From Deltaproteobacteria bacterium (lineage in GTDB: Bacteria; Myxococcota_A; UBA796; GCA-2862545), in NCBI GenBank assembly GCA_007693595.1, contig REDI01000050.1, forward strand, positions 124,001-188,000: a stretch of DNA of 64,000 nucleotides. The letters are read 5' to 3'. The notes under the pieces were generated by a model that was given only the letters and a program-made list of their open reading frames with translations, had not been told where the DNA came from and did not search any database. Shown here piece after piece: positions 1 through 64,000 of the stretch. Position numbers and translations under genes: made by a program. Within the stretch, counting starts at the first letter, position 1; every line of letters starts with the position of its first letter.

Positions 1-710
1 GCCGTACCGGCGACGTTGGCCGGCTCGTTCAGCTCCCCGCGCTCAGGGCCCAGGTAGGGGCAGTCGGTCTCAAGCAGGATCTTGTCGCGGGGCAGGGTCT
101 CTACCATGCGCTGGAAGCTCTGAGAGCGGGCGACATTGGCGGGGATCGAGAGCCAGTGACCGGCCTCGGCGATCTGCCGGGCCAGCTTCACCTTGCCGCC
201 GAAACAGTGCCAGTCGACCCTCTTGGCGCCTTCTTCGAGCAGGATCTCGAGCGCGCGCCGCTCTCGCTTTCGGGTGTGAAGGATCATGGCCTTGTCGGCC
301 TCGATCGCCAGTCGGACCAGAGCCCGGAAGTGGCGCTCCTGCTTACCCCAGAGCTCCTCGGGGACCCAGTAGCCATCGAGGCCGATCTCGCCGATGGCGA
401 AGGCCTGATCGACGTGTCTGACCACCCACTCGACCGCCTCCTCGCCAGGGAGGAGCTCGGCCTCGTCGCGGGGGTAGTCGATGCCCAGGGCGACCATCTC
501 GGGGAGGATGGCATCGACGGGGTACAGGCCCAGGGCGGGTCGGACTTGGGGGGCGCGCCGCGCCAGCTCCAGGACCGCCAGGTTGTCGGCCGGGTTCAGG
601 CCATTACTGACGATCGAGGTGACCCCAGCGGCGCCGGCGCGCGCGAGCAGCTCGGCCTCGCGCGCGCGCAGCTCGGGGTGGGTGAGGTGGGCGTGGACAT
701 CGAAGAGCAT
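1..710 (-). CDS. TatD family metal-dependent hydrolase (C-terminus off the left edge)
   Basis: TIM-barrel metal-dependent hydrolase of the TatD family, usually a 3'-5' DNase. About 236 residues are present and the frame is open to the left edge, so the gene is cut by the window and not broken. Family metal ligands are visible in order: HAH at residues 6-8, IGEIGLDGY, LHTR, HCFGG and ETDCPYL. The start is the ATG at 710, which puts the HAH pair at the usual distance from the N-terminus. It diverges from the membrane-protein gene at 782. Family assignment is firm; the substrate cannot be told from sequence. Confidence 0.93.
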   Translation of the reverse strand, partial: MLFDVHAHLTHPELRAREAELLARAGAAGVTSIVSNGLNPADNLAVLELARRAPQVRPALGLYPVDAILPEMVALGIDYPRDEAELLPGEEAVEWVVRHVDQAFAIGEIGLDGYWVPEELWGKQERHFRALVRLAIEADKAMILHTRKRERRALEILLEEGAKRVDWHCFGGKVKLARQIAEAGHWLSIPANVARSQSFQRMVETLPRDKILLETDCPYLGPERGELNEPANVAGT

Positions 711-781
711 GGGTGCCGGTAGCGTGATCGCGGACCGGCGGCACCCCGGCCGCGTTACCCCTCCCTGCCGTGGAGCGTGGC

Positions 782-1459
782 GTGATCCTCAACCTGGGCC
801 TGAACCTGATCTTGCCGACGATCCTGCTCTTGTGGGGCGGTGCTCTGTTCGGGCTGGAGCCCTGGGTCATCCTGGTGCTCGCCCTGCTCGGCCCGCTGGG
901 GTTCGGGGGCTACGAGCTTTGGGTGAGGCGAAAGGTGAACCACGTCTCGGTCCTCGGGGTGATCAGCGTGGTCCTCACTGGCGGGATCGGCCTCCTCCAG
1001 CTCGACTCGGGCTGGATCGCTATCAAGGAGGGTCTCATTCCGCTCCTCTTCGGAGCGATCCTGCTCGTGAGCGCCTTTACTCCATGGCCGGTGCTCCAGA
1101 CCCTGCTCCTCGACGCCGAGGTGCTCGACGTCTCTCGGATCGATCAGGCCCTCGACGCCCGCCAGGCCCGCCCAGCCTTCACCGGCGCCATCCGCTGGGC
1201 CACCTTCGGGATGGCGGCCTCCTTCGTCTTCTCGGCGATCGGCGGCTACCTGCTCGCCGTGTGGCTGGTCCGGAGCCCTTCGGGGACCGAAGCCTTCAAC
1301 CACGAGATTGGCCAGCTCACGGCCTGGAGCTTCCCCGTCCTCGGGCTTCCGAGCATGGGGCTCACAGGGTTGGTGCTCTGGTGGCTCCTCCGCCGTCTCC
1401 GAGATCTGACCGGGCTCACCCTCGACGAGCTCCTGGGCGCCACCGACGAGACCTCGTAG
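782..1459 (+). CDS. VC0807-family integral membrane protein
   Basis: Polytopic inner-membrane protein of 225 residues with about six hydrophobic segments (roughly residues 3-23, 27-47, 58-78, 85-107, 140-167 and 180-205). Length, helix layout and the short basic tail fit the VC0807-like family, whose role is unknown. I start it at the GTG at 782, with GGAG six bases upstream; an in-frame GTG at 770 lies inside that ribosome site. It stands alone between the divergent TatD gene and the reductase gene 60 bases downstream. Membrane location is confident, the family name less so. Confidence 0.75.
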   Translation: MILNLGLNLILPTILLLWGGALFGLEPWVILVLALLGPLGFGGYELWVRRKVNHVSVLGVISVVLTGGIGLLQLDSGWIAIKEGLIPLLFGAILLVSAFTPWPVLQTLLLDAEVLDVSRIDQALDARQARPAFTGAIRWATFGMAASFVFSAIGGYLLAVWLVRSPSGTEAFNHEIGQLTAWSFPVLGLPSMGLTGLVLWWLLRRLRDLTGLTLDELLGATDETS

Positions 1460-1518
1460 CCTCGAGGTGCCTGTCTAACTGTGGGGCGATAGGCTCCGAG
1501 GCTTCACAGGAGGAGCCC

Positions 1519-2277
1519 TTGACACGAGTGGTGTTGGTGACGGGTGCGACGGCTGGCTTCGGAGAGGCCATCGCCCGCAGGTTTCACGCGGAGGGCGATC
1601 GGGTGATCCTCACGGGACGTCGCCAGGAGCGTCTCGACCGCCTCCAAGGCGAGCTCGGGGAGCGGAGCTGCGCGGTGCGCCTCGACGTGCGCGATCAGGC
1701 CGCTGTCGCCGCGATGGTCCAGGACCTCCCGGAGCGCTTCGCCGAGATCGACGTGCTGGTCAACAACGCGGGGCTGGCCTTGGGGCTGGAGCCTGCCTGG
1801 AAGGCCGAGCTGCAAGACTGGCTCACCATGGTCCAGACCAACTGCGTCGGCGCGATGACCCTCATCCGTCAGGTCTTGCCTGGCATGGTGGCGCGTGGGC
1901 GGGGACACATCGTCAACATGAGCAGCATCGCCGCGACCCACGCCTATCCGGGCGGTAACGTCTATGGCGCGACCAAAGCCTTCCTCACCCAGCTCTCGGC
2001 GAACCTCCGCGCCGATCTCGTAGGCCGCGCGGTGCGGGTCACCGACATCGAGCCTGGCCTCGCGGAGTCGGAGTTCTCTTTGGTAAGGTATAAGGGCGAC
2101 CCGGAGCGCGCCGCGGATCCCTACCGGGGCGTGCAGCCGCTCACCCCCGCCGACATCGCCGAGGCCGTGTGGTGGGCGGTCAGCTTGCCCGACCACGTCA
2201 ACATCAACCGCATCGAGGTCATGCCCACCATGCAAGCGCCAGGACCACTTCGCGTCGCCCGGAGCGAGCGCCCATGA
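1519..2277 (+). CDS. ydfG: SDR oxidoreductase, YdfG-like 3-hydroxy acid dehydrogenase
   Basis: Short-chain dehydrogenase/reductase of 252 residues, cytoplasmic. The N-terminus has the Rossmann motif TGATAGFG at about residues 8-15, then NNAG, the Ser of MSSIA and the catalytic YGATK. Resemblance to E. coli YdfG runs the whole length (NNAGLALG, GGNVYGATKAF, VRVTDIEPGL, HVNIN), so NADP-dependent oxidation of 3-hydroxy acids, or malonic semialdehyde reduction, is the likely activity. The start is a TTG at 1519 behind a strong AGGAGG. A much longer upstream open frame is not coding: it overlaps the 782-1459 gene in another frame. The stop overlaps the next gene's ATG (ATGA). Confidence 0.92.
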   Translation: MTRVVLVTGATAGFGEAIARRFHAEGDRVILTGRRQERLDRLQGELGERSCAVRLDVRDQAAVAAMVQDLPERFAEIDVLVNNAGLALGLEPAWKAELQDWLTMVQTNCVGAMTLIRQVLPGMVARGRGHIVNMSSIAATHAYPGGNVYGATKAFLTQLSANLRADLVGRAVRVTDIEPGLAESEFSLVRYKGDPERAADPYRGVQPLTPADIAEAVWWAVSLPDHVNINRIEVMPTMQAPGPLRVARSERP

Positions 2278-3512
2278 CGCTCGTCCCCATCATCTTGGCT
2301 GGGGGAGCGGGGACCCGACTCTGGCCCCTCTCGCGGGCCGAGCACCCCAAGGCCTTCGTCGACCTGCTCGGCACGGGGTGTCCTATCGATCGGGCGCTCA
2401 AGCCTGATCTATTCCATGAGTCGACGCCGATCGTGGTGGGCCATGAAGACCACCGCTTTCTGATCGCCGAGGCTGCGCGTCGAGTGGGGGTCCAGGTCCG
2501 TATCTTGCTCGAGCCTGCACGCCGGGGATCGGGGGTGGGCGCGATCGCGGGGGCCTGCCTGGCGCGCATCGACGATCCTGAGGCGGTCGTGGCGATCCTC
2601 CGCGCCGATCGACCGCTGCTCCCGACGGTCGATGAGTTTCGAGATGCCGCCCAGAAGTCCCAAGATGGCTCCTGGGTACGCCTCGAGTGTGACGATGGGC
2701 GCCGTATCGACGTGGTCCAGGCGCAGGAACTCCTGGATCGCGCGGGCGCGCTGGGGCCAGAGGTCCTCGAGATCGTCGAATCGCGAAGCCACGACCTTGG
2801 CTTCGAGCGGGTGCCCTCCGATCGGTGGAGCGCGCTGTCCTCTCTCAACATCGAGTCGCTCTGCGCACCCATGCAGGTCCATCGGCTGCCCACCGACCAG
2901 CGCCTCACCCCGCGCAACCTCGACGAGCTCTACCACCAGCTCGTCCACGACGCCGACGAGAATGCCCTCTCAGGACACGCCTTCGCTCGGGGGGCTCGAG
3001 GCTGCCTCGTCGCAGCCCAAGAGCGCCTGGTCGTCGCGCTCGAGGTCGATGATCTCGCCATCATCGACACGCCCGATGCGGTCCTGGTCACCCGCCGCCA
3101 GCGGGCAGAGCAGGTCCGGGATCTGGTCCGCGAGCTGCGTCGCGCGGGCCTCCCTCAAGCCCAGGTGCACCGCAAGGTCTTTCGCCCGTGGGGCTGCTAC
3201 GAAGTGATCGACCAAGGTCTGGGATACCGGGTCAAGCTCATCCAGGTCCTTCCTGGGCAAGCGCTCTCTCTCCAGCGCCACGCGCACCGCGCTGAGCACT
3301 GGGTGGTGGTCGCGGGGCGAGCGTGGGCCACCATCGAGGAGCGCGAGCTCACGATCGAGACGAACGGATCAGCCCTCGTACCCATCGGGGCGGCCCACCG
3401 CCTCGAGAACCGGAGCGAGGAGCGGCTGGTGGTCGTCGAGGTCCAGACGGGCGAGATCCTGGACGAGGAAGACATCGAGCGCCTCGACGATCGGTACGGG
3501 CGATCGGACTGA
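2274..3512 (+). CDS. Mannose-1-phosphate guanylyltransferase/PMI-like protein with an eroded transferase core
   Basis: A 412-residue protein with the layout of bifunctional GDP-mannose enzymes (guanylyltransferase plus type II phosphomannose isomerase cupin). The nucleotide loop GGAGTRLWPLSR..PK is intact near residue 8. The C-terminal cupin is intact too: FRPWG, then RHAHRAEHW with metal-binding His/Glu, then HRLEN. The middle is not normal: the usual EP-GRNTAPAI is EPARRGSGVGAI, LPADH is LRADR, and I find no YGYI, FVEKP or WN motifs. The protein is some 60 residues shorter than typical 470-residue members. Either a pseudo-transferase with a working cupin or a different activity. Translationally coupled to the reductase. 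Confidence 0.75.
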   Translation: MTLVPIILAGGAGTRLWPLSRAEHPKAFVDLLGTGCPIDRALKPDLFHESTPIVVGHEDHRFLIAEAARRVGVQVRILLEPARRGSGVGAIAGACLARIDDPEAVVAILRADRPLLPTVDEFRDAAQKSQDGSWVRLECDDGRRIDVVQAQELLDRAGALGPEVLEIVESRSHDLGFERVPSDRWSALSSLNIESLCAPMQVHRLPTDQRLTPRNLDELYHQLVHDADENALSGHAFARGARGCLVAAQERLVVALEVDDLAIIDTPDAVLVTRRQRAEQVRDLVRELRRAGLPQAQVHRKVFRPWGCYEVIDQGLGYRVKLIQVLPGQALSLQRHAHRAEHWVVVAGRAWATIEERELTIETNGSALVPIGAAHRLENRSEERLVVVEVQTGEILDEEDIERLDDRYGRSD

Positions 3513-3516
3513 TCGT

Positions 3517-5214
3517 TCAGCGCGCGGGGTAGCTGTCGAGGCTGGGCCCGTACCAGCGCTGGGGGGGCCTCCAGCCCACGCCTTCTTCGATGAGTCGGCC
3601 GATCCGGAGCAAGACGTGCTCGAGGAAGGGGCGGCCGAGGACCTGCAGGCCGATGGGGAGGCCGTTCACGTCGTAACCGACCGGGACGGACAGCCCTGGA
3701 AAGCCCAGGATGTTGCCTGGAGGCATGAAGCGCATGATCGCGCCGGCCTGCGCCAGATCGGACTCGCCGTGCTGCTCGGCGTCTTGGCCGATCAGCGGCG
3801 CGGTCTGGCCGGTGGTCGGGGTGAGGATGGCGTGGAGGCCCTTGGTGGCCGTGAGCCACTGACGGATGAAGCGGCTGCGGAGTCGCTGGGCGTGCACGTA
3901 GTCGGTGGCGAGCAAGCCACGGGACAGAGCCATGCTCACGCGGGTCTCATGGCTGAAGACCCGCCGGTCGGCGTCGTAGGCGACCTGCTGCGAGGCGGCC
4001 ATCTCGACCCCGATCAGCACGACGTGCGCGAGCTGGAGGAGCTCGAGATCGGGGAGGTCGATGGGCACGATCTCGGCGCCGAGCGCCCTGAGTCGGTCGA
4101 CCTGGGCGCGGCATTTCGCGACGATCTCCTCTTCGGCGGCGTTGAACCACTCCCAGTCGACCCCGAGGCGGATCCCGCGCAGATCATCATGGTCGAAGCC
4201 CTCGAGGTGGGGCTTGGGCTGGACGAGCGAGCGGGGGTCCTTGGGGTCGGGCCCAGCCATGGCGAGGTAGGCCAGCGCGACGTCGGCGACGGTGGCGCCG
4301 ATGGGGCCGGTGTGGGCGGTGGTCCAGATCAGGTCGGCGGCGCCGTGGTGCGAGACTCTCCCATAGGTGGCCTTGAGCCCTGGAACTCCGCAGAAGGCTG
4401 CGGGCATGCGGATCGACCCCCCGCCGTCACAGGCCACCGAGATCGGGGTCAGACCGGCAGCCACGAGCGCGGCGCTGCCCGACGACGATCCACCGCAGGC
4501 CCGGCGCGGGTCGTAAGGGTTGTGCGGGGTGCCCCAGTGGGGGTTGATCCCGGTCAGTCCGCTGCCGAGCTCGTGCATGTTCGCCTTGCCGACGAGCAGG
4601 GCGCCCGCGTTGCGAAGGCGCGCGACCGGGGTGCTGTCGGAGGTGGCTTCGGAGACGGGCAGACGGGTGCCGGCGGTGGTGGGGTAGGGGACTTGGTCGA
4701 CCTCGTCTTTGACCGAGACGGGCACCCCATCGAGCAGGCTCAGCGGCTCGCCCCGCGCCCAGCGCTCGGCCGAGGCTCGGGCCTGGGCGCGTAGGTCTTC
4801 GGGGTACTGCGCGATGAAGCCTCGGAGGGGCGGCTCGTCGGTGTCGGCGACCTCGAGGGCGGCCAGGAAGCGCTCTGCGACGGCCACCGGATCGGTGAGA
4901 CCGTCGCGGTAGGCGAGATACAGGGGAAAGCTGGCGCGTTGCGGCCCGGCAGTGCGCTCGAGGACGCGCCGGAGGGGGCCGTAGGGGTCGGCGCCCGGGT
5001 CGGTTGGGTGGGCGGCGGGATCGGCCGGGAGGGGGCCGGGATCCGTGGGCATACCGTCGACCCGCGACGCGCGCAGGGTGTCGAGCCCGAGTTGTCGGAG
5101 GAGCTGTTCGCGTACGATGCGGCCGCCGACCGGCTGTTCGACCAGGCGAGCGAACGCACGCAGCCCTGCGCCCGCGAGGCGGGGGGCGTTGACGACCTTA
5201 CTCTGGTAGGACAC
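3517..5214 (-). CDS. Amidase signature family hydrolase (FAAH/GatA-like)
   Basis: Serine amidase of 565 residues. The Ser-cisSer-Lys triad is visible: Lys169 in SVKDE, the cis-Ser region [10 protein letters not shown] and the nucleophile region GGGSIRMPA. An N-terminal extension of about 120 residues ahead of the signature domain and the [12 protein letters not shown] entry resemble fatty-acid-amide-hydrolase-type members more than GatA; no gatB or gatC is nearby, so a role in tRNA amidation is unlikely. The start is a GTG at 5214 with GAGAGGAG just upstream. It converges tail to tail with the preceding gene, four bases apart. The physiological amide is unknown. Confidence 0.9.
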
Positions 5215-5274
5215 GCGCTCCTCTCGGCTACCTCTGTCTTGCCCACCGGAGCGCGTCTCGGCAACCGCGCGCGC

Positions 5275-5691
5275 TCAGGTCGGCCATCCCCCTACCGTCG
5301 AAGCTGCCCCATCGCCGGCACACAGCGTGAGCACGGCCGCGACCCCTCCCGAGGCGATCCCGAGCACCGGGGCGATCACCAGGGCGGGGCCGAGCTCGAA
5401 GGCGAAGCTCTGGGGCGAGGCGAGGTAGAGGACGGCGTAGGCGAGGGCGACGAGGAAGGCGTGCAGGGCGCCCGAGCCCATGGCGAGCCGGCGGATGGCG
5501 AGGCGGCACAGGCTGTCGGGATGTCGGTGGAAGTGAGTGAAGAAAACGAAGAAGGCGGCGGCGAGGGTGCCGATGGGGGGCACCCAGGCCGCACAGAAGC
5601 CTCCGAGGAGCAGGGTCGGCACTGCTAGGGCTGCCGCGCCGGCGATCTGCCAGAGAAAGAGGGTGCGAAGGTGGAGCACGGGGTCGGGCAT
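5275..5691 (-). CDS. Small integral membrane protein of unknown function
   Basis: 138 residues with about four hydrophobic segments (roughly 8-28, 32-52, 72-92 and 100-122). A charged FFTHFHRHPD stretch lies between the second and third helices. I do not recognise the family. It precedes the amidase gene on the same strand by about 60 bases and may be cotranscribed with it. It diverges from the small gene at 5847. The start is the ATG at 5691. The hydrophobic pattern is real protein-like signal and no better frame exists here. Confidence 0.6.
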   Translation of the reverse strand: MPDPVLHLRTLFLWQIAGAAALAVPTLLLGGFCAAWVPPIGTLAAAFFVFFTHFHRHPDSLCRLAIRRLAMGSGALHAFLVALAYAVLYLASPQSFAFELGPALVIAPVLGIASGGVAAVLTLCAGDGAASTVGGWPT

Positions 5692-5846
5692 GATGCGTCT
5701 TTAGCCCCCGATACGCGGTTCGGAAAGGCCATGGAGGCGAGGGTGTGAGGGGCCTCGCAGCGCCATGCCTCCCGATCGGCTGCACCATGGTCGACGCGCG
5801 GCCGGCGGTCGGGCTACATCGTCGTGTCCCCGCGTTTGGAGTCGCC

Positions 5847-6236
5847 ATGAAGCTCAGTGATATGGACATCGAAGTCGCCACCCGCATCTTGGTGCTTCGC
5901 TGTGCCGCCGCCGTCGCCGAAGCCGAAGCCCAGATGCTTGGTGCCGCCGAGGCCTTTCGGCACGATCCCCGCGAAGAGACCGCCCGCGCGACCATCGAGG
6001 CTCACGATGCCTGGACCCAGGCCCGCGTCGCCCACGCCCATGCCGAGGCCGATCAGCACCTCTCGGCCCTGATCGAAGAGATGGAAGACATGGTCGATCT
6101 CGACACCTGGACCGAGAACTACCTGCGCCAGGTGGCCCAGGAGCGGCTCGACATGGGGGATCGGGGCTCGACCGCCGCGCACGGGGGCGAGCTCGCCGCC
6201 CCGCTCGCCGTCGGTCCGGTGGGCAAGGGCGTCTAG
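5847..6236 (+). CDS. Small soluble alpha-helical hypothetical protein
   Basis: 129 residues, rich in Ala, Glu and His, probably almost all helical through residue ~100 (AAVAEAEAQM..., ARVAHAHAEAD, LIEEMEDMVDL). No signal peptide, membrane segment or known motif. The ATG at 5847 is chosen because GGAG lies eight bases upstream, although the frame is open further left. Codon choice (G/C at third positions) supports this strand over the antisense frame. It converges with boxB. Function unknown; the helical content might suggest a partner-binding protein, but this is only a guess. Confidence 0.6.
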   Translation: MKLSDMDIEVATRILVLRCAAAVAEAEAQMLGAAEAFRHDPREETARATIEAHDAWTQARVAHAHAEADQHLSALIEEMEDMVDLDTWTENYLRQVAQERLDMGDRGSTAAHGGELAAPLAVGPVGKGV

Positions 6237-6277
6237 CCGCCTGGAGCGCACCCGAACGTCACGACGGAGCCCTGCGC

Positions 6278-7693
6278 TCAGGGGCGCACGTACTCGAACT
6301 CGACGGGCTGGCGGTTGATGCCTCGGTGGGGGGCCTTGATCCAGTGCGCGCACTGGCCCGGCTCGTGCACCGGCACCATGAGGCTGCGCACGTAGGCGCG
6401 GTCTTCGTCGGTCGGGAGCCACTCGTGGCGACGGGCCTCGAACGTGGCCTGATCGATGAGCTCGCCTTGGGGGGTGAAGTGCAGGCCCGCGTAGAGCCCC
6501 TGGCGGCGGTGGAACTTGCGGTCAGGTAGGGTGATCTGACCCGGATAGTCGAGCTTGGCGAGGGCCTTGTTCCAGCGTCGGAGGACCCGCTCGGTGTCCT
6601 TGATGTATTCGGAGCGCAAGACCTCGTTCATCGCGTTGCGCAGCGGGATCTCTTCGCGGCTGATCCGTCCCCCGCTGATCGTGTCGAGGGTGACGAACTG
6701 CTCCAGGGCGGTGTGTTCATCCCACAGGCTCGCCTCGCGGTAGCGTCCCTTGATGCCGGCGCCGAAGAAGTCCGCGGCGTTGCTGCTCACCTCGCTGCCG
6801 AACAGGTCGATCGAGTAGCTGAACCAGTAGTTGATCCACTTTTGAAGGGTCGCCATGTCGATGCCGCCCTGGGCGCGGGCATCGCCGTTGGGATCGAGCA
6901 TGGAGAGCTCGGCGGATCGCTCGATGATGCGCTGCATTCCCAGCTCGCCGACCGAGAGGTGGTGCGCTTCTTCGGTGAGCATGAAGGAGCAGGTGCGGGC
7001 GAGAGGATCGAAGCCGGACTCGGCGAGGGCGGCGAGCTGGTACTTGCCATCGCGGTCGGTGAACATGGTGAAGCAGAAGAAGGTGAGCCAGTCTTGGCAC
7101 TCTTGGTTGAAGGCGTCGAGCATGCGGGGCTTGTCGACGTCGCCGGCGCGGCGCGCGAGCAGCTCCTCGGCCTCGTCTCGGCCATCGCGCCCGAAGTAGG
7201 CGTGGAGCAGGTAGACCATGGCCCACAGGTGTCGGCCCTCCTCGACGTTGACCTGGAAGAGGTTGCGCATGTCGTACAGCGAGGGCGCGGTCTTGGCGAG
7301 GTAGCGCTGCTGCTCGACGCTGGCCGGCTCGGTGTCGGCCTGGGTAACGATGATGCGGCGGAGGATGTTTCTGTATTCTCCGGGCACTTCTTGCCAGACG
7401 GGCTCACCGATGTGATCGCCGAAGTGGATCTTGCGATCGGGATCTTGGTCGGCGAGGAAGATCCCCCAGCGGTAGTCGGGCATCTTGACGTGATCGAAGA
7501 CGGCCCAGCCGCCTGGCTCGGCGCTGATCGCGGTGCGAAGATAGACGTCGGAGGCCTGAAAGCCCTCGGGGCCCATGTCGGACCACCACTCGAGGAAGGC
7601 GGGCTGCCACTTCTCGAGGGCCCGCTGCAGCTTTCGATCCGAAGACAGACCGACGTTGTTCGGGATTCGCTCTTGGTAGTCGATGGTGGACAT
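6278..7693 (-). CDS. boxB: Benzoyl-CoA 2,3-epoxidase subunit BoxB
   Basis: Diiron oxygenase component of aerobic benzoyl-CoA degradation, which epoxidises the CoA-bound ring using electrons from the BoxA reductase. The 471-residue length is normal and the whole family pattern is present: MPDYRWGIFLA near residue 71, TEPASVEQQR, NLFQVNVEEGRH (Glu and His ligands), FTDRDGKYQLAALAESGFDP and LTEEAHH (second ligand group). The start is the ATG at 7693. Neither boxA nor boxC is within the window, and the neighbours are unrelated, so BoxA must be encoded elsewhere or this copy serves another acyl-CoA. Assignment to the family is very secure. Confidence 0.95.
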   Translation of the reverse strand: MSTIDYQERIPNNVGLSSDRKLQRALEKWQPAFLEWWSDMGPEGFQASDVYLRTAISAEPGGWAVFDHVKMPDYRWGIFLADQDPDRKIHFGDHIGEPVWQEVPGEYRNILRRIIVTQADTEPASVEQQRYLAKTAPSLYDMRNLFQVNVEEGRHLWAMVYLLHAYFGRDGRDEAEELLARRAGDVDKPRMLDAFNQECQDWLTFFCFTMFTDRDGKYQLAALAESGFDPLARTCSFMLTEEAHHLSVGELGMQRIIERSAELSMLDPNGDARAQGGIDMATLQKWINYWFSYSIDLFGSEVSSNAADFFGAGIKGRYREASLWDEHTALEQFVTLDTISGGRISREEIPLRNAMNEVLRSEYIKDTERVLRRWNKALAKLDYPGQITLPDRKFHRRQGLYAGLHFTPQGELIDQATFEARRHEWLPTDEDRAYVRSLMVPVHEPGQCAHWIKAPHRGINRQPVEFEYVRP

Positions 7694-7924
7694 GGGGTCT
7701 CCGCTGCAGGGATCGTCGCTGGATGCGCTACGCTCAGTGTAGGGGGTGTATCGCGCCTTGGCCTACCCTGCGCGTCAACTCGTTGCGGGGCACCTGGACT
7801 CGCCGTAGGGGGGCTCACGGCGGCCGGACCGCGATTCTCTTCGCCGGACTGGCGCGTGGGCTTCCGTCGGGCTAGCGGAGCGGCCAAGTGTTCGTCACGT
7901 CTCTCCTTGTTTTTGGAGTCGCTC

Positions 7925-8659
7925 ATGCACCACGCCTCCCCCAACCCCTTCGCCGTCCCGGTCGCCGAGGCCCCCGACGCGGAGCGCACCGCTTTCCTGC
8001 GCCAGGTGGCCTTCAAGACCGCAGGGTCTCTCGGGATCGTCGGCGTGTCGGCCATGGCGTCCTCGATCGGACTCCTCGGCATGCTCATGGCCGGGATCAG
8101 CCTCCCGTGGTTCGTGCAGATCGCGGTCATGCTCGGCGGGCTCTATGGGGCGCAGTGGCTTGGCTACCGCATGATCGCCTCGCCCGATGCGAGCACCCGC
8201 ACCGCAGGGGTGGTGATCGGCTCGGGCATGCTGGGCGTCTCGCTCAGCTTTGTGCTCGTCATGGCGGCGCTGGTCGGGGCCTCGGTGTACGACGATCCCC
8301 TCGGGCCGCTCTTCCTCCCCTTTCAGGCCCTCGGCCTGGTCGCCCTCACCGTCACCGGCATGGTGATCTACCTCCTGGCGGCACCCCGCAAGCTCAACAT
8401 GCTCGCCGCCCTCATGTCGGTGCTCACCCTGCCCATGCTCGCCCTCATGGCGCTCATGGTCGTCTTTCCGGTCGGGGGCTTCGTGGGGATCCTGATCTCG
8501 CTGGTATTCGTCGCGGTCTCAGCGGGCGGCTTGCTCGTCTCGCTCAACCGAGTGATCCGAGAGCTGTCGGCCGACCAGTCCACCCGCGCCGCCTTTGAGC
8601 TCACCGTGGGCATCGTGGTCCTGTTCTGGAACATTCTGGCGCTGCTCAGCCGTCGCTGA
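7925..8659 (+). CDS. Bax inhibitor-1-like integral membrane protein
   Basis: 244 residues with a ~35-residue cytoplasmic N-terminus and then seven closely packed hydrophobic segments to residue ~240. The arrangement, including a last helix ending at the very C-terminus (ILALLSRR), resembles the Bax inhibitor-1/YccA-type family, but I see no signature that proves it. The ATG at 7925 has TTTGGAG seven bases upstream; the long open frame to its left is antisense to boxB. It ends 75 bases before a convergent gene. Function unknown. Confidence 0.65.
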   Translation: MHHASPNPFAVPVAEAPDAERTAFLRQVAFKTAGSLGIVGVSAMASSIGLLGMLMAGISLPWFVQIAVMLGGLYGAQWLGYRMIASPDASTRTAGVVIGSGMLGVSLSFVLVMAALVGASVYDDPLGPLFLPFQALGLVALTVTGMVIYLLAAPRKLNMLAALMSVLTLPMLALMALMVVFPVGGFVGILISLVFVAVSAGGLLVSLNRVIRELSADQSTRAAFELTVGIVVLFWNILALLSRR

Positions 8660-8706
8660 TCGGTTCAGGGCTCGGATGCTTCGGCACCCGATCTTCCAGA
8701 GATCCA

Positions 8707-8726
8707 GCCGAGGGGCTGGGCTCGGC
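8707..8726. terminator. Candidate bidirectional hairpin between convergent genes
   Basis: A six-base-pair GC stem (GCCGAG/CTCGGC) with an eight-base loop lies in the 74-base gap between two converging genes. No T-run follows on either strand, so it could act as a simple stem-loop terminator or be chance in GC-rich DNA. Confidence 0.25.
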
Positions 8727-8733
8727 CCGTAGG

Positions 8734-10353
8734 CTAGGGCCGCCGCCGTCGAAGGGCGAATAGCGCGAGCACAGGCAGCAGGGCGCCCGGCACCCACGGG
8801 CTCGACTGGCAGCCGCAGCCTCCCTCGGGCACCGAGCTCACGGTCACGGTCGTGCGAGTCCAGCCGACGACCCCGGGGTTGAGCGCGACGGAGGAGCTGA
8901 TCCAGTCCGTGACGGGGGGCGGCGCGGAGGCGGTCGCGACGATCAGGAGCTCGATCGGCTCATCGTGCGGGACCTCGAGCTCCCCGACGTCGGGGAGTTG
9001 GTTCGGCGTGCCCTCCGCGACGAGTCGGCCCTCGTGGTAGACCGCGATCTGAGCGATCCCGTCAGGATGATCCGCCTCGATCACGTCTCGAAGCCGCTCG
9101 TCTTCATCCCAGGACGAGGACGCGCTCACCGTCGGGCGCTCTCCGAATGGCACGGTGAGGGGGTCGCCGAAGATCGTGCCATCCGGGAGATGGGGGTGGG
9201 AGTATACCCATGCTTCCCCGAAAGTGAACCCGTTCGCGTAGAGCATCAAAGAGCCCGCGTTGGGGCTATGTCTTGAGACTTGTGTACCTATCGAACCGTG
9301 AGCTCCTGTCGCACCTGCACGGATGGCGTGGGCCACCGAGACCCGGATCTCATTCTCGGGGCACTGCCCGGTGTCATCACAGAAGAGGTTGCGTGGCGCC
9401 GACGTGCTCGAGATCAGGTTGTCGAAGATGGCCCCAGGAGCGAAGGTGAGGTTGTCGATGATGTCGTGGAGTTCATCAGATCCGGTGTACAGACCGATCA
9501 CCGTTCGGCCTGATAGCTCAGGATCGTACTCTGGGATCCAGGTCGCGTTGTGACCTTGGGCCTGGAGCATCTCGATCGCGTGTTTGCACTCCCCATCCCG
9601 GTTGCGGTTGTTGTTAAACTGCGTCTCGATCCCCCTCATGCAGAGAAACTCCGCGTCGGGGAAGGTGCCGTCGGCGTCGAGCGCTCGCTGGATCAACGCC
9701 CGGGCATCCTCGTGGTCGAACCCATCAAGTCGGCTGAAGATGGGCTTCCATTCCTGCCAGTGCATCGTGAAGAACTCGAATGGGGGCGGCTCCACATACC
9801 CGGTGAAGGGTCCAGGAACTCTCTGTCCCCTCGCGAGCTGGGAAGACAGCGTGAAGAAACCGCTGCGCTCGATCTCGGGGTCGAAGTCTTCTTCGAAGAC
9901 GGTCATCAGGTCCATGAAGGGATTTTGAGGGGTTGACCAAAAGCGCTCGGACCGCATATTGTTGGGGGAAAGGTAGGGTTCATCGAATCTGTCGATCGTG
10001 TGGGCGAGTCGTAGGGCGGTCTCCGTTGAGGTCGATCGTTGGGAATTCAAGACGATGCGCACGGGGAGCCCCCGCACCGTCACGACCGTGCTGATGTCTT
10101 CGGGCTGTGGCAAGGCATCCAGGCATGTCAGGTAAGGCTCCAGGATGAGCGGGTAGGCGTCCTCCAGGTCCATCTCTCGCTGGTCTTCGACCGTGAGGCC
10201 GCGGATGCCACAGAGGTGGCTCTCGTGGAGGTCGCGGGCCTCGGCGTACTGGAGTGCGGTCTCGGTGCTGTCGTCGTCGTCGGCGTTGTAGACGACGAGA
10301 GTCTGGTGGGGGCCGATGCCGGCGTGGGCGAGCGAGAGCAGCAATGGGAACAT
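8734..10353 (-). CDS. TIGR03790-like exported protein with MYXO-CTERM anchor
   Basis: 539-residue exported protein. It has a short hydrophobic N-terminus (MFPLLLSLAHA) and a body resembling the TIGR03790 family of unknown function: LVVYNADDDDS, a Tyr-Ala-Arg helix, an ISTVVTVRGLPVRI strand and later an AHAIRAGATGAHG loop. The C-terminus is GCGCQSS, a hydrophobic segment, then RRRRP, matching the tripartite MYXO-CTERM sorting tag whose Cys is used for surface attachment in myxobacteria. The ATG at 10353 gives a sensible export signal. The divergent neighbour at 10624 carries the same type of tag. Enzymatic role unknown. Confidence 0.8.
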   Translation of the reverse strand: MFPLLLSLAHAGIGPHQTLVVYNADDDDSTETALQYAEARDLHESHLCGIRGLTVEDQREMDLEDAYPLILEPYLTCLDALPQPEDISTVVTVRGLPVRIVLNSQRSTSTETALRLAHTIDRFDEPYLSPNNMRSERFWSTPQNPFMDLMTVFEEDFDPEIERSGFFTLSSQLARGQRVPGPFTGYVEPPPFEFFTMHWQEWKPIFSRLDGFDHEDARALIQRALDADGTFPDAEFLCMRGIETQFNNNRNRDGECKHAIEMLQAQGHNATWIPEYDPELSGRTVIGLYTGSDELHDIIDNLTFAPGAIFDNLISSTSAPRNLFCDDTGQCPENEIRVSVAHAIRAGATGAHGSIGTQVSRHSPNAGSLMLYANGFTFGEAWVYSHPHLPDGTIFGDPLTVPFGERPTVSASSSWDEDERLRDVIEADHPDGIAQIAVYHEGRLVAEGTPNQLPDVGELEVPHDEPIELLIVATASAPPPVTDWISSSVALNPGVVGWTRTTVTVSSVPEGGCGCQSSPWVPGALLPVLALFALRRRRP

Positions 10354-10623
10354 GATTCATCTCCTGAGGGTTGAGGGGCCGTATCGAAAAGACGGTGGCT
10401 AAGACGCGCTCACCTCTCCTTTATTCAAGCTGGCGTGCGACTCCTCCGTCTTCCACTTCCTCTGCCTGCGTTTCGCGAGGGACCCCCCGAGGTCCAGAGC
10501 TGGCGTCTTCTCCCTCCTTCGACGGGCTCGTGGCGACCTCCTCCCAGCTCGTCGAGGTGTTCAGGGGAGCCCCATGGTTGTCTCAGCTGGTGTATGCTCC
10601 CCCTTGCCCGACCCGAGGTCTTC

Positions 10624-11193
10624 ATGTTCTGGCTGCTCATGTTCCTCCTCGACGCTGCGGCGGATGTGCCTCCGCTCCTCGGCCACAAGAACGTGGACTT
10701 CGAGATCTCTGTCAAAGGGGCCCCCGAGGAAGGCGATCGGATGCTTGTCGTCTACCCCTGGTCCCTCTCCAACGGCACACCGACCGCCGAGGTCGGGGTG
10801 GTCCTACCTTCGGTCAACCTCAGGTTCGGGCGTCGGACCGATGGGGAGCCTGCGTTCTGGTTGGTCCCGAGCGACCAGCTCGCGGAGCTGATCCGCCTGG
10901 AGGAGTCTGAGCTCCGGGCCTGGTTCGAGGGCGAGGCCGCGATGAAGTGCGAAGGGGACACCCCCCGTCCCATTTTCGAGGTCCCCGTTACGGTCCCCGA
11001 TACCCTAGTCCAAGGTTTCGAGCTTGAGATCGAGCCCGGCCATGGCTGTACCGTTCGCCTCACCGACACCCCCCTCGCGATGCGGCTGACGGAGCCGAGC
11101 GCCGGGTGTAGGTGCGCGACGGTTGGCGCGCTTGGTTGGGCTGGCACGCTCTCGCTGCTGGGGGTCCTGGGGCTCCGGCGACGTCGAGACTGA
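10624..11193 (+). CDS. Secreted hypothetical protein with MYXO-CTERM-like tail
   Basis: 189 residues: an N-terminal hydrophobic signal (MFWLLMFLLDAAA), a ~140-residue extracytoplasmic body with no recognised fold, and a C-terminal AGCRC motif followed by a transmembrane stretch and RRRRD. Signal plus Cys-x-Cys/helix/Arg tail marks it as a surface protein handled like its divergent neighbour at 8734-10353. A longer frame starting at 10435 is possible, but its extra residues are Pro/Arg-rich and would bury the signal peptide, so I use the ATG at 10624. Function unknown. Confidence 0.7.
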   Translation: MFWLLMFLLDAAADVPPLLGHKNVDFEISVKGAPEEGDRMLVVYPWSLSNGTPTAEVGVVLPSVNLRFGRRTDGEPAFWLVPSDQLAELIRLEESELRAWFEGEAAMKCEGDTPRPIFEVPVTVPDTLVQGFELEIEPGHGCTVRLTDTPLAMRLTEPSAGCRCATVGALGWAGTLSLLGVLGLRRRRD

Positions 11194-11272
11194 TCGTCTT
11201 ACATCCTCTTCTCTTTCCGAGTTGACGCGGGCGATCGTGGCGATGGCACGGGTCGATGGTTAGCGCCTCTCC

Positions 11273-12259
11273 ATGAAGCCCATGCTTGTAGCGCTGCTGA
11301 TCTCCTGCACCCGAGCCGGCGCGTCCCCCGAGTCTGTCCAGTTCGTCGGGGAGTGCGACGGCTCCGCGGCGGTCGTGGTCGAGGATACGCTCTATATCGG
11401 CGTCGACGAGGGCACGAGCTTGCTGGCCTACGCCCTGCCCAAGGGCAAGGAGTCGCGCCTCGCGCCGACCGATCGGATCGACCTGGCGACCCTGATCGAG
11501 CGTGCGGGGGACCGATCGCTGAAGACCACCAAGAAGGGCGTCCCTCGTGAGCTCGACCTGGAAGCGGCGGCGCGTGGGGGCGATCGGCTCTGGTGGCTGG
11601 GGGGGCACGGCCGCTCCAAGAAGGGAAAGCTGCGCCCCAACCGCCGCGTGCTCTTCGCGACCTCCGTTGGGGCGCCGTCCACTCTCGAGGTGATCGTGTC
11701 GCCCGAGGACCTCATGCCGCGCATCCTCAAGCTCCCCACCCTCGGCCCTCGTGTCGCCGAAGCCGAGTCTCGCGATCGCCCACCCAAGAAGGGCGGCCTG
11801 AACATCGAGGGCCTCGCTGTTCACCCCGAGAGCGGCGACCTCTTGCTGGGTCTGCGCTCCCCGCTCACGCAGGATCAGCGGGCGTGGATCCTTCGCCTGA
11901 CCCCCCAGGGGGAGCTACACGAGCACGCCCAGATCGATCTCGCAGGCCTCGGGGTGCGCTCGCTCACCTGGTCCGAGAACGCCAAGACCTTCCTCATCGC
12001 GGCGGGATCCACGGGCTCGGGTGGACCCTTCAAGCTGTACCGCTGGGATGGCCAAGACGAGGTCACACCGATCGCTTATGATCTTGGCGAGCTCCGACCC
12101 GAAGGCCTGACCGATGTGCCCGGTGGGGTGTTGCTGGTGAGCGACGACAGCGGCGTCCGCCGAGACGGGGTCGACTGCAAGAACCGCCGCGCGGCGGACC
12201 CCCATGACCCCCTCGTCTACTTCGAGGGCCGAGTCCTGCCTCTTCAGGCGCTGAAGTGA
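11273..12259 (+). CDS. DUF3616-like beta-propeller-type lipoprotein or secreted protein
   Basis: 328 residues with an export signal ending in LISC, which fits a lipobox (Cys12). The body has repeated strand-turn blocks (DTLYIGVDEGTSLLAY, GLNIEGLAVHPESGDLLLGLR, FLIAAGS, RPEGLTDVPGGVLLVSDD) matching the DUF3616 family, a propeller-like domain seen in secreted bacterial proteins of unknown role. The ATG at 11273 is the only start giving the signal peptide. It follows the MYXO-CTERM gene by 79 bases on the same strand and converges with the rhodanese gene. Confidence 0.72.
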   Translation: MKPMLVALLISCTRAGASPESVQFVGECDGSAAVVVEDTLYIGVDEGTSLLAYALPKGKESRLAPTDRIDLATLIERAGDRSLKTTKKGVPRELDLEAAARGGDRLWWLGGHGRSKKGKLRPNRRVLFATSVGAPSTLEVIVSPEDLMPRILKLPTLGPRVAEAESRDRPPKKGGLNIEGLAVHPESGDLLLGLRSPLTQDQRAWILRLTPQGELHEHAQIDLAGLGVRSLTWSENAKTFLIAAGSTGSGGPFKLYRWDGQDEVTPIAYDLGELRPEGLTDVPGGVLLVSDDSGVRRDGVDCKNRRAADPHDPLVYFEGRVLPLQALK

Positions 12260-12297
12260 CGGTCGCCTCCGTGCTGGACGGCGCGCCCTGGCCCCCC

Positions 12298-12660
12298 TCA
12301 TCCCAAGAGCGAGCGAGCCTGCGCGATCCCACCGAGATCGAGCACCTCGTAACCGGCGGCGCGAAGGGTGGAGGCGGCGCGGCTGCTGCGCATGCCCGAC
12401 TGGCAGTAGACCATGAGGGGTACGTCCCGCGCGCCAGCGACGGAGGGATCGTTGAGGATCCGGTCCGCGGGAAGGTTGGAGGCCCCGGATACGTGGCCTG
12501 AGCTGAACTCGCTGGGGGAACGAACGTCGAGGATCCGGGCGCCACGATCGCGAGCGGCCTGGATCGCCTCGGGGCTCACCCGCCCACCTCGAAGGCGGAT
12601 CAGGAGGAAGACCAGCGCGACAGCGAGCACGACGAAGAGGGTGATGGTGAGCGTGTTCAT
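12298..12660 (-). CDS. Membrane-anchored rhodanese-domain protein
   Basis: 120 residues: one N-terminal transmembrane helix (residues ~3-22) followed by a single rhodanese domain. LDVRSPSEFSSGHVSGA and the active-site loop CQSGMRS (pattern C-x-x-G-x-R) are intact, so sulfur transfer through a Cys persulfide is plausible. I use the ATG at 12660, directly before the helix; the frame is open to 12735, but the extra residues are basic and Pro-rich. Stand-alone gene; the sulfur acceptor is unknown. Confidence 0.88.
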   Translation of the reverse strand: MNTLTITLFVVLAVALVFLLIRLRGGRVSPEAIQAARDRGARILDVRSPSEFSSGHVSGASNLPADRILNDPSVAGARDVPLMVYCQSGMRSSRAASTLRAAGYEVLDLGGIAQARSLLG

Positions 12661-12834
12661 GAAGGGTTCCAAGGGGGGGCGCGTGAGGGAGGTGTGCACG
12701 CGAGCGGGTATCGGCAAGGCAGGGAGGGCTACCACCGGGTTGTCGGCCCGATATACCCCATGGAGCGGCTCTCGTGAGCACGATCCGATAGGGACACGGA
12801 GCGCGGGTCGTGTCGCTCCCCGCGAGGAGGTCTC

Positions 12835-13380
12835 GTGAGGTCACACTTTGCCGGCTTGTCGATGGTCATGTTGGGCAGCCTGCTCGGAAGCCCAGCCGCC
12901 GCCCACTGCTACACGGTCTCGCCAGATCCTGTCACCGGGCAGCATGGAAAGGTCCACCGATGGACGTTCGCCCTGCCCTACCACTGGAGCGCCGAGGGCT
13001 CGCTGCTCCCGGGGCCGGCCGAGTCTACCGTCGAAGGCTTCGGGGGGCAGGTACGCTGGACCTTCGATCTCACGGAGTATGGTTGGCTCTCTCATCCCAT
13101 CGCGGAGGGAACGCCAGTCGTGCTCACCCTGGGCGACGGAACGACGGTGAACCTGTCCATCTCGCGTGAGGTTCCGGCCCGCATGGTCAACCGGGACAGC
13201 ACGACGATCACCGTCTGGAGGGTCCCCTTCGACGTGCCCGTCGACTTGGCGGCGCGACTCGCCCGCGACGCGCCGCTCGGCTTTCAGGTCGAGCTGGATC
13301 ACGGGCGGCTCCACGCGGTCTTCCGCCCCGGAGCCGGACGTCGGATCAGCCGCGCCTTCGCCTGCGCGCTCGAGCGTTGA
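12835..13380 (+). CDS. Periplasmic or secreted hypothetical protein
   Basis: 181 residues with a clear signal peptide (hydrophobic residues 6-20, likely cleavage after SPAAA). The body is beta-rich with no family I recognise. It has Cys near the mature N-terminus (HCYTV) and near the C-terminus (AFACALER), which could form a disulfide. The start is a GTG at 12835 directly behind CGAGGAGG. It diverges from the rhodanese gene and ends 128 bases before the convergent trpG. Confidence 0.68.
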   Translation: MRSHFAGLSMVMLGSLLGSPAAAHCYTVSPDPVTGQHGKVHRWTFALPYHWSAEGSLLPGPAESTVEGFGGQVRWTFDLTEYGWLSHPIAEGTPVVLTLGDGTTVNLSISREVPARMVNRDSTTITVWRVPFDVPVDLAARLARDAPLGFQVELDHGRLHAVFRPGAGRRISRAFACALER

Positions 13381-13508
13381 GTCGACTTCCCAAGGGGCGT
13401 GGACGTCGCTGAAGCGGGGCCAAGCCAGAGCCAAGTTCCCTCCCTCGGGACTCATGCAGCGCGATGGTTCCCCTCGGGTCCATACCGGCCTCCCTGAGCG
13501 CCTCCAGC

Positions 13509-14090
13509 CTAGCTTCCTAAGCGAAGAAAATTCCTCAGCATCGCGGGACCCTCGGGGGTGCCGACGCTCTCGGGGTGGAACTGGAGCCCGTAGAGCGGTC
13601 GCTCCGTGTGCTGAACGCCCATGATCACCCCGTCCTCGGTGTGGGACGTCACGCGGAGGCACTCCGGCAAGCGGGCTGGATCGACCGTGAGGGAGTGGTA
13701 GCGCATGACCTGTAGCCGCGAAGGCAGATCCTTGAATATCTCTCCTTCTACAACCTGGATCATCTCCATCTTTCCGTGCATGATGGTCGGCGCGTGAACG
13801 ATCTGGCCGCCCATGCGCCAGGCGATCCCTTGGTGGCCCAGGCAGATCCCGAGCAGGGGACCCTCGAAGTAGTCGATGAGGTGCTTGCACAGTCCGAAGT
13901 CGCGAGGGACCTCGGGGCGACCGGGTCCGGGAGAGAGCACGACGTGGGTGGGGCGGAGAGCGCGTGCTGCCACGAGGTCGATCTCGTCGTTACGATGGAC
14001 GATCACCTCGGCGCTCAGCTCGAGCAAGGCCTGCCGGAGGTTGTGGGTGAAAGAGTCGTAGTTGTCGATGAGCAGCACGCGCGGGCTCAC
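13509..14090 (-). CDS. trpG: Anthranilate synthase component II (glutamine amidotransferase)
   Basis: Class I glutamine amidotransferase of 193 residues that supplies ammonia to TrpE for anthranilate formation in tryptophan synthesis. The family motifs are LLIDNYDSFTHNL at the N-terminus, SPGPGRP, the nucleophile Cys in GICLGHQ, and GLQFHPES with the catalytic His. The start is a GTG whose GTGA overlaps the trpE stop, implying translational coupling; a longer in-frame N-terminus to 14153 lies inside trpE and is Arg/Pro-rich. It is the last gene of a trpR-trpE-trpG operon. It could also serve p-aminobenzoate synthesis, as in bacteria with one shared subunit. Confidence 0.94.
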   Translation of the reverse strand: MSPRVLLIDNYDSFTHNLRQALLELSAEVIVHRNDEIDLVAARALRPTHVVLSPGPGRPEVPRDFGLCKHLIDYFEGPLLGICLGHQGIAWRMGGQIVHAPTIMHGKMEMIQVVEGEIFKDLPSRLQVMRYHSLTVDPARLPECLRVTSHTEDGVIMGVQHTERPLYGLQFHPESVGTPEGPAMLRNFLRLGS

Positions 14091-15607
14091 GAGGCCTCCC
14101 GGTGCAGGGCGAGCTGGACGGCGCGCAGGCAGCCGAGCGCCTTGTTCAGACACTCCTGATGCTCCCGCTCGGGGACCGAGTCGTGCACGATGCCTGCGCC
14201 AGCCTGGACGTGCACCCCGGCCTCGTCGACCACCAGGGTCCTGATCGCGATCGCGGTGTCCAGGCTGCCGTCGACCCCGAAGTAGCCTACCGCGCCGGCG
14301 TAGGGGCCTCGACGATCGGGTTCGAGGCGGGCGATGAGCTCACAGGCCCGTACCTTAGGGGCCCCCGAGACCGTCCCTGCTGGAAAGCAGGCCCGGAGGG
14401 CGTCGAGGGCGTCGCGACCCGGCTCCAGCTCGGCGTGCACGTCGCTGACGATGTGCATGACGTGCGCGTAGCGCTCGATGTGCTCCCGATCGTCGACCCG
14501 GACCGTGCCGGGCGCGGCGACCCGACCGAGATCGTTCCGTCCGAGATCGAGCAGCATGCGGTGTTCGGCGAGCTCCTTGGCGTCTGCGAGCAGCTCTCGG
14601 GCGAGGGCCTGGTCGGCGTCGTCGGAGTCCCCTCGCCGTCGGGTGCCCGCGATGGGCCGTACCAGGAGCTTGCCGTCGGCGTCGACCCGCACCAGCACCT
14701 CGGGCGATGCCCCGACCAGGCTGCGCTCTCCGAGCTTGAGCAGGAACATGTAGGGGGAGGGATCGATCGCTCGGAGTGCCCGGTAGAGTAGCAGCGGGTC
14801 CAGCCGCACGGGCACCGAGAGCCGCTGGCTGAGCACCACCTGGAAGATCTCTCCTTCGGTGATGGCAACGCGGGCCTCCTCGACCGCGGCCTCCATGTCG
14901 GCGCGGGTGCGGTTGGCTTGGATCGGCAGCGCGTCTGCGGGTGGGGGGAGGGGGCCCGGCAGACTCCAAGGGGCCTCGGGAGGGCTGCGCCGGGTCGCTA
15001 ACCGGCCGACCATGGCATGAAGCCGCTCGACGGCGCGGCGGTAGTGGGACTCGCGATCGCCTGAGAGCGGTGCGTGGACCACGAGGACCAGGCGTCGTCG
15101 CGCGTGGTCGTAGGCGGCGAGGGCGTCGGTCAAGAGCAGCTCCCCTGCCGGAGCGCCGAGTCCGGGCGCTTGGGGGAGGGAGACCCGGTCCTCGAAGGCG
15201 GTGATGCAGTCGAAGCCCAGGTAGCCTACGGCGCCGCCAGGGAAGCGCGGCAGGGGATCGGGGGCCCACAGGCGGACCCCGCCGATCTCGTCGCGGAGGA
15301 TCTGGAGCGGGTCGGTGTAGGGGATCTGCACGACCTCACGACCGCCTTCGCACAGGCGGGTGAGGGTGGCGGTGCCCTGGTCGAGCACGATGTGGGTGCG
15401 CACATCGGCGCCGATGAAGGACCACCGCGACAGCGTCTCTCCGCCGACGACGCTCTCAAGCAGGAAGCCGCGGGGCTGATCCCCCGACAGGGCGTGAAAG
15501 ACCGAGATCGGGGTGAGGGTGTCGGCGAGCAGGGTGATGGTGAGGGCGACGTGGCTGTGGGGCCCGTCGTGAGCCAGGACCTCGTCGAGGGAGGGAGAGA
15601 TCCGCAT
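14087..15607 (-). CDS. trpE: Anthranilate synthase component I
   Basis: 506-residue chorismate-utilising enzyme. The N-terminal domain carries the LLES motif (GFLLESV...) typical of the tryptophan feedback site. The C-terminal catalytic domain has PIAGTRRRG (Ala here marks anthranilate synthase; PabB has Lys), ELAEHRMLLDLGRNDLGRV, GTVSGAPKVRA and AGAGIVHDS. Start ATG at 15607 shares one base with the trpR stop (TGATG) and its stop overlaps trpG, so all three genes are coupled. No trpDCFBA follows in the window, so the rest of the pathway is elsewhere. Confidence 0.95.
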   Translation of the reverse strand: MRISPSLDEVLAHDGPHSHVALTITLLADTLTPISVFHALSGDQPRGFLLESVVGGETLSRWSFIGADVRTHIVLDQGTATLTRLCEGGREVVQIPYTDPLQILRDEIGGVRLWAPDPLPRFPGGAVGYLGFDCITAFEDRVSLPQAPGLGAPAGELLLTDALAAYDHARRRLVLVVHAPLSGDRESHYRRAVERLHAMVGRLATRRSPPEAPWSLPGPLPPPADALPIQANRTRADMEAAVEEARVAITEGEIFQVVLSQRLSVPVRLDPLLLYRALRAIDPSPYMFLLKLGERSLVGASPEVLVRVDADGKLLVRPIAGTRRRGDSDDADQALARELLADAKELAEHRMLLDLGRNDLGRVAAPGTVRVDDREHIERYAHVMHIVSDVHAELEPGRDALDALRACFPAGTVSGAPKVRACELIARLEPDRRGPYAGAVGYFGVDGSLDTAIAIRTLVVDEAGVHVQAGAGIVHDSVPEREHQECLNKALGCLRAVQLALHREAS

Positions 15608-15921
15608 CAGCTCTCTCCCCGACGGCGGGGATCGGGCAGCCCGAGTCGGCTCAAGGCGTCGAAGGCCAGATGAAAGCCTCCGCTGCCGTACTGAAGGTGC
15701 CGGTTGCCTCGGGTGACGGTCGTGACGGAGCAGCCCACCGCGTCGCGCACCGCGCGCTGGCTGTGGCCTTCGGCGAGCAGCTTGACGATCGCCCACCGCT
15801 CGGCGATGGCCTGCACCTCGGCGGGGGTGAGCAGATCGGTGAAGACCGACTGGATCTGCGTGGGTTGGCGCAGCTCGGCCAGCACGGCCAGCAGATCGTC
15901 GGGCAGGGTCGGATCAGCCAT
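15607..15921 (-). CDS. trpR: Trp repressor family regulator
   Basis: 104 residues with the TrpR fold signature: a helical dimerisation region, then LLTPAEVQAIAERWAIVKLL and the helix-turn-helix SQRAVRDAVGCSVTTVTRG, closely matching the E. coli TrpR reading region (SQRELKNELG..ATITRG). It should bind DNA as a tryptophan-loaded dimer. It is the first gene of the operon it likely controls, with an AGGAGC ribosome site five bases before the ATG at 15921. A YerC-like relative is the alternative name; position ahead of trpE favours a tryptophan role. Confidence 0.88.
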   Translation of the reverse strand: MADPTLPDDLLAVLAELRQPTQIQSVFTDLLTPAEVQAIAERWAIVKLLAEGHSQRAVRDAVGCSVTTVTRGNRHLQYGSGGFHLAFDALSRLGLPDPRRRGES

Positions 15922-15931
15922 AGAAGCTCCT

Positions 15932-15953
15932 CTGTTCTACTACGCTAATACAG
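15932..15953 (-). promoter_or_regulatory. Candidate trpR operator (imperfect inverted repeat)
   Basis: A 22-base imperfect dyad, CTGT-N2-TA-N6-TA-N2-ACAG, sits immediately upstream of the trpR ribosome site. Its position would let a repressor block the promoter of trpREG. It only partly resembles the classical trp operator (no clean CTAG half-sites). Confidence 0.35.
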
Positions 15954-16057
15954 TGGAGCGGAAGCGCAAGGGAGAGGAAGGTGCCTACGAGGTCCTCTCG
16001 TGCAGGGTTGGCGCCGGCGCCGCGCTTCCTGTAGCCTCTCGAGCATGGGAGGTGCGC

Positions 16058-16822
16058 GTGGCACGGCACTTCGAGCTCTCACCGATCTTGCTCGCCCTCG
16101 GGCTCACCTTGAGCTGCGCCCGCGCCGACACGCCGGTCCACAGCGCGAGCGCGCCGACCCAGGAGCGACTGGTCGGCGTCGTGACCCCTCAGGGCACCCG
16201 CCAGTGCGATGGCAGTCCCGAGGGCTCCTGGGTCCACCCCCGTCACGAGATCGGCTTCGTCCGGGCGCTGGGCACCACGGACCTCTCGCCGTTCGAAGGG
16301 CGGGCGGTCATGGTGACCGGCCGCCGCGAGCTCAGCCCCGAGTCCCTTCCCTCCGTCCAACACACCGGCCCGTGCCCCATCCCCATGCAGATGCGGTCGG
16401 ACTGGGTCGAGGGCCCCAGCGGGATCCGTGTCAAGCGACGAGCGCCTCCCTTCGAGGCCTTCCGGGTGAGATCGGTCGAGCCCTTTGATGCTCTCACCGC
16501 CAGGGTCGAGGGCGAGCGCCTCCACCTCGCGCTGGCCAACCCCATGGGCGAGCCCCTCGACGAGATACGCATGACCGTTCACTACGAGGGGTGCTTTGGC
16601 AAGCCCGGATCCCAGACCAGGGAGATCGCGCACGGGGCCTTGTCTGCGGGGGCAACCGCTGAGGTCGACGCTCCCATCCACCTCCACGACGACGACGCGC
16701 CGACTGGCCGCGCCGACTACCGGGCCTTCAGCGTGCGCCTCGACGCCCGCGCTGACGGGCTCACCTTCGATCTTGAGCTGACCCTGCCCACGTTGAGCGT
16801 CTCGGTCGAGTGTGCACAGTAG
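16058..16822 (+). CDS. Probable lipoprotein or exported protein of unknown function
   Basis: 254 residues beginning with a hydrophobic export signal that ends at LTLSC; the Cys at about residue 20 could be lipidated, but the residue at -3 is Thr, so the lipobox is imperfect. The mature part has four further Cys, an OB-like early stretch (LVGVVTPQGTRQCDG... EGRAVMVTGRREL) and a beta-rich C-terminal half. No family recognised. Start chosen as the GTG at 16058 with GGAG seven bases upstream; the GTG at 16052 is an alternative, and the much longer frame is antisense to trpR. Confidence 0.6.
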   Translation: MARHFELSPILLALGLTLSCARADTPVHSASAPTQERLVGVVTPQGTRQCDGSPEGSWVHPRHEIGFVRALGTTDLSPFEGRAVMVTGRRELSPESLPSVQHTGPCPIPMQMRSDWVEGPSGIRVKRRAPPFEAFRVRSVEPFDALTARVEGERLHLALANPMGEPLDEIRMTVHYEGCFGKPGSQTREIAHGALSAGATAEVDAPIHLHDDDAPTGRADYRAFSVRLDARADGLTFDLELTLPTLSVSVECAQ

Positions 16823-16830
16823 CCGTCCTT

Positions 16831-16857
16831 CGGACGCGCCGGACGCGCCGGACGCGA
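16831..16857. repeat. Three tandem 9-base units
   Basis: Three consecutive copies of a 9-base GC-rich unit (CGGACGCGC, the last with one change) follow the lipoprotein stop. Noncoding, no obvious role. Confidence 0.6.
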
Positions 16858-17014
16858 GGGGTTTCGTGGCCGTCCGCCCGCGCGCCCGCGCCCCCAGATG
16901 CACCCCCTCCACGTAGTTTCCACAGTCGGCGCTGGCGATCGGGGGACCTACCTTGGGTGCGACCGCGGGCGACCAGCGGCTCGCTCCCGAGCCCCCGTCG
17001 CAGAGGAGGATCCC

Positions 17015-17692
17015 ATGTGTTCCGTGTGCCCGACGAACGAGACCGCTCGCGTGCAAGCCCTGAGGAGCTACGCGCTCCTCGACACGGACCCGGAGCCGGC
17101 CTTCGATGATCTCGCGAAGATCGCCTCGCAAATCTGTGACGCTCCCATCGCGCTGGTCGTCCTGCTCGATGAGCGGCGCCAGTGGTTCAAGGCCAGGGTC
17201 GGCACCCCGCTCCAAGAGACGCCGCGGGAGGTCGCCTTCTGTGCGCAGACGATCCTGCAGACGGAGCCCTTGGTGATCGAAGATGCGACCCTCGATCCTC
17301 GCTTCTCCGACAACCCCTTCGTGACGGCCCCCCAAGGGGTGCGCTTTTACGCGGGTGCGCCGCTCATCGACGCCCAGGGCTTCGCCTTGGGCACCCTGTG
17401 CGTCGTCGACGTCGAGCCGCGCCAGCTTCTTCCCGAGCAGCTCGACGCCCTGCAGGCCCTCTCGAGGCAGGTGGTGGGCCAGATGCAGCTCCGTCGAGCG
17501 GCCGCCGAGCTCGCGGAGGCCCTCCACGGCATGCGCGTCCTGCAGGAGCTGATCCCCATGTGCTCTTGGTGCAAGTCGATCCGCACGGACGAGGGCTATT
17601 GGGCTAAAGTCGAGGAGTATCTACAGGAGACCATGGGGGCCGAGTTGACCCATGGGATCTGCCCCTCCTGCACGGCGCGCTATGTCGCCTGA
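17015..17692 (+). CDS. GAF-domain sensor protein with C-terminal Cys/His motif
   Basis: 225-residue cytoplasmic protein. A single GAF domain spans about residues 10-165 (LRSYALLDTDPEPAFDDL start, WFKARVG, FCAQTI, FYAGAPLI, GFALGTLCVVD), a small-molecule or redox-sensing fold often paired with kinases. After a helix, the tail carries the CSWCKSIR..GYW..VE.Y....THGICPSC pattern found at the C-terminus of many bacterial sensory proteins, a likely metal-binding or interaction module. The ATG at 17015 has a strong AGGAGGA upstream. It leads a 13-kb run of signalling genes, 128 bases ahead of a hybrid kinase. No output domain of its own. Confidence 0.85.
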   Translation: MCSVCPTNETARVQALRSYALLDTDPEPAFDDLAKIASQICDAPIALVVLLDERRQWFKARVGTPLQETPREVAFCAQTILQTEPLVIEDATLDPRFSDNPFVTAPQGVRFYAGAPLIDAQGFALGTLCVVDVEPRQLLPEQLDALQALSRQVVGQMQLRRAAAELAEALHGMRVLQELIPMCSWCKSIRTDEGYWAKVEEYLQETMGAELTHGICPSCTARYVA

Positions 17693-17820
17693 TGCGGCTG
17701 GGCGTGGGGCCGTTGTTCTCTGAGTGTTCGTTGGGCAAGCGGAGGTTCCGCGTTGCTTCCATGGGTGCAGTGAGGTAGGATACGCGGCTTGATCGTACCC
17801 TCCCTCCAACCCGGTGCTCG

Positions 17821-20800
17821 ATGTCGTCGGATGATCACATCTTCATAGGCGATAGCGAGATGGCGCGCCTTTGCCGCAGCGTCGACTGGTCGCTGACGCC
17901 ACTGGGGCCGCCCTCGGCGTGGCCTGATTCGCTCAAGCACAGCGTGCGTCAGATCCTGGTGTCCGCCCACCCCATGGGGGTGTTGTGGGGGCGCGACTTG
18001 CTCCAGTTCTACAACGACGCCTTCCAGCCCTTGCTCGGGGACGACGGCAGGCATCCCGCGGCGTTAGGGGTGCCTGCCAGGGAGTGCTGGGAGGACCTCT
18101 GGCACGTCTCAGGTCCGCAGCTCCTCAGCGTGCTCGACGGGCAAGGGCCAGTCTACGTCAACGGCGCCAAGCTCCCGATCGCTCGCGACGGGCAAAGGGT
18201 CGAACGCTACTGGAACTATAGCTACAACCCCATCTACAACGATGCGGGTGCCATCGCAGGGGTGCTCGTCCTCTGCAAGGATGTGACCCAGGAGCGGGCC
18301 GCGTTGGCCGATCTCCAGGAGCGCGATGAGATGCTGTCCCTGCTAGGGCGTGTCGGGCGCATCGGGGGGTGGCGGATCCTTCCGGAGGGGAGGGTGCTCT
18401 GGTCGCCCGAGGTCCGGGACCTTCACGGCGCTCCACCCGGCTTCGATCCAGACTCCGACCAGGCGGCCGACTTCATCACGCCCGCGCTAAAGGCCTTGGA
18501 CACCGAGCGGTTCACCCGCTGCCTGACCCACGGGGATCACGTCGATCTCGAGCTCCAGATCGACACCATGCAGGGGGAGCGTCGTTGGTTCCGCACGATC
18601 GGTGAGGCTGTCCGAGGGGCCGACGGCCGAGTCGTCGAGGTCCGAGGGGTCCTCCAAGACATCCACGAGCAGAAGCAGATCGAGCAGCGCCTCCGTGAAG
18701 GAGAGCGTCGCTTCAAGGAGCTCGCCGAAGCCATGCCCATCGTGGTCTGGACCGCTACCGCCGACGGACGAGTCGATTACCAGAACAGGTCCATCCTCGA
18801 CTATACCGGCGCGACTCCCGACAGCATGCTGGACGATGGCTGGTACCAGGTGCTCCACCCCGACGATGTCCCCGCGACCAAGCGAGCATGGGCGCACAGC
18901 GTGTCCACGGGCGAGCCCTACGAGGTCGAGTTCCGCATCCGCCGCGCGACGGGCGAGTACAAGTGGTTCTTTACCCGGGCCGTCCCGGTGTGTGATCCAC
19001 AGGGTCAGGTGGTGAAGTGGTTCGGATCGTCCATGAACGTACACGAACAGCGTCAGAGCCGGGAGCGTTTGGCCGCCATGGCTCGGCGGTTCTCGACCAC
19101 CCTCGAGAGCATCACCGATGCCTTCTACCTGCTCGACCCCGACTGGCGCTTTGCCTATGTGAACGAGGAAGCGGAAGCCGCCTTGGATCGCGATCGTCAA
19201 GAGCTGCTGGGCGAGGTGATCTGGAAGGCCTTCCCTGAGACGATCGGCACGACCATCGAGGTGCACTATCGCCTCGCGAAGCAGGCGGGCGAGACGCAGA
19301 GCTTCCGATGCTTTTTTCCGCCGCTCGACCGCTGGTACGACATCCGTGCCTACCCCTCCGAAGAGGGTCTTGCGGTCTACTTCAAGGACATCTCAGCCGA
19401 TGTGCTGGCGGAGCGTCGACTCCGCGAGCAGGCCGAGCTGCTCGATCGAGCCCAAGACGCCATCCTCGTGCGCGATCTGGATCACCGCATCCTCTTCTGG
19501 AACAAGGGCGCAGAGCGGATCTATGGCTGGTCTCGCCATCAAGCCCTCGGAGAGGTGGTCCGAGATCTGCTCTACCACGAACCTGAGCGCTTCGATCGGG
19601 CCACACAACACGTGCTCGATCACGGGGAGTGGTCGGGTGAGCTTGAGCATCTGCGCAGCGATGGGGCTCTCATCTGCGTCGAAGGGCGCTGGTCGCTCGT
19701 GTACGATGATCTCGGCAACCCCTCGAGGATCCTCGCGATCAATACCGATATTACGGAGCGAAAGCTCCTCATGAACCAGTTCCTGCGTGCGCAGCGCCTC
19801 GAGAGCATCGGGACCCTCGCTGGCGGGATCGCCCATGACCTCAACAACGTCCTGGCTCCGATCCTGCTCTCGGTCGCGATGCTTCGCCAAGAGGTCACCG
19901 AACCGGCACTCCAGGAGTCCCTCGACCTCATCTCCAAGAGCGCTCAGCGCGGCGCTGACATGGTAAAACAGGTCCTAGGGTTCGCCCGTGGCTATGAGCC
20001 TTCGCAACGCCGAGTGGACGTGGTGGCGATCCTTGGGGACATCGAGCGGGTGGTTCGGGATACCTTTCCCAAGAACATCGAGTTCGACCTTGATATAGGA
20101 AATGATCTAAGCGCTATATCTGGCGATCCGACCCAGGTTCACCAGGTGCTCATCAACCTGCTCGTGAACGCACGCGATGCCATGCCTCAAGGCGGGGTGC
20201 TGCGCCTTGAGGCCAAGAACGTCCACCTCGATGAGCACTACGCGGCGATGAGCATCGGAGCGGAGCCTGGCCACTATCTCCGCTTCTCGGTGGTCGATAG
20301 TGGTGCGGGCATGCCTGCCTCGATCCTCGACAAGGTCTTCGACCCCTTCTTTACGACCAAAGATGTCGGGCAGGGGACGGGTCTGGGTCTGTCGACTGTG
20401 GCCGCGATCGCTCGGAGCTACGGCGGCTTTGTCAACGTCTACAGCGATGAAGGGGTCGGCAGTACCTTTCGGGTCTACTTCCGAGCGCTCACCGACCTCG
20501 AGAGCCGGGCCCCTGCCGCGCCCCAGGTCGAGATCGTGCGCGGGCAGGGCGAGCTCATCCTGGTCATCGACGACGAGAGCTCGGTTCGTGACATTACCCG
20601 GCAGACCCTCGAAGCCTTCGGCTACCGCGTGTTGACCGCCGCCGATGGGGCCGAGGCCATCGCGGAGTATGCACAGCGAAGAGACGAGATCGCATTGGTT
20701 CTCACGGACATGCTCATGCCGGTCATGGATGGCCCTACGACGATCCGGGCCCTTCGACGCATGGACCCCGAGGTCAAGGTGATCGGCGCCAGCGGCCTGG

Positions 20801-20916
20801 GCGCCAATGGCTCGGTGGCGCGGGCCGCCGACGCGGGGCTCAAGCACTTCTTGCCCAAACCGTACAGCGCCGAGGTGCTGCTCCTGAAGATCCGAGAGGT
20901 CTTGGAGGAGCCCTGA
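17821..20916 (+). CDS. Multi-PAS hybrid histidine kinase with C-terminal receiver
   Basis: 1031 residues, no transmembrane segment. In order: an N-terminal PAS-like module with the DWSLTPLGP...WP signature (~20-150), four PAS/PAC units (~165-290, 295-415, 420-535 and 540-655), the HisKA helix with His672 in [13 protein letters not shown], the ATPase domain (N-box [11 protein letters not shown]-boxes DSGAGMP and GTGLGLS), and a receiver with phospho-acceptor Asp963 and Lys in LPKPY. All kinase and receiver residues look functional. A close paralogue lies at 27371-30043. No separate output regulator adjoins it, so signals may pass through the receiver to another protein. Confidence 0.95.
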
Positions 20917-20928
20917 GTCCCAAGCCAA

Positions 20929-20952
20929 GCCAGGCGACGGGAGCGGCCTGGC
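20929..20952. terminator. Candidate bidirectional hairpin between convergent signalling genes
   Basis: A perfect seven-base-pair stem (GCCAGGC/GCCTGGC) with a ten-base loop lies in the 56-base gap where the hybrid kinase and the receiver gene converge. There is no T-tract. Placement favours a terminator for both strands. Confidence 0.35.
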
Positions 20953-20972
20953 AAGACGCGCGCCGTCCGGGC

Positions 20973-21317
20973 TCACGAGCCGACGTGCTCCTGGATCGCA
21001 TCGACGAGATCGCTTGGGGAAAAGGGCTTGACCAGGATCGCGCGTGCCCCCGCAGCGAGCGCCTCCTCGCGGATCTCGGTGGCGTAGGCCGTCATGAGGA
21101 GGACGGGGACGCGCTCGACAAAATCTGGATGTTCCTTGAGAAAATGCAGTCCGGTCATGCCGGGCATGAGGTGATCGAGCAAGACCAGAGTGGGCTCGAT
21201 GGGATCGTTCAAGAAGAGGAGGGGCGAGGCATAGCTGCGCACTTCGTGCCCCAGCGACCGGAGCAAGAAGCGGACCGAGGCGCGAATGGCCTCCTCGTCG
21301 TCGATCACCACGATCAC
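20973..21317 (-). CDS. Single-domain response regulator (receiver only)
   Basis: 114 residues forming one receiver domain: acidic pair in VVIDDEE, acceptor Asp48 in LLDHLMPG, Thr/Ala switch region MTAYA and Lys in LVKPFS. It has no output domain, so it acts by protein contact, as a phosphate sink or as a relay. The GTG start overlaps the stop of the sensor kinase just upstream (GTGA), making that kinase its probable partner. Confidence 0.93.
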   Translation of the reverse strand: MIVVIDDEEAIRASVRFLLRSLGHEVRSYASPLLFLNDPIEPTLVLLDHLMPGMTGLHFLKEHPDFVERVPVLLMTAYATEIREEALAAGARAILVKPFSPSDLVDAIQEHVGS

Positions 21318-23374
21318 TCGTCCTCCTCGGCGATGGGCAGGCTCAACCGAAAGATCTTGAGCTGCGGATCGTCGATGCGTGCAAGCTCTCCACCATGTTG
21401 TTGGGCGATCCGTCGGCAGAGGTAGAGGGTCGAGGCGTGTCCGTCGGACTCGGCCGAGAGGGAGGCCTCGAAGATGTCGTTCATGATGTCCTTTGCGATG
21501 GGGGTGCCGGGATCGACCACGTCGATGATGACCCGCTCCCCCCTTCGCTCTCCGCTCACCCGGAGCCAGCGTTGTGTATCTTGGGCGCTGATGGCATCGA
21601 TGGCGTTCTGGATCAAGTTGAGCAGGATCAGCTCGAGCTGAGCGGGCTGTCCGCGGACCTGCTGCTCCCCTTCGCTCACCACGAGGCGCAGCTCGATCCG
21701 CTCTCGGGTGAGCTCGCTCGCCATAAGCTCGGTGGGCCGTCGGATGAGCTCGTCGAGCGTGAGGAGCCGGAGCTCGGGTTTGGGCTGTTCGAAGAGGGAG
21801 CGCAGCTCGCGGACGATCTGTCCCGCGCGCTCCCCCTCGGCCGACATGCGTCGGACGATTTCGATGATCTCGGGATCTGCCCCGGCCTTCTCGAGCTGCA
21901 AGGCCGCGCCGAAGCCGAAGGCGACGATGGCGGTGAGCGGCTGGTTGAGCTCGTGGGCGAGCCGGGCGTAGAGCTGAGCGAAGAGCTGGCTCCGCGCCAG
22001 TCGAGTCATGTCGTTGAGCTCGCTCGCGATACGCGCCTGGCGGCTCACATGATCGCTCACGTCCAGACCGATGATGAGGGTCGCGGAGACGCCCGAGAGC
22101 TGAAAGGGCTGGACCGTCGCGCTCCAGGAGGTGAGCTCGCCGTCGGGTCGCGTGACGGAGAGGGTGCTGTGGTAGCCTTCGCGGGTCGCCTTGAGGATGC
22201 GCACGCCCTCGGCCGTACCAAAAATCTGGGCGAGAGGGATCCGGGTCAGCTCGCGCTCGCTTCGGCCGGTGAGGCGGCGGGCGGCGGGGTTGGCGTAGAG
22301 CACACGCCCGTTGCTCACGACGAGGATGGCCGCCTCGGCGCGCTCGGCCAAGTCACGGAACATGCTCGCGCTGTCGTGGGTGATGCGCTGCATGGTGTGC
22401 AGCTCGGCGTTCTCTTCGAGCAGTCGCTCGACCTCAGCGCGGAGGGCCTCACGCGTGTCTTCTCGAGGGAGGAGGTCTTCGGGAGACTCGACGTCGCGTA
22501 CCTCGCGGATCAGATGGACAGCCGAGTTTGGGGAGCCCACGACCGGAAAGACCTGATGCTCGACGGCACGCTGGGGAGTGTTCGGCGGTTTGAGGTGGTA
22601 GCGCAGCTCCGTCGGCGTCGTGCGCGGCTTGGCCACCGTGGCGAGCACCGAGGGGCGGTCGATGGGGTGGACGGCGCGGAGCCAGTCCGCAGGGTCCTCG
22701 ACCAGGGTGTCGGGACGCCGGTTGAAGAGATCCTGATAGTTCGCGTTGACGAAACGAACCCGCGCAGGGCTCTGATCGATGAGCATGATGGTGTGTGGCA
22801 TCGAGTCCATGATCCGCCGGAGGGCTTCGTCCTCGCCGTCGTCTTGGTCCGTCAAGACGGCGTCGCCCAGGCGCGCGGCGATCACCTGTCCGACCATCTG
22901 GAGCATGATCTCGTGCTCCCGCTCCCAGTAGATGGGGGCTCGGACTGCGTCGAACCCGATGAACCAGCGCAAGGGGTGTCCGAGCGGCACCAGCAGCAAC
23001 CCGACGATCTCGAGCCCGTTCAGGATGGCTTGCTCGTGAGCCCGCGCAGGCGGCATGCGCTCCACATCGCTGATCGAGACCATCTCCCCGCCGATCAACG
23101 GATCGACGAGGGCTCCGTAGTCTGCGATGGGCTGGTCCTTCAGTAGTTTGAGCTGCATGTTGACGCCCGCTGCGCACCACTCATGGGTGTTCGAGACCAC
23201 CTGCCGATCATGATCGGCGTGGAACAGGTAGGCGCGATCGACCCTCGCGAGGTTCCCCAGCTCCCGCAGGGCCCAGTCGATCTCGAGATCGTAGGGCTCG
23301 GACGGGCTCATGGCGAGGCGCTCACAGACAGCGAGGGTCTTGGAGAGCCAGTTCTGTTGCAGGGTCTCGGTCAT
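21314..23374 (-). CDS. FixL/NtrB-like GAF-PAS-PAS sensor histidine kinase
   Basis: 686 residues, soluble. GAF-like domain (~10-180), PAS (~190-300), a coiled-coil linker, a second PAS (~345-465), then HisKA with His474 in LAHELNQPLTAI, the subtype typical of FixL-type kinases, and an ATPase domain with N-box LNLIQNAIDAI. The G1 box reads DPGTPI and the region of the G2 box reads SDGHASTLYLCRRI, lacking the usual GxGLG. ATP binding may therefore be weak or unconventional. The ATG at 23374 is chosen; the open frame beyond it is antisense to the FixJ-like gene. Diverges from that regulator and is followed by a coupled receiver. Confidence 0.9.
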   Translation of the reverse strand: MTETLQQNWLSKTLAVCERLAMSPSEPYDLEIDWALRELGNLARVDRAYLFHADHDRQVVSNTHEWCAAGVNMQLKLLKDQPIADYGALVDPLIGGEMVSISDVERMPPARAHEQAILNGLEIVGLLLVPLGHPLRWFIGFDAVRAPIYWEREHEIMLQMVGQVIAARLGDAVLTDQDDGEDEALRRIMDSMPHTIMLIDQSPARVRFVNANYQDLFNRRPDTLVEDPADWLRAVHPIDRPSVLATVAKPRTTPTELRYHLKPPNTPQRAVEHQVFPVVGSPNSAVHLIREVRDVESPEDLLPREDTREALRAEVERLLEENAELHTMQRITHDSASMFRDLAERAEAAILVVSNGRVLYANPAARRLTGRSERELTRIPLAQIFGTAEGVRILKATREGYHSTLSVTRPDGELTSWSATVQPFQLSGVSATLIIGLDVSDHVSRQARIASELNDMTRLARSQLFAQLYARLAHELNQPLTAIVAFGFGAALQLEKAGADPEIIEIVRRMSAEGERAGQIVRELRSLFEQPKPELRLLTLDELIRRPTELMASELTRERIELRLVVSEGEQQVRGQPAQLELILLNLIQNAIDAISAQDTQRWLRVSGERRGERVIIDVVDPGTPIAKDIMNDIFEASLSAESDGHASTLYLCRRIAQQHGGELARIDDPQLKIFRLSLPIAEEDE

Positions 23375-23532
23375 GAAGGTCTCGGGTGGGCACACCGACG
23401 ATAACTTAAGTGGACGTTCGGTTGGAAGGGCAACTGTGACGTACAGGATCCCCTGAACAGGGTGTGTGCCAGGTTCGCGCCCCCGTAGGACTGATCGTAG
23501 CGGTTGGCTTCGTGGGGGCCCATCCGCAGAAG

Positions 23533-23539
23533 TACGTAG
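23533..23539. promoter_or_regulatory. TACGTAG site in the kinase/FixJ divergent region
   Basis: Seven of eight bases of the palindrome CTACGTAG, located in the 282-base gap between the divergent kinase and regulator genes and 26 bases upstream of a candidate promoter. The same palindrome recurs at 24344 and 30036. Confidence 0.3.
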
Positions 23540-23565
23540 GGGGAGCCCGCTCAGGGCGCGCGGAC

Positions 23566-23594
23566 TTTTCATGGGTCGAGCGCTACGGTAAAGT
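23566..23594 (+). promoter_or_regulatory. Candidate promoter of the FixJ-like regulator
   Basis: TTTTCA and TAAAGT, each four of six to the sigma-70 consensus, are separated by 17 bases and lie about 60 bases before the regulator's ATG. Weak match, consistent with an activator-assisted promoter. Confidence 0.3.
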
Positions 23595-23656
23595 CTGAGC
23601 ACGGCCCCGTCTTGGGGTTGGGTCTCTCCCTTCGCCCTCCATCGTGGAGCGTCTCT

Positions 23657-24271
23657 ATGGATGTCTGGATCGTTGATGATGACCCCGAGGTCCGCGCCGC
23701 GACGAGCGCGTTGCTTCGTTCCGTCGGCTTTGAAGTCGGCACCTTCGCGTCTGGCGAAGCGCTCCTCGAGAGTCAGGATCTCGGCGAAGCCGCGGTGATC
23801 CTCCTGGATCTTCGTATGGAGGGGCTTGGAGGCCTCGAGACCCTCTCGCGCCTGCGTGAGCGTGGATCGGAACACAGCGTGATGGTGGTGACGGGTCGCG
23901 CAGACGTTTCCTCGGCGGTCGAGGCCATGCGGCTGGGAGCGGCGGACCTGATTGAAAAGCCCTTCAGCCCGCAGGTCCTCATCGAAAAAGTGCAGGAGAT
24001 CGCGCGCCGATCGCGGCATCGCGTCGAAGAGAGCGAGACCCTCGACGAGCTCCGCGAGCGCTTCACCGCGCTCACCCCCCGCGAGGCCGAGGTGCTCCAA
24101 GGCATGCTCAAGGGCGACGCGAACAAGGTCATCGCCTATGACCTCAATATCAGCACCCGTACGGTCGAGGTCCATCGAGCCAACGTCATGCGCAAGACGG
24201 GCTTCGATAGTCTCGCTCAGCTCGTGCGTGCCTGGGTGGTGGTTCACCCCGACGCCCCCATCGAGGACTGA
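23657..24271 (+). CDS. FixJ-type LuxR-family response regulator
   Basis: 204 residues: receiver (~1-120) with acidic triplet VDDD, acceptor Asp51 in LLDLRMEG and Lys in IEKPFS, then a GerE/LuxR helix-turn-helix (~140-204) reading LTPREAEVLQGML..NKVIAYDLNISTRTVEVHRANVM. This layout is that of FixJ/NodW/StyR-type transcriptional activators, which dimerise on phosphorylation. The ATG at 23657 has GTGGAGC upstream. Divergent from the FixL-like kinase, its natural partner. Targets could include the nearby sites carrying CTACGTAG. Confidence 0.93.
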   Translation: MDVWIVDDDPEVRAATSALLRSVGFEVGTFASGEALLESQDLGEAAVILLDLRMEGLGGLETLSRLRERGSEHSVMVVTGRADVSSAVEAMRLGAADLIEKPFSPQVLIEKVQEIARRSRHRVEESETLDELRERFTALTPREAEVLQGMLKGDANKVIAYDLNISTRTVEVHRANVMRKTGFDSLAQLVRAWVVVHPDAPIED

Positions 24272-24343
24272 GCGCTCCGCGTGTCTACCCACGCCCACCC
24301 AGGGCTCGGACCGTGGGTGCGCGTTTCGACGGACCTGCGGGAT

Positions 24344-24364
24344 CTACGTAGTGGTCATCCCCAA
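24344..24364 (+). promoter_or_regulatory. CTACGTAG palindrome upstream of GAF-like gene
   Basis: A perfect eight-base palindrome followed at once by a GTGGT-N2-TCCCCA element, 82 bases before the ATG at 24426. A TATAAA hexamer at 24393-24398 could be its -10 box. The same pair of elements occurs after the hybrid kinase at 30036-30066. Possible binding site for the FixJ-like regulator next door. Confidence 0.35.
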
Positions 24365-24425
24365 TAGAAGAGATGTCCTTGGAGGCCTACACTATAAACA
24401 TCAACCAAGGACACGGAGGTCCACC

Positions 24426-25037
24426 ATGACTCACCAAGCCACGAACCTCATCACGGCCAGCTCCCCCAAGGCGAGCCTGCTCCCCGAGGCTCTCGTCACC
24501 GGAACCCTTGGTGGGCGCCAGATCACCTCCCACGCTGGCTTAGAGCGGCTCACGGCGGCGCTCGGCGGCGACAGCTTCGCCTTATTCGAGGCGGTGGGCG
24601 GCGGTCAGTTCCAGAAGGTGGCGACCTCCCACTTTCAAGGTTGGGGACAGGCCTTGGCTGGAAAGGTGGATGCGCACCTGCTCCTCCGGCGCCTGGCTGC
24701 GACCCAGGGGCCGGTCCTGCTCACCCGTGAGGTGGGGGGGCCTGTCGCCCGGATGATGGAGCGCTTCGGCGTCCAGTGGGTACTCAGCATGCCAGCCCGC
24801 ACCTGCGACCGCACCCTCGGGGTGCTCTTGGTCGCGGGGCGCGCTCACCTGCCCCCGACCCACGCCGAGGTCACGCTGCTCGCCCCCTTGGCCCCGATCC
24901 TCGCGGCCTCGCTGGGTCGCCTGTCGACCGTCCCTGCCTACGAGGAGCCGACTCACGCCCTGCGTTGCGCCTCGAAGCGCCACTCCCGGCACCGCCGCTG
25001 GACCAAGGTCTTCCGCTCTCTCGCGAGCCTGTGGTGA
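24426..25037 (+). CDS. GAF-like domain protein
   Basis: 203 residues. The central part (~40-170) has the alternating strand-helix pattern and a GVLLVAGR strand of a GAF fold (SFALFEAV, VLSMPART, HAEVTLLAPLAPILAASL); the last ~30 residues are very basic (CASKRHSRHRRWTK). No output domain. The ATG at 24426 follows a good GGAGG ribosome site; the frame is open far upstream, but that part overlaps the FixJ-like gene out of frame. Single gene with its own AT-rich upstream region. May feed a signal to one of the neighbouring kinases. Confidence 0.65.
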   Translation: MTHQATNLITASSPKASLLPEALVTGTLGGRQITSHAGLERLTAALGGDSFALFEAVGGGQFQKVATSHFQGWGQALAGKVDAHLLLRRLAATQGPVLLTREVGGPVARMMERFGVQWVLSMPARTCDRTLGVLLVAGRAHLPPTHAEVTLLAPLAPILAASLGRLSTVPAYEEPTHALRCASKRHSRHRRWTKVFRSLASLW

Positions 25038-25206
25038 ATTACTTGTATCGGCCGCGCGGAGCGCCGGTCGACGGGTGGGCCGAGGACGCGCCCTGGGCCC
25101 CGTACGTCCCACACCCTCATGGTAGCGCCCATACCGAGAGCTGGATCGGAGCTCGTGAGACGAAGGCGAGGGACTAGAGCCGGTGGCGCGACGGAGACGA
25201 GTCCCA

Positions 25207-27147
25207 TCAACGCTTCTTTCCCTTGAAGATCCCATGGAGCTTGTCGGTGAGCTCCTCGGGGGTGAAGGGCTTGCTCAGGAAGAAGGTCTCGCCTCGCTCG
25301 TCGTCGTAGCCGCTGACGATGTTGTTGGTGTAGCCCGAGACGAAGAGACAGCGCAGATCGGGTCGGGAAGCGCTCAGCCGCCGATAGACCTCCCGTCCGT
25401 TCATGCCCGGCATCATCACGTCGGTGATGAGCAGGTCGATCTTGCCCTCGAAGGCGTTGGCGATGGTCATCGCCTGCTCGGGCTGAGCCGCATGAAAGAC
25501 GCGATAGCCCGCACCACGCAGGACCCGGGCCGTCAGCTTCAAAAGCGGGGCCTCGTCGTCGACGAGCAGAATGGTGAGGGGAGCGCTGCGGCTCTTCGAG
25601 GGATCGGGTCGCTCCAGACGTCCAGAGGAGGCCGGGGTGGGAGACTTGGGGTGGGGTCGGAAGTCGTGCGGGCTGAAGGGCGTGGGCTCGGTGCGGGGAT
25701 CGTCCACGACCTCCTCGAAGAGATCCGGTCGGGCAGGCAGCAGGATCGTGAAGGTCGTGCCCTCGCCGACCGTGCTCTCGACCAGGATCGCCCCACCGTT
25801 CTGGGTGACGATCCCGTAGACGGTCGGCAAGCCGATGCCCGATCCCTGGCCCGTTGGCTTGGTCGTGAAGTAGGGTTCGAACAGTCGCTCCCGCGTCTTC
25901 TCGTCGATCCCGGTCCCCGTGTCCGTGACCTGGATCTGAACGAAGCGTCCGATCTTGAGGCCTCGCCGCTTGGCCTCAGCTTCATCGAGGAACACGCTGA
26001 TCGAGGTCGAGATGTCGATCCGCCCTTGGCCTTGGATGGCGTCGCGGGCATTGGCGACGAGGTTGACCATGATTTGATCGAACTGGGCGGGATCCATGTA
26101 GATGGGATCGATCCGGCTGCCAGGCCCGAAGCGAACCTTGATCCGCTCCCCCGAGAGCCGCGCGAGCATGTCGAGCAGCGCCTTGAGCGTGGCGTTCGGA
26201 TCGAAGGCGACCGGCTTGGTGGGTTGTTTTCGGGCGAAGGTCATCAGGCGACGGACCAGGCGCGCCGAGCGCTGGCCGGTGTCGATGATGTTGTCGAGGG
26301 CCTGGCGTCGCTCCTTCTCCGAGGTCTCGCGCATACGGGCGAGGGTGGCGCTGCCGATGATCACAGAGAGCAGGTTGTTGAAGTCGTGGGCGATCCCACC
26401 TGCGAACCGCCCCAGGGCATCGAGCTGACGCGAACGCTGGAGCTGGGCGTCGAGGGCTGCGTGCTCTTGCTGGGCTCGCTGGCGCTCGTTGACCTCGCGC
26501 TGGAGGGCTTCGTTCGTGCGGACGAGCTCGGCGCGCTCGTGGCTCAGCGCCTCGTTGGTGGCGCGGAGGTGGGACACCGACCTCTCGAGGGTCTGGATGA
26601 CGCCTCCGAGCGCGATCACCAGGACTACGTTCACCACCGAGAAGTTGGCGGCGACCAGCAGGGGGCCCCACAGCGTGCCGGCGTCGGCGCCGGGAACGAT
26701 GTTGTCGGAGAGCAGGTCCAGCAGTCCCAGCACGACGATCAAGGCCGCGCTGATGAGGGCCGCGATGAGTCCGGCCCTTCGGCTGATGAACATCGTCGCG
26801 ACCAGCGAGAAGCCTACCAGATAGATCTGCGCGATCGGTCCGACGTCGATCATCAAGACCCCGCTCAGGCCCAACAGAACGAACAAGAACACCACGACCC
26901 GCCAGATCAGCGGCACTGGGAGCCGAACCGACAGCACCCCGACCAGTACGATGGCGAGGGTGTCCATGACGACCACGCTGAGCAGTCCAGACGTGAAGGC
27001 CAGAATCACGCTCGGGATGTAGACCAGTCCGCCGAAGATCAGGCTGGCGAGTACGATCCCCTGAAAGAGGTCGCTCCGCCAGTTCTCGGGATCGATGCGG
27101 ACCACCACGAGGGACTCAAGTCGCGATGTGGCTTTTTCCTCGGACAT
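25207..27147 (-). CDS. Membrane-bound hybrid histidine kinase
   Basis: 646 residues. About six or seven transmembrane helices fill residues ~28-190, forming an MASE-like integral sensor with no large periplasmic loop. A coiled coil (~195-245) leads to HisKA with His254 in GGIAHDFNNLLSVI, an ATPase domain (NLVANARDAI, DTGTGID, GQGSGIGLPTV) and, after a Pro/Ser linker, a receiver with acceptor Asp576 and Lys in LSKPFT. Kinase and receiver residues are intact. The ATG at 27147 has AAGGTG just upstream. Transcribed away from the next hybrid kinase. Confidence 0.94.
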   Translation of the reverse strand: MSEEKATSRLESLVVVRIDPENWRSDLFQGIVLASLIFGGLVYIPSVILAFTSGLLSVVVMDTLAIVLVGVLSVRLPVPLIWRVVVFLFVLLGLSGVLMIDVGPIAQIYLVGFSLVATMFISRRAGLIAALISAALIVVLGLLDLLSDNIVPGADAGTLWGPLLVAANFSVVNVVLVIALGGVIQTLERSVSHLRATNEALSHERAELVRTNEALQREVNERQRAQQEHAALDAQLQRSRQLDALGRFAGGIAHDFNNLLSVIIGSATLARMRETSEKERRQALDNIIDTGQRSARLVRRLMTFARKQPTKPVAFDPNATLKALLDMLARLSGERIKVRFGPGSRIDPIYMDPAQFDQIMVNLVANARDAIQGQGRIDISTSISVFLDEAEAKRRGLKIGRFVQIQVTDTGTGIDEKTRERLFEPYFTTKPTGQGSGIGLPTVYGIVTQNGGAILVESTVGEGTTFTILLPARPDLFEEVVDDPRTEPTPFSPHDFRPHPKSPTPASSGRLERPDPSKSRSAPLTILLVDDEAPLLKLTARVLRGAGYRVFHAAQPEQAMTIANAFEGKIDLLITDVMMPGMNGREVYRRLSASRPDLRCLFVSGYTNNIVSGYDDERGETFFLSKPFTPEELTDKLHGIFKGKKR

Positions 27148-27297
27148 GGGAACACCTTGGGTGGTGGCGTTGGGGCGGCGGGCAGGTTGGCGCGGCGGGC
27201 AGGTCGCTCCGGCAACCCGGAGGCGAAGGAAGGCGCTCGCTCTGGTCGAGATGGGGGACAGCTACGCCATATTCTAGCTCTGTCCACAAAGTTCGCG

Positions 27298-27326
27298 TTG
27301 CGTGGTGTTGCGATGTGGGATATAGC
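27298..27326 (+). promoter_or_regulatory. Candidate sigma-70 promoter for the hybrid kinase at 27371
   Basis: TTGCGT and TATAGC separated by exactly 17 bases, 45 bases ahead of the start codon. Four of six matches to each consensus box, in a comparatively AT-rich patch between divergent genes. Confidence 0.4.
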
Positions 27327-27370
27327 CCAAGAGACTGTGTCCGATTATACCCTTTCACGGATGGTGCGCC

Positions 27371-30043
27371 ATGCCTGATCTCGCGACGGCCGCTAGGTGG
27401 ATCGGGCCGGTGGGTCGAGACTACCGCGAGATCGACTGGTGTCAGACCCCGCTAGGGCCGTTCGACACCTGGCCGATCGGGCTCAAGATCACGGTCCGCA
27501 CCATGCTGTGCGCGACGGAGCCTACCCTCCTGTGCTGGGGGGACGAGCGCGTCCTACTCTTCAACGAGCCCTGCGCCGAGATCTTGTCTGCCGAGGGGCT
27601 CCACCCCCACGCCTTGGGCCGGTCTGGGGCTGAGGTCTTCGGTCCTCGCTGGCCCGCCTTCGAGTCGCTCATCCACGCGATGTCCGAAGCCGGGGGGCGC
27701 CGCCCTCCCCACCTGCCCTCTCCGCTCCTCCGTTCCGACGGCGTGGTCTCGGGGGTGATATTCCGTGGCGACTCTCTCCATCGAGCCCTGGCCTCCCAGA
27801 CGACGAAGGTCCCACCCATGACGGACGCCTGGGTGGGGCGCTCGTCGTCGCACGTGCTCTGGACGGCGGATGCCCAGGGCCGCGTCGACTCCTCCACCGA
27901 GGCGGTCCAGCGCTTGGCCGGGCGAGGGGCCGAGGAGCTCTCCGGTACGGGCTGGATCGGTGCCCTTCACCCCGACGACGTGGACCGAACGCGTCGAGCG
28001 TGGGCTCACAGCATCGAGACGGGTGAGCCCTACCAGCTCCAGGCCAGGTTCCGACTGGCTACGGGGGAGTATCAGTGGTTCTGGAGCTACGCCCTCCCAA
28101 CCCGGGGCCCCTCGGGTGAGGTGCTGAAGTGGGTGGGGAGCGCCATCAACATTCATGAGCCGTTTCAGGCCCAGGAACGCGCGCACCGCCTCGCGGAGCA
28201 GCTCACCTCGATCCTGCAGAGCATCACCGATGCCTTCTGCCTGATCGGCACGGACTGGCGCGTGCTGCACGTCAACCCGCGCGCCGAGCAGCGCCTTCGG
28301 AGATCCAAAGAGGAGCTCCTAAACACCACCTTCTGGCAGGCGTGCCCTGAGCTGGTCGGAACCGCCTTTGAGGCGGCCCTGCGGGAGGCCGCTCAGAGTC
28401 GAGAGCCGGTGGCGATGCGCTACCGGGCGGGCGAGGCCGAAGAGTGGTGGGATGTCCGTGTCTACCCTTCTCCCGAGGGCCTCGCGCTCTTCTTCCGCGA
28501 TGTGTCGGGCTCGGTGCGCGCCGAGCGTCGACTGCGCCAGCAGGCGGAGCTCCTCGATCGGGCCCAGGACGCCATCTTGGTCTTCAGTCTCGACCACCAG
28601 ATCACCTACTGGAATCGTAGCGCGGAGCGTATGTATGGGTGGTCTTCGCCCCAGGTCATCGGGCGGTCGGTGCGGGACGTCCTCTATGAAGCGCCTGAGA
28701 TCTTCGACCTCGCGCTCGCCGCGGTCCTTCGCGACGGGGAGTGGACCGGGGAGATCGAGCATCTCTGTGAGGATCGGGAGCTGCTCCCGGTCGAGGGCCG
28801 CTGGTCCCTCGTGCGTGATGAGTCCGGTGAGCCAACAGGAGTCCTGGCGGTCCACACCGATGTCTCGGAGCGGAAAGAGCTCCTGAGTCAGTTCCTGCGG
28901 GCGCAGCGCCTTGAGACCATCGGCACCCTCGCGGGAGGCATCGCTCACGACCTCAACAATGTCTTGGCGCCCATCCTTCTCTCTGTCGCCATGCTCAGGG
29001 CGATGATCTCCGACGCGGAGCTCGCGGAGTCGCTCGCGATCATCGAGACGAGCGCCCAGCGCGGCGCGGACATGGTCCGGCAGCTCCTTGGGTTCGCGCG
29101 GGGTTACGAGCTTTGCGGTGGCGAGGTCGACGTCTCGAAGGTCGTGCAGGACGTCGCCATGATCGTGCGCGACACCTTTCCAAAGAACATCTCCCTCTCG
29201 GTGCAGGTCGACTCCGAGCTGCACCGGGTAGGAGGTGACGCGACCCAGATCCACCAGGTGCTCATGAACCTGCTCGTGAACGCGCGCGACGCGATGAGCG
29301 AGGGGGGGATGTTGCAGATCGAGGCAAAGAACGTATCGCTCGATGAGCACTATGCGGCCATGAGCGGCATCTCGTCGCTAGGGGCCCATGTATGCCTGAC
29401 GGTCGCCGACTCGGGCATGGGCATGACCCAAGCGCAGGTCGATCAGATCTTCGACCCCTTCTTCACGACCAAAGAGGTGGGCAAGGGCACGGGCTTGGGC
29501 TTGTCGACGGTCGCGGCGATCACCCGTAGCTACGGGGGCTTTGTTCAGGTCGAGAGCGAGGTGGGCCGAGGCTCTACCTTCCACGTCTTTCTGCCAGCCC
29601 ACGAGACGGGGGCCGAGGCCTCGCTCGACGAGCAGACCGCCCAGGTCATGAGAGGACAGGGCGAGCTGATCCTGGTTATTGACGACGAGGTCTCGGTGCG
29701 AGACATTACGACGCAGACGCTGCGCGCCTTTGGCTACCGCGTCCTGGCGGCCTCCGATGGCGCCGAAGCGATCGCCGAGTATGCGCAACACGGCCACGAG
29801 ATCGCTCTCGTGCTCACCGATATGATCATGCCCGTCATGGATGGTCCGACGACGATTCGCGCGCTCAAGCGCATGGATCCGGACGTGAAGATCATCGGGG
29901 CGAGCGGACTCGGCACCGACGAGGCCGTCGCTCGGGCGAGCAAGGGCGGGCTCGAGCACTTCCTCCCCAAGCCCTATACGGCCGAGACGCTGCTCCGGGC
30001 CATCCGGGACGTGCTTCTTGAGGATTGCCCCTACGCTACGTAG
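27371..30043 (+). CDS. Multi-PAS hybrid histidine kinase (paralogue of 17821-20916)
   Basis: 890 residues, soluble. An N-terminal module with the DWCQTPLGP...WP signature (~18-120) is followed by three PAS units (~155-265, 275-395 and 395-510), HisKA with His526 in [13 protein letters not shown], the ATPase domain ([23 protein letters not shown]) and a receiver with Asp817 and Lys in LPKPYT. From the third PAS to the end it is strikingly like the 17821 kinase, but it lacks one PAS unit, so the two arose by duplication and domain loss or gain. The stop codon lies within the hairpin at 30035. Confidence 0.95.
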   Translation: MPDLATAARWIGPVGRDYREIDWCQTPLGPFDTWPIGLKITVRTMLCATEPTLLCWGDERVLLFNEPCAEILSAEGLHPHALGRSGAEVFGPRWPAFESLIHAMSEAGGRRPPHLPSPLLRSDGVVSGVIFRGDSLHRALASQTTKVPPMTDAWVGRSSSHVLWTADAQGRVDSSTEAVQRLAGRGAEELSGTGWIGALHPDDVDRTRRAWAHSIETGEPYQLQARFRLATGEYQWFWSYALPTRGPSGEVLKWVGSAINIHEPFQAQERAHRLAEQLTSILQSITDAFCLIGTDWRVLHVNPRAEQRLRRSKEELLNTTFWQACPELVGTAFEAALREAAQSREPVAMRYRAGEAEEWWDVRVYPSPEGLALFFRDVSGSVRAERRLRQQAELLDRAQDAILVFSLDHQITYWNRSAERMYGWSSPQVIGRSVRDVLYEAPEIFDLALAAVLRDGEWTGEIEHLCEDRELLPVEGRWSLVRDESGEPTGVLAVHTDVSERKELLSQFLRAQRLETIGTLAGGIAHDLNNVLAPILLSVAMLRAMISDAELAESLAIIETSAQRGADMVRQLLGFARGYELCGGEVDVSKVVQDVAMIVRDTFPKNISLSVQVDSELHRVGGDATQIHQVLMNLLVNARDAMSEGGMLQIEAKNVSLDEHYAAMSGISSLGAHVCLTVADSGMGMTQAQVDQIFDPFFTTKEVGKGTGLGLSTVAAITRSYGGFVQVESEVGRGSTFHVFLPAHETGAEASLDEQTAQVMRGQGELILVIDDEVSVRDITTQTLRAFGYRVLAASDGAEAIAEYAQHGHEIALVLTDMIMPVMDGPTTIRALKRMDPDVKIIGASGLGTDEAVARASKGGLEHFLPKPYTAETLLRAIRDVLLEDCPYAT

Positions 30044-30058
30044 GACTACCTACGTGGT
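30035..30058 (+). promoter_or_regulatory. Inverted repeat containing CTACGTAG after the hybrid kinase
   Basis: A ten-base-pair stem (with G-T wobbles) around a four-base loop overlaps the kinase stop codon. Its left arm contains the same palindrome as at 24344, and its right arm leads into GTGGT-N2-TCCCCA. No T-run follows, so an operator is as likely as a terminator. Confidence 0.35.
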
Positions 30059-30135
30059 ATTCCCCATGGTCCACCGACTCGATGGGGGTGATGATGGGGG
30101 TGTGACACGGACGTGCGTTGGCCTTGGAGGTCGTG

Positions 30136-30591
30136 ATGGAGATCGTGGTAGCCCTGTTGGTGATCTTCGGAGTCTCGGGTGCGGGCATGATGGTCCTTGG
30201 ACTGACGCGCATGAGGTCCGAACATCCGCCGCCTCAGGTCGAGTGGGTAGGCGATGAAGTCTCGGCCTGGGTGGTGGAGCTTGGGTTGGGACCTGCGCTC
30301 GATGCGGTGGCCCGCGACCTGCGAGATCTGGCTGCTCGCCCCTGCCTGCCGGTCGCTGCAGACCTCCATGCGGTCGACGAGGCCTGGTATCGAGCGTGTC
30401 GGTACCAGCTCCAGACCATCGCAGCCGAGCTGCGTCGTGGGGACGAGCGCCACCGAGCGCTCTCGCACCTCTTGAGTGCCGTCCCGCTCTCGGGCACGAC
30501 CATGACCCCCCCGGAGCGGGCCCTGGAGGCGCTTCGACGGATCGATGAGGCGCAGAGGGCGCTGGGGCTCCGCGAGGTCCTGGCGGCGTAG
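30136..30591 (+). CDS. Small membrane-anchored hypothetical protein
   Basis: 151 residues: one N-terminal transmembrane helix (~3-25), then a soluble, mostly helical part of about 120 residues rich in Arg, Glu and Ala. No recognised domain. The ATG at 30136 lies five bases after GGAGG; an upstream TTG at 30118 is less likely. It follows the hybrid kinase by about 90 bases, separated by the inverted repeat at 30035, and may be controlled through it. Could be an accessory to the kinase cluster, but that is only positional. Confidence 0.6.
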   Translation: MEIVVALLVIFGVSGAGMMVLGLTRMRSEHPPPQVEWVGDEVSAWVVELGLGPALDAVARDLRDLAARPCLPVAADLHAVDEAWYRACRYQLQTIAAELRRGDERHRALSHLLSAVPLSGTTMTPPERALEALRRIDEAQRALGLREVLAA

Positions 30592-30668
30592 CGTCGCAGA
30601 CCATGGCCTCCGCAGGCCCTCGGGACCTGCGCTCACGATCGCGCTATGGGGTGGATCTTGGAGGCGGA

Positions 30669-31073
30669 ATGACCGTTTTGCTCTGGTGCGTGGTCGCGGC
30701 ATGTGTTCTTCCTTACTTGGCCCATGCCATCAAGGCTTTCGCGCGCCTGAAGTCGGAAGAGCGGTACGATAACCGCCACCCCCGCGATCGGGCGCCCGAG
30801 CTGCGTGGCTGGGCGCGTCGCGCCTGGTTCGCCGAACAAAACCTCTTCGAGGGCTTGCCGGTCTTCATCGGCTTCGCCCTTGTCGCGCATGTGGCGGGCG
30901 CCGACCCGACCTGGTCGGGCATCCTGGGGCTGGTCTGGGTCGGGGCACGGCTCTCGTACATCGGGGCCTATGTCGCGAATATTGCGGTCTTGCGCTCCGC
31001 GCTCTTCGGGGTCTCGACCCTGTGCCTGACGGGGCTCGCGATCCTCGCGGGCCTTGGGGGCAGCTCGGCCTGA
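30669..31073 (+). CDS. MAPEG-family membrane protein
   Basis: 134 residues with four hydrophobic segments. The first loop carries the family pattern YDNRHPRDRAPEL..GWARRAWFAEQNLFEGLPVF, in which Arg, Asn and Glu form the glutathione/lipid site of MAPEG enzymes. Eukaryotic relatives include leukotriene C4 synthase; bacterial members are mostly uncharacterised and may be glutathione transferases or peroxidases acting on lipids. The ATG at 30669 has GGAGGCGG upstream. Neighbours give no pathway. Confidence 0.85.
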   Translation: MTVLLWCVVAACVLPYLAHAIKAFARLKSEERYDNRHPRDRAPELRGWARRAWFAEQNLFEGLPVFIGFALVAHVAGADPTWSGILGLVWVGARLSYIGAYVANIAVLRSALFGVSTLCLTGLAILAGLGGSSA

Positions 31074-31170
31074 GCCCTCGCGCGCACTCTCTCAGGGCGC
31101 CCTTGCACGGCAAGGCCCTTCCTTCCTCTTGGACCTTGGCCCGCACGGAGCCAGGCGCTATGGTCGCGCC

Positions 31171-34100
31171 ATGCTGCAGCCCGGAGCTATCGTCGAGCGC
31201 TATCGAATCGTCCGGTCCCTCGGAGAAGGTGGGATGGGCACGGTCTACTTGGTGCGGCACGAGCAGCTCGGCACCCGGCGGGCCCTCAAGATCCTCCACC
31301 TTACCCGACCCTCGATCGCCGATCGGCTCCTCCGGGAGGGGCAGGTCCAGGCTCAGCTCCAGCACCCCAACGTCGTCTCGGTCCTCGATGTGCTCAACCA
31401 CCGGGGCATGCCCGCACTGCTCATGGAGTTCGTCGAGGGCCCGAACCTCCAGCAGGCCCGGCGCAGCATCCCGCTCAGCCTCGACGCGGTCGACTCCCTG
31501 GCCCGAGACATGCTGCGCGGGGTCGGGGCGGCGCACGGTCGGGGCTGGGTCCACCGCGACCTCAAGCCAGCGAACGTGCTGCTGGCCTTGAGCGAGGATG
31601 GGGTCCTAGCCAAGGTGACCGACTTCGGGCTGGCCAAGATCCTGATCGGGGGCGAGAGCGGAGAGACTCGATCGGGTGTGACCATGGGTACTCCGGGGTA
31701 TATGGCGCCCGAGCAGCTCCGCGACAGCGCGACGGTCGATGTGCGCGCCGATGTCTTCTCCCTCGGCTGCGTGCTCTACGAGCTTCTCGCGGGTCAGCCC
31801 CCCTTCGAAGATCCCGACCCCGTCGAGGTGATCCGAAAGGTCTGTGACGGGATCTACGTCGGCCTCGACCAGGTACGCCCCGAGCTGCCCACGCGCATGA
31901 CCCACGCGGTTCACCAAGCGCTCCAGGTCGATCGGGAGGATAGGCCCTTCGACGCCTTGGCGCTGCTCTCCCTGTGGGAGTCCGACACCACGCTGCGATC
32001 CTCAGCCTTTCGGCTGACCGAGATCGAGGCCCTCCGCGAGCTCGTACCGATGGACGAGGGAGCGGATCCCGAGCCGCCGTCGGGGGGATGGAGCGCGGGC
32101 TCGGACGCCTCTCCCATGACGTGGGCCGGGGGCATGGAGCCCCCGGACGTCGGATCGGGCTCGGGGGGCTCCTCGAGTCCCGAGACCTGGCACGAGGCCC
32201 CCGACTCGCGCTCGACGTCCTCCCTCTCCTCGTCGCCGGTGTCCTCTTCGCTCTCCACGCCGTCTGTGTCCTCCTCTCTTCCACCCCCGGCGACGGGTCG
32301 CGGGGTGAGGCGCTGGGGGGTCTGGGGGTTGGTTCTGGCGGCGGTCGGGGTTTCGGTGGGCGGCTTATGGTGGGGGCTGAGCTCTGGGGAACAGCCCGCC
32401 TGGGCGCTGCGTTGGGGTCCAGAAGGTCTGCGCGCCGACATCACGCTGCCCCGACACGTTGAGCATCAACCTCATCTCCTCGTCATGGGGAGCCCGGATC
32501 GCGTGCGCGCCGGGCGGGTGGTGACCTCGGCGGGCTACCCTGCGGAACACGACCTCGACGCCTCGCTCTTCGCCCTAGAACTCGGTCATGGGGTCTGGGC
32601 CGAGGTCTGGCAGGAGGGCGCTGCGCACCTCATCTATCGGAGCGCGGCGGGGCTCACGCTGCATCAGGTCCGGCTGGAGCCCGGAGAGGGGGAGCTCAGG
32701 CTGGTGCACCTCGGCCCGGAGGGCGAGCCAGAGCGCTCGGTCAAAGGCTCCTTCCCTGAGCTGCTCGGGGGAGTCTTTCAGCATGTCCTTCGCTTCGATC
32801 GGCAGGGTCGCCTCATCCAGCTCCGCACCCAAGGGCCCGATGGGGAGCCGATGCGCGCCGACGACGCGACCTATGGGCGCGACTTCCTCTACGACGATCA
32901 GGATCGCCTGGTCGAGCGCGTCGCGGTCGGCTTCGACGGGATGCCATCCCCCGACAGGCGGGGGATCGTCACGCATCGAACCTTGTACCAAGGTGATGGT
33001 AGAATGCCCAGCCAGATCCAGACGCTGGGCATGGGCGGGGTTGCGGTTGTGGGGCCCGCTGGGGTGGAACAGGAACACCGCCGCTACGATGATCAAGGGC
33101 GCTTGATCGAGCGCCGCGGCGCGCGCGCGGGGGATCCCAGCCCGCTTCTCCCGTGGGTGTGTCCGATCCTGCGCTTCGAGTATGCCGCCGAGCGCGTGAT
33201 CGTGCGCTGCCTGGATGGCGAGGGGGAGCCCGCCTGGTCCTCGGCGGGCTGGTCGGCACGCGAGATCACCGTCGACGCGCGGGGCTACGTCGTACACGAG
33301 GCGTCCTACGGGACGAAAGGCGAGCCGGTCAACAACAGCTTCGGCTTCGCCTCGGCTTCCCGCGAGGTCGACGATCGGGGTTATCTCAGCGCCTTCGGGC
33401 CGCTCCGGGGCGCGGACGGCGAGCCGGTCCTCCACCGGGAGCAAGGCTACAACGCTCGGCGCTGGAACCACGATGATCGCGGGCTGGTGGTGCTGTCTAT
33501 CACCGAGGGGATCGAGGGGGACCCCACGACGTTCTATCGGGGCTGGGCCATGATCCGCCGAACCTACGATCGCTGGGGTCGGCTGGTGCGCGAAGTTGGA
33601 CTCGATCCCATGGGTCAGCCGGTCAGCGGGCTCGAAGGCTACGCGGGGCGGGTGCTCGACGTCGATGAGCGGGGGCGCGCGCGCTCCATCACGTTCCTCG
33701 ATGCCGCGGAGCAGCCCGCCCCCAACCGCGATGGGGTCACGCGCTATGTGCGCGACTTCGACGATCGCGACAACCTCGTGGCTCGGACCGCCTTCGGAAC
33801 TCAGGGGGAGCCGACCTGGGATCGACGGCGCGGAACGGTCAAGGAGCGGCACGTCTACGACGAGCTGGACCAAGAGGTCCGCACCGCGCGCTTCGGCCTG
33901 TCTGGCGAGCCCGTCAACGGCGCCGATGGATGGCACGAGCGGCTTCAGTCCTACGATAGCCGTGGGAACGTCATCGAGAGCCGCTTCCTGACGGTGGAGG
34001 GCGAGCTCGTGCCGCAGGAGCCGCTGGGCGGCCGGATCCATCGGGAGCGCTTCGACCTCGCGAGCCGCGTCATCGCCTTCGAGGCCTTCGATGAGCGAGG

Positions 34101-35124
34101 TCGCCCCCTCCGGGGGTGCACCACCCTGCGCTATGAGTACGACCACCTGGGGAACGAAGCGCTCTTTCGATGTGAAGACGGGAGTGGGCGGCCCGCCCTC
34201 CTACCGGGCATCCAAGCCTATGGGCTCGAGCGCCGACACGACCACCACAGCCGCGAGATCGAGTCCAGGGCACTCGATCGAGACGGCCGACTGATGGCGA
34301 CCCCCACCGGGGTGGCCCGTTTCCTTCGCCGTTATGAGGGGGCGAACCCGATGTGGTCGGTGATCGAGATGTACGATGCGCAGGAGCAGCCCTTTCAGCT
34401 TGCGAACGGGGTCTTCCGGACCGAGCGGACCTTCGACGCCTTCGGGCGCGTTCAGACCCAGCGCACTTTGAACCTCGAAGGGGAGCTGGTCGTCGGGATC
34501 ACGCCTGCCTGCGCCGAGGTGCACTTCACCTATCGCGTCCGCGAGGAGCCCACCGAGATGCTCTGCTTCGATGCAGAGGGTCGACCGTCGACCGAGGTGC
34601 CCCATCTCACGGAGTGGACCTACGACGAAGCGGGACGCATCCGATCTCACCGCTTCCTCGACGATCGAGGGCGCGAGGCGGAGGGGGCCGAAGGGTGGAG
34701 TGAGAAGCTCTACTTCTACGATCGAAGAGGGACCCTCGCCATGGAGTCCTGGCGAGCGGTGGGCGGAGGGTGCGGCTTGTTTCAGGGCGAGGTCTGTGCC
34801 CGTCGCCTCTTGGTGGACGAGGCGGGAGCCCCAGTGCGCGAGACCTTTCTCGACGAGCAGGACGCGCCCCTCGCCCCGACCTCGCTTGGCTACGCGGTGG
34901 TGGAGCTGTCGCGCGACGGTTCGGGGCGCGTGATGCAGCGACGGTTCTTCAGCGCCGCGGAGGCGCCAGCGATCGATCGCGAGTCGGGGGCGCACCGGAT
35001 CGTCTATCGCTACGATCTTGCCGGCGAGATCGAGAGCGAGGAGCGCTTCGACCTCGACGGGGAGTCGATCACCACGCAAGCCTCGGAAGCGGGCTCAAGA
35101 CCGACCGAGCCCTCCGCGGACTGA
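31171..35124 (+). CDS. Transmembrane Ser/Thr protein kinase with a large RHS-like repeat domain
   Basis: 1317 residues. An N-terminal Hanks-type kinase (~10-285) is complete: GEGGMGTVY loop, Lys40, HRDLKPANVLL with Asp130, DFG at 151 and GTPGYMAPEQ. A Ser/Pro/Gly-rich linker (~325-375) leads to one transmembrane helix (~381-400). The rest is extracytoplasmic: after ~135 residues come about 24 repeats of ~32 residues (~538-1300) with a YDxxGRL...GEP...G rhythm, related in style to RHS/YD repeats. No PASTA domain. The ATG at 31171 places the kinase at the N-terminus as usual. Likely senses an outside ligand or binds a wall or surface component. Stands alone; substrates unknown. Confidence 0.93.
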   Translation: MLQPGAIVERYRIVRSLGEGGMGTVYLVRHEQLGTRRALKILHLTRPSIADRLLREGQVQAQLQHPNVVSVLDVLNHRGMPALLMEFVEGPNLQQARRSIPLSLDAVDSLARDMLRGVGAAHGRGWVHRDLKPANVLLALSEDGVLAKVTDFGLAKILIGGESGETRSGVTMGTPGYMAPEQLRDSATVDVRADVFSLGCVLYELLAGQPPFEDPDPVEVIRKVCDGIYVGLDQVRPELPTRMTHAVHQALQVDREDRPFDALALLSLWESDTTLRSSAFRLTEIEALRELVPMDEGADPEPPSGGWSAGSDASPMTWAGGMEPPDVGSGSGGSSSPETWHEAPDSRSTSSLSSSPVSSSLSTPSVSSSLPPPATGRGVRRWGVWGLVLAAVGVSVGGLWWGLSSGEQPAWALRWGPEGLRADITLPRHVEHQPHLLVMGSPDRVRAGRVVTSAGYPAEHDLDASLFALELGHGVWAEVWQEGAAHLIYRSAAGLTLHQVRLEPGEGELRLVHLGPEGEPERSVKGSFPELLGGVFQHVLRFDRQGRLIQLRTQGPDGEPMRADDATYGRDFLYDDQDRLVERVAVGFDGMPSPDRRGIVTHRTLYQGDGRMPSQIQTLGMGGVAVVGPAGVEQEHRRYDDQGRLIERRGARAGDPSPLLPWVCPILRFEYAAERVIVRCLDGEGEPAWSSAGWSAREITVDARGYVVHEASYGTKGEPVNNSFGFASASREVDDRGYLSAFGPLRGADGEPVLHREQGYNARRWNHDDRGLVVLSITEGIEGDPTTFYRGWAMIRRTYDRWGRLVREVGLDPMGQPVSGLEGYAGRVLDVDERGRARSITFLDAAEQPAPNRDGVTRYVRDFDDRDNLVARTAFGTQGEPTWDRRRGTVKERHVYDELDQEVRTARFGLSGEPVNGADGWHERLQSYDSRGNVIESRFLTVEGELVPQEPLGGRIHRERFDLASRVIAFEAFDERGRPLRGCTTLRYEYDHLGNEALFRCEDGSGRPALLPGIQAYGLERRHDHHSREIESRALDRDGRLMATPTGVARFLRRYEGANPMWSVIEMYDAQEQPFQLANGVFRTERTFDAFGRVQTQRTLNLEGELVVGITPACAEVHFTYRVREEPTEMLCFDAEGRPSTEVPHLTEWTYDEAGRIRSHRFLDDRGREAEGAEGWSEKLYFYDRRGTLAMESWRAVGGGCGLFQGEVCARRLLVDEAGAPVRETFLDEQDAPLAPTSLGYAVVELSRDGSGRVMQRRFFSAAEAPAIDRESGAHRIVYRYDLAGEIESEERFDLDGESITTQASEAGSRPTEPSAD

Positions 35125-35161
35125 GGGGGCCAAGGGAGCGGCTCTGAAGAGAGGGGAACCC

Positions 35162-35479
35162 TTAGAACGGGCGCCGGATCGTTTGTTTGGCACGGCGCTT
35201 CTTGCGCTCGATCTCACGCTTTTTCTGCTGCGCGTCCCGCGCCTTCTGCTGGGCGCTGCGCGCGTCCGACGTGTCTTTTTTGGCTTTCTTGTCCTTCTTG
35301 TCGGATTTGGCTTCGTCGTCGTCCTCGGCTTCGTCGTCGTCTGCCTCTTCGGAGGAATCACTGGGCTCCGCGCTGTACGCGGGCGCTGCGCCCATGGCGA
35401 GGAAGAGGAGCAGGGTCGCGGTGGACGCATTGGCTCGTCCGACGGTGCTTTGGAGGAGGGGGATGGGCTTCAGCTTCAT
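35162..35479 (-). CDS. Small exported low-complexity protein
   Basis: 105 residues. A signal peptide (hydrophobic ~20-34, cleavage likely after AYSA) is followed by an acidic Asp/Glu block (~39-56), a Lys/Asp block and a very basic Arg/Lys/Gln tail. Such a charge-split, disordered mature region has no catalytic fold. The ATG at 35479 has CGAGG-like sequence upstream. It converges with the Ser/Thr kinase gene, 37 bases apart. Function unknown. Confidence 0.6.
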   Translation of the reverse strand: MKLKPIPLLQSTVGRANASTATLLLFLAMGAAPAYSAEPSDSSEEADDDEAEDDDEAKSDKKDKKAKKDTSDARSAQQKARDAQQKKREIERKKRRAKQTIRRPF

Positions 35480-35606
35480 GGCGACCTCGGGAATCGTAAG
35501 GGATAGGGGAGGGTAGCATGGGTCTAACCCCGGTCGCTCACCGCGCCTCCGTGGACGGCGCGGTGAGGGAGATCTGCGCCGAGGTGTGCTCTGGGCGAGG
35601 TTATTG

Positions 35607-36839
35607 TCATCTTGACCAAAACCTCACCACGTCTTCGGGACGCTCCCCAGGGTGGAGGAGAGTGAGGTTCTGGCCCCGGTGCCCATAGGTGGGGGGCAAG
35701 GCGCGCGAGCAGTGCCTCGACCACATCGAGAGGGTGTAGGCTCCGACATCGCGGATCAGCAGGAGATCGCCAGGGCGTGCAGGGGGTAGAGGCCGTCCGC
35801 GCGCGATGAGATCCCCCGCGAAGCAGAGCGGTCCACCGACGGAGGTCGGGCGGGGCTCTCCGAGTCGGGGGTTGCCCTGTGGATCGAGCACCGCGAGCTC
35901 GTGATCCCAGTCTTGGCTGGCGTAGACTCGGCGCAAGAGGAGGTCCGCGCCGAGGTGGCAGGTGATGAGGGGCTCTCCGTTGAGCTCCTTGACGAACTCG
36001 ATCCTGGACAGGGCCCAGCCGCAGCCGGCGTGCAACGATCGCCCGAGCTCGGTCAGCAAGGTGAGCTCTCCCCAGGCGGCGGTCTCGCGCAGCGCTTCCG
36101 CCCACTGGCCGACGGTCGGAGGCTCGGGATCTTGGTCCGTGTACCGTACCGGAAGGCCTCCACCGACATCCAGCCAGGACAGGCCAAGCTCCACGGCGAC
36201 CTCGGCGGTGGCGCGCGCGGCGGCGCTGAGCAGCTCAAGGCCGCAACCTTGGGATCCGGTGTGGACGTGCAAGCCCGAGATGAAGGGATATTGCTCGATG
36301 AGGTAGGGGGCGACCACCAAGGGCACCCCGAACTTGCTGCTCCGACCCACGGTGCTGGTCATGCCTATCCGCCCCGCGCCAACGCCGGGGTTCACCCGAA
36401 GGCCGATCCGGGCTCGGCCTGGAGCGCCCAGGGCCGCGAGGCGGGCGAGCTCCCCCTCGCTGTCCGCGTTCACCCAGAGCCCCAGCGCGAGGGCTTCGGC
36501 GAGCTCGGCGTCGGTCTTGGCGGGGCCATCGAAGATGAGGCGATCGGGCGGGCAGCCTGCGGCGAGGGCGAGCTGGACCTCTTCGAAGGAGGCGGCCTCG
36601 AGCCCAGCCCCCCCCTCGACCAGCACACGGAGGACCTCGACGAGGGGGTTGGCCTTGATCGCGACGCCGTGCAGCGTGTCGGCGGGGAAGGCCCCTTGGA
36701 GGAGCGAGAGGTGATCGTCGAGCCGATCGAGATCGTGGAAGAGGGCGGCGCGGGTGTGAGGCCCCCAGACGCCTGCGGCCGTTGCAGCCCGGACGAGGTT
36801 TGGGATCTCGGTCATAGGGACACGGCTTGCCCAGTTCAT
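35607..36839 (-). CDS. DAP-decarboxylase-like PLP enzyme (fold type III)
   Basis: 410 residues resembling LysA/ornithine-type decarboxylases. PLP Lys62 is in HGVAIKANP; SSKFGVP, LHVHTGSQ, DVGGGLPVRYT and ELGRSLHAG supply the phosphate and barrel motifs. Near the C-terminus CFAGD and GAYTLSMWSRHCSR correspond to the partner-subunit Cys and Tyr regions. The canonical EPGR is ELGR and the SMxxxYN region reads SMWSRHCS, so the substrate may not be diaminopimelate. The ATG at 36839 overlaps the upstream stop (ATGA). Third gene of an operon with a fold-type I PLP enzyme and a Kdo transferase/LpxK fusion. No other lysine genes adjoin it. Confidence 0.85.
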   Translation of the reverse strand: MNWASRVPMTEIPNLVRAATAAGVWGPHTRAALFHDLDRLDDHLSLLQGAFPADTLHGVAIKANPLVEVLRVLVEGGAGLEAASFEEVQLALAAGCPPDRLIFDGPAKTDAELAEALALGLWVNADSEGELARLAALGAPGRARIGLRVNPGVGAGRIGMTSTVGRSSKFGVPLVVAPYLIEQYPFISGLHVHTGSQGCGLELLSAAARATAEVAVELGLSWLDVGGGLPVRYTDQDPEPPTVGQWAEALRETAAWGELTLLTELGRSLHAGCGWALSRIEFVKELNGEPLITCHLGADLLLRRVYASQDWDHELAVLDPQGNPRLGEPRPTSVGGPLCFAGDLIARGRPLPPARPGDLLLIRDVGAYTLSMWSRHCSRALPPTYGHRGQNLTLLHPGERPEDVVRFWSR

Positions 36840-38314
36840 GAGGACTCCGTAGCGGAGAGGTGGGCGCCGCTTCGCACGAGCCCTTCGAGGCGCTCTCGGA
36901 GGACCCCGAGATGCTCGCGAAACCACGCAGCGCCTGCATCGGGATCGCGGGCGCGCTCGATCACGAGCTGTGCCCCCAAGGCCACGCGAAGGACGGCCGG
37001 AGCCTCGTCGGTCGGCGGCCCCAGCGCGACGGGCTGACCGAGGTGGAAGCGCGGGGTCGGACCGCGAGGATCGTCGAGGTGCGCGTGGAGGCGACGCAGG
37101 GCGGGGGCGGGGAGAGGCTCGGAGTTGGCGATGACGTGGAAGCCGAAGACCGAGGGATAGGCCCCGAGCCCGGTGACGAGGTGGTGGACGGGGGGCAGCG
37201 GCACGTCGATCTGCAAGATCTCGGAGGGGCCGAAGCGCTCGAGTACGGCGCTGGCGAAGGTGTGATAGACCCGTCCTCGCTTTTGGGGAGGGATCGCGTG
37301 GTAGCGCGTGATCTGCTCCAGCGCGGCGATCCAGCGGAGCAAGAGCCCCGGGTTGTGCTCGACGCGCAGCGCGTCGCGGGCGGCGGTCCAGTGCGGCGGG
37401 AGGTCTGAGCGCGCCGTCCAGGCCTGAAGCCCCGCGGGGAGGGCTGGGGGGGGGTGGCGCTGCGGGAGACAGAGCACACCCGAGAAGGGGGGGCCGGAGT
37501 AGAACTTGGAGCCGGTGAACAGGACGATGAAGCCCCGCCGCAGGGCGTTGCGCACGTCGTGGGGAGCCACGCGCCCCTGCGCGGCGTCGACGAGCACCAC
37601 CACCCGCTCGCCTCGCTCGCGCACCAGGGACTCCGCGAGTCGGAGCGAGGGGGCGCGCAGTCCGGTCTTGCTGTGCGCGACCAGATGCACGATGACCCGT
37701 GCGCCTTCGGCGAGGGCCGCCTGGACTCGAGAGCGGACTCGCTCGTCGATCTCGTCGGGTGAGAGCCGCTCCCCAGCCCTGTCGCGAAGGTAGAGCGGCT
37801 CCGCCGAGCAGCGCCCACTGAGCCCGGCGACCGGGGCCCCTACCTCGGCGGGGCCCCCGTGAGGGGTCAGGGGGTTGAAGACCTCGCCTCGCGCGGCGGC
37901 GAGCGTGCCACCCCCGAGCTCGCTCGCCCCGACCACGACGTGATGGACGGGCGCGTCGTCTCGCAGGCACAGCGCGCTGACCAGGTAGACCGCGTCCGTC
38001 CCTGAGGGGGTCAACACCAGCTCGGACTCTGGGCCGAGCCCCAGCAGCCTCGCCAGGCGCTCCCGGATCTCGTGGGCGGCCGCGTGCAGGGCGTCGCTAG
38101 GGTCGGCCTCGCGCCTCCATCCCTCGAGCGCGAGCTGGGCGGCACGGAAGGCGCCTTGTGTGGGCCAGGAGGCGGTGCAGGAGCCCAGCGCGACCCCGGA
38201 GCGAGGTGTGGTCGTGGTTCGATACTTGGTGAGGCCCGTATGGGGGTCGGGCACCTGGCGACCATCGCCCCCCGCGGCCATCCAGCTGGCGAGGTCGGCG
38301 GAGAGGTCGATCAT
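36836..38314 (-). CDS. PLP-dependent class V aminotransferase-like enzyme
   Basis: 492 residues, fold type I. LTPSGTDAVYLVSAL near residue 100 forms the cofactor phosphate site, VLVDAAQGRVAP supplies the Asp that contacts the PLP nitrogen, and Lys270 in FTGSKFYSGPP is the Schiff-base lysine. This is the cysteine-desulfurase/aminotransferase class V layout, but without a recognisable desulfurase Cys loop, so amino transfer, elimination or decarboxylation are all possible. Start ATG at 38314 overlaps the stop of the Kdo transferase/LpxK gene, and its own stop overlaps the next PLP enzyme. The pair probably acts in sequence on one amino-acid substrate. Confidence 0.8.
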   Translation of the reverse strand: MIDLSADLASWMAAGGDGRQVPDPHTGLTKYRTTTTPRSGVALGSCTASWPTQGAFRAAQLALEGWRREADPSDALHAAAHEIRERLARLLGLGPESELVLTPSGTDAVYLVSALCLRDDAPVHHVVVGASELGGGTLAAARGEVFNPLTPHGGPAEVGAPVAGLSGRCSAEPLYLRDRAGERLSPDEIDERVRSRVQAALAEGARVIVHLVAHSKTGLRAPSLRLAESLVRERGERVVVLVDAAQGRVAPHDVRNALRRGFIVLFTGSKFYSGPPFSGVLCLPQRHPPPALPAGLQAWTARSDLPPHWTAARDALRVEHNPGLLLRWIAALEQITRYHAIPPQKRGRVYHTFASAVLERFGPSEILQIDVPLPPVHHLVTGLGAYPSVFGFHVIANSEPLPAPALRRLHAHLDDPRGPTPRFHLGQPVALGPPTDEAPAVLRVALGAQLVIERARDPDAGAAWFREHLGVLRERLEGLVRSGAHLSATESS

Positions 38315-40386
38315 GGGCGCTCCTTCGGGTCGAAGGGGGAGCGTATCGGGCCGAGCGGCCACGCGCCGCGCAGCTCGACCTCTCGCCAGTAGACTTGTGC
38401 TCGGAGCTCTGGTGGCAGCCGCGCGGCGTCCTTCGCGGAGGTGACGATCGCGGCGCTGGTTCTCAGGAGGTCCCGTACCTGGGCCTCGATCGGTGCGTGG
38501 TCCGGCCGGCGTACGACCTTGTGGATGAGTGGGCCCTCGCGCAGCGCGACCAGGGCGGCCCCTGGGGACCCGACCCCCAGGATGGCGACAGCCACCGGCG
38601 GTGGGTCGGAGAGAGCTTCGCCCCGATGCCACGGGCCAGCGTGGGCGCTGAGGACCGCGCAGGGCAGGCCGGACCGAGGAACAGGGCCCTCCCCGACCGC
38701 CAGAAGGGCGGTCGCGTGGGGGGGCACGGCTGGACCGCGCCGCTCTCCGGCAGGAAAGGGGCCTCGTCCGCCCGGACAGCGCTGGTCGATCACCGCCAGG
38801 ATCTCGTCGAAGGCGAGGGTCCGAAGCCGCAGGCCGTCCTCTACGACCACCGCCGTGCACCCTGACGCGATCAAGGCCCGGCAAGCTCGCCGCCGGTCGG
38901 GGGAAGCCGCGACGCGGAACCCGGCGAGGGCGAGGCGCGCCCCCTCATCCCCTAGCCAACGGGCCTCCTGGCGATGCTCCGAGAGGAAGACCCCCCGACG
39001 GGGCCCACCGAGTAGGGTGCGCCCGTGGCCCCGGACGGCGATCCCGACGCGGTGCCCTTGCGCTTTGAGGTGGCGGGCGGCCCACGCCGCGGCGGCGGTC
39101 TTGTAGCTGCCGCGGACGTTGGCGGAGCCGACCGCGAGGATGGCGGCGTCGAGGCGCTGGGGGAGGCCTCGGGGGGCGCGGGGTCGGAAGAGGGGGGCGA
39201 GGGGCCGGGCCCAGGGGCGGGGCGCGTGCTCGGGAGCCGGCGGGCCCTGCAGCCAGGGCTCGAGGGCCTGGGTGATCCGCGCTCCGGCCCCCGAGAGGGG
39301 GCGGGGGGCGCTCGGGGCTTCGAGCGCGCGCTCCAGGGCCTCGGGGAGGGACGTCCGATCGGCGGGCAAGGCTGCCTGGAAGGCCTCGGGGTGGCTCCAG
39401 GTGTGCGGACCCGCGAGCACGACCGCCCCCCCACGAAGTGCCTCGGCCGGGCTGTGCCCCCCGATCTTGGCGTCGAAGGTGCCGCCGATGAAGGCGACCT
39501 TCGCTACGCTCAGCACGCCCGCGAGCTCGCCCAGGCTGTCGAGGAGCAGCACGGGGGCCGTTGCAGGTCCTCTTAGGGTCGAGCGGCGTTGCACCGAGAC
39601 CCCTGCTTGATGGAGGGCCTCGAAGCAGGCCTCGAAGCGGTCGGGGTGGCGGGGCGCGATCACGACCCGGCGGCTGGGGGCCACGGCCTGCGCCGCGCGA
39701 ACCAGGGCGAGCTCTTCGTCCAGGCTGCGGGTACTGACCCCGACGATCGCGCCCTGGAGACCGCCGAGAGGGGGCGGAGGTAGAGGGCGGTCCGCTTTGA
39801 GGTCGCCCAGGACCACGACCGGCAGCCCAGCCCTGCGCAAGGCCTCGGCCTCGCGCTCGCCCCTCGCCGCGATCGCCCTCAGGCCTCGGCGCCAGCCGGA
39901 GAACGCGCGGCGGCCGGGCCGGGCCTGCACCCCGAGGACCGGGACCTCCGCGCGATGGGCGAGCGCTGCGAGGGAGGGCCACCAAGCGCCCTCCACGAAG
40001 ACCACAGCTCGCGGGCGAGCCTCGGCCCACAGCGGCGCCAGGGTCCAGGGGTGGTCGACGGGTCGGGCGGTCGCGACCGCGAGAGGGTAGGGGCGCACGG
40101 CGCGCCGCGCAGCCTGAGCGCCGGTGTCGGTGTCTGCGCTCAGCAGGACTGGGCCCTGGAGGTGGGGCAAGAGGGCTTCGGCGGCCGCGACCTCGCCCAC
40201 CGAGCTCGCGACGATCCAGATAGAGCCGGGCAGGCAAGGGGCGCTCGAGAGCCCCCATCGCTCTCCCATATCGGCGCGCAGCCTGGGATGAAGGAAGTGC
40301 ACCACACCCCAGGCCGGAAGCAGGGGAGTCGCGAGCGTCTCGGCGATGGCGGCGAGCCTGTCGAGGGCTCCGAGCTCGTTGCGCAT
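38311..40386 (-). CDS. Kdo transferase (WaaA/KdtA)-tetraacyldisaccharide 4'-kinase (LpxK) fusion
   Basis: 691 residues joining two consecutive lipid A/Kdo enzymes. The N-terminal half (~1-400) is a GT30 glycosyltransferase: GERWG with the likely base Glu, SSVGEVAAAEALLP, TDTGAQAA, IAPRHPDRF, DSLGELAGVLSVAKVAFIGGTF and GGHSPAEAL. The C-terminal part (~415-691) is LpxK-like: DAAILAVGS, VAVRGHGR-type strand, LGDEGARLAL, VVVEDGLR and PAGERRGP. The LpxK P-loop is altered, reading VRGSYKTA around Lys429 where GGxGKTP is expected. It may use ATP in a modified way or be inactive. ATG at 40386; an in-frame GTG lies at 40392. First of three overlapping genes. Confidence 0.88.
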   Translation of the reverse strand: MRNELGALDRLAAIAETLATPLLPAWGVVHFLHPRLRADMGERWGLSSAPCLPGSIWIVASSVGEVAAAEALLPHLQGPVLLSADTDTGAQAARRAVRPYPLAVATARPVDHPWTLAPLWAEARPRAVVFVEGAWWPSLAALAHRAEVPVLGVQARPGRRAFSGWRRGLRAIAARGEREAEALRRAGLPVVVLGDLKADRPLPPPPLGGLQGAIVGVSTRSLDEELALVRAAQAVAPSRRVVIAPRHPDRFEACFEALHQAGVSVQRRSTLRGPATAPVLLLDSLGELAGVLSVAKVAFIGGTFDAKIGGHSPAEALRGGAVVLAGPHTWSHPEAFQAALPADRTSLPEALERALEAPSAPRPLSGAGARITQALEPWLQGPPAPEHAPRPWARPLAPLFRPRAPRGLPQRLDAAILAVGSANVRGSYKTAAAAWAARHLKAQGHRVGIAVRGHGRTLLGGPRRGVFLSEHRQEARWLGDEGARLALAGFRVAASPDRRRACRALIASGCTAVVVEDGLRLRTLAFDEILAVIDQRCPGGRGPFPAGERRGPAVPPHATALLAVGEGPVPRSGLPCAVLSAHAGPWHRGEALSDPPPVAVAILGVGSPGAALVALREGPLIHKVVRRPDHAPIEAQVRDLLRTSAAIVTSAKDAARLPPELRAQVYWREVELRGAWPLGPIRSPFDPKERP

Positions 40387-40477
40387 AAGCACTCGCTAAC
40401 CCGCGCGGGCACCGTCGGGCTCAGGAGCCGGACCTGGGTTAGACCCATCCCGTTCGGTCGAGCGACGGGGAGGTCCT

Positions 40478-41848
40478 TTGGCACGCAGCGAGCGCATGTC
40501 TACCTTCGACGCGGCGTGGCTTCAGATGGACAGCCCCGAGAACCCCATGGTCATCACGGGGGTCCTCTGGCTCGACCGTCCGCTTCGCTACGCCGATCTC
40601 TCGGATCTTCTCTCCCAGCGTCTCATCGGGCCCTATCCTCGCTTTCGGCAGCGGGTGGTCTATGGGGTGCTCGGCGAGCCTCGGTGGGCGGTCGACCCCA
40701 AGTTCGATCTAAGACTTCATCTGCACCATATCGGGCTGCCCGCGCCGGGGGGGCAGCCCGCCCTTCAGAACCTGGTCAGCCAGCTCTTGAGCAGCCCGCT
40801 CGAGATGTCCAGGTCCCCGTGGCAGATCCACCTGGTCGATGGCTACCTGGGTGGCAGCGCCATCATCGCCAGGCTCCACCACGCGCTCGCCGATGGGATC
40901 TCGCTCGCGCGGGTGCTGCTCTCGCTGGCCGACGAGGTCGACGATGTCACCCTCGACGCCGAACCTGGCTCCACCGAGGAGCCCTCCTCGATGCGCAGCG
41001 TGCTCCGCGACCCTGCGAGCGCGGGAGAGAAGCTGCTCGACCTGGGGCGCAGCCTGCGCAACGAGCCCGATCGGGTCTTCGACGTCGCGCGTCAGGGCGG
41101 CACGACCGCCGCCGTCGTCGGCCGCCTCCTCACCATGAGCGATGACCCCCCCACGCCCCTCAAGGGTGAGCTCGGACCCCTCAAGCGAGCGGTGTGGAGC
41201 AGCGGGGCTCCCCTCGCCGAGATCAAGAGCCTCGCCCGCCGTCTTCACGGCACGGTGAACGACGTGCTGCTCTACGCGCTCGCCTGCGCCCTGGGTCGTT
41301 ACCTTCGTCAGCGCGGGACTCCCCAGCGCGAGGTGCGTACCCTGGTCCCGGTCAACCTTCGACCCGCCGACAAGCCCGTCAGCCGCGACCTAGGCAACCA
41401 CTTCGGCATGGTCTTCGTGCCGCTTCCGGTGGACCACCTACCTCCAAAGCAGCGCTTCGACGAGGTCCGCCGCCGTATGAAGGCGCTCAAGGACAGCACG
41501 GAGCCCGCGCTGACTTACGCCTTGCTCAACGCCGTCGGTCGGACCCCTCTCCAGTTCGAGAAGCTCTTTACCGATAGTTTTGGCGCCAAGGCGAGCTTGA
41601 TCACGACCAACGTGCCGGGCCCGACGGCGCCGCTTCACTTGGCTGGGGCCGAGCTTCGGGGCGTGCTGTTCTGGGTGCCTCAGTCCGCAGGGGTGAGCTT
41701 GGGGGTCAGCCTCTTCTCGTACGCGGGCACCGTGTGGTGGGGGGTCAGCGCGGATGCTGGACGGATCCCCGATCCCGAGGCGCTGGTTGAGGGCATGAGC
41801 GACGCCCTCGACCAGCTTCGGAGCAGTCTCAACGACGGATCATGCTGA
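40478..41848 (+). CDS. Wax ester synthase/diacylglycerol acyltransferase (WS/DGAT)
   Basis: 456-residue acyl-CoA-dependent acyltransferase making wax esters or triacylglycerol, membrane-associated. Family features: FDAAWLQMDSPENPM at the N-terminus, PRFRQRVV, the active-site HHxxxDG as HHALADG (His134, His135, Asp139), LARRLHGTVNDVLLYALA, VPVNLRPAD and TTNVPGP. The start is the TTG at 40478 with GGGGAGG four to five bases upstream; an ATG at 40496 is the alternative. Divergent from the Kdo transferase operon, convergent with the PYP-like gene. Suggests storage-lipid formation. Confidence 0.93.
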   Translation: MARSERMSTFDAAWLQMDSPENPMVITGVLWLDRPLRYADLSDLLSQRLIGPYPRFRQRVVYGVLGEPRWAVDPKFDLRLHLHHIGLPAPGGQPALQNLVSQLLSSPLEMSRSPWQIHLVDGYLGGSAIIARLHHALADGISLARVLLSLADEVDDVTLDAEPGSTEEPSSMRSVLRDPASAGEKLLDLGRSLRNEPDRVFDVARQGGTTAAVVGRLLTMSDDPPTPLKGELGPLKRAVWSSGAPLAEIKSLARRLHGTVNDVLLYALACALGRYLRQRGTPQREVRTLVPVNLRPADKPVSRDLGNHFGMVFVPLPVDHLPPKQRFDEVRRRMKALKDSTEPALTYALLNAVGRTPLQFEKLFTDSFGAKASLITTNVPGPTAPLHLAGAELRGVLFWVPQSAGVSLGVSLFSYAGTVWWGVSADAGRIPDPEALVEGMSDALDQLRSSLNDGSC

Positions 41849-42536
41849 CGTGGTAGCGCCCTCGCAGGCGCGCGGGCGAGATCAGGATCGCCACCTGCTG
41901 CACCCCGGAGCTGAAGCGGAAGACGAAGTCGAAGCTGGTGACAGGGACACCGCCGCTCTGCTGCACTAGCTCGCGAAAGCGACCCTCGAACTCCTTGACC
42001 CGCGCACACGGGGCCACTTCGCCAAAGAAGTGTCGTCCGATGACCGCCTCTTTCGGCAGGCCAACCATGCGAGACTCGGTGTCGTTGTAGCCGACGACCC
42101 GTCCGTTCCGATCCAGCGTCACCACGCCATAAGGCAGGTTGTCGAGCTGCTCGGGGGAGAGCTGCTGGAGGTGGCCCACGTCGACGCTGTTCGGGAGCGC
42201 GGGGGCCCCAGAGCTGGACGTGGGCATGGGGCCGGGGGGGAGCGGGGCGCCGAGGTGCCCGACCAAGCCGGGCGAAGGAGCGGTGGGCGAAGCGGGGAGC
42301 GCTGGGGCCGGAGCGGAGAGCTCTGAGGCCGGTGGAGGGCGACGCTCTAGGGGCGGAGCGAAGCCGAGGAGGTCGTCGAGGAGAGGAGGGACCTCTCCAC
42401 CTTCGAGCATCTTACCCGCGTCGCGGAGTCTTCGGATATGACGATTTATCCTGGATCGCTCATCGAGGGCCTCGTCGAGGGCGCGGCGGACCTGCTGGAG
42501 TCGCTGCAGGTTGGGTGTCGAACGTAGGGTATTCAT
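41829..42536 (-). CDS. Photoactive yellow protein-like PAS sensor
   Basis: 235 residues: a helical N-terminus (~8-45), a Pro/Ala-rich linker (~60-115) and a C-terminal PAS domain (~118-235) close to Halorhodospira photoactive yellow protein. Key pigment residues match at exact spacing: Tyr150 (Tyr42), Glu154 (Glu46) and Cys177 (Cys69) within HFFGEVAPC. Thr50 and Arg52 are Val158 and Leu160. The match runs on through EFEGRF to the end. If p-coumarate is attached at Cys177 this is a blue-light receptor; the enzymes that make the pigment are not in the window. The ATG overlaps the stop of the roadblock/coiled-coil gene, so it is the last gene of that operon. Confidence 0.85.
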   Translation of the reverse strand: MNTLRSTPNLQRLQQVRRALDEALDERSRINRHIRRLRDAGKMLEGGEVPPLLDDLLGFAPPLERRPPPASELSAPAPALPASPTAPSPGLVGHLGAPLPPGPMPTSSSGAPALPNSVDVGHLQQLSPEQLDNLPYGVVTLDRNGRVVGYNDTESRMVGLPKEAVIGRHFFGEVAPCARVKEFEGRFRELVQQSGGVPVTSFDFVFRFSSGVQQVAILISPARLRGRYHVSMIRR

Positions 42537-43912
42537 GCCGAAGCCTCACGGGTGGTGAGTGTGGACGAAGAGACGAGGCGGTGCCATCGCGCCGCTCCAC
42601 CGAGCTCGTCGAGGGCCTCGGGGGGGAGGGCGATGTCCGACATCGCGATGATGATCAGGCCGTCGGGATCGTCTTCCACGACCCGAGCCGAGAGCCAACC
42701 GCCCGCGTAGCTACCGATCCGAAGGGCGGCGGCGCCCAGGTCCTCCCCGTCCCGGTCCAGGCGGCGGAACCAGGTGCGAAGGAAGGCGGACAGGTCGCGA
42801 AAGTCCTCGCTCCAGCCGGGGTCGGAGGCGGAGAGGACCTCGTCCTCCTCGTCGAGAAGGACACAGGCCATGGCCTTCCAGCGAGAGGTCCAGTCGGCCA
42901 GAAAGGTTCGGTCAGCGTCTTCTCCCGTCGCGTCCGCAGGCGGCTCGAGCGAGAGGGGGGCGGAGGGAGGCGGCAGGCTGGGGAGCTCCCCGACCATGCG
43001 CGCTGTCGTGATGCGAAGCGCCAGATCTGGAGTCTCGACGGGGCCGTAGACGCCGACCCAGCGGCCGTCGTCCGGGCCCAGACGGTGGAGATGAAGACCG
43101 CTCGAGGTGAGCATCGCGGTCAGGCTCCGAATGGGCATTCGAAGCGTTTGCTCCAAGGAGGACATCGCCTGCGCGCCGATGGCTGCGAGCCGCCCGAGCC
43201 GAGCGATCTCGTCCGTCGGGCCGACGGCCAGGAGAGAGTGGCCGCGGTCGTCCACGATCGCGGCGGCCGTGCAGGTCGTCGATGTCAGGAGATCGGTGAG
43301 GTGCTCGCTGCTGCCCCGACGCGCCTCGGGCGCAAGCGGGTCAGAAACGTCGCCAGAGATCTCCAGGTCGAGCGCATCGAGGACCACCTCCAGCCGCCGC
43401 CGTTGGTGTCGCTCTTCTCGGAGCCGCTCGTCGAATGCGCGGCGCTGGAGCTCCGTGGCGTCGGTGAAGCGCCGCCGTGCGGCGTCGATCTCGACTCCGA
43501 GGCGCTCTTTGTCTCGGTTCAACTGCTGGCTGCGGGCCGTGAGGCTGTCGATGCGCTGGTCCCGTTGATGGAGGGCCTCACGAAGCTCAGCTTGGCTGGA
43601 GCGCAGTGCCTCGGCTTCGGCGCGGATCGGTCGGAGCTCTTCGAGCTCGAGGCGCAGGTCGGCGACCTCGGGCTCCAGTCTCTTGAGTCGCTGGCTGAGC
43701 TCGGTCGCGGCGTCGTGTCGTTTGTCCAGCTCCGCTCGGGTGACGGAGAGGGCGTTCTTCAACGATCGCAGATCGTCCACGAGGGCTGCGTTGGCCTCGT
43801 CCTTCTCGCGCTCCCGGCGCTTCGCGCGAGATCCCAGGACGAGCAGGGCCGTCAGGGAGCCCAGTCCGAGCGATCCGGTGGCGAGCATCAGGCTGATAGA
43901 GAGAAGATCCAT
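42533..43912 (-). CDS. Membrane-anchored coiled-coil protein with two roadblock-like domains
   Basis: 459 residues. One N-terminal transmembrane helix (~5-27) is followed by a long coiled coil (~30-165). Then come two globular parts with the strand pattern of roadblock/LC7 (MglB-like) domains: TTCTAAAIVDDRGHSLLAVG... (~205-300) and WKAMACVLLDEEDEVLSASD... (~345-445). Roadblock domains regulate small Ras-like GTPases such as MglA, which controls polarity and gliding in myxobacteria. Its stop overlaps the PYP-like start and a roadblock gene lies eight bases upstream. No GTPase gene is in the window. The second domain is less certain. Confidence 0.75.
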   Translation of the reverse strand: MDLLSISLMLATGSLGLGSLTALLVLGSRAKRREREKDEANAALVDDLRSLKNALSVTRAELDKRHDAATELSQRLKRLEPEVADLRLELEELRPIRAEAEALRSSQAELREALHQRDQRIDSLTARSQQLNRDKERLGVEIDAARRRFTDATELQRRAFDERLREERHQRRRLEVVLDALDLEISGDVSDPLAPEARRGSSEHLTDLLTSTTCTAAAIVDDRGHSLLAVGPTDEIARLGRLAAIGAQAMSSLEQTLRMPIRSLTAMLTSSGLHLHRLGPDDGRWVGVYGPVETPDLALRITTARMVGELPSLPPPSAPLSLEPPADATGEDADRTFLADWTSRWKAMACVLLDEEDEVLSASDPGWSEDFRDLSAFLRTWFRRLDRDGEDLGAAALRIGSYAGGWLSARVVEDDPDGLIIIAMSDIALPPEALDELGGAARWHRLVSSSTLTTREASA

Positions 43913-43920
43913 GATGTACC

Positions 43921-44283
43921 TCAGGCAGCGCTGCGAGTGAGGGTGTCGGCAGCCGCGTCGATGTCGTCGAGCAGCAGCCCGAGCTGGGCCGAGGGGCGCG
44001 CGACGATCGCCAGAATGCGCCCGTCGCCAAGATCGCGCGCGACGACGTGGCCAGCGGGCCCACGCAAGATGAACTCTTGAAGCAGTCCGCGGCCGAGCTC
44101 GCGGGTGGTTCGCTCCGCGAGACCTGCCAGCGCGGTCAACATGGGGGCCGCGATCTCACCCAGGGGGTTGCCCTCATCGATCTCTGGACTGGAGGCCAGG
44201 ATCGCTCCCTCCGGGTCGATGAGGATCGCCAGGTCCACCGCGGGCGAGAGTTTGCGAAGGTTTTGAAGAGTTACATGATTCAA
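43921..44283 (-). CDS. Roadblock/LC7 domain protein (MglB-like)
   Basis: 120 residues forming a single roadblock domain: a first helix, LAILIDPEGAILASS, a central helix LTALAGLAERTTRELGRG, LQEFILRGPAGHVVARDL and ILAIVARPSAQLG, then a final helix. Such proteins are dimeric regulators of Ras-like GTPases. I start it at a TTG (44283) because a near-perfect GGGAGG lies five bases before it and the length then fits the family; in-frame ATGs at 44328 and 44391 have no ribosome site. First gene of the operon that ends in the PYP-like sensor, divergent from a hybrid kinase. Confidence 0.82.
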   Translation of the reverse strand: MNHVTLQNLRKLSPAVDLAILIDPEGAILASSPEIDEGNPLGEIAAPMLTALAGLAERTTRELGRGLLQEFILRGPAGHVVARDLGDGRILAIVARPSAQLGLLLDDIDAAADTLTRSAA

Positions 44284-44417
44284 TAGATCCTCCCGTCGAG
44301 CCGAGGTGGTCGCCGCTAGGAGCTGCATGATTGCGGCGCTGGGGCGAATCGGTCGATAAGAGAAGGGTAGGCGCTGCCCGATGGAAGGCATAGGGTGAAC
44401 AGGTTACGAAAAGGTCT

Positions 44418-47336
44418 ATGAGGTGGACACGGACTGTTGCCTCGAAGTGTCGCGTCTGGGGCCGCGCGCCTGACTCTTCCCGGACACCCTTGACAGCGCC
44501 ACCTTGCTGGATCACTATCTGCCAGGAGGTAGCGCTGAGATCCCTACCCGCAGAGTTTGACGTCCCCCCCGCGTCTCTCACGTCCATGCTCCCGCATCTC
44601 GCTTCTCTCACGGGAGCGAGGGCTTCGCTGTGGGCCCAACGGGAGCGAGGCTGGGTCTATCGAGCGGGGCGGCCCGGTGGCGTCGAGTCGCAGGTCGTCC
44701 GGGCGGGGGTCGACCGAGGCCTCCCCGCCTGCGTAGGCGAGGTGCTCGTCTTGAGAGCGTTCGAGGGCTACGTGCTCGCGCTGGAGTATGACGATCCCCA
44801 GGCGGCAGAGCGCGCGCTGTCGAGGACCGGGGACGCGATCGTCGAGGTCCTTCGGGCGTGCGAGGCTTCCGCGGGGGCCAAAGAGCTTACCGTGGCATCT
44901 CGGCCTACGTATGTGGACCAGCGTCGCTTGCTCGAGATCGAGCGCGCCTTGCTGAGTCAGCTCGTGGCCGGCGAGCCAGATACGCGTGTCCTCGAGCAGC
45001 TGGTCTTAGGAGTCGAGGCGACGATCACAGGGGCTATCGGCAGCGTGCTCCTAATCGATCCCGATCAGCCAGACCGCCTGTGTCTGGGGTCTTCGCCGAA
45101 CCTCCCTTCCCCCTTGGCGCGGTGCTCCGACGGGCTTCCGGTTGGGCCCGACGTCGGCACCTGTGGACGCGCGGCGTACTTCAAGCGGCCGATCTACACG
45201 TCGGATGTTCGCGTCGATCCCGCCTGGGAAGGCTTCGCACACGTCCCGGTCGAGGTCGGGCTGGTCTCGTGCTGGTCGGTGCCGATCCTCTCCCGTGGAG
45301 GCGAGGTTCTGGGCACGTTCGCCATCTACCTTCCTACGCCAGGGGAGCCGGCCGAAGACCTTCGGGAGCTGCTCCACAGCTTCGCCCAGATCGCCGCCCT
45401 CGCGTTGGAGCTCCGTCGGGCGCGCGAGGCGCTGGAGCATCGTGAGGTCCTCTTCGAGGCCGCAGCCCGCGCGACCTCCCAGGCGATTTGGGACCTGGAC
45501 TTCGCGACCAGGACCTTGCGCTGGCACGCGGGCGAGAACGACCCCTTCGGGCTGGGTGCCTCTTCCAAGGAGGGCCTTGAGACCTGGGCGAGCTTGATCC
45601 ATCCCGACGATCGCGCTGCGGTGGTCGAGAGCCTGGATCAGGCCGTCGATCGCGGCGACGAGACGTGGGCGGCCAGCTATCGCTTCCGTCGGTCTGACGG
45701 CTCCTATACCTGGGTCCTCGATCGCGGCCTCACGATTTTCGATGTCTCGGGCACGCCGCTCCGCATGATCGGGGGGCTCTCCGACGACGGCGCACGGCGT
45801 CAGTCCGAGCAGCGTCTGCGGGAGCAAGCCGAGGTCCTCGACCAAGTGCAGAGCGCGATCATCGTGATCGATCTTGAAGGGGTGGTCACGGTCTGGAATC
45901 GGGCCGCAGAGCGTCTGTATGGCGTTCCGTCGCGGCAGGCCGAGGGCGCGGATTATCGGAGCACGGGCGTAGCGCTGGACATGCCTTTCGACGAGCTCTG
46001 CGAGGTCCTGGCTACTGAGGGGCGCCGGAGCGCCTCCGTTCGGTTGGAGCGCGCCGACGGCGAGGTGCGCGAGCTACGATCCATGTGGCGAGTTGTTCGC
46101 GACAACGCGGGCTTACCAAGATCTTTGGTGCTGGTCCAGACAGACGAGACCGGGCGACTTCGCATGGAGCGTCAGCAGCTCCGAGCCCAGCGCCTCGAGA
46201 GCATCGGCACGCTCGCGGGCGGGGTCGCCCATGATCTCAACAACATGCTCACCCCGATCCTCGCCTCCGTCGATCTGGTACGGCTCAAGGTCAGCGATCC
46301 CTCGGCGCTCGAGAACCTTCAGATCATGGAAGACGCCGCGGAGCGAGGGGCGACCATGGTGCAGCAGCTCCTTCAGTTTGCTCGTGGGGCAGAGGCGGAG
46401 AGGGGGCCTGTCGATCTGGTCTTGCTGATGTCGGAGGTGAGGCGGATCATCCGCGACACTCTCCCGAGGTCCGTTCGCCTCCATGTCGAGGTCGAGGCCG
46501 ACCTGCCCACGGTCCAAGGCGACACCACGCAGCTCCACCAGGTCCTCTTGAACCTCGTGATCAACGCCCGCGACGCCATGCCCGAGGGCGGGGATCTCAC
46601 CTTGGTCGCGACGACGGTGGAGATCCTACCCGAGCACCTCCCCCACCTCGCGAGCGTCGAGGCGAGGGCAGGGCGCTATGTCAAGCTTAGCGTCGGCGAC
46701 ACGGGCACGGGCATCCCTCCCGAGGTCAAGGAGCGGATCTTCGAGCCCTTCTTCACCACCAAGGGGGTCGGCTCGGGGACGGGGCTCGGCCTCTCGACGG
46801 TGCTCGCATTGGTGCGCGCCCACAAGGGCTTCATCGAGCTCTCTACGGCGCCCAACGAGGGCACGAGGGTCTGTGTCTTCTTACCTGTCTCCGTTGCAGA
46901 CTGCGCCGTCGATGGGCCGTGCTCGGGTCGAGAGGTCGAGCCATCGGGCCAGGGCCAGCGGATCCTCGTGGTCGACGATGAGCCAGCGGTGCGAACCATC
47001 GCGACGAGGCTGCTCGAGGGCGGGGGCTATCAGGTGGCGGTCGCGGGGGACGGGGAGGCCGCGCTGCGAGCGATCGAGCGAGAGCATGGTGCTTTCGACT
47101 GCGTTGTGACCGATCTGATGATGCCTCAGCTCGATGGCTACGAGCTCATCCGGCGGGTCCGAGATCGCTACCCCGCGGTCCCGATGGTGGCGATGACGGG
47201 TCTCGACCGCGGGGATGCCCGGGAGCATGTCCTGGCCTCGGGAGCCTCGGCGCTCCTGCCCAAGCCCTTTACCGGACACAGCCTGTTGAGGGTGGTCGGC
47301 GAGGCCATCGCTGCGAACCATGAAAAGCTCCGCTGA
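44418..47336 (+). CDS. GAF/PAS hybrid histidine kinase
   Basis: Up to 972 residues, soluble. A poorly defined N-terminal region (~50-150, possibly GAF-like) is followed by a GAF domain (~165-335), PAS (~345-465), PAS (~475-590), HisKA with His605 in GGVAHDLNNMLTPI, a canonical ATPase domain (NLVINARDAM, DTGTGIP, GTGLGLS) and a receiver with Asp899 and Lys in LPKPFT. The N-terminus is uncertain: the ATG at 44418 is used, but the next ATG at 44586 would also keep all recognisable domains. Shares a 134-base intergenic region with the divergent roadblock/PYP operon, so a common circuit is possible. Confidence 0.92.
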   Translation: MRWTRTVASKCRVWGRAPDSSRTPLTAPPCWITICQEVALRSLPAEFDVPPASLTSMLPHLASLTGARASLWAQRERGWVYRAGRPGGVESQVVRAGVDRGLPACVGEVLVLRAFEGYVLALEYDDPQAAERALSRTGDAIVEVLRACEASAGAKELTVASRPTYVDQRRLLEIERALLSQLVAGEPDTRVLEQLVLGVEATITGAIGSVLLIDPDQPDRLCLGSSPNLPSPLARCSDGLPVGPDVGTCGRAAYFKRPIYTSDVRVDPAWEGFAHVPVEVGLVSCWSVPILSRGGEVLGTFAIYLPTPGEPAEDLRELLHSFAQIAALALELRRAREALEHREVLFEAAARATSQAIWDLDFATRTLRWHAGENDPFGLGASSKEGLETWASLIHPDDRAAVVESLDQAVDRGDETWAASYRFRRSDGSYTWVLDRGLTIFDVSGTPLRMIGGLSDDGARRQSEQRLREQAEVLDQVQSAIIVIDLEGVVTVWNRAAERLYGVPSRQAEGADYRSTGVALDMPFDELCEVLATEGRRSASVRLERADGEVRELRSMWRVVRDNAGLPRSLVLVQTDETGRLRMERQQLRAQRLESIGTLAGGVAHDLNNMLTPILASVDLVRLKVSDPSALENLQIMEDAAERGATMVQQLLQFARGAEAERGPVDLVLLMSEVRRIIRDTLPRSVRLHVEVEADLPTVQGDTTQLHQVLLNLVINARDAMPEGGDLTLVATTVEILPEHLPHLASVEARAGRYVKLSVGDTGTGIPPEVKERIFEPFFTTKGVGSGTGLGLSTVLALVRAHKGFIELSTAPNEGTRVCVFLPVSVADCAVDGPCSGREVEPSGQGQRILVVDDEPAVRTIATRLLEGGGYQVAVAGDGEAALRAIEREHGAFDCVVTDLMMPQLDGYELIRRVRDRYPAVPMVAMTGLDRGDAREHVLASGASALLPKPFTGHSLLRVVGEAIAANHEKLR

Positions 47337-47400
47337 GCCGGCCCCCGCATGGGCCGTCGGCCGCTGACGATGATACAGCGTGCCGTCTCTCGGAGGTCCG

Positions 47401-48753
47401 ATGCTGCGCTCTGTGCCCCTGCTGCTGCTCGCTGCATGTTCCACCCCGCTCGAAGACGAGGAGTTGGGGCCCTACCATCCGACGGTCCCGACCTCTGCCT
47501 GCGTCGACGAGCCGTACGACTGGGTCGACCTGGACGAGATGGGAAGCCTGATCGAGGTCCGAGAGGCTCAGGACTTGTCCTTTCCTGCTCCCGTGCTCGA
47601 CATCGCGCTCAGGAGCGCGGGCCTCGGGGACTATACGCCCGTGCCCTATGGCGTCGTCTCGTTCCGGGTGCGCTACCTGACGCAAGACAAGGGTCGTCCC
47701 ATCGAGGCGACCGCGATCCTCTCCTTTCCCCAGCCCCGTGAAGATGGGCCGCTGCCCTCGGTACCCACCGCCCTCTGGGGGCATGGCACGACCGGCTTTA
47801 CCGATGCCTGTGCGCCGTCTGCCGGAGGGGTCGAAGAGGGGGCGTCTGGGCTGCTGCCGGCGGCGCATGGCTTCGCGACCGCAGCCCCCGATTATATCGG
47901 CATGAATGGCTTTGGGGAGCCCGCCCATGAGCTGCATCCTTACCTCGTGGCCGAGCCTGCCGCAGTCGGCGCGCTCGACAGCGTGCGGGCTTTGTGGCGA
48001 CTCGCGAAGCTGCGCGATGACCTGCCGTCGGTGCCCACCCCCGATCTGCTCCTGTGGGGCGTCTCCGAGGGTGGGTTCACCGTTCTTCACGCCGATCGCT
48101 TCGTGACGCACTACCTCCCCGAGGCCAACCCCATCGGCACCATCGCCTCGGTGCCGCCGACTGACCTCGAGGGGATCACCCGCGAGGCGCTCACCGAGAT
48201 CAGCCCCGCGACCGGCGGACTCGTGGGGGGCATGGTCGGAATGGCCTCCTGGCACGGGGATCTGGAGCTCTTGGGGCAGGTGCTCCGTCCCCCGCTCGAC
48301 AGGATGGTCTACGAAGAGATGTCGTCGAGCTGCAACCCGGGCCGCCTGCTTAGAGGGTACGACACCCTCGACGCGATCTTCACCGAGGAGGTCCTCCAGG
48401 CGGTCGTTGAGGATCGATTCGACGACTTTCCTCCCTTCTCTTGCTATATGCGTGAAGGCTCCCTGTTGACCTCCCAGGCCTCGCGGGAGCACGACGCGCC
48501 GGTCTTCCTCCAGATCTCGGGCGCCGACGAGCTAGTCTTGGCGAGCGTCGAGCGCGAGAACGTACCTCGACTCTGCGAGGCGGGCTATGCCATCGACTAT
48601 TTGGAGTGTGAGGGGGCCGACCATGTACGCGGCGCGGTCGACTCTTTGCCGGCGCAGCTCAACTGGGCCATGGCCCGGGCGGCCGGGGAGCCGGTCGGAC
48701 CGACCTGTCAGCTCGATCGCGTGGTGGACTGCTCCAGCTACGACTTCAGGTAG
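47401..48753 (+). CDS. Lipoprotein alpha/beta-hydrolase (secretory lipase-like)
   Basis: 450 residues. A type II signal peptide ends in LLLLAAC, so the protein is a lipoprotein. The body is an alpha/beta-hydrolase: oxyanion strand ALWGHGTTG, nucleophile elbow LWGVSEGG (G-x-S-x-G), a late Asp in LQISGADEL and a His in ECEGADHVRG completing a plausible triad. It resembles secretory lipases/esterases that lack a lid motif. The ATG at 47401 follows GGAGG. It overlaps the convergent mnhG by eight bases at the 3' end. Substrate unknown. Confidence 0.85.
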   Translation: MLRSVPLLLLAACSTPLEDEELGPYHPTVPTSACVDEPYDWVDLDEMGSLIEVREAQDLSFPAPVLDIALRSAGLGDYTPVPYGVVSFRVRYLTQDKGRPIEATAILSFPQPREDGPLPSVPTALWGHGTTGFTDACAPSAGGVEEGASGLLPAAHGFATAAPDYIGMNGFGEPAHELHPYLVAEPAAVGALDSVRALWRLAKLRDDLPSVPTPDLLLWGVSEGGFTVLHADRFVTHYLPEANPIGTIASVPPTDLEGITREALTEISPATGGLVGGMVGMASWHGDLELLGQVLRPPLDRMVYEEMSSSCNPGRLLRGYDTLDAIFTEEVLQAVVEDRFDDFPPFSCYMREGSLLTSQASREHDAPVFLQISGADELVLASVERENVPRLCEAGYAIDYLECEGADHVRGAVDSLPAQLNWAMARAAGEPVGPTCQLDRVVDCSSYDFR

Positions 48754-49135
48754 CTGGAGGGGTCGATACGGGATCCCGCGGGATCTCTAGGCTCTGGGTC
48801 GCGTCGAAGGTCTCGGGGACCTCGCCGGCGGGCCCCGTTCCGACCTTGAGACAGATCGCGGCCTTCGCGAGCAGGTGCGCGCTCACCGGCGCCGTGAGGA
48901 AGAGGAAGATCGCGATCAGCACCTTGTGCAGTCGAAGGCCGTCCCCTTCGAGCGCGATGAAGACCAGCGAGGCCAGCAGCAGGCTGCCCACCCCCAGCGT
49001 GGTCGCCTTGGTCGGGCCATGGAGTCGCGCGAAGAAGTCACGAAGTCGGGTCAGGCCCAGCGAGCCGACCAGGGTGAAGAAGGCGCCGACCAAGATCAGG
49101 GCGGAGACCAGCACTTCGGAGAGCAGCTCGATCAT
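48746..49135 (-). CDS. mnhG: Mrp/Mnh-type Na+/H+ antiporter subunit G
   Basis: 129 residues with three transmembrane helices (~8-28, 40-60 and 66-86). It has the family stretch GSLGLTRLRDFFARLHGPTKATTLGV. It is one of the small essential subunits of the multi-part cation/proton antiporter. The C-terminal ~35 residues are hydrophilic and Pro-rich, a little longer than usual. Its ATG overlaps the mnhF stop. Last gene of the operon. Confidence 0.93.
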   Translation of the reverse strand: MIELLSEVLVSALILVGAFFTLVGSLGLTRLRDFFARLHGPTKATTLGVGSLLLASLVFIALEGDGLRLHKVLIAIFLFLTAPVSAHLLAKAAICLKVGTGPAGEVPETFDATQSLEIPRDPVSTPPAT

Positions 49136-49401
49136 TCGATCACACTCCGGCCGACGGCGTGCTTGCTCAGCGAGACGGTACCCACGAAGCCGAGCATCGC
49201 GATGAGCAGCGCGGCCTCGAAGAACATGTCGCTCCTGAGGTAGATCCCGACCAGCATCAGCAGCGCGATGGCGTTGATGGACAAGGTGTCGAGCGCGAGG
49301 ATCCGATCGACCAGGCGCGGTCCGCGGATCAGACGGAAGAGCGCCATGAACATCGAGACCATGACCGCGGAGAATCCGATGGTGAGGGCGATCGGGATCA
49401 T
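49132..49401 (-). CDS. mnhF: Mrp/Mnh-type Na+/H+ antiporter subunit F
   Basis: 89 residues, three transmembrane helices, with the family core RLIRGPRLVDRILALDTLS after the first helix and FFEAALLIAMLGFVGTVSLSK near the end. The Asp of RILALD is the conserved charged residue of this subunit. Both ends overlap neighbours by ATGA, consistent with fixed-ratio synthesis of the complex. Confidence 0.94.
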   Translation of the reverse strand: MIPIALTIGFSAVMVSMFMALFRLIRGPRLVDRILALDTLSINAIALLMLVGIYLRSDMFFEAALLIAMLGFVGTVSLSKHAVGRSVIE

Positions 49402-49943
49402 GACTCGAAAATCCTTCGGATGGGTGCTTCGTAGCGGGCCTTGATCTTCTCGACCTCGAGCTCCTTGCTGTTGCAGTCGAGCACGTGGACGAGAAGGAAG
49501 CGACGGTCTTCGGTGAGTCGTGACGACACGGTGCCCGGTGTGAGGGAGATGACCGCGGCCAGCGTAGTGATCGCGAAGGGGTCACGGGCATCGAGGGGGA
49601 TGGTGATCCAGCGGGAGCGCGGCACGTAGCCGATGCGCAGGATCAGGATCGCGACCGAGATGTTGGCGATGACCAGGTCAAAGAGGAATATGGGGGCGAA
49701 GGACAGGAGGGCCCACCACGATCGCACCTGAGGCGCGATCGGCATGAAAGGACTTGAAAAGTGCGGTACGATCACCCCGAGGAGGGCGGCGAGGGTCAGG
49801 TGGGCCGGGTGCACGCTGTTGACCAACAACAGCCAAGTCAGCCCCACCGCGATCGAGGTGATCGGCTGTGGAAAGAGGCGGAGTCGCCAGGGATGGTCCG
49901 GGGCGTCTTCGAGGACGACGAGCGTGGGGCGCTGTTCCTTCAT
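49398..49943 (-). CDS. mnhE: Mrp/Mnh-type Na+/H+ antiporter subunit E
   Basis: 181 residues. Two or three helices (~30-62 and 78-105) are followed by a cytoplasmic domain containing the family marker ITTLAAVISLTPGTVSSRL and LLVHVLD. The subunit is needed for assembly of the antiporter. The ATG at 49943 overlaps the mnhD stop; a longer open frame to 50543 is antisense-like Arg/Pro-rich sequence inside mnhD and is not coding. Confidence 0.93.
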   Translation of the reverse strand: MKEQRPTLVVLEDAPDHPWRLRLFPQPITSIAVGLTWLLLVNSVHPAHLTLAALLGVIVPHFSSPFMPIAPQVRSWWALLSFAPIFLFDLVIANISVAILILRIGYVPRSRWITIPLDARDPFAITTLAAVISLTPGTVSSRLTEDRRFLLVHVLDCNSKELEVEKIKARYEAPIRRIFES

Positions 49944-51457
49944 CGATGACCTCCGGAGTCTCTCAAGACGACGTCGATATAACTTGAGGTATCGGTAGCC
50001 TGGGCTGCGACGCCGGTCATGAGCTCGAGCAGGGGGCCACCTCCCGCGCTCATCCCCAGGGTTAGCCCAAACAGGAGCAGCACGGGCAGGACCCGTCCCA
50101 CACCCGCGGCGCGGGGCTGGATGTCGGGAGAGGGGCCCAGGTTCCAGAACAACACGCTCCCCGCGCGGCTCAGGGTGACCAAGCCTATCAGACCTCCGAG
50201 CAGGACGACGGCGTAGACGGTCGCGACGACCTCGGGGCGGTGCGTGGCGGAAGCCAGGACCGCGGCCTTCCCGATGAAGCCGCTGGTGGGGGGGAGGCCT
50301 GCGACGGTGAGGGCGCCGAGCAAGAAGAGGCCACCCAGGAGGGTCGGCTGGGTGACGTTTGGGCCGGGTCGGAGGAGATCTCCTGTCGATCCGCGCTGTT
50401 CTCGGATGAGCTCGGCAAGCAGAAACATCGCGCCCGCCGCCAAGGTGGAGTGCACCATATAGTAGAGCGCGGCGGCGGTGGCTTCGGTGCCGAGCAGCCC
50501 GATGGCGAGGAGCGCGGTTCCGACGGAACTGATCACCAGCCACGCCAGCAGCTCGCGCAAGCCGCGACTACCCAGGGCTCCGAAGGCGCCGACCAATAGG
50601 GTCACGGCCCCCCCGACCAGCAGGAGAAAGGGGGCGTATCGGACGATATGAGGAGAGTCGAGGCCGTAGACCAGCCCATGGATCCGAAGGATCCCGTAGA
50701 GCCCCACCTTGGTCATGATCGCGAAGAGGCAGGCCACGGGCGCAGCCGCGTTGGCATAGGCGGCGGGGAGCCAGAACTGGAGAGGTACGGCAGCAGCCTT
50801 GATCGAGAAGACGAAGAGCAACATCAGCCCGGCGGCGGTGAGCACGACGCCCTCGGCGGGGGAGGCGACGGTGAGCTTGCGCGCGAGCTCCGCCATGTTC
50901 AGGGTGCCGGACCCCCCGTAGACCAGCGCCAGCCCGATGACGAAGAAGGCCGATCCTACAAGGTTGAGGATCACGTAGTGCAGTCCCGCCCGGAGGCGCT
51001 CTTGGCCGCCGCCGTGCAGGAGAAGCCCGTAGGACGCGATGAGCAGGATCTCGAAGCAGACGAAGAGGTTGAAGAGGTCGCCAGTTAGGAAGGCGCCGTT
51101 CAGTCCCATGATCTGAAAGTGGAAGAGCGCGTGGAAGTTCTTGCCGCGCGCATCCCAGCCCTGGCTGGCATACAGCAAGGCGGCGAGCCCCAGCACGCCG
51201 AGGAGCACGAGCATGGTCGCGCTTAGACGATCGAGCACGAAGACGATGCCGTGGGGCGGGGGCCAGCCCCCCATGGCGTAGACCTGGGGGGCGCCCGAGA
51301 AGGCGGAATAGGCCAGCGCGATCGAGGCAGAACAGGAGAGGAGCATGGCCAGGAGGCTGAGGCTGCGGTGGAGCCGCAGATCGGCTCGTGCGGTGAGCAG
51401 CACGATCACCGCTGAGAGGGCGGGGATAAGGATAGGGGCCAGGATGAGGTGGTTCAC
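49940..51457 (-). CDS. mnhD: Mrp/Mnh-type Na+/H+ antiporter subunit D
   Basis: 505 residues with about 14 transmembrane helices, homologous to the proton-pumping NuoM/N subunits of complex I. Key landmarks: LTGDLFNLFVCFEILLIASY with the conserved Glu in helix 5, and SIKAAAVPLQFWLPAAYANAAAPV with the conserved Lys and broken helix. It is one of the two ion-translocating subunits. The GTG start at 51457 overlaps the mnhC stop (GTGA). Confidence 0.95.
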   Translation of the reverse strand: MNHLILAPILIPALSAVIVLLTARADLRLHRSLSLLAMLLSCSASIALAYSAFSGAPQVYAMGGWPPPHGIVFVLDRLSATMLVLLGVLGLAALLYASQGWDARGKNFHALFHFQIMGLNGAFLTGDLFNLFVCFEILLIASYGLLLHGGGQERLRAGLHYVILNLVGSAFFVIGLALVYGGSGTLNMAELARKLTVASPAEGVVLTAAGLMLLFVFSIKAAAVPLQFWLPAAYANAAAPVACLFAIMTKVGLYGILRIHGLVYGLDSPHIVRYAPFLLLVGGAVTLLVGAFGALGSRGLRELLAWLVISSVGTALLAIGLLGTEATAAALYYMVHSTLAAGAMFLLAELIREQRGSTGDLLRPGPNVTQPTLLGGLFLLGALTVAGLPPTSGFIGKAAVLASATHRPEVVATVYAVVLLGGLIGLVTLSRAGSVLFWNLGPSPDIQPRAAGVGRVLPVLLLFGLTLGMSAGGGPLLELMTGVAAQATDTSSYIDVVLRDSGGHR

Positions 51458-51798
51458 CGTCCCTCCTGGGGTTCGACCGGATCCCCATCGACGTGGTCGG
51501 AATCGAGCGCGAAGCGGGCCTTGAGCGCCAGCACCAACACAAAGGCGGTCATGGCGAAGCCGATGACGATGGCGGTGAGCACGAGCGCTTGGGGGATGGG
51601 ATCGGGGTAGGTCTCAACACCCTTGATAAGGATCGGGGCTCGACCCACCGTGAGCCCCCCGGAGGCGAACAGCACCAGGTTGGCCGCGTAGCTGAGCAAC
51701 ATCAAGCCCAGGATCACCGGGAAGGTCTGGGCCCGCAAGATCAGCCAGACGCCAGCGCCGACCAGCGCTGCGGTCGCGATCGAGACGAGCAAGGGCAT
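51454..51798 (-). CDS. mnhC: Mrp/Mnh-type Na+/H+ antiporter subunit C
   Basis: 114 residues with three transmembrane helices, homologous to NuoK. The segment LGLMLLSYAANLVLFASG matches the second helix, and DPIPQALVLTAIVIGFA is the family hallmark before the third. It begins one base after the mnhAB stop, so it is translated with it. Confidence 0.94.
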   Translation of the reverse strand: MPLLVSIATAALVGAGVWLILRAQTFPVILGLMLLSYAANLVLFASGGLTVGRAPILIKGVETYPDPIPQALVLTAIVIGFAMTAFVLVLALKARFALDSDHVDGDPVEPQEGR

Positions 51799-51799
51799 C

Positions 51800-54604
51800 T
51801 CAGTCTTCCTCTTCGGCGAGGGTGAGGGGACGCACGGAGGTGGATCGAGGCAGCTTGCTCAGGTTCACCAACACCATCAGCAGTCCACCGACCACCGTGA
51901 GCGTCACCCCCAGATCGAAGGCCATCGCGCTCGCGAGCTCGATCTCGCCCAGGATGGGAACGTGGTAGTACTCGAACCAAGAGCGCAGAAAGGGCTGGCC
52001 GAAGGCGATGGCGATCACGCCGGTCAGACCCGCGACGAAGATCCCCAGCGCGATCAGGGGGTGAAAGGGGATGTTCATCTTGTGTTGGGTCCAGCCGATG
52101 CCGCTTGCGAGGTACTGCAGGATGATCGCGGCCGAGAAGACCAGCCCCGCCACGAAGCCGCCGCCGGGCTCGTTGTGCCCTCGAAGGAAAAGGTAGATAC
52201 CGACCACGAGCGCGAGGGGCAGCAAGACGCGCGCCACGACCCCGAGCATCAGGGGATAGGCGCTCTCGTCGGGGGTCTCTGGGCGAGTCCAGCGGGTCGG
52301 GAGCCCCATGCCGAAGAGCATGGCGTAGACCCCGAGGGCCGCGATCCCCAGCACGATGACCTCGCCGAAGGTGTCGAAGCCGCGGAAGTCCACCAAGATG
52401 ACGTTCACCACGTTGGTCCCGCCGCCTCCAGGCTTGCTCTGCGCCAGGTAGTAGGCGGAGGTCGCAGAGGTCGGGGGATCGATGAGCAATAGCCAGGTCA
52501 GCGTCCCGACGACCACCGCGGCCCCCAGCGCCAGCACGCCATCGCGCAGGTGATGGAGCCCCACCCGTTCCTTCACGCTCTGGGCAGGCAGGAGGTGCAG
52601 GGCCAGCAACATGAGGACGATGGTCGAGACCTCGACCGAGAGCTGGGTGAGGGCGAGGTCGGGGGCCGAGAGGTAGACGAAGCCCATGGATAGAAGCAGC
52701 CCGACGGCACCGAGAATGGCCAGCGAGACCGCGCGACGCCGGTGGAAGTAGAGCGCGGCACCGATCGCGAGGAGCAGGAGCGCGACCCCCCCGAGCAGCG
52801 ATGGGTCGATGTCGGCGGGGCTCGGGGTCCAGCGGGGGAGCTTGACCAGCAGGGCGGACCCCACCAGCAGCACCACGCTCAGGATCATCCACGCGATCGC
52901 AGTCTGGAGCTTACCTGGATGAAACGCACGCTTCGCGCTCCTTGACAGGTCGACTAGCCCCGCGATCGTCGCTCGGAAGAGGCGCTCTCCCGAAGGCAGC
53001 GGGATGCTCTGGTCGAAGACCGGGACGAACCAACGCTGCAAGTACCACAGCCCGACCCCCCCCACGATGGCGATGCCGCTCATCAGCAGGGCGGGGGTGA
53101 AGCCGTGCCACAGGGCGAAGTGCACGCCCTCGACCTCGAGGTAGCTGCTGGCGGCGGCGGCCAGCTCGACGATCGGGGCGCCCAGGAGGTCTGGCAGCAG
53201 GCCGATCGCCACGCAGCCGGCGACGAGCAGGGCGACGGGGATGCGCATGCCCCACGGAGGCTCGATCGGTGGCTTTGGAAAGGTCTTGGGCTGAGGGCCC
53301 AAGAAGGTGTTGACTCCGAAGCGCACCGCATAGCCCATGCTCAACAGCGCCCCCAGGGTCGCCAGCGCGGGCACGAGCCACCAAGGGCCTGCGGCGAAGG
53401 GGAGCTCCAGGGTCTGCTCCAAGAAGAGCTCCTTGGAGAGGAAGCCGTTGAGCGGCGGGAGCCCTGCCATCGCGGCCGCGGCGATCAGGGCGAGCGGGGC
53501 GGTGAAGGGCAGCAGACGCCAGAGCCCGCCCAGCGAACGCAGATCGCGGGTGCCGGCCTGGTGATCCACGATGCCCGCCGACATGAACAAGGAGGCCTTG
53601 AAGAGGGCGTGGTTGAGGATGTGAAAGATGGCTGCGACGACTGCGTATTGGGTGCCGATCCCCAGCAGGGCCACGATGAGGCCCAGGTGACTGACCGTGG
53701 AGTAGGCGAGCAGACCTTTCAGATCGTAGGCGAGGTTCGCGAGGAAGGCCCCCACGAGCAGGGTCGCGAGCCCGACGCCACCGACCAGATAGAACCAGAC
53801 CTCGCTGCCGCCGAGGGCGGGATGAAGGCGTGCGATCAGAAAGACGCCGGCCTTGACCATGGTGGCGGAGTGAAGGTAGCTCGACACCGGCGTCGGGGCG
53901 GCCATGGCCTGAGGCAGCCAGAACTGGAAGGGGAACTGGGCGGACTTGGTGAAGGCTCCGAGGAGGATCAGCACCAGGGCAGGCACGTACCAGCCGTGGC
54001 TCAGCGTGCTGTCGCGCAGGCTGGTGAGCTCGGCGATCTCGAAGGTGCCCGCCAAGTGGCCTAAGAGGAGGGCGCCCCCCAAAAAGCACAACCCGCCAAG
54101 ACCCGTGATGGTCAAGGCCATGCGCGCCCCGCGTCGGGCATCGGCCCGGTGACCCCAGAAGCCGATGAGCAGGAAGGAGGTGATGCTCGTGAGCTCCCAG
54201 AACACCACGGTCAGCAAGAGGTTGGCCGAGAGCACGACCCCGAGCATTGCGCCCATGAAGAGCAGCAGATAAGCGAAGAAGCGACCCATAGGATCGCTCT
54301 TGTACAGGTAGTCTTTGGCGTAGAGGACCACCAACAGACCGATGCCAAGGATCAGCCCCGAGAACAGTAAGGCCAAGCCGTCGAGGGTGAGGCTGAGGTT
54401 GAGGCCCAGGGCCGGGATCCAGGGCAGCTTGAACGTGGCCCCCTCGCCTCGGAGCGCGGCCGGCACCATGCTGCCCCAGGCCCCGAGGGCGGCGAGGGTG
54501 ACCAGGATCGCCGAGCCCGCGCTCGCGCCCCGCCCCCACCGCATCATCAGCGGAGGAAGCATGGCGCCCAGGAGCGGGATGAGGATGACGAGCAGCAGGG
54601 TCAT
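51800..54604 (-). CDS. mnhA: Mrp/Mnh-type Na+/H+ antiporter fused subunits A and B
   Basis: 934 residues. Residues ~1-780 are MrpA, homologous to NuoL: about 20 helices, TVVFWELTSITSFLLIGFW with the conserved Glu, FTKSAQFPFQFWLPQAMAAPTPVSSYLHSATMVKAG with the Lys/His motif, and the extra C-terminal helices. Residues ~790-934 are MrpB (ARVLLPLALVVGIYLFLRGHNEPGGGFVAGL). The AB fusion is the usual form in proteobacterial group 2 (PhaAB-type) operons. The complex exports Na+ or other cations in exchange for protons, for pH and salt homeostasis. ATG at 54604 is the first gene of the operon. Confidence 0.95.
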   Translation of the reverse strand: MTLLLVILIPLLGAMLPPLMMRWGRGASAGSAILVTLAALGAWGSMVPAALRGEGATFKLPWIPALGLNLSLTLDGLALLFSGLILGIGLLVVLYAKDYLYKSDPMGRFFAYLLLFMGAMLGVVLSANLLLTVVFWELTSITSFLLIGFWGHRADARRGARMALTITGLGGLCFLGGALLLGHLAGTFEIAELTSLRDSTLSHGWYVPALVLILLGAFTKSAQFPFQFWLPQAMAAPTPVSSYLHSATMVKAGVFLIARLHPALGGSEVWFYLVGGVGLATLLVGAFLANLAYDLKGLLAYSTVSHLGLIVALLGIGTQYAVVAAIFHILNHALFKASLFMSAGIVDHQAGTRDLRSLGGLWRLLPFTAPLALIAAAAMAGLPPLNGFLSKELFLEQTLELPFAAGPWWLVPALATLGALLSMGYAVRFGVNTFLGPQPKTFPKPPIEPPWGMRIPVALLVAGCVAIGLLPDLLGAPIVELAAAASSYLEVEGVHFALWHGFTPALLMSGIAIVGGVGLWYLQRWFVPVFDQSIPLPSGERLFRATIAGLVDLSRSAKRAFHPGKLQTAIAWMILSVVLLVGSALLVKLPRWTPSPADIDPSLLGGVALLLLAIGAALYFHRRRAVSLAILGAVGLLLSMGFVYLSAPDLALTQLSVEVSTIVLMLLALHLLPAQSVKERVGLHHLRDGVLALGAAVVVGTLTWLLLIDPPTSATSAYYLAQSKPGGGGTNVVNVILVDFRGFDTFGEVIVLGIAALGVYAMLFGMGLPTRWTRPETPDESAYPLMLGVVARVLLPLALVVGIYLFLRGHNEPGGGFVAGLVFSAAIILQYLASGIGWTQHKMNIPFHPLIALGIFVAGLTGVIAIAFGQPFLRSWFEYYHVPILGEIELASAMAFDLGVTLTVVGGLLMVLVNLSKLPRSTSVRPLTLAEEED

Positions 54605-54691
54605 AGCGCAGAGGTCTACCCTCTCGCCCGCGCTGGCGCGACCGCGATACGGCGCCTGACAGGTTTCGGGCGATCCGTCCTAGGAGGCCCC

Positions 54692-55627
54692 ATGAGCTCC
54701 CCCCTTCCCCTGCGATCCTTGGTGTGGTTTCTCGGTCCCACCTTCGCGCTGCCGTGGGTCGTCTTGAGCCCCTACCTGCTCGGGCTACGGGAACCGTCGG
54801 GCCTGGTCTTCCTCGCGCTCCAGGCCGGCCTGCTCGCCTGGCCCGCGCTGGTGGCGCTGGGGGTCTTGTCGCGTCGGGAGCGGGTCGAGGGGGCGCTGAT
54901 CTCCCTCGGGCTCTGCTCGGGGCGTTGGAAGAGGGTCTTCGCCTACTCGGGGATCGCCCTAGTGCTTCCCATCTTCGCCGCGATGAGCTCCCTCTTTCTG
55001 GCGGAGATCCTCGGTTGGTACGCGCTCGATCTGACCGCGCTCTCTGGCTATCGGCAGACCTTCGCCGAGTTGGTCGAGGCGGACGCCTTGCGGCTGGCGA
55101 TGAAGCCGTGGTGGCTTCGGCCCGCCATCTTCGCAAGTGTGATCCTGGGCTCTTTGGTCTACGCCGGCCTCTCCCTGGGCGAAGAGCTCGGCTGGCGCGG
55201 CTGGCTGCTCCCCCGACTGCGCGGTTTTGGGGTCGGCCCCGCGCTCACGATTTCGGCTCTCGTAGGGACCGTATGGCACGCTCCGATGATCTGGCTGAGC
55301 CCGATGAGCCCCCACGCGCCCGCGCTCAGCGTGCTCGTCTTCGTGGTCTTCGGCACGCTCTGGGGCGTCTGGCTGGGCTGGGTGCGTCTGGTCAGCGAGA
55401 GCTTGTGGCCCGTCCTGCTCTCGCGTGGAGCACTGGCTGCGAGCGCGGGGCTCGTGGGCACCCTTCACCTCGAGGGTACGGAACCCGATCTGCTGTGGGT
55501 CGGGCTCCGGGGCGTGACCGGCTGGCTGTTGCCCGGCCTCACGCTGGCGTTCCTGGCTGGAACCGGCGCCCTGTTCAAGGTGCCTGGGACGCCTCCGCCC
55601 GAAGAAGGTCCGCTCAGCTCCCCTTGA
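54692..55627 (+). CDS. CPBP-family intramembrane protease-like protein
   Basis: 311 residues with about eight hydrophobic segments. The first CPBP (CAAX protease/bacteriocin-processing) motif, EExxxR, is present as GEELGWRGWLLPRL near residue 168. The second is GTVWHAP, keeping the His but not the Phe four residues before. The third motif, usually a His after SxWPA, is SLWPVLLSRG, with Arg instead. So the Glu/His pair is there but the full metal site may not be. The ATG at 54692 has GGAGG-like sequence upstream. Divergent from the antiporter operon; overlaps the convergent S1 gene by 14 bases. Confidence 0.83.
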   Translation: MSSPLPLRSLVWFLGPTFALPWVVLSPYLLGLREPSGLVFLALQAGLLAWPALVALGVLSRRERVEGALISLGLCSGRWKRVFAYSGIALVLPIFAAMSSLFLAEILGWYALDLTALSGYRQTFAELVEADALRLAMKPWWLRPAIFASVILGSLVYAGLSLGEELGWRGWLLPRLRGFGVGPALTISALVGTVWHAPMIWLSPMSPHAPALSVLVFVVFGTLWGVWLGWVRLVSESLWPVLLSRGALAASAGLVGTLHLEGTEPDLLWVGLRGVTGWLLPGLTLAFLAGTGALFKVPGTPPPEEGPLSSP

Positions 55628-57227
55628 GCTTTCCGAGCAGGTCGCCGAGGGTGCCGAAGCTCCCGCCGTCGTCGCTGCGATCGCGGGCGCGCCAGGCGCG
55701 GGACGCCTCGGCCTCGGTGTCGGTGCGCTGCGTGAGGGTGACGCGGTCCCGCTTGGGGTCAAAGGCTGAGATCCGACCTTGGATGACCTTGCCTCGCCGA
55801 AAGCGCTGGGCGAGGATCGTGCCGGCAGGGAGCTCGGCCTCGGCCTCGGGGAGCCAGCCGGTGCGCCCGTCGGCCAGCGCGAGCACGATCCCGTTGCGCA
55901 GGACCTCGACGACCGTAGCTTCGACCTCTTGCCCGATCGTGCGCTCCTTCGCTTCGGCCGAAGGCGGCCCGAGCTCGAGCCGGCGGCGGGTGTGGTCGAC
56001 CGAGAGCAGCCGGACCTGCATCTCTTCGCCCGCAGCGGGCAGAGCGCCTTGTACCGTGGAGCGGTGGAGCAGCCCGGTGATCCCGGCCGCGAGTCGGATG
56101 AAGGCTCCATACTCTTCGACACCCTCGACGGTGCCGGTGTAGAGCTCACCCTCGACGAAGTCGACCCCGACCCGCGCCCAGGGAGAGCTACCTGGATCCT
56201 TGATCGAGAACGTCAGCTTACGCTCCGCGCGATCGAACGAGAGAACCCGGACCTCGACCTCCTGGCCGACCTCGAAGGTGGCTTCGAGGTTGATGCCCCG
56301 CTCCCACGAGGCCTCGGACCGGGGAACGAGACCCTCGAGGCCCTCGCAGTCGACGAAGATCCCGAAGGGCTGGACCCCGGTCACCACCCCGTGCAGGGTC
56401 TCGCCCTCGACGAGGGCAGACCAGCGCCGCTCCACATGATCGTGGAGCTCCCGCTCCTGCAGGGCTCGCCGCGATACCACCAGCTTGTCGCCGGCTTCGA
56501 TGACGAGAAAGCTCTCTTCGCGGCCGACGAAGCGATCCAGATCGCCAAAGGCGTGCCGGTCGATCAGCCGCGCGGGACAGAAGGCGCGCACGCCGCCGAG
56601 CGAGACGACGAAGCCGCCCGCGTTGCGGGACTCGATCACGCCTTCGACCGGGATCTGAGCTTCGAGGGCCTGGTCGATGAAGGCTGCGGCGGACTCGCCT
56701 CGGAGCCGAGCCGAGAGGACGGCTTCGACGCCGTCGGTCCACACCACCCAGGCGTCGAGGGTCTGACCTGCGGTGGCCTCGGGCAGCTCGTGTCGATCCA
56801 TGCGGGCTTCGGTCTTCTGGCCTACGTCGAGGAAGAGGTGCTCCTCCGTGACGCGGGAGATCGTCGCCGTGACTTGATCGCCGACCTCTAGGGTGCGGTG
56901 GAGCGGTTGCGCGTCGAGCAGCGAGGCGAGATCGTCGCGATCCATCTGCGCCAGCGCCTCGAGGCTCGAGAGATCCAGGCTCGGGCGCGCTTGAGCCGTG
57001 GGCTCGGGGGCTGTGGACTGGCGCTCCCCCGCGGTTCGCCGCACGGCCTGGACCGGCCCGCTGCGGTCGATCTCGACCTTGGGAGCTGACGCGGGCTCGG
57101 ACGGCGCCGTGCCTTCGGGTTCTTGGCGTCGATCGCCGGGCTTGCGGATTCGGGTGCGAGGGTTGCGGGCCAAGGGGGCCTCCAGATGTTCGAGAAGCGG
57201 GGGGATAACGGCTGAGGCAGGGGGCAT
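55614..57227 (-). CDS. Ribosomal protein S1-like RNA-binding protein with five S1 domains
   Basis: 537 residues. After a ~110-residue hydrophilic, probably disordered N-terminus, five S1 (OB-fold) repeats follow at about 115-175, 190-255, 270-340, 355-418 and 430-500. The third is the most canonical (GVVTGVQPFGIFVDCEGLEGLVPRSE), as is the fourth (GTVEGVEEYGAFIRLAAGITGLLH). It differs from housekeeping rpsA by length and by the weakly conserved first, second and fifth repeats, so it is likely a paralogue binding RNA or ribosomes. The ATG at 57227 lacks a clear ribosome site; the true start could be further in. Confidence 0.85.
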   Translation of the reverse strand: MPPASAVIPPLLEHLEAPLARNPRTRIRKPGDRRQEPEGTAPSEPASAPKVEIDRSGPVQAVRRTAGERQSTAPEPTAQARPSLDLSSLEALAQMDRDDLASLLDAQPLHRTLEVGDQVTATISRVTEEHLFLDVGQKTEARMDRHELPEATAGQTLDAWVVWTDGVEAVLSARLRGESAAAFIDQALEAQIPVEGVIESRNAGGFVVSLGGVRAFCPARLIDRHAFGDLDRFVGREESFLVIEAGDKLVVSRRALQERELHDHVERRWSALVEGETLHGVVTGVQPFGIFVDCEGLEGLVPRSEASWERGINLEATFEVGQEVEVRVLSFDRAERKLTFSIKDPGSSPWARVGVDFVEGELYTGTVEGVEEYGAFIRLAAGITGLLHRSTVQGALPAAGEEMQVRLLSVDHTRRRLELGPPSAEAKERTIGQEVEATVVEVLRNGIVLALADGRTGWLPEAEAELPAGTILAQRFRRGKVIQGRISAFDPKRDRVTLTQRTDTEAEASRAWRARDRSDDGGSFGTLGDLLGKLKGS

Positions 57228-57288
57228 CCACCAAGCCGTGGCGCGATCCCTCCGAGCCAGGGCTGTGCCCTCGTGATACGCCGCGCCG

Positions 57289-58314
57289 ATGGATCCCCTG
57301 GACGCCTGGGACTACGAGCTACCGAGCGACCGTATCGCCCGTTACCCGGTCGAGCCGCGGGATGCGTCGCGCCTGCTGATCCTGCCGCTGAGCGGTGGTT
57401 CGCCCCGCAGCCGGACCTTCTCGGATCTGCCCGACGAGCTCCGCGAAGGAGACCTGCTTGTCGTCAACGACACCCGCGTCCTGCACGCACGGCTCTTCGC
57501 GCGACGAAAGACGGGCGGAAAGGTCGAGCTGCTGGTCCTCCATGTCGACGGTGTCAGCGCTCGGGCGCTGGCGCGGCCCGCCCGCAAGCTCAGACCTGGC
57601 GAAGTGCTGGAGCTCGACGGCGGCGGAGCGGTCCAGGTGGTGGGCCCCGCAGAGGCACCGGGCGAGGTGGATCTTCGCTTCGGGAGCCCCGCTCTCGAGG
57701 TCCTCGATGCGCAAGGGCAGGTCCCCCTTCCCCCGTATCTCGAACGTGCGGCCGAACCTTCGGATCAGGAGCGTTACCAGACGATCTACGCGGGGGCTCC
57801 AGGCTCTTCGGCCGCTCCGACCGCTGGCCTGCACTTTACCTTCAAGACCTTTCGCGATCTCGAAGCGATGGGGGTCGGCGTCGCGCGGGTCACGCTGCAC
57901 GTCGGGCTGGGGACGTTCCGCCCCCTGACCTCCCAAGATCTCGATCGAGGCGAGCTGCACGAGGAGCGCTACCTCGTCCCCGAGTCTACCTGCGAGGCGA
58001 TCCGCCGCGCGCGCGAAGCGGGAGGGCGGGTGATCGCGGTCGGCACCACCTCGGCGCGCACCTTAGAGTCCGCCACCGTTGAAGGTGAGCTCGTGCCCTG
58101 CGCGGGCGAGGGCTCCACCCGGCTGTTCCTGGCCCCTCCCGCTCGCCTTCGGGTCTGCGATGGATTGATCACCAACTTCCACCTCCCGCGGAGCAGCCTG
58201 CTCATGCTCGTGGCCTGCCTGTGCGGCCGAGAGCGGCTCCTTCAGACCTACGCTCATGCCGTCCAAAGCGGCTATCGGTTCTATTCCTATGGCGACGCGA
58301 TGCTGCTCCTTTGA
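57289..58314 (+). CDS. queA: S-adenosylmethionine:tRNA ribosyltransferase-isomerase
   Basis: 341 residues, full length. QueA transfers the ribosyl moiety of SAM onto preQ1 in tRNA to give epoxyqueuosine. Family motifs: YELPSDRIARYPVEPRDASRLL at the N-terminus, LVVNDTRV, QTIYA, AAPTAGLHFT, TLHVGLGTFRP, VGTTSARTLES and TNFHLPRSSLLMLV. The ATG at 57289 fits the family N-terminus. The tgt gene begins inside its last 26 bases, so the two queuosine enzymes are translationally coupled. Confidence 0.97.
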   Translation: MDPLDAWDYELPSDRIARYPVEPRDASRLLILPLSGGSPRSRTFSDLPDELREGDLLVVNDTRVLHARLFARRKTGGKVELLVLHVDGVSARALARPARKLRPGEVLELDGGGAVQVVGPAEAPGEVDLRFGSPALEVLDAQGQVPLPPYLERAAEPSDQERYQTIYAGAPGSSAAPTAGLHFTFKTFRDLEAMGVGVARVTLHVGLGTFRPLTSQDLDRGELHEERYLVPESTCEAIRRAREAGGRVIAVGTTSARTLESATVEGELVPCAGEGSTRLFLAPPARLRVCDGLITNFHLPRSSLLMLVACLCGRERLLQTYAHAVQSGYRFYSYGDAMLLL

Positions 58315-59422
58315 CCTGCTGAGTGAGCTCGGCCAGGCCCGCGCTGGCGTGCTTCACCTGCCCCATGGCGACGTGCCGACCCCCGCCTTCATGCCGGTCG
58401 GTACGCGGGGTAGCGTACGCGGGGTCGGCCCCGATCAGCTCCAGGCGGTCGGGGCCGAGATGCTGCTCGCCAATACCTACCACCTCTGGGCGCGCCCAGG
58501 GCCCCAGACCATCGCGAATCTTGGTGGGATCCACCGCTTCATGGCGTGGGATCGGCCGGTTCTCACCGACTCGGGGGGCTACCAGGTCTTCTCGCTCGGG
58601 GCTCGGGTCAAGCTCACCGAAGAGGGGGTGTCGTTTCGAGATCCCGAGGATGGAGCTAAGCGCTTTCTCACGCCGGAGCTGGCCATCCAACTCCAAGAGA
58701 CCTTCGGGGTCGATGTCGCCATGCAGCTCGACGAGTGTCTCGACGCCGGGGCCGACCGCGAGCGCGCGGCCTGGAGCACGGCGCGCACGACCCGCTGGCT
58801 CGAGCGCGGGCTGGCTGCGCGCGAGAGGCCTGATCGCACGGCCGTCTTCGGGATCGTTCAAGGGGGTATGTTCGAGGATCTTCGGCGTGAGCATGCCTTG
58901 GAGCTCAGCGCGCTCGACCTCGACGGCTACGCCATCGGCGGGCTCTCGGTCGGGGAGGGGACAGAGCGCATGCGCGACATGGCGGCGGTCGCGGCTGGGG
59001 CGCTCCCTAGGTCCAAGGTTCGCTACCTCATGGGGGTCGGCCTTCCGATCGACCTCGTCGAGAGCGTGATGCTCGGCGTCGACCTCTTCGACTGTGTCGT
59101 CCCGACGCGGGCCGGTCGTCATGGTACAGCCTTTACCAGCGTCGGTCGGCTGAACCTCAGTGGTGCCCGTTTTGCGGAAGACCGCGATCCTATCGATCCG
59201 GCTTGCCCTTGTCCGTCCTGTCGCACCTTCAGCCGCGGCTACCTCCGTCACCTCTTCAAGAGCAAAGAGCTGCTCGCTCGCTCTGCGGTCAGCGTTCACA
59301 ACTTGGCCTACCTTCTCCGACTGCTTCGGAGGGTGCGACGAGCGGTCATCGACGACGATCTGGCCGCCTTGCGAGCGCTTCACTCAGAAGCCCGGGTGGC
59401 GAGCACGTCGCAGCCCGGATAG
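58289..59422 (+). CDS. tgt: tRNA-guanine transglycosylase
   Basis: 377 residues. Exchanges guanine-34 of GUN-anticodon tRNAs for preQ1, the step before QueA. Active-site features: TDSGGYQVFSL (general acid Asp), GIVQGG, GGLSVGE, the nucleophile Asp in GVDLFDCVVPTR, and the zinc site CPCPSCRTFSRGYLRHL plus a later VHNLAYL His. The ATG at 58289 overlaps queA by 26 bases with no ribosome site of its own; the frame opens slightly earlier at 58256, still within queA. Confidence 0.97.
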   Translation: MATRCCSFDLLSELGQARAGVLHLPHGDVPTPAFMPVGTRGSVRGVGPDQLQAVGAEMLLANTYHLWARPGPQTIANLGGIHRFMAWDRPVLTDSGGYQVFSLGARVKLTEEGVSFRDPEDGAKRFLTPELAIQLQETFGVDVAMQLDECLDAGADRERAAWSTARTTRWLERGLAARERPDRTAVFGIVQGGMFEDLRREHALELSALDLDGYAIGGLSVGEGTERMRDMAAVAAGALPRSKVRYLMGVGLPIDLVESVMLGVDLFDCVVPTRAGRHGTAFTSVGRLNLSGARFAEDRDPIDPACPCPSCRTFSRGYLRHLFKSKELLARSAVSVHNLAYLLRLLRRVRRAVIDDDLAALRALHSEARVASTSQPG

Positions 59423-59515
59423 CCGGCGGCGACTTCGCGCCGTCGCCTCGCCGCTGCCCTTGACCCCTCCCTCGCCGTGCTTCTAGTAGGCGAGGCCACC
59501 TCCCCTGGAGACTCC

Positions 59516-59863
59516 ATGCCCGGCTCCTCCGCCAACGACCTCCTGATCACCATGGATCAGGCCGCCGCCAGCGCGGGGGGAACCGACTGGATGGGGCTCG
59601 TCTTCATGGGCGGCGCCATGTTGGCGATCATGTATTTCCTGATGATTCGCCCGCAGCAGCGCGAGAAGGCGGCGCGAGAAGAGCTGCTCAACAGCCTCAC
59701 CAAGGGCGACGACGTCGTCACCGCTGGTGGGTTGCACGGCAAGATCATCATCGTCGAGGCCGACATCGTCAAGGTTGACATCGGCGGCAAGGGCTATGTC
59801 ACCGTCGACAAGTCCGCCATCACCCGGAAGGCCGGCGATCCGCCGCCAGCCGACAAGAAGTAG
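59516..59863 (+). CDS. yajC: Preprotein translocase accessory subunit YajC
   Basis: 115 residues: a short N-terminal segment, one transmembrane helix (~24-44), the family marker FLMIRPQQREKAAREELLNSL and a small beta-domain (GDDVVTAGGLHGKI). YajC associates with SecDF. The ATG at 59516 has CTGGAG upstream. It is followed nine bases later by secD, the usual order. Confidence 0.96.
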   Translation: MPGSSANDLLITMDQAAASAGGTDWMGLVFMGGAMLAIMYFLMIRPQQREKAAREELLNSLTKGDDVVTAGGLHGKIIIVEADIVKVDIGGKGYVTVDKSAITRKAGDPPPADKK

Positions 59864-59872
59864 GGAGCCGCG

Positions 59873-62266
59873 GTGGAACCCACCAACTGGTTTCGCATCA
59901 GCGTGATCGTCGCGCTCTTCATCGGGAGCTTCTATGTGCTCCTACCCACGATTCTCCAAGAAGACCCCGGTCTCGCGGAGCAGGCCGAAGAGGTCGGCGG
60001 GCGGACTCAGGGGGGGGGCTCGGTCAGCGAGCTGCGCCGGGTGCGCCTCGATGTCGTCGAGGGAGAGCCCGAAGCCTTGGCCAAGGCGCTCAGGCGTCGG
60101 CTCGAGGCCGCCGACGTCGGCATCGACGGCGTGGTGACCGAGGAGGAGCAGGTCGTCGTGCGGCGAAAGCTCGACACCCCGGTCGAGGATATCTACCGTC
60201 ACATCGGGGACGCGGCCACGATTCACCTCGTGCCGCTTCCGGTCGACCTCCCCGAGGAGCTCCCGACCACCGTCGGCAGCCTCGCTGACCTTCCCGAGGT
60301 CAAGCGCCTCGACGAGCAAGACAGCGATCAGGCGCCGCTGCCCGTCACCCTGTCGCGTGCGACCTCGAGCGCGGTCAGTCTCAGCGAGCCCCTGCCCGGT
60401 GACACTCCGCCGCTCGCCCTGGTCGTCAACGGTAAGATCAGCGGGGTAATCCTCCTCGATTCGGTCACGGTCGATCCCGTCACCGGCGAGCTTCCCTCGG
60501 TCTCCTCGGGTCGCTGGGCGAGCCTGGGCCGATACGACAGCCTGCAAGACGATATTCGCACTGTCCCGCTGCCTGGTCGGCTCCAGGTTCCCATGGATCC
60601 CGCCGAAGAAGAAGAGCTCGCCGCCGAAACCGTCGAAGAGGAGCACTGGCTGCCGGAGTGGTTCCGCAACCTCCTCCCCGACACCCGCATGCCGCTCGGG
60701 CTCGACCTTCAAGGCGGCATCGACCTCACCCTGCAGGTGGAGCTCTCCGAGGCGCTCTTGGGTCAGACGGCCCGCGATGCCATGTACTTGGAAGAGCGCG
60801 CCAACGAAAAGGGCATTGATCTGGCAGAGGCCCGGCGCAACCGCTTCGATCCCATCCTCGAGCTGCGCTCCGACACCACGGGGGCCAGCGGCTTTACCTC
60901 CTTGGTCACTCAGACGCTCCGCGATCAGTACGACTACTACGACAGCATCAACGACAAAGATGGGACTTGGCACCGCTTCATCATGACCAGCACGCGCCAG
61001 TCCGAGCTGAACACCCAGGCTGTCCAGCAGGTGATCGATGTCATCCGTCGGCGCGTGGCCGACACCAAGGTGCGCGACCCGGTGGTGGTTCAGAAGGGTG
61101 GCGGCCGGATCAGCGTGCAGTTGCCCGGCATGACCGACTCCAAGGTCGCGGTCTCGGCCATCAGTAAGACCGCGGTGCTCGAGTTCCGCTTGGTCGACCC
61201 CGACTTCCGTCAGACCGAGCTGAACCGCTTGGTGCGCGAGGCCGAAGAGGCCATGCCCAAGGAGGTCTTCGAGAACGATCTGGCGCTCAACGAGTGGCTC
61301 TGGGACAACACCGACTTTCCCAAAGATCGTATCGTGCTCTTTCAGTACGACAAGTCCCTCGACGAGGAGACGGGTGAGGTCATCGCCAAGCGCGCCTTTG
61401 CCTACCCGCTGGTCAAGGCCGTGGTGCTCACCGGCCAAGACGTGAGCGGCGCCGACGTCCAGTTCGACCCGACCACCCAGCAGCCGGGAGTCGGGCTTGA
61501 GTTCAAGCCGGCAGGTGCCAATATCTTCTGTGACTTTACCGGCGCACACGTCAAGGATCGCTTCGCGATCATCCTCGATGGCGTCGTCGAGTCCGCTCCG
61601 AGCATCAATGAGCGCATCTGCGGTGGACGGGCTCGGATCTCGATGGGAGCACAGGTCAACGCCTCCGAAGATGCCAAGGCTCTGGCGGTCGTGCTTCGTA
61701 CGGGCTCTCTGAACGCGCCGGTGAGCATTGGCTCGGTGCGTCAGATCGGGCCTCAGCTGGGGCGGGACGCGGTGCAGGCGGGCAGCATCGCCACCCTCTT
61801 CGGAGGGATCGTCGTGCTGGTCTTCATGGTCTTGTGGTATCGAAGAACAGGGTTTCTCGCGAATATCGCTCTTGTGCTGAACATCATGCTCATGCTCTCA
61901 GGGCTGTCGCTGTTCGGCTGGACGCTGACCCTGCCGGGTATCGCCGGAATCGCCCTGACCATCGGCATGGCGGTCGACGCGAACATCATCATCTTCGAGC
62001 GCATCCGCGAAGAGCTCCGCATGGGGCAGAACGCGCGAAAAGCGGTTGATACGGGCTTCAAGAAGGCCGCCGTCGCCGTGCTCGATGCCAACGTCACCAC
62101 CGCCATCGCCGGCGTCGTGCTGTTCTCCTACGGAGACATCACCTTGCAGGGCTTCGCCGTCACCTTGCTCATGGGTATTGGCACCACGCTGTTCACCGCG
62201 CTCTTTGTGACCCGCTCCCTCCTTGAGCTGGTCACCCGCCGGGCGACCGCCCGACTGCGGATCTGA
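59873..62266 (+). CDS. secD: Protein translocase subunit SecD, enlarged
   Basis: 797 residues, versus about 615 in E. coli. One N-terminal helix (~8-27), a large periplasmic region, then the five-helix membrane part with GIAGIALTIGMAVDANIIIFERIREEL and TLFGGIVVLVFMVLWYR. The conserved PLGLDLQGG motif begins at residue ~274, about 150 residues later than usual, so the extra mass is N-terminal to it, an acidic stretch of the periplasmic domain. SecDF uses the proton gradient to pull exported proteins outward. GTG start at 59873, nine bases after yajC. Confidence 0.96.
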   Translation: MEPTNWFRISVIVALFIGSFYVLLPTILQEDPGLAEQAEEVGGRTQGGGSVSELRRVRLDVVEGEPEALAKALRRRLEAADVGIDGVVTEEEQVVVRRKLDTPVEDIYRHIGDAATIHLVPLPVDLPEELPTTVGSLADLPEVKRLDEQDSDQAPLPVTLSRATSSAVSLSEPLPGDTPPLALVVNGKISGVILLDSVTVDPVTGELPSVSSGRWASLGRYDSLQDDIRTVPLPGRLQVPMDPAEEEELAAETVEEEHWLPEWFRNLLPDTRMPLGLDLQGGIDLTLQVELSEALLGQTARDAMYLEERANEKGIDLAEARRNRFDPILELRSDTTGASGFTSLVTQTLRDQYDYYDSINDKDGTWHRFIMTSTRQSELNTQAVQQVIDVIRRRVADTKVRDPVVVQKGGGRISVQLPGMTDSKVAVSAISKTAVLEFRLVDPDFRQTELNRLVREAEEAMPKEVFENDLALNEWLWDNTDFPKDRIVLFQYDKSLDEETGEVIAKRAFAYPLVKAVVLTGQDVSGADVQFDPTTQQPGVGLEFKPAGANIFCDFTGAHVKDRFAIILDGVVESAPSINERICGGRARISMGAQVNASEDAKALAVVLRTGSLNAPVSIGSVRQIGPQLGRDAVQAGSIATLFGGIVVLVFMVLWYRRTGFLANIALVLNIMLMLSGLSLFGWTLTLPGIAGIALTIGMAVDANIIIFERIREELRMGQNARKAVDTGFKKAAVAVLDANVTTAIAGVVLFSYGDITLQGFAVTLLMGIGTTLFTALFVTRSLLELVTRRATARLRI

Positions 62267-62274
62267 GGTCTTCG

Positions 62275-63603
62275 ATGCACTGGATCAAGAACTGGCTCGA
62301 CAGCCTCCACATCGACTTCATCAAGCCTTGGAGAGTCTTCGCCACGCTGAGTGTCATCGCGGTTCTCTCGAGCTGGGTGCTCTTCTTCGGCTGGCCTGGG
62401 CCCCAGTGGGGTATCGACTTCCAAGGCGGTACCGAGATCCATCTCCAGTTCAACGTCGACGAGCAAGGCAACCGCCTCGAAGACGCCGAGCCCGTGACCA
62501 TCGAGCAGATCCGCGAAGCGCTCGCGGTGATCGGCCTCGGCGATGACGTCGTGCAGTCGGTCGGCGCGCCAGATCGCCAAGAGTTTCAGATCCGGATCCG
62601 CGACACCACGAGCGGCTCCGAGGAGATCCAGGCTACGATCCTTGATAAGCTGCGCAGTGCCTATGGCGAGGACGCCCTCGGCGAGGTCAAGGTTGACGCC
62701 GAGGTCGGCACCCGCATGGAGATCTCCTTCGCATCGGGGCGCGCGCCACCGATCGTCGAGGCCGGGGAACATCTTGCCGACATCGAGGGTCTCAAAGTTA
62801 CTGAAGGCACGGAACGAGGAGAGATCACCGTGAGGCTACCGGGGCTCGCCGACATCGTCTTGCGCGACCTCGAGGCCGAGATCGACCGACCCTTCCGCAC
62901 CCTCTCGCTCGACGCGGTCGGTCCGAAGGTCGGTGGAGATCTGCGGACTCAGGGCATGATCTCGGTGCTCATCACCCTGGGCTTGGTCCTGGTCTACATC
63001 GCCTTCCGCTTCGACATCGCCTTCGCCCCTGGTGCGATCCTGGCTCTGCTGCACGATGTCTCGCTCACCCTTGGCGTCTTCGTCCTCCTCGGGCTCGAGA
63101 TCAACCTGCCTACGGTGGGCGCCCTGCTCACCATCGTTGGCTACTCTCTTAACGACACGATCGTCATCTTCGATCGGATCCGCGAGAACCAGGACCGCTA
63201 CCGCCGACAGGATCTAGCGGAGCTGATCAACACCTCGATCAACGAGACCATGACCCGCACGGTCGCGACCTCGGTCACGACCTTCCTGGCGGTGCTGCCC
63301 TTCCTGCTCTTCGGTGGCTCTCTGTTGCCTGAGCTGCTCGGTATGCCCAGCGCCGGCGACGTGATCTGGTCCTTCGCCTTCGCCATGCTCCTCGGCATCG
63401 TGTTCGGTACTTACTCCACGGTATACGTCGCCAGCCCCACGATCCTGGTCATGCAGCGCGTGATGCCCTATCTGCGCAAGCTCATGCCCGACTTCAGCGA
63501 CGAGGTCGACGGCGAGGAAGGCGTGGGCGAGGCTGCGCTCACCGCCAGCGCACGTCGTCGGCAAGAGCGGGCCGAGGCCGCGAAGGGCGGTGGGGAGCGA
63601 TGA
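62275..63603 (+). CDS. secF: Protein translocase subunit SecF
   Basis: 442 residues with six transmembrane helices. GIDFQGGTEI follows the first helix. The membrane core includes LRTQGMISVLITLGLVLVYIAFRF, VGYSLNDTIVIFDRIREN (Asp/Arg motif) and TSVTTFLAVLPFLLFGG. The periplasmic loop (~45-215) is longer than in E. coli (323 residues total), paralleling the enlarged SecD partner. The C-terminal ~40 residues are charged and cytoplasmic. Begins nine bases after secD. Confidence 0.96.
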   Translation: MHWIKNWLDSLHIDFIKPWRVFATLSVIAVLSSWVLFFGWPGPQWGIDFQGGTEIHLQFNVDEQGNRLEDAEPVTIEQIREALAVIGLGDDVVQSVGAPDRQEFQIRIRDTTSGSEEIQATILDKLRSAYGEDALGEVKVDAEVGTRMEISFASGRAPPIVEAGEHLADIEGLKVTEGTERGEITVRLPGLADIVLRDLEAEIDRPFRTLSLDAVGPKVGGDLRTQGMISVLITLGLVLVYIAFRFDIAFAPGAILALLHDVSLTLGVFVLLGLEINLPTVGALLTIVGYSLNDTIVIFDRIRENQDRYRRQDLAELINTSINETMTRTVATSVTTFLAVLPFLLFGGSLLPELLGMPSAGDVIWSFAFAMLLGIVFGTYSTVYVASPTILVMQRVMPYLRKLMPDFSDEVDGEEGVGEAALTASARRRQERAEAAKGGGER

Positions 63604-63629
63604 GCCCGAGTCCAAGTTAGGAGGTAGAC

Positions 63630-64000
63630 ATGTGGATGCTCTTGCTCGCACTGGCTTGGGCCGAGGGCCCCGACCTCACCCTCAACGGGGTCGACATCAG
63701 CGCGGTCCGCGACCAGCGATTCAAGAGCGTCGACGTCTACGTCGACGACCGGGGCGCCGTACACATCTCCTCGGATCGCTACAAGGTCCAGGGCGAGGTC
63801 AGCGACGAGGCTCCGGGGGCCGAGGTGGAGCGCGCTCGACCCGCAGATCGGCCGACCCGCGTCGCTCCCCAGCCCGGCAAGGAGTCGGCGGAAGCGATGG
63901 CGCAAGCCGATCGGGAGCGCCCAGTCGGGGCCCCGCCCCGGGGGAGCTACTGGCTCGCCTCCGAAGATAACGGTACTTCGGGGCACGAGGTCACCATCGA
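63630..64000 (+). CDS. Secreted hypothetical protein (C-terminus off the right edge)
   Basis: The first ~123 residues are present. A short signal peptide (MWMLLLALAWA) leads into a beta-rich stretch (DLTLNGVDISAVRDQRF, VDVYVDDRGAVHISSDRY), an acidic/basic linker and GSYWLASEDN at the edge. The ATG at 63630 has TAGGAGG five bases upstream. Same strand as secF, 26 bases after it, so possibly part of the same transcript. No family can be named from this part. Confidence 0.7.
   Translation, partial: MWMLLLALAWAEGPDLTLNGVDISAVRDQRFKSVDVYVDDRGAVHISSDRYKVQGEVSDEAPGAEVERARPADRPTRVAPQPGKESAEAMAQADRERPVGAPPRGSYWLASEDNGTSGHEVTI

Follow-up and report, generated by a model that had tools for sequence, protein, structure and literature searches.

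A photoactive yellow protein-family domain encoded in a conserved operon with roadblock proteins in Myxococcota

Introduction

The origin of photoactive yellow proteins (PYPs) has been placed in Myxococcota, and the family is defined by Cys69 (Xing et al. 2022, PMC9664959). Profile TIGR02373 recovers just about 20% of its homologs (PMC9664959). A catalog of the partners and domains of 984 PYPs reported Ala50 and Leu52 as the consensus residues at these positions (Dohmen et al. 2025, PMC12826048). According to this survey, 17% of PYPs are multidomain proteins, with the PYP domain in C-terminal position in 35% of those, and pyp operons include a gene for tyrosine ammonia-lyase (TAL) in 5% and for the CoA ligase pCL in 32% of cases (PMC12826048). 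The same source names the way in which PYP hands on its signal as a gap in the field (PMC12826048). The word "roadblock" is absent from the main texts of both surveys, whose supplements may hold sequences of the cassette described here (PMC9664959, PMC12826048), and we found the pairing of PYP with roadblock proteins in no published survey of the PYP family. Among literature naming both "photoactive yellow protein" and "roadblock," no work on a link between the two was found, judging by titles.

Here, we describe a myxococcotal gene located in a 64,000-nucleotide stretch of DNA, referred to as the window. Computational analysis revealed that its product has a PYP fold with the full Tyr/Glu/Cys pocket, situated C-terminally behind a coiled-coil-like helix and a flexible linker, and that the gene belongs to a conserved operon together with two further genes, one for a Roadblock/LC7 protein and one for a protein composed of a membrane helix, a coiled coil, and tandem roadblock domains. 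An initial annotation of the window had drawn attention to the PYP-like domain; it included neither the conserved Roadblock operon nor the TAL-type lyase and CoA ligase genes that adjoin one orthologous operon.

Results

The C-terminal domain is a genuine PYP-family PAS domain. Residues 123-235 matched TIGR02373 (photo_yellow) with an E value of 3e-23 and 82.2 bits, the sole match to this profile in the source genome, and PF00989 also matched the C-terminal domain (9.5e-11). Because the TIGR02373 score lies below the equivalog cut-off (at least 143 bits), which delimits free-standing PYPs of the Halorhodospira halophila type, the sequence places the product as a divergent member of the family. 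In a phmmer search of PDB sequences, the PYP domain of R. centenum Ppr (1mzu) ranked first (1.8e-17), followed by H. halophila PYPs (about 1e-14), with other PAS domains reaching just 1e-3. An AlphaFold model based on 50 sequences predicted the domain and the N-terminal helix with high confidence and the Pro-rich linker as disordered (Table 1), in agreement with the initial annotation, which had put the PYP domain behind a helix and such a linker. This predicted structure superposed on 1mzu_A at 1.2 Å over 103 columns (40% identity), with Tyr150, Glu154, and Cys177 in register with the PYP trio, and ranks 1-40 of a Foldseek search against the PDB were all PYPs or FAST derivatives. E values and fold together rule out a chance resemblance. 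With Cys69, Tyr42, and Glu46 present and with sequence and fold nearer to PYP than to other PAS domains, the domain belongs to the PYP family sensu Xing, Gumerov & Zhulin 2022.

Alignment with residues 28-75 of H. halophila PYP was gap-free across the pocket, as had been claimed, and Tyr150, Glu154, and Cys177 fell at exact PYP spacing on Tyr42, Glu46, and Cys69; we counted 19 identities in these 48 positions, where about 21 matches had been estimated. Val158 and Leu160 occupy the positions of Thr50 and Arg52. These two substitutions had been correctly located, and their exotic status was overstated: with Leu52 and Ala50 as the family consensus (PMC12826048), Val50/Leu52 is ruled out as a mark of an unusual PYP. 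The multidomain, C-terminal layout had likewise been presented as unusual to a degree that the survey frequencies cited above do not bear out (PMC12826048). The PYP domain contains no second Cys for a disulfide.

Table 1. Features of the roadblock-PYP operon in the window
Feature	Coordinates	Strand	Basis
First gene: Roadblock/LC7 protein, 156 aa as called	43921..44391	-	PF03259, 29.6 bits (cut-off 23); orthologs
Second gene, 459 aa: predicted membrane helix, coiled coil, and two MglB/roadblock-fold domains	42533..43912	-	AlphaFold, Foldseek, hhalign
Third gene: PYP-family protein	41829..42536	-	235-aa ORF from ATG; TIGR02373 E 3e-23; orthologs
PYP/PAS domain, residues 123-235	41832..42170	-	HMM and PDB matches; AlphaFold pLDDT ~95
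Tyr150 codon (= Tyr42 of H. halophila PYP)	42087..42089	-	Alignment; invariant in 17 cassette PYPs
Glu154 codon (= Glu46)	42075..42077	-	Alignment; invariant in 17 cassette PYPs
Cys177 codon (= Cys69, chromophore thioester site)	42006..42008	-	Alignment; invariant in 17 cassette PYPs
N-terminal helix, residues 9-45, coiled-coil-like	42402..42512	-	AlphaFold pLDDT ~90; N-terminal extensions of orthologs
Pro/Ala-rich disordered linker, residues 60-119	42180..42359	-	Sequence; AlphaFold pLDDT ~50-57

The PYP gene is the last of three tightly spaced genes. The Roadblock/LC7 gene is separated by 8 bp from the gene for the membrane helix-coiled coil-MglB-fold protein, which in turn shares 4 bp with the start of the PYP gene. 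The first product passes the gathering score of PF03259, and the true start of its gene may be internal to the called one. The second protein has no Pfam match over the cut-off; in its model, an N-terminal helix with the look of a membrane anchor is followed by an extended coiled coil and, C-terminally, by two domains. For its C-terminal half, the top Foldseek matches were MglB (E 1e-5, TMt ~0.6-0.7), pointing to an MglB-like fold, and hhalign against the Robl profile yielded a probability of 74% (E 2.8e-5). A wax ester synthase/DGAT gene (window:40478-41848) is convergent with the PYP gene and overlaps it by 20 bp. A hybrid histidine kinase gene at 44418-47336 was rejected as a fixed partner, being absent beside the other readable cassettes.

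In Myxococcus, MglB is the GTPase-activating protein of MglA. The predicted MglB-like fold of the second protein would therefore suit an operon whose roadblock proteins regulate a GTPase of the MglA kind, with PYP putting cell polarity under light control, a special case of the output that we favor below. We regard this as very improbable. No gene recognizable as encoding a Ras-like GTPase was present in the operons, that of the window included, or in the neighborhoods read, part of whose genes were searched by family; this sets the locus apart from conservons and MglA-MglB systems. Moreover, PF00025 and PF08477 detected no MglA-like protein in the source genome, a weak test considering that a true MglA (G276) reached just 2.5e-6.

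The same three-gene order was found in genomes G001, G020, G024 (two copies), G033 (two copies), G195, and G207 and at the MAG loci L043, L045, and L046. A Roadblock gene adjoins 15 of 17 related PYP genes (cassette PYPs) across Myxococcota versus none of 82 other PYP loci, as determined by profiles over six-frame translations of loci with unequal flanks, from which a distant Roadblock gene may escape. Four of the 15 positive loci (L028, L182, L183, and L185) were outside the training set of the profile, and at L182 and L183 the Roadblock gene is present in a changed arrangement. When 379 genomes of the phylum were searched at the protein level, PYP-like matches turned up in 46, with the cassette lineage in about 12. 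A second divergent PYP-like protein is encoded near the roadblock-PYP operon at L045:5903-6886 and L048:10500-11630; that of L045 keeps Tyr/Glu/Cys and has Trp at position 62.

Our contig scan demanded the motif FF[GTK][ED]VAPC and is unusable for judging conservation of the Cys; we therefore relied on the 14 lineage members from the protein search, a set obtained without filtering by motif. None of these 14 orthologs, which share a mean pairwise identity of 56%, deviates at Tyr42, Glu46, or Cys69, and seven of nine pCA-pocket positions are invariant versus 20 of 95 other columns (Fisher p 0.001). Traits of the lineage are Ala or Val at position 50, Leu52, Phe94, Phe98, His or Ser in place of Met100, and loss of Trp119; position 70 is variable, and His predominates at position 100. 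A tree was built from 64 domains and 127 columns, a length that leaves its fine structure unsure; in it, the lineage groups with support of 89/88, including one long-branched extra row, and a one-clade test was not rejected (p 0.38). H. halophila-type PYPs lie across a 95/93 split from it.

The window holds no pigment genes, as the initial annotation had stated, and a search of the whole source genome (98.4% complete) found neither a TAL-type lyase nor a PYP-type CoA ligase (TIGR02372), the two companions of pyp in the classical pyp-pCL-TAL operon. The best TIGR02372 match, at 44 bits, was ruled out as a PYP-type pCL, the matching proteins being ordinary acyl-CoA ligases. In ammonia-lyases, a His-Leu selectivity pair marks TAL and a Ser-His pair marks histidine ammonia-lyase. 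The only two PF00221 lyases of the source genome are adjacent: one has the Ser-His pair and Ser-Ser-Gly in place of Ala-Ser-Gly at the MIO site, and the other has Ala-Ala-Gly, with the MIO serine lost, and from its sequence is probably without the cofactor. These features rule out both copies as TAL, also because two lyases were found in all nine genomes of the order that were examined, whether or not they carry the roadblock-PYP operon. Tandem histidine-ammonia-lyase-like genes of this kind were seen at L006, L007 (source genome C89:45369-48253), and L227; perhaps they form a heteromeric enzyme.

Among cassette genomes of the same order with readable lyases (G020, G024, and G033), none had a TAL-type lyase or a PYP-type ligase; two lyases were also found in G001, their selectivity residues unread. 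Together with the TIGR02373 score under the equivalog cut-off and the differences from H. halophila PYP at residues 50, 94, 98, 100, and 119, this would fit a pigment-free PYP relative in the source organism, which has inherited fold and pocket and acts within a roadblock complex as a PAS domain for structure or protein binding. We consider such a role rather unlikely, given that the orthologs without exception keep Tyr42, Glu46, and Cys69 while other columns drift; a Cys without pigment should vary freely, as is the case for the Cys of methylobacterial Ppr (PMC9664959). The ligase search itself works: ligase genes were recovered at 28 PYP loci overall, including those of Halomonas, Skermanella, Rheinheimera, and Idiomarina, the latter two also having a second lyase. 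Halomonas SpR1 and Skermanella possess a pyp-pCL pair, yet their sole lyase type is that of histidine; thus, a missing TAL is not proof of a missing pigment.

Putative pigment genes do occur beside PYP loci of relatives. In G195, a lyase with the His-Leu selectivity pair of TAL (LQRNLLYHLATG; selectivity stretch NLLYHLATG) and an intact Ala-Ser-Gly is encoded by a gene that overlaps a CoA ligase gene, both divergent from the Robl-scaffold-PYP operon. The ligase is of another type than the PYP-type of TIGR02372, and such adjacency of TAL and ligase genes was seen at just 1 of 17 cassette loci. In G207, a ligase 45% identical to that of G195 and a lyase predicted to be TAL-type (KLIYHLATG) adjoin a second, cyclase-fused PYP, and in G090 a lyase assigned to the same type by its selectivity pair precedes a similar PYP-cyclase. 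Fusions of PYP with cyclase-like domains were found at L224:5295-9487 (G207), L039:6610-9246 (G090), and L226:1878-2927 (G262), each with Phe in place of Tyr42; in G262, a related ligase gene lies about 3 kb beyond the fusion.

Retention of the pocket in genomes without recognizable p-coumarate synthesis, along with the variable position 70 and the prevalence of His at position 100 in the lineage, could also indicate that Cys177 bears a thioester of a different phenolic or acyl group, or is modified by redox chemistry, rather than binding p-coumarate, and that the protein is a chemical or redox sensor. This appears quite improbable to us: the exact PYP trio including Glu46 points to p-coumarate, genes for a TAL-type lyase and a ligase adjoin one orthologous operon, and a partner Cys for a disulfide is missing from the domain.

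Other PYP architectures were met in the survey. Fusions of a MerR-type helix-turn-helix domain (HTH_17) to PYP, at L034:7736-8290 (G068) and, in tandem, at L035:9413-10042 and 10078-10620 (G063), look like direct light-responsive transcription factors; the terms "helix-turn-helix" and "MerR" are absent from the texts of both PYP surveys (PMC9664959, PMC12826048). At L053:524-2607, L103:8964-10972, and L188:3795-5979, a PYP gene directly follows, touching or overlapping, a Ser/Thr protein kinase gene whose product matches that of the window kinase gene 31234-35124, and kinase-like genes also follow the PYP-cyclase genes of L039, L224, and L226. In three genomes of the order, a PYP-like domain follows a zinc-ribbon-like N terminus with a CxxC...CxxC pattern (L031:3089-3718, L033:5995-6462, and L037:2125-2622).

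Discussion

On balance, we lean toward the interpretation that the protein is a divergent PYP-family photoreceptor that, as a subunit of a small roadblock complex anchored in the membrane, provides the light input. The proposed sensing of blue light would be based on p-coumarate, and pigment binding in the source organism is inferred. Cys177 would carry the p-coumaroyl thioester, with Tyr150 and Glu154 holding the group. Blue light would isomerize the chromophore and loosen the domain. The N-terminal helix might relay this change to the coiled coil in the second protein, so that the roadblock assembly at the membrane, along with whatever this assembly recruits, would be altered. The p-coumaroyl group might be self-made in G195-type genomes, and in the source organism it might come from outside or be supplied by unrecognized enzymes. 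Considering Ser at position 100 and Val at position 50, we expect a photocycle that would be red-shifted or slow in recovery.

We take the lack of TAL and ligase in the genome, the sub-cut-off score, the 95/93 split, and the 1/17 adjacency to count against this interpretation. It is tempting to speculate that the cassette represents an old myxococcotal lineage of roadblock-linked PYPs, which kept the pocket without a recognized p-coumarate route, so that a blue-light response would need an external phenolic acid or another thioester ligand and the signal would consist in rearrangement of the membrane roadblock scaffold; this stronger proposal seems unlikely to us as a whole.

We know of no earlier light sensor tied to bacterial roadblock proteins, and the light-input role that we favor would, if true, be the first such link to our knowledge. 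The conserved three-gene operon, with its defined membrane and scaffold partners, makes signal transfer from PYP directly testable, and the lineage offers new color and kinetic variants of PYP (Val/Ala50 and His/Ser100).

Both partner proteins share the fold of MglB/Roadblock-LC7 proteins of Myxococcus and Thermus; here, in contrast, no gene for an MglA-like GTPase adjoins, and the second protein is extended by a membrane helix and a long coiled coil. Streptomyces conservons (cvn) similarly combine a sensor protein and an MglB-type roadblock protein in one operon (PMC13343842). Conservons have a kinase-like sensor, CvnC, and a GTPase, in place of which the present operon has PYP and a membrane coiled-coil scaffold and no GTPase.

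H. halophila PYP (2phy/1nwz) and the domain described here have in common the PAS fold, Tyr42, Glu46, and Cys69 in register, and Phe62, Val66, Ala67, Pro68, and Phe96. They differ in that the former is a free-standing protein of 125 amino acids encoded in an operon with pCL and TAL, whereas the latter is a C-terminal domain encoded in a roadblock operon and has Tyr28, Val50, Leu52, Phe94, Phe98, Ser100, and His119. The PYP domain of R. centenum Ppr (1mzu) lies N-terminal to a bacteriophytochrome-histidine kinase and is without roadblock partners, but it provides the closest solved structure and is likewise part of a larger protein. While the surveyed partners of PYP are kinases, phytochromes, GGDEF/EAL, MCP, V4R, REC, and BLUF proteins or domains, the roadblock operon resembles known multidomain PYPs and pyp operons in having PYP as the input, signaling partners adjoining it, and TAL, as is often the case, not nearby (PMC9664959, PMC12826048).
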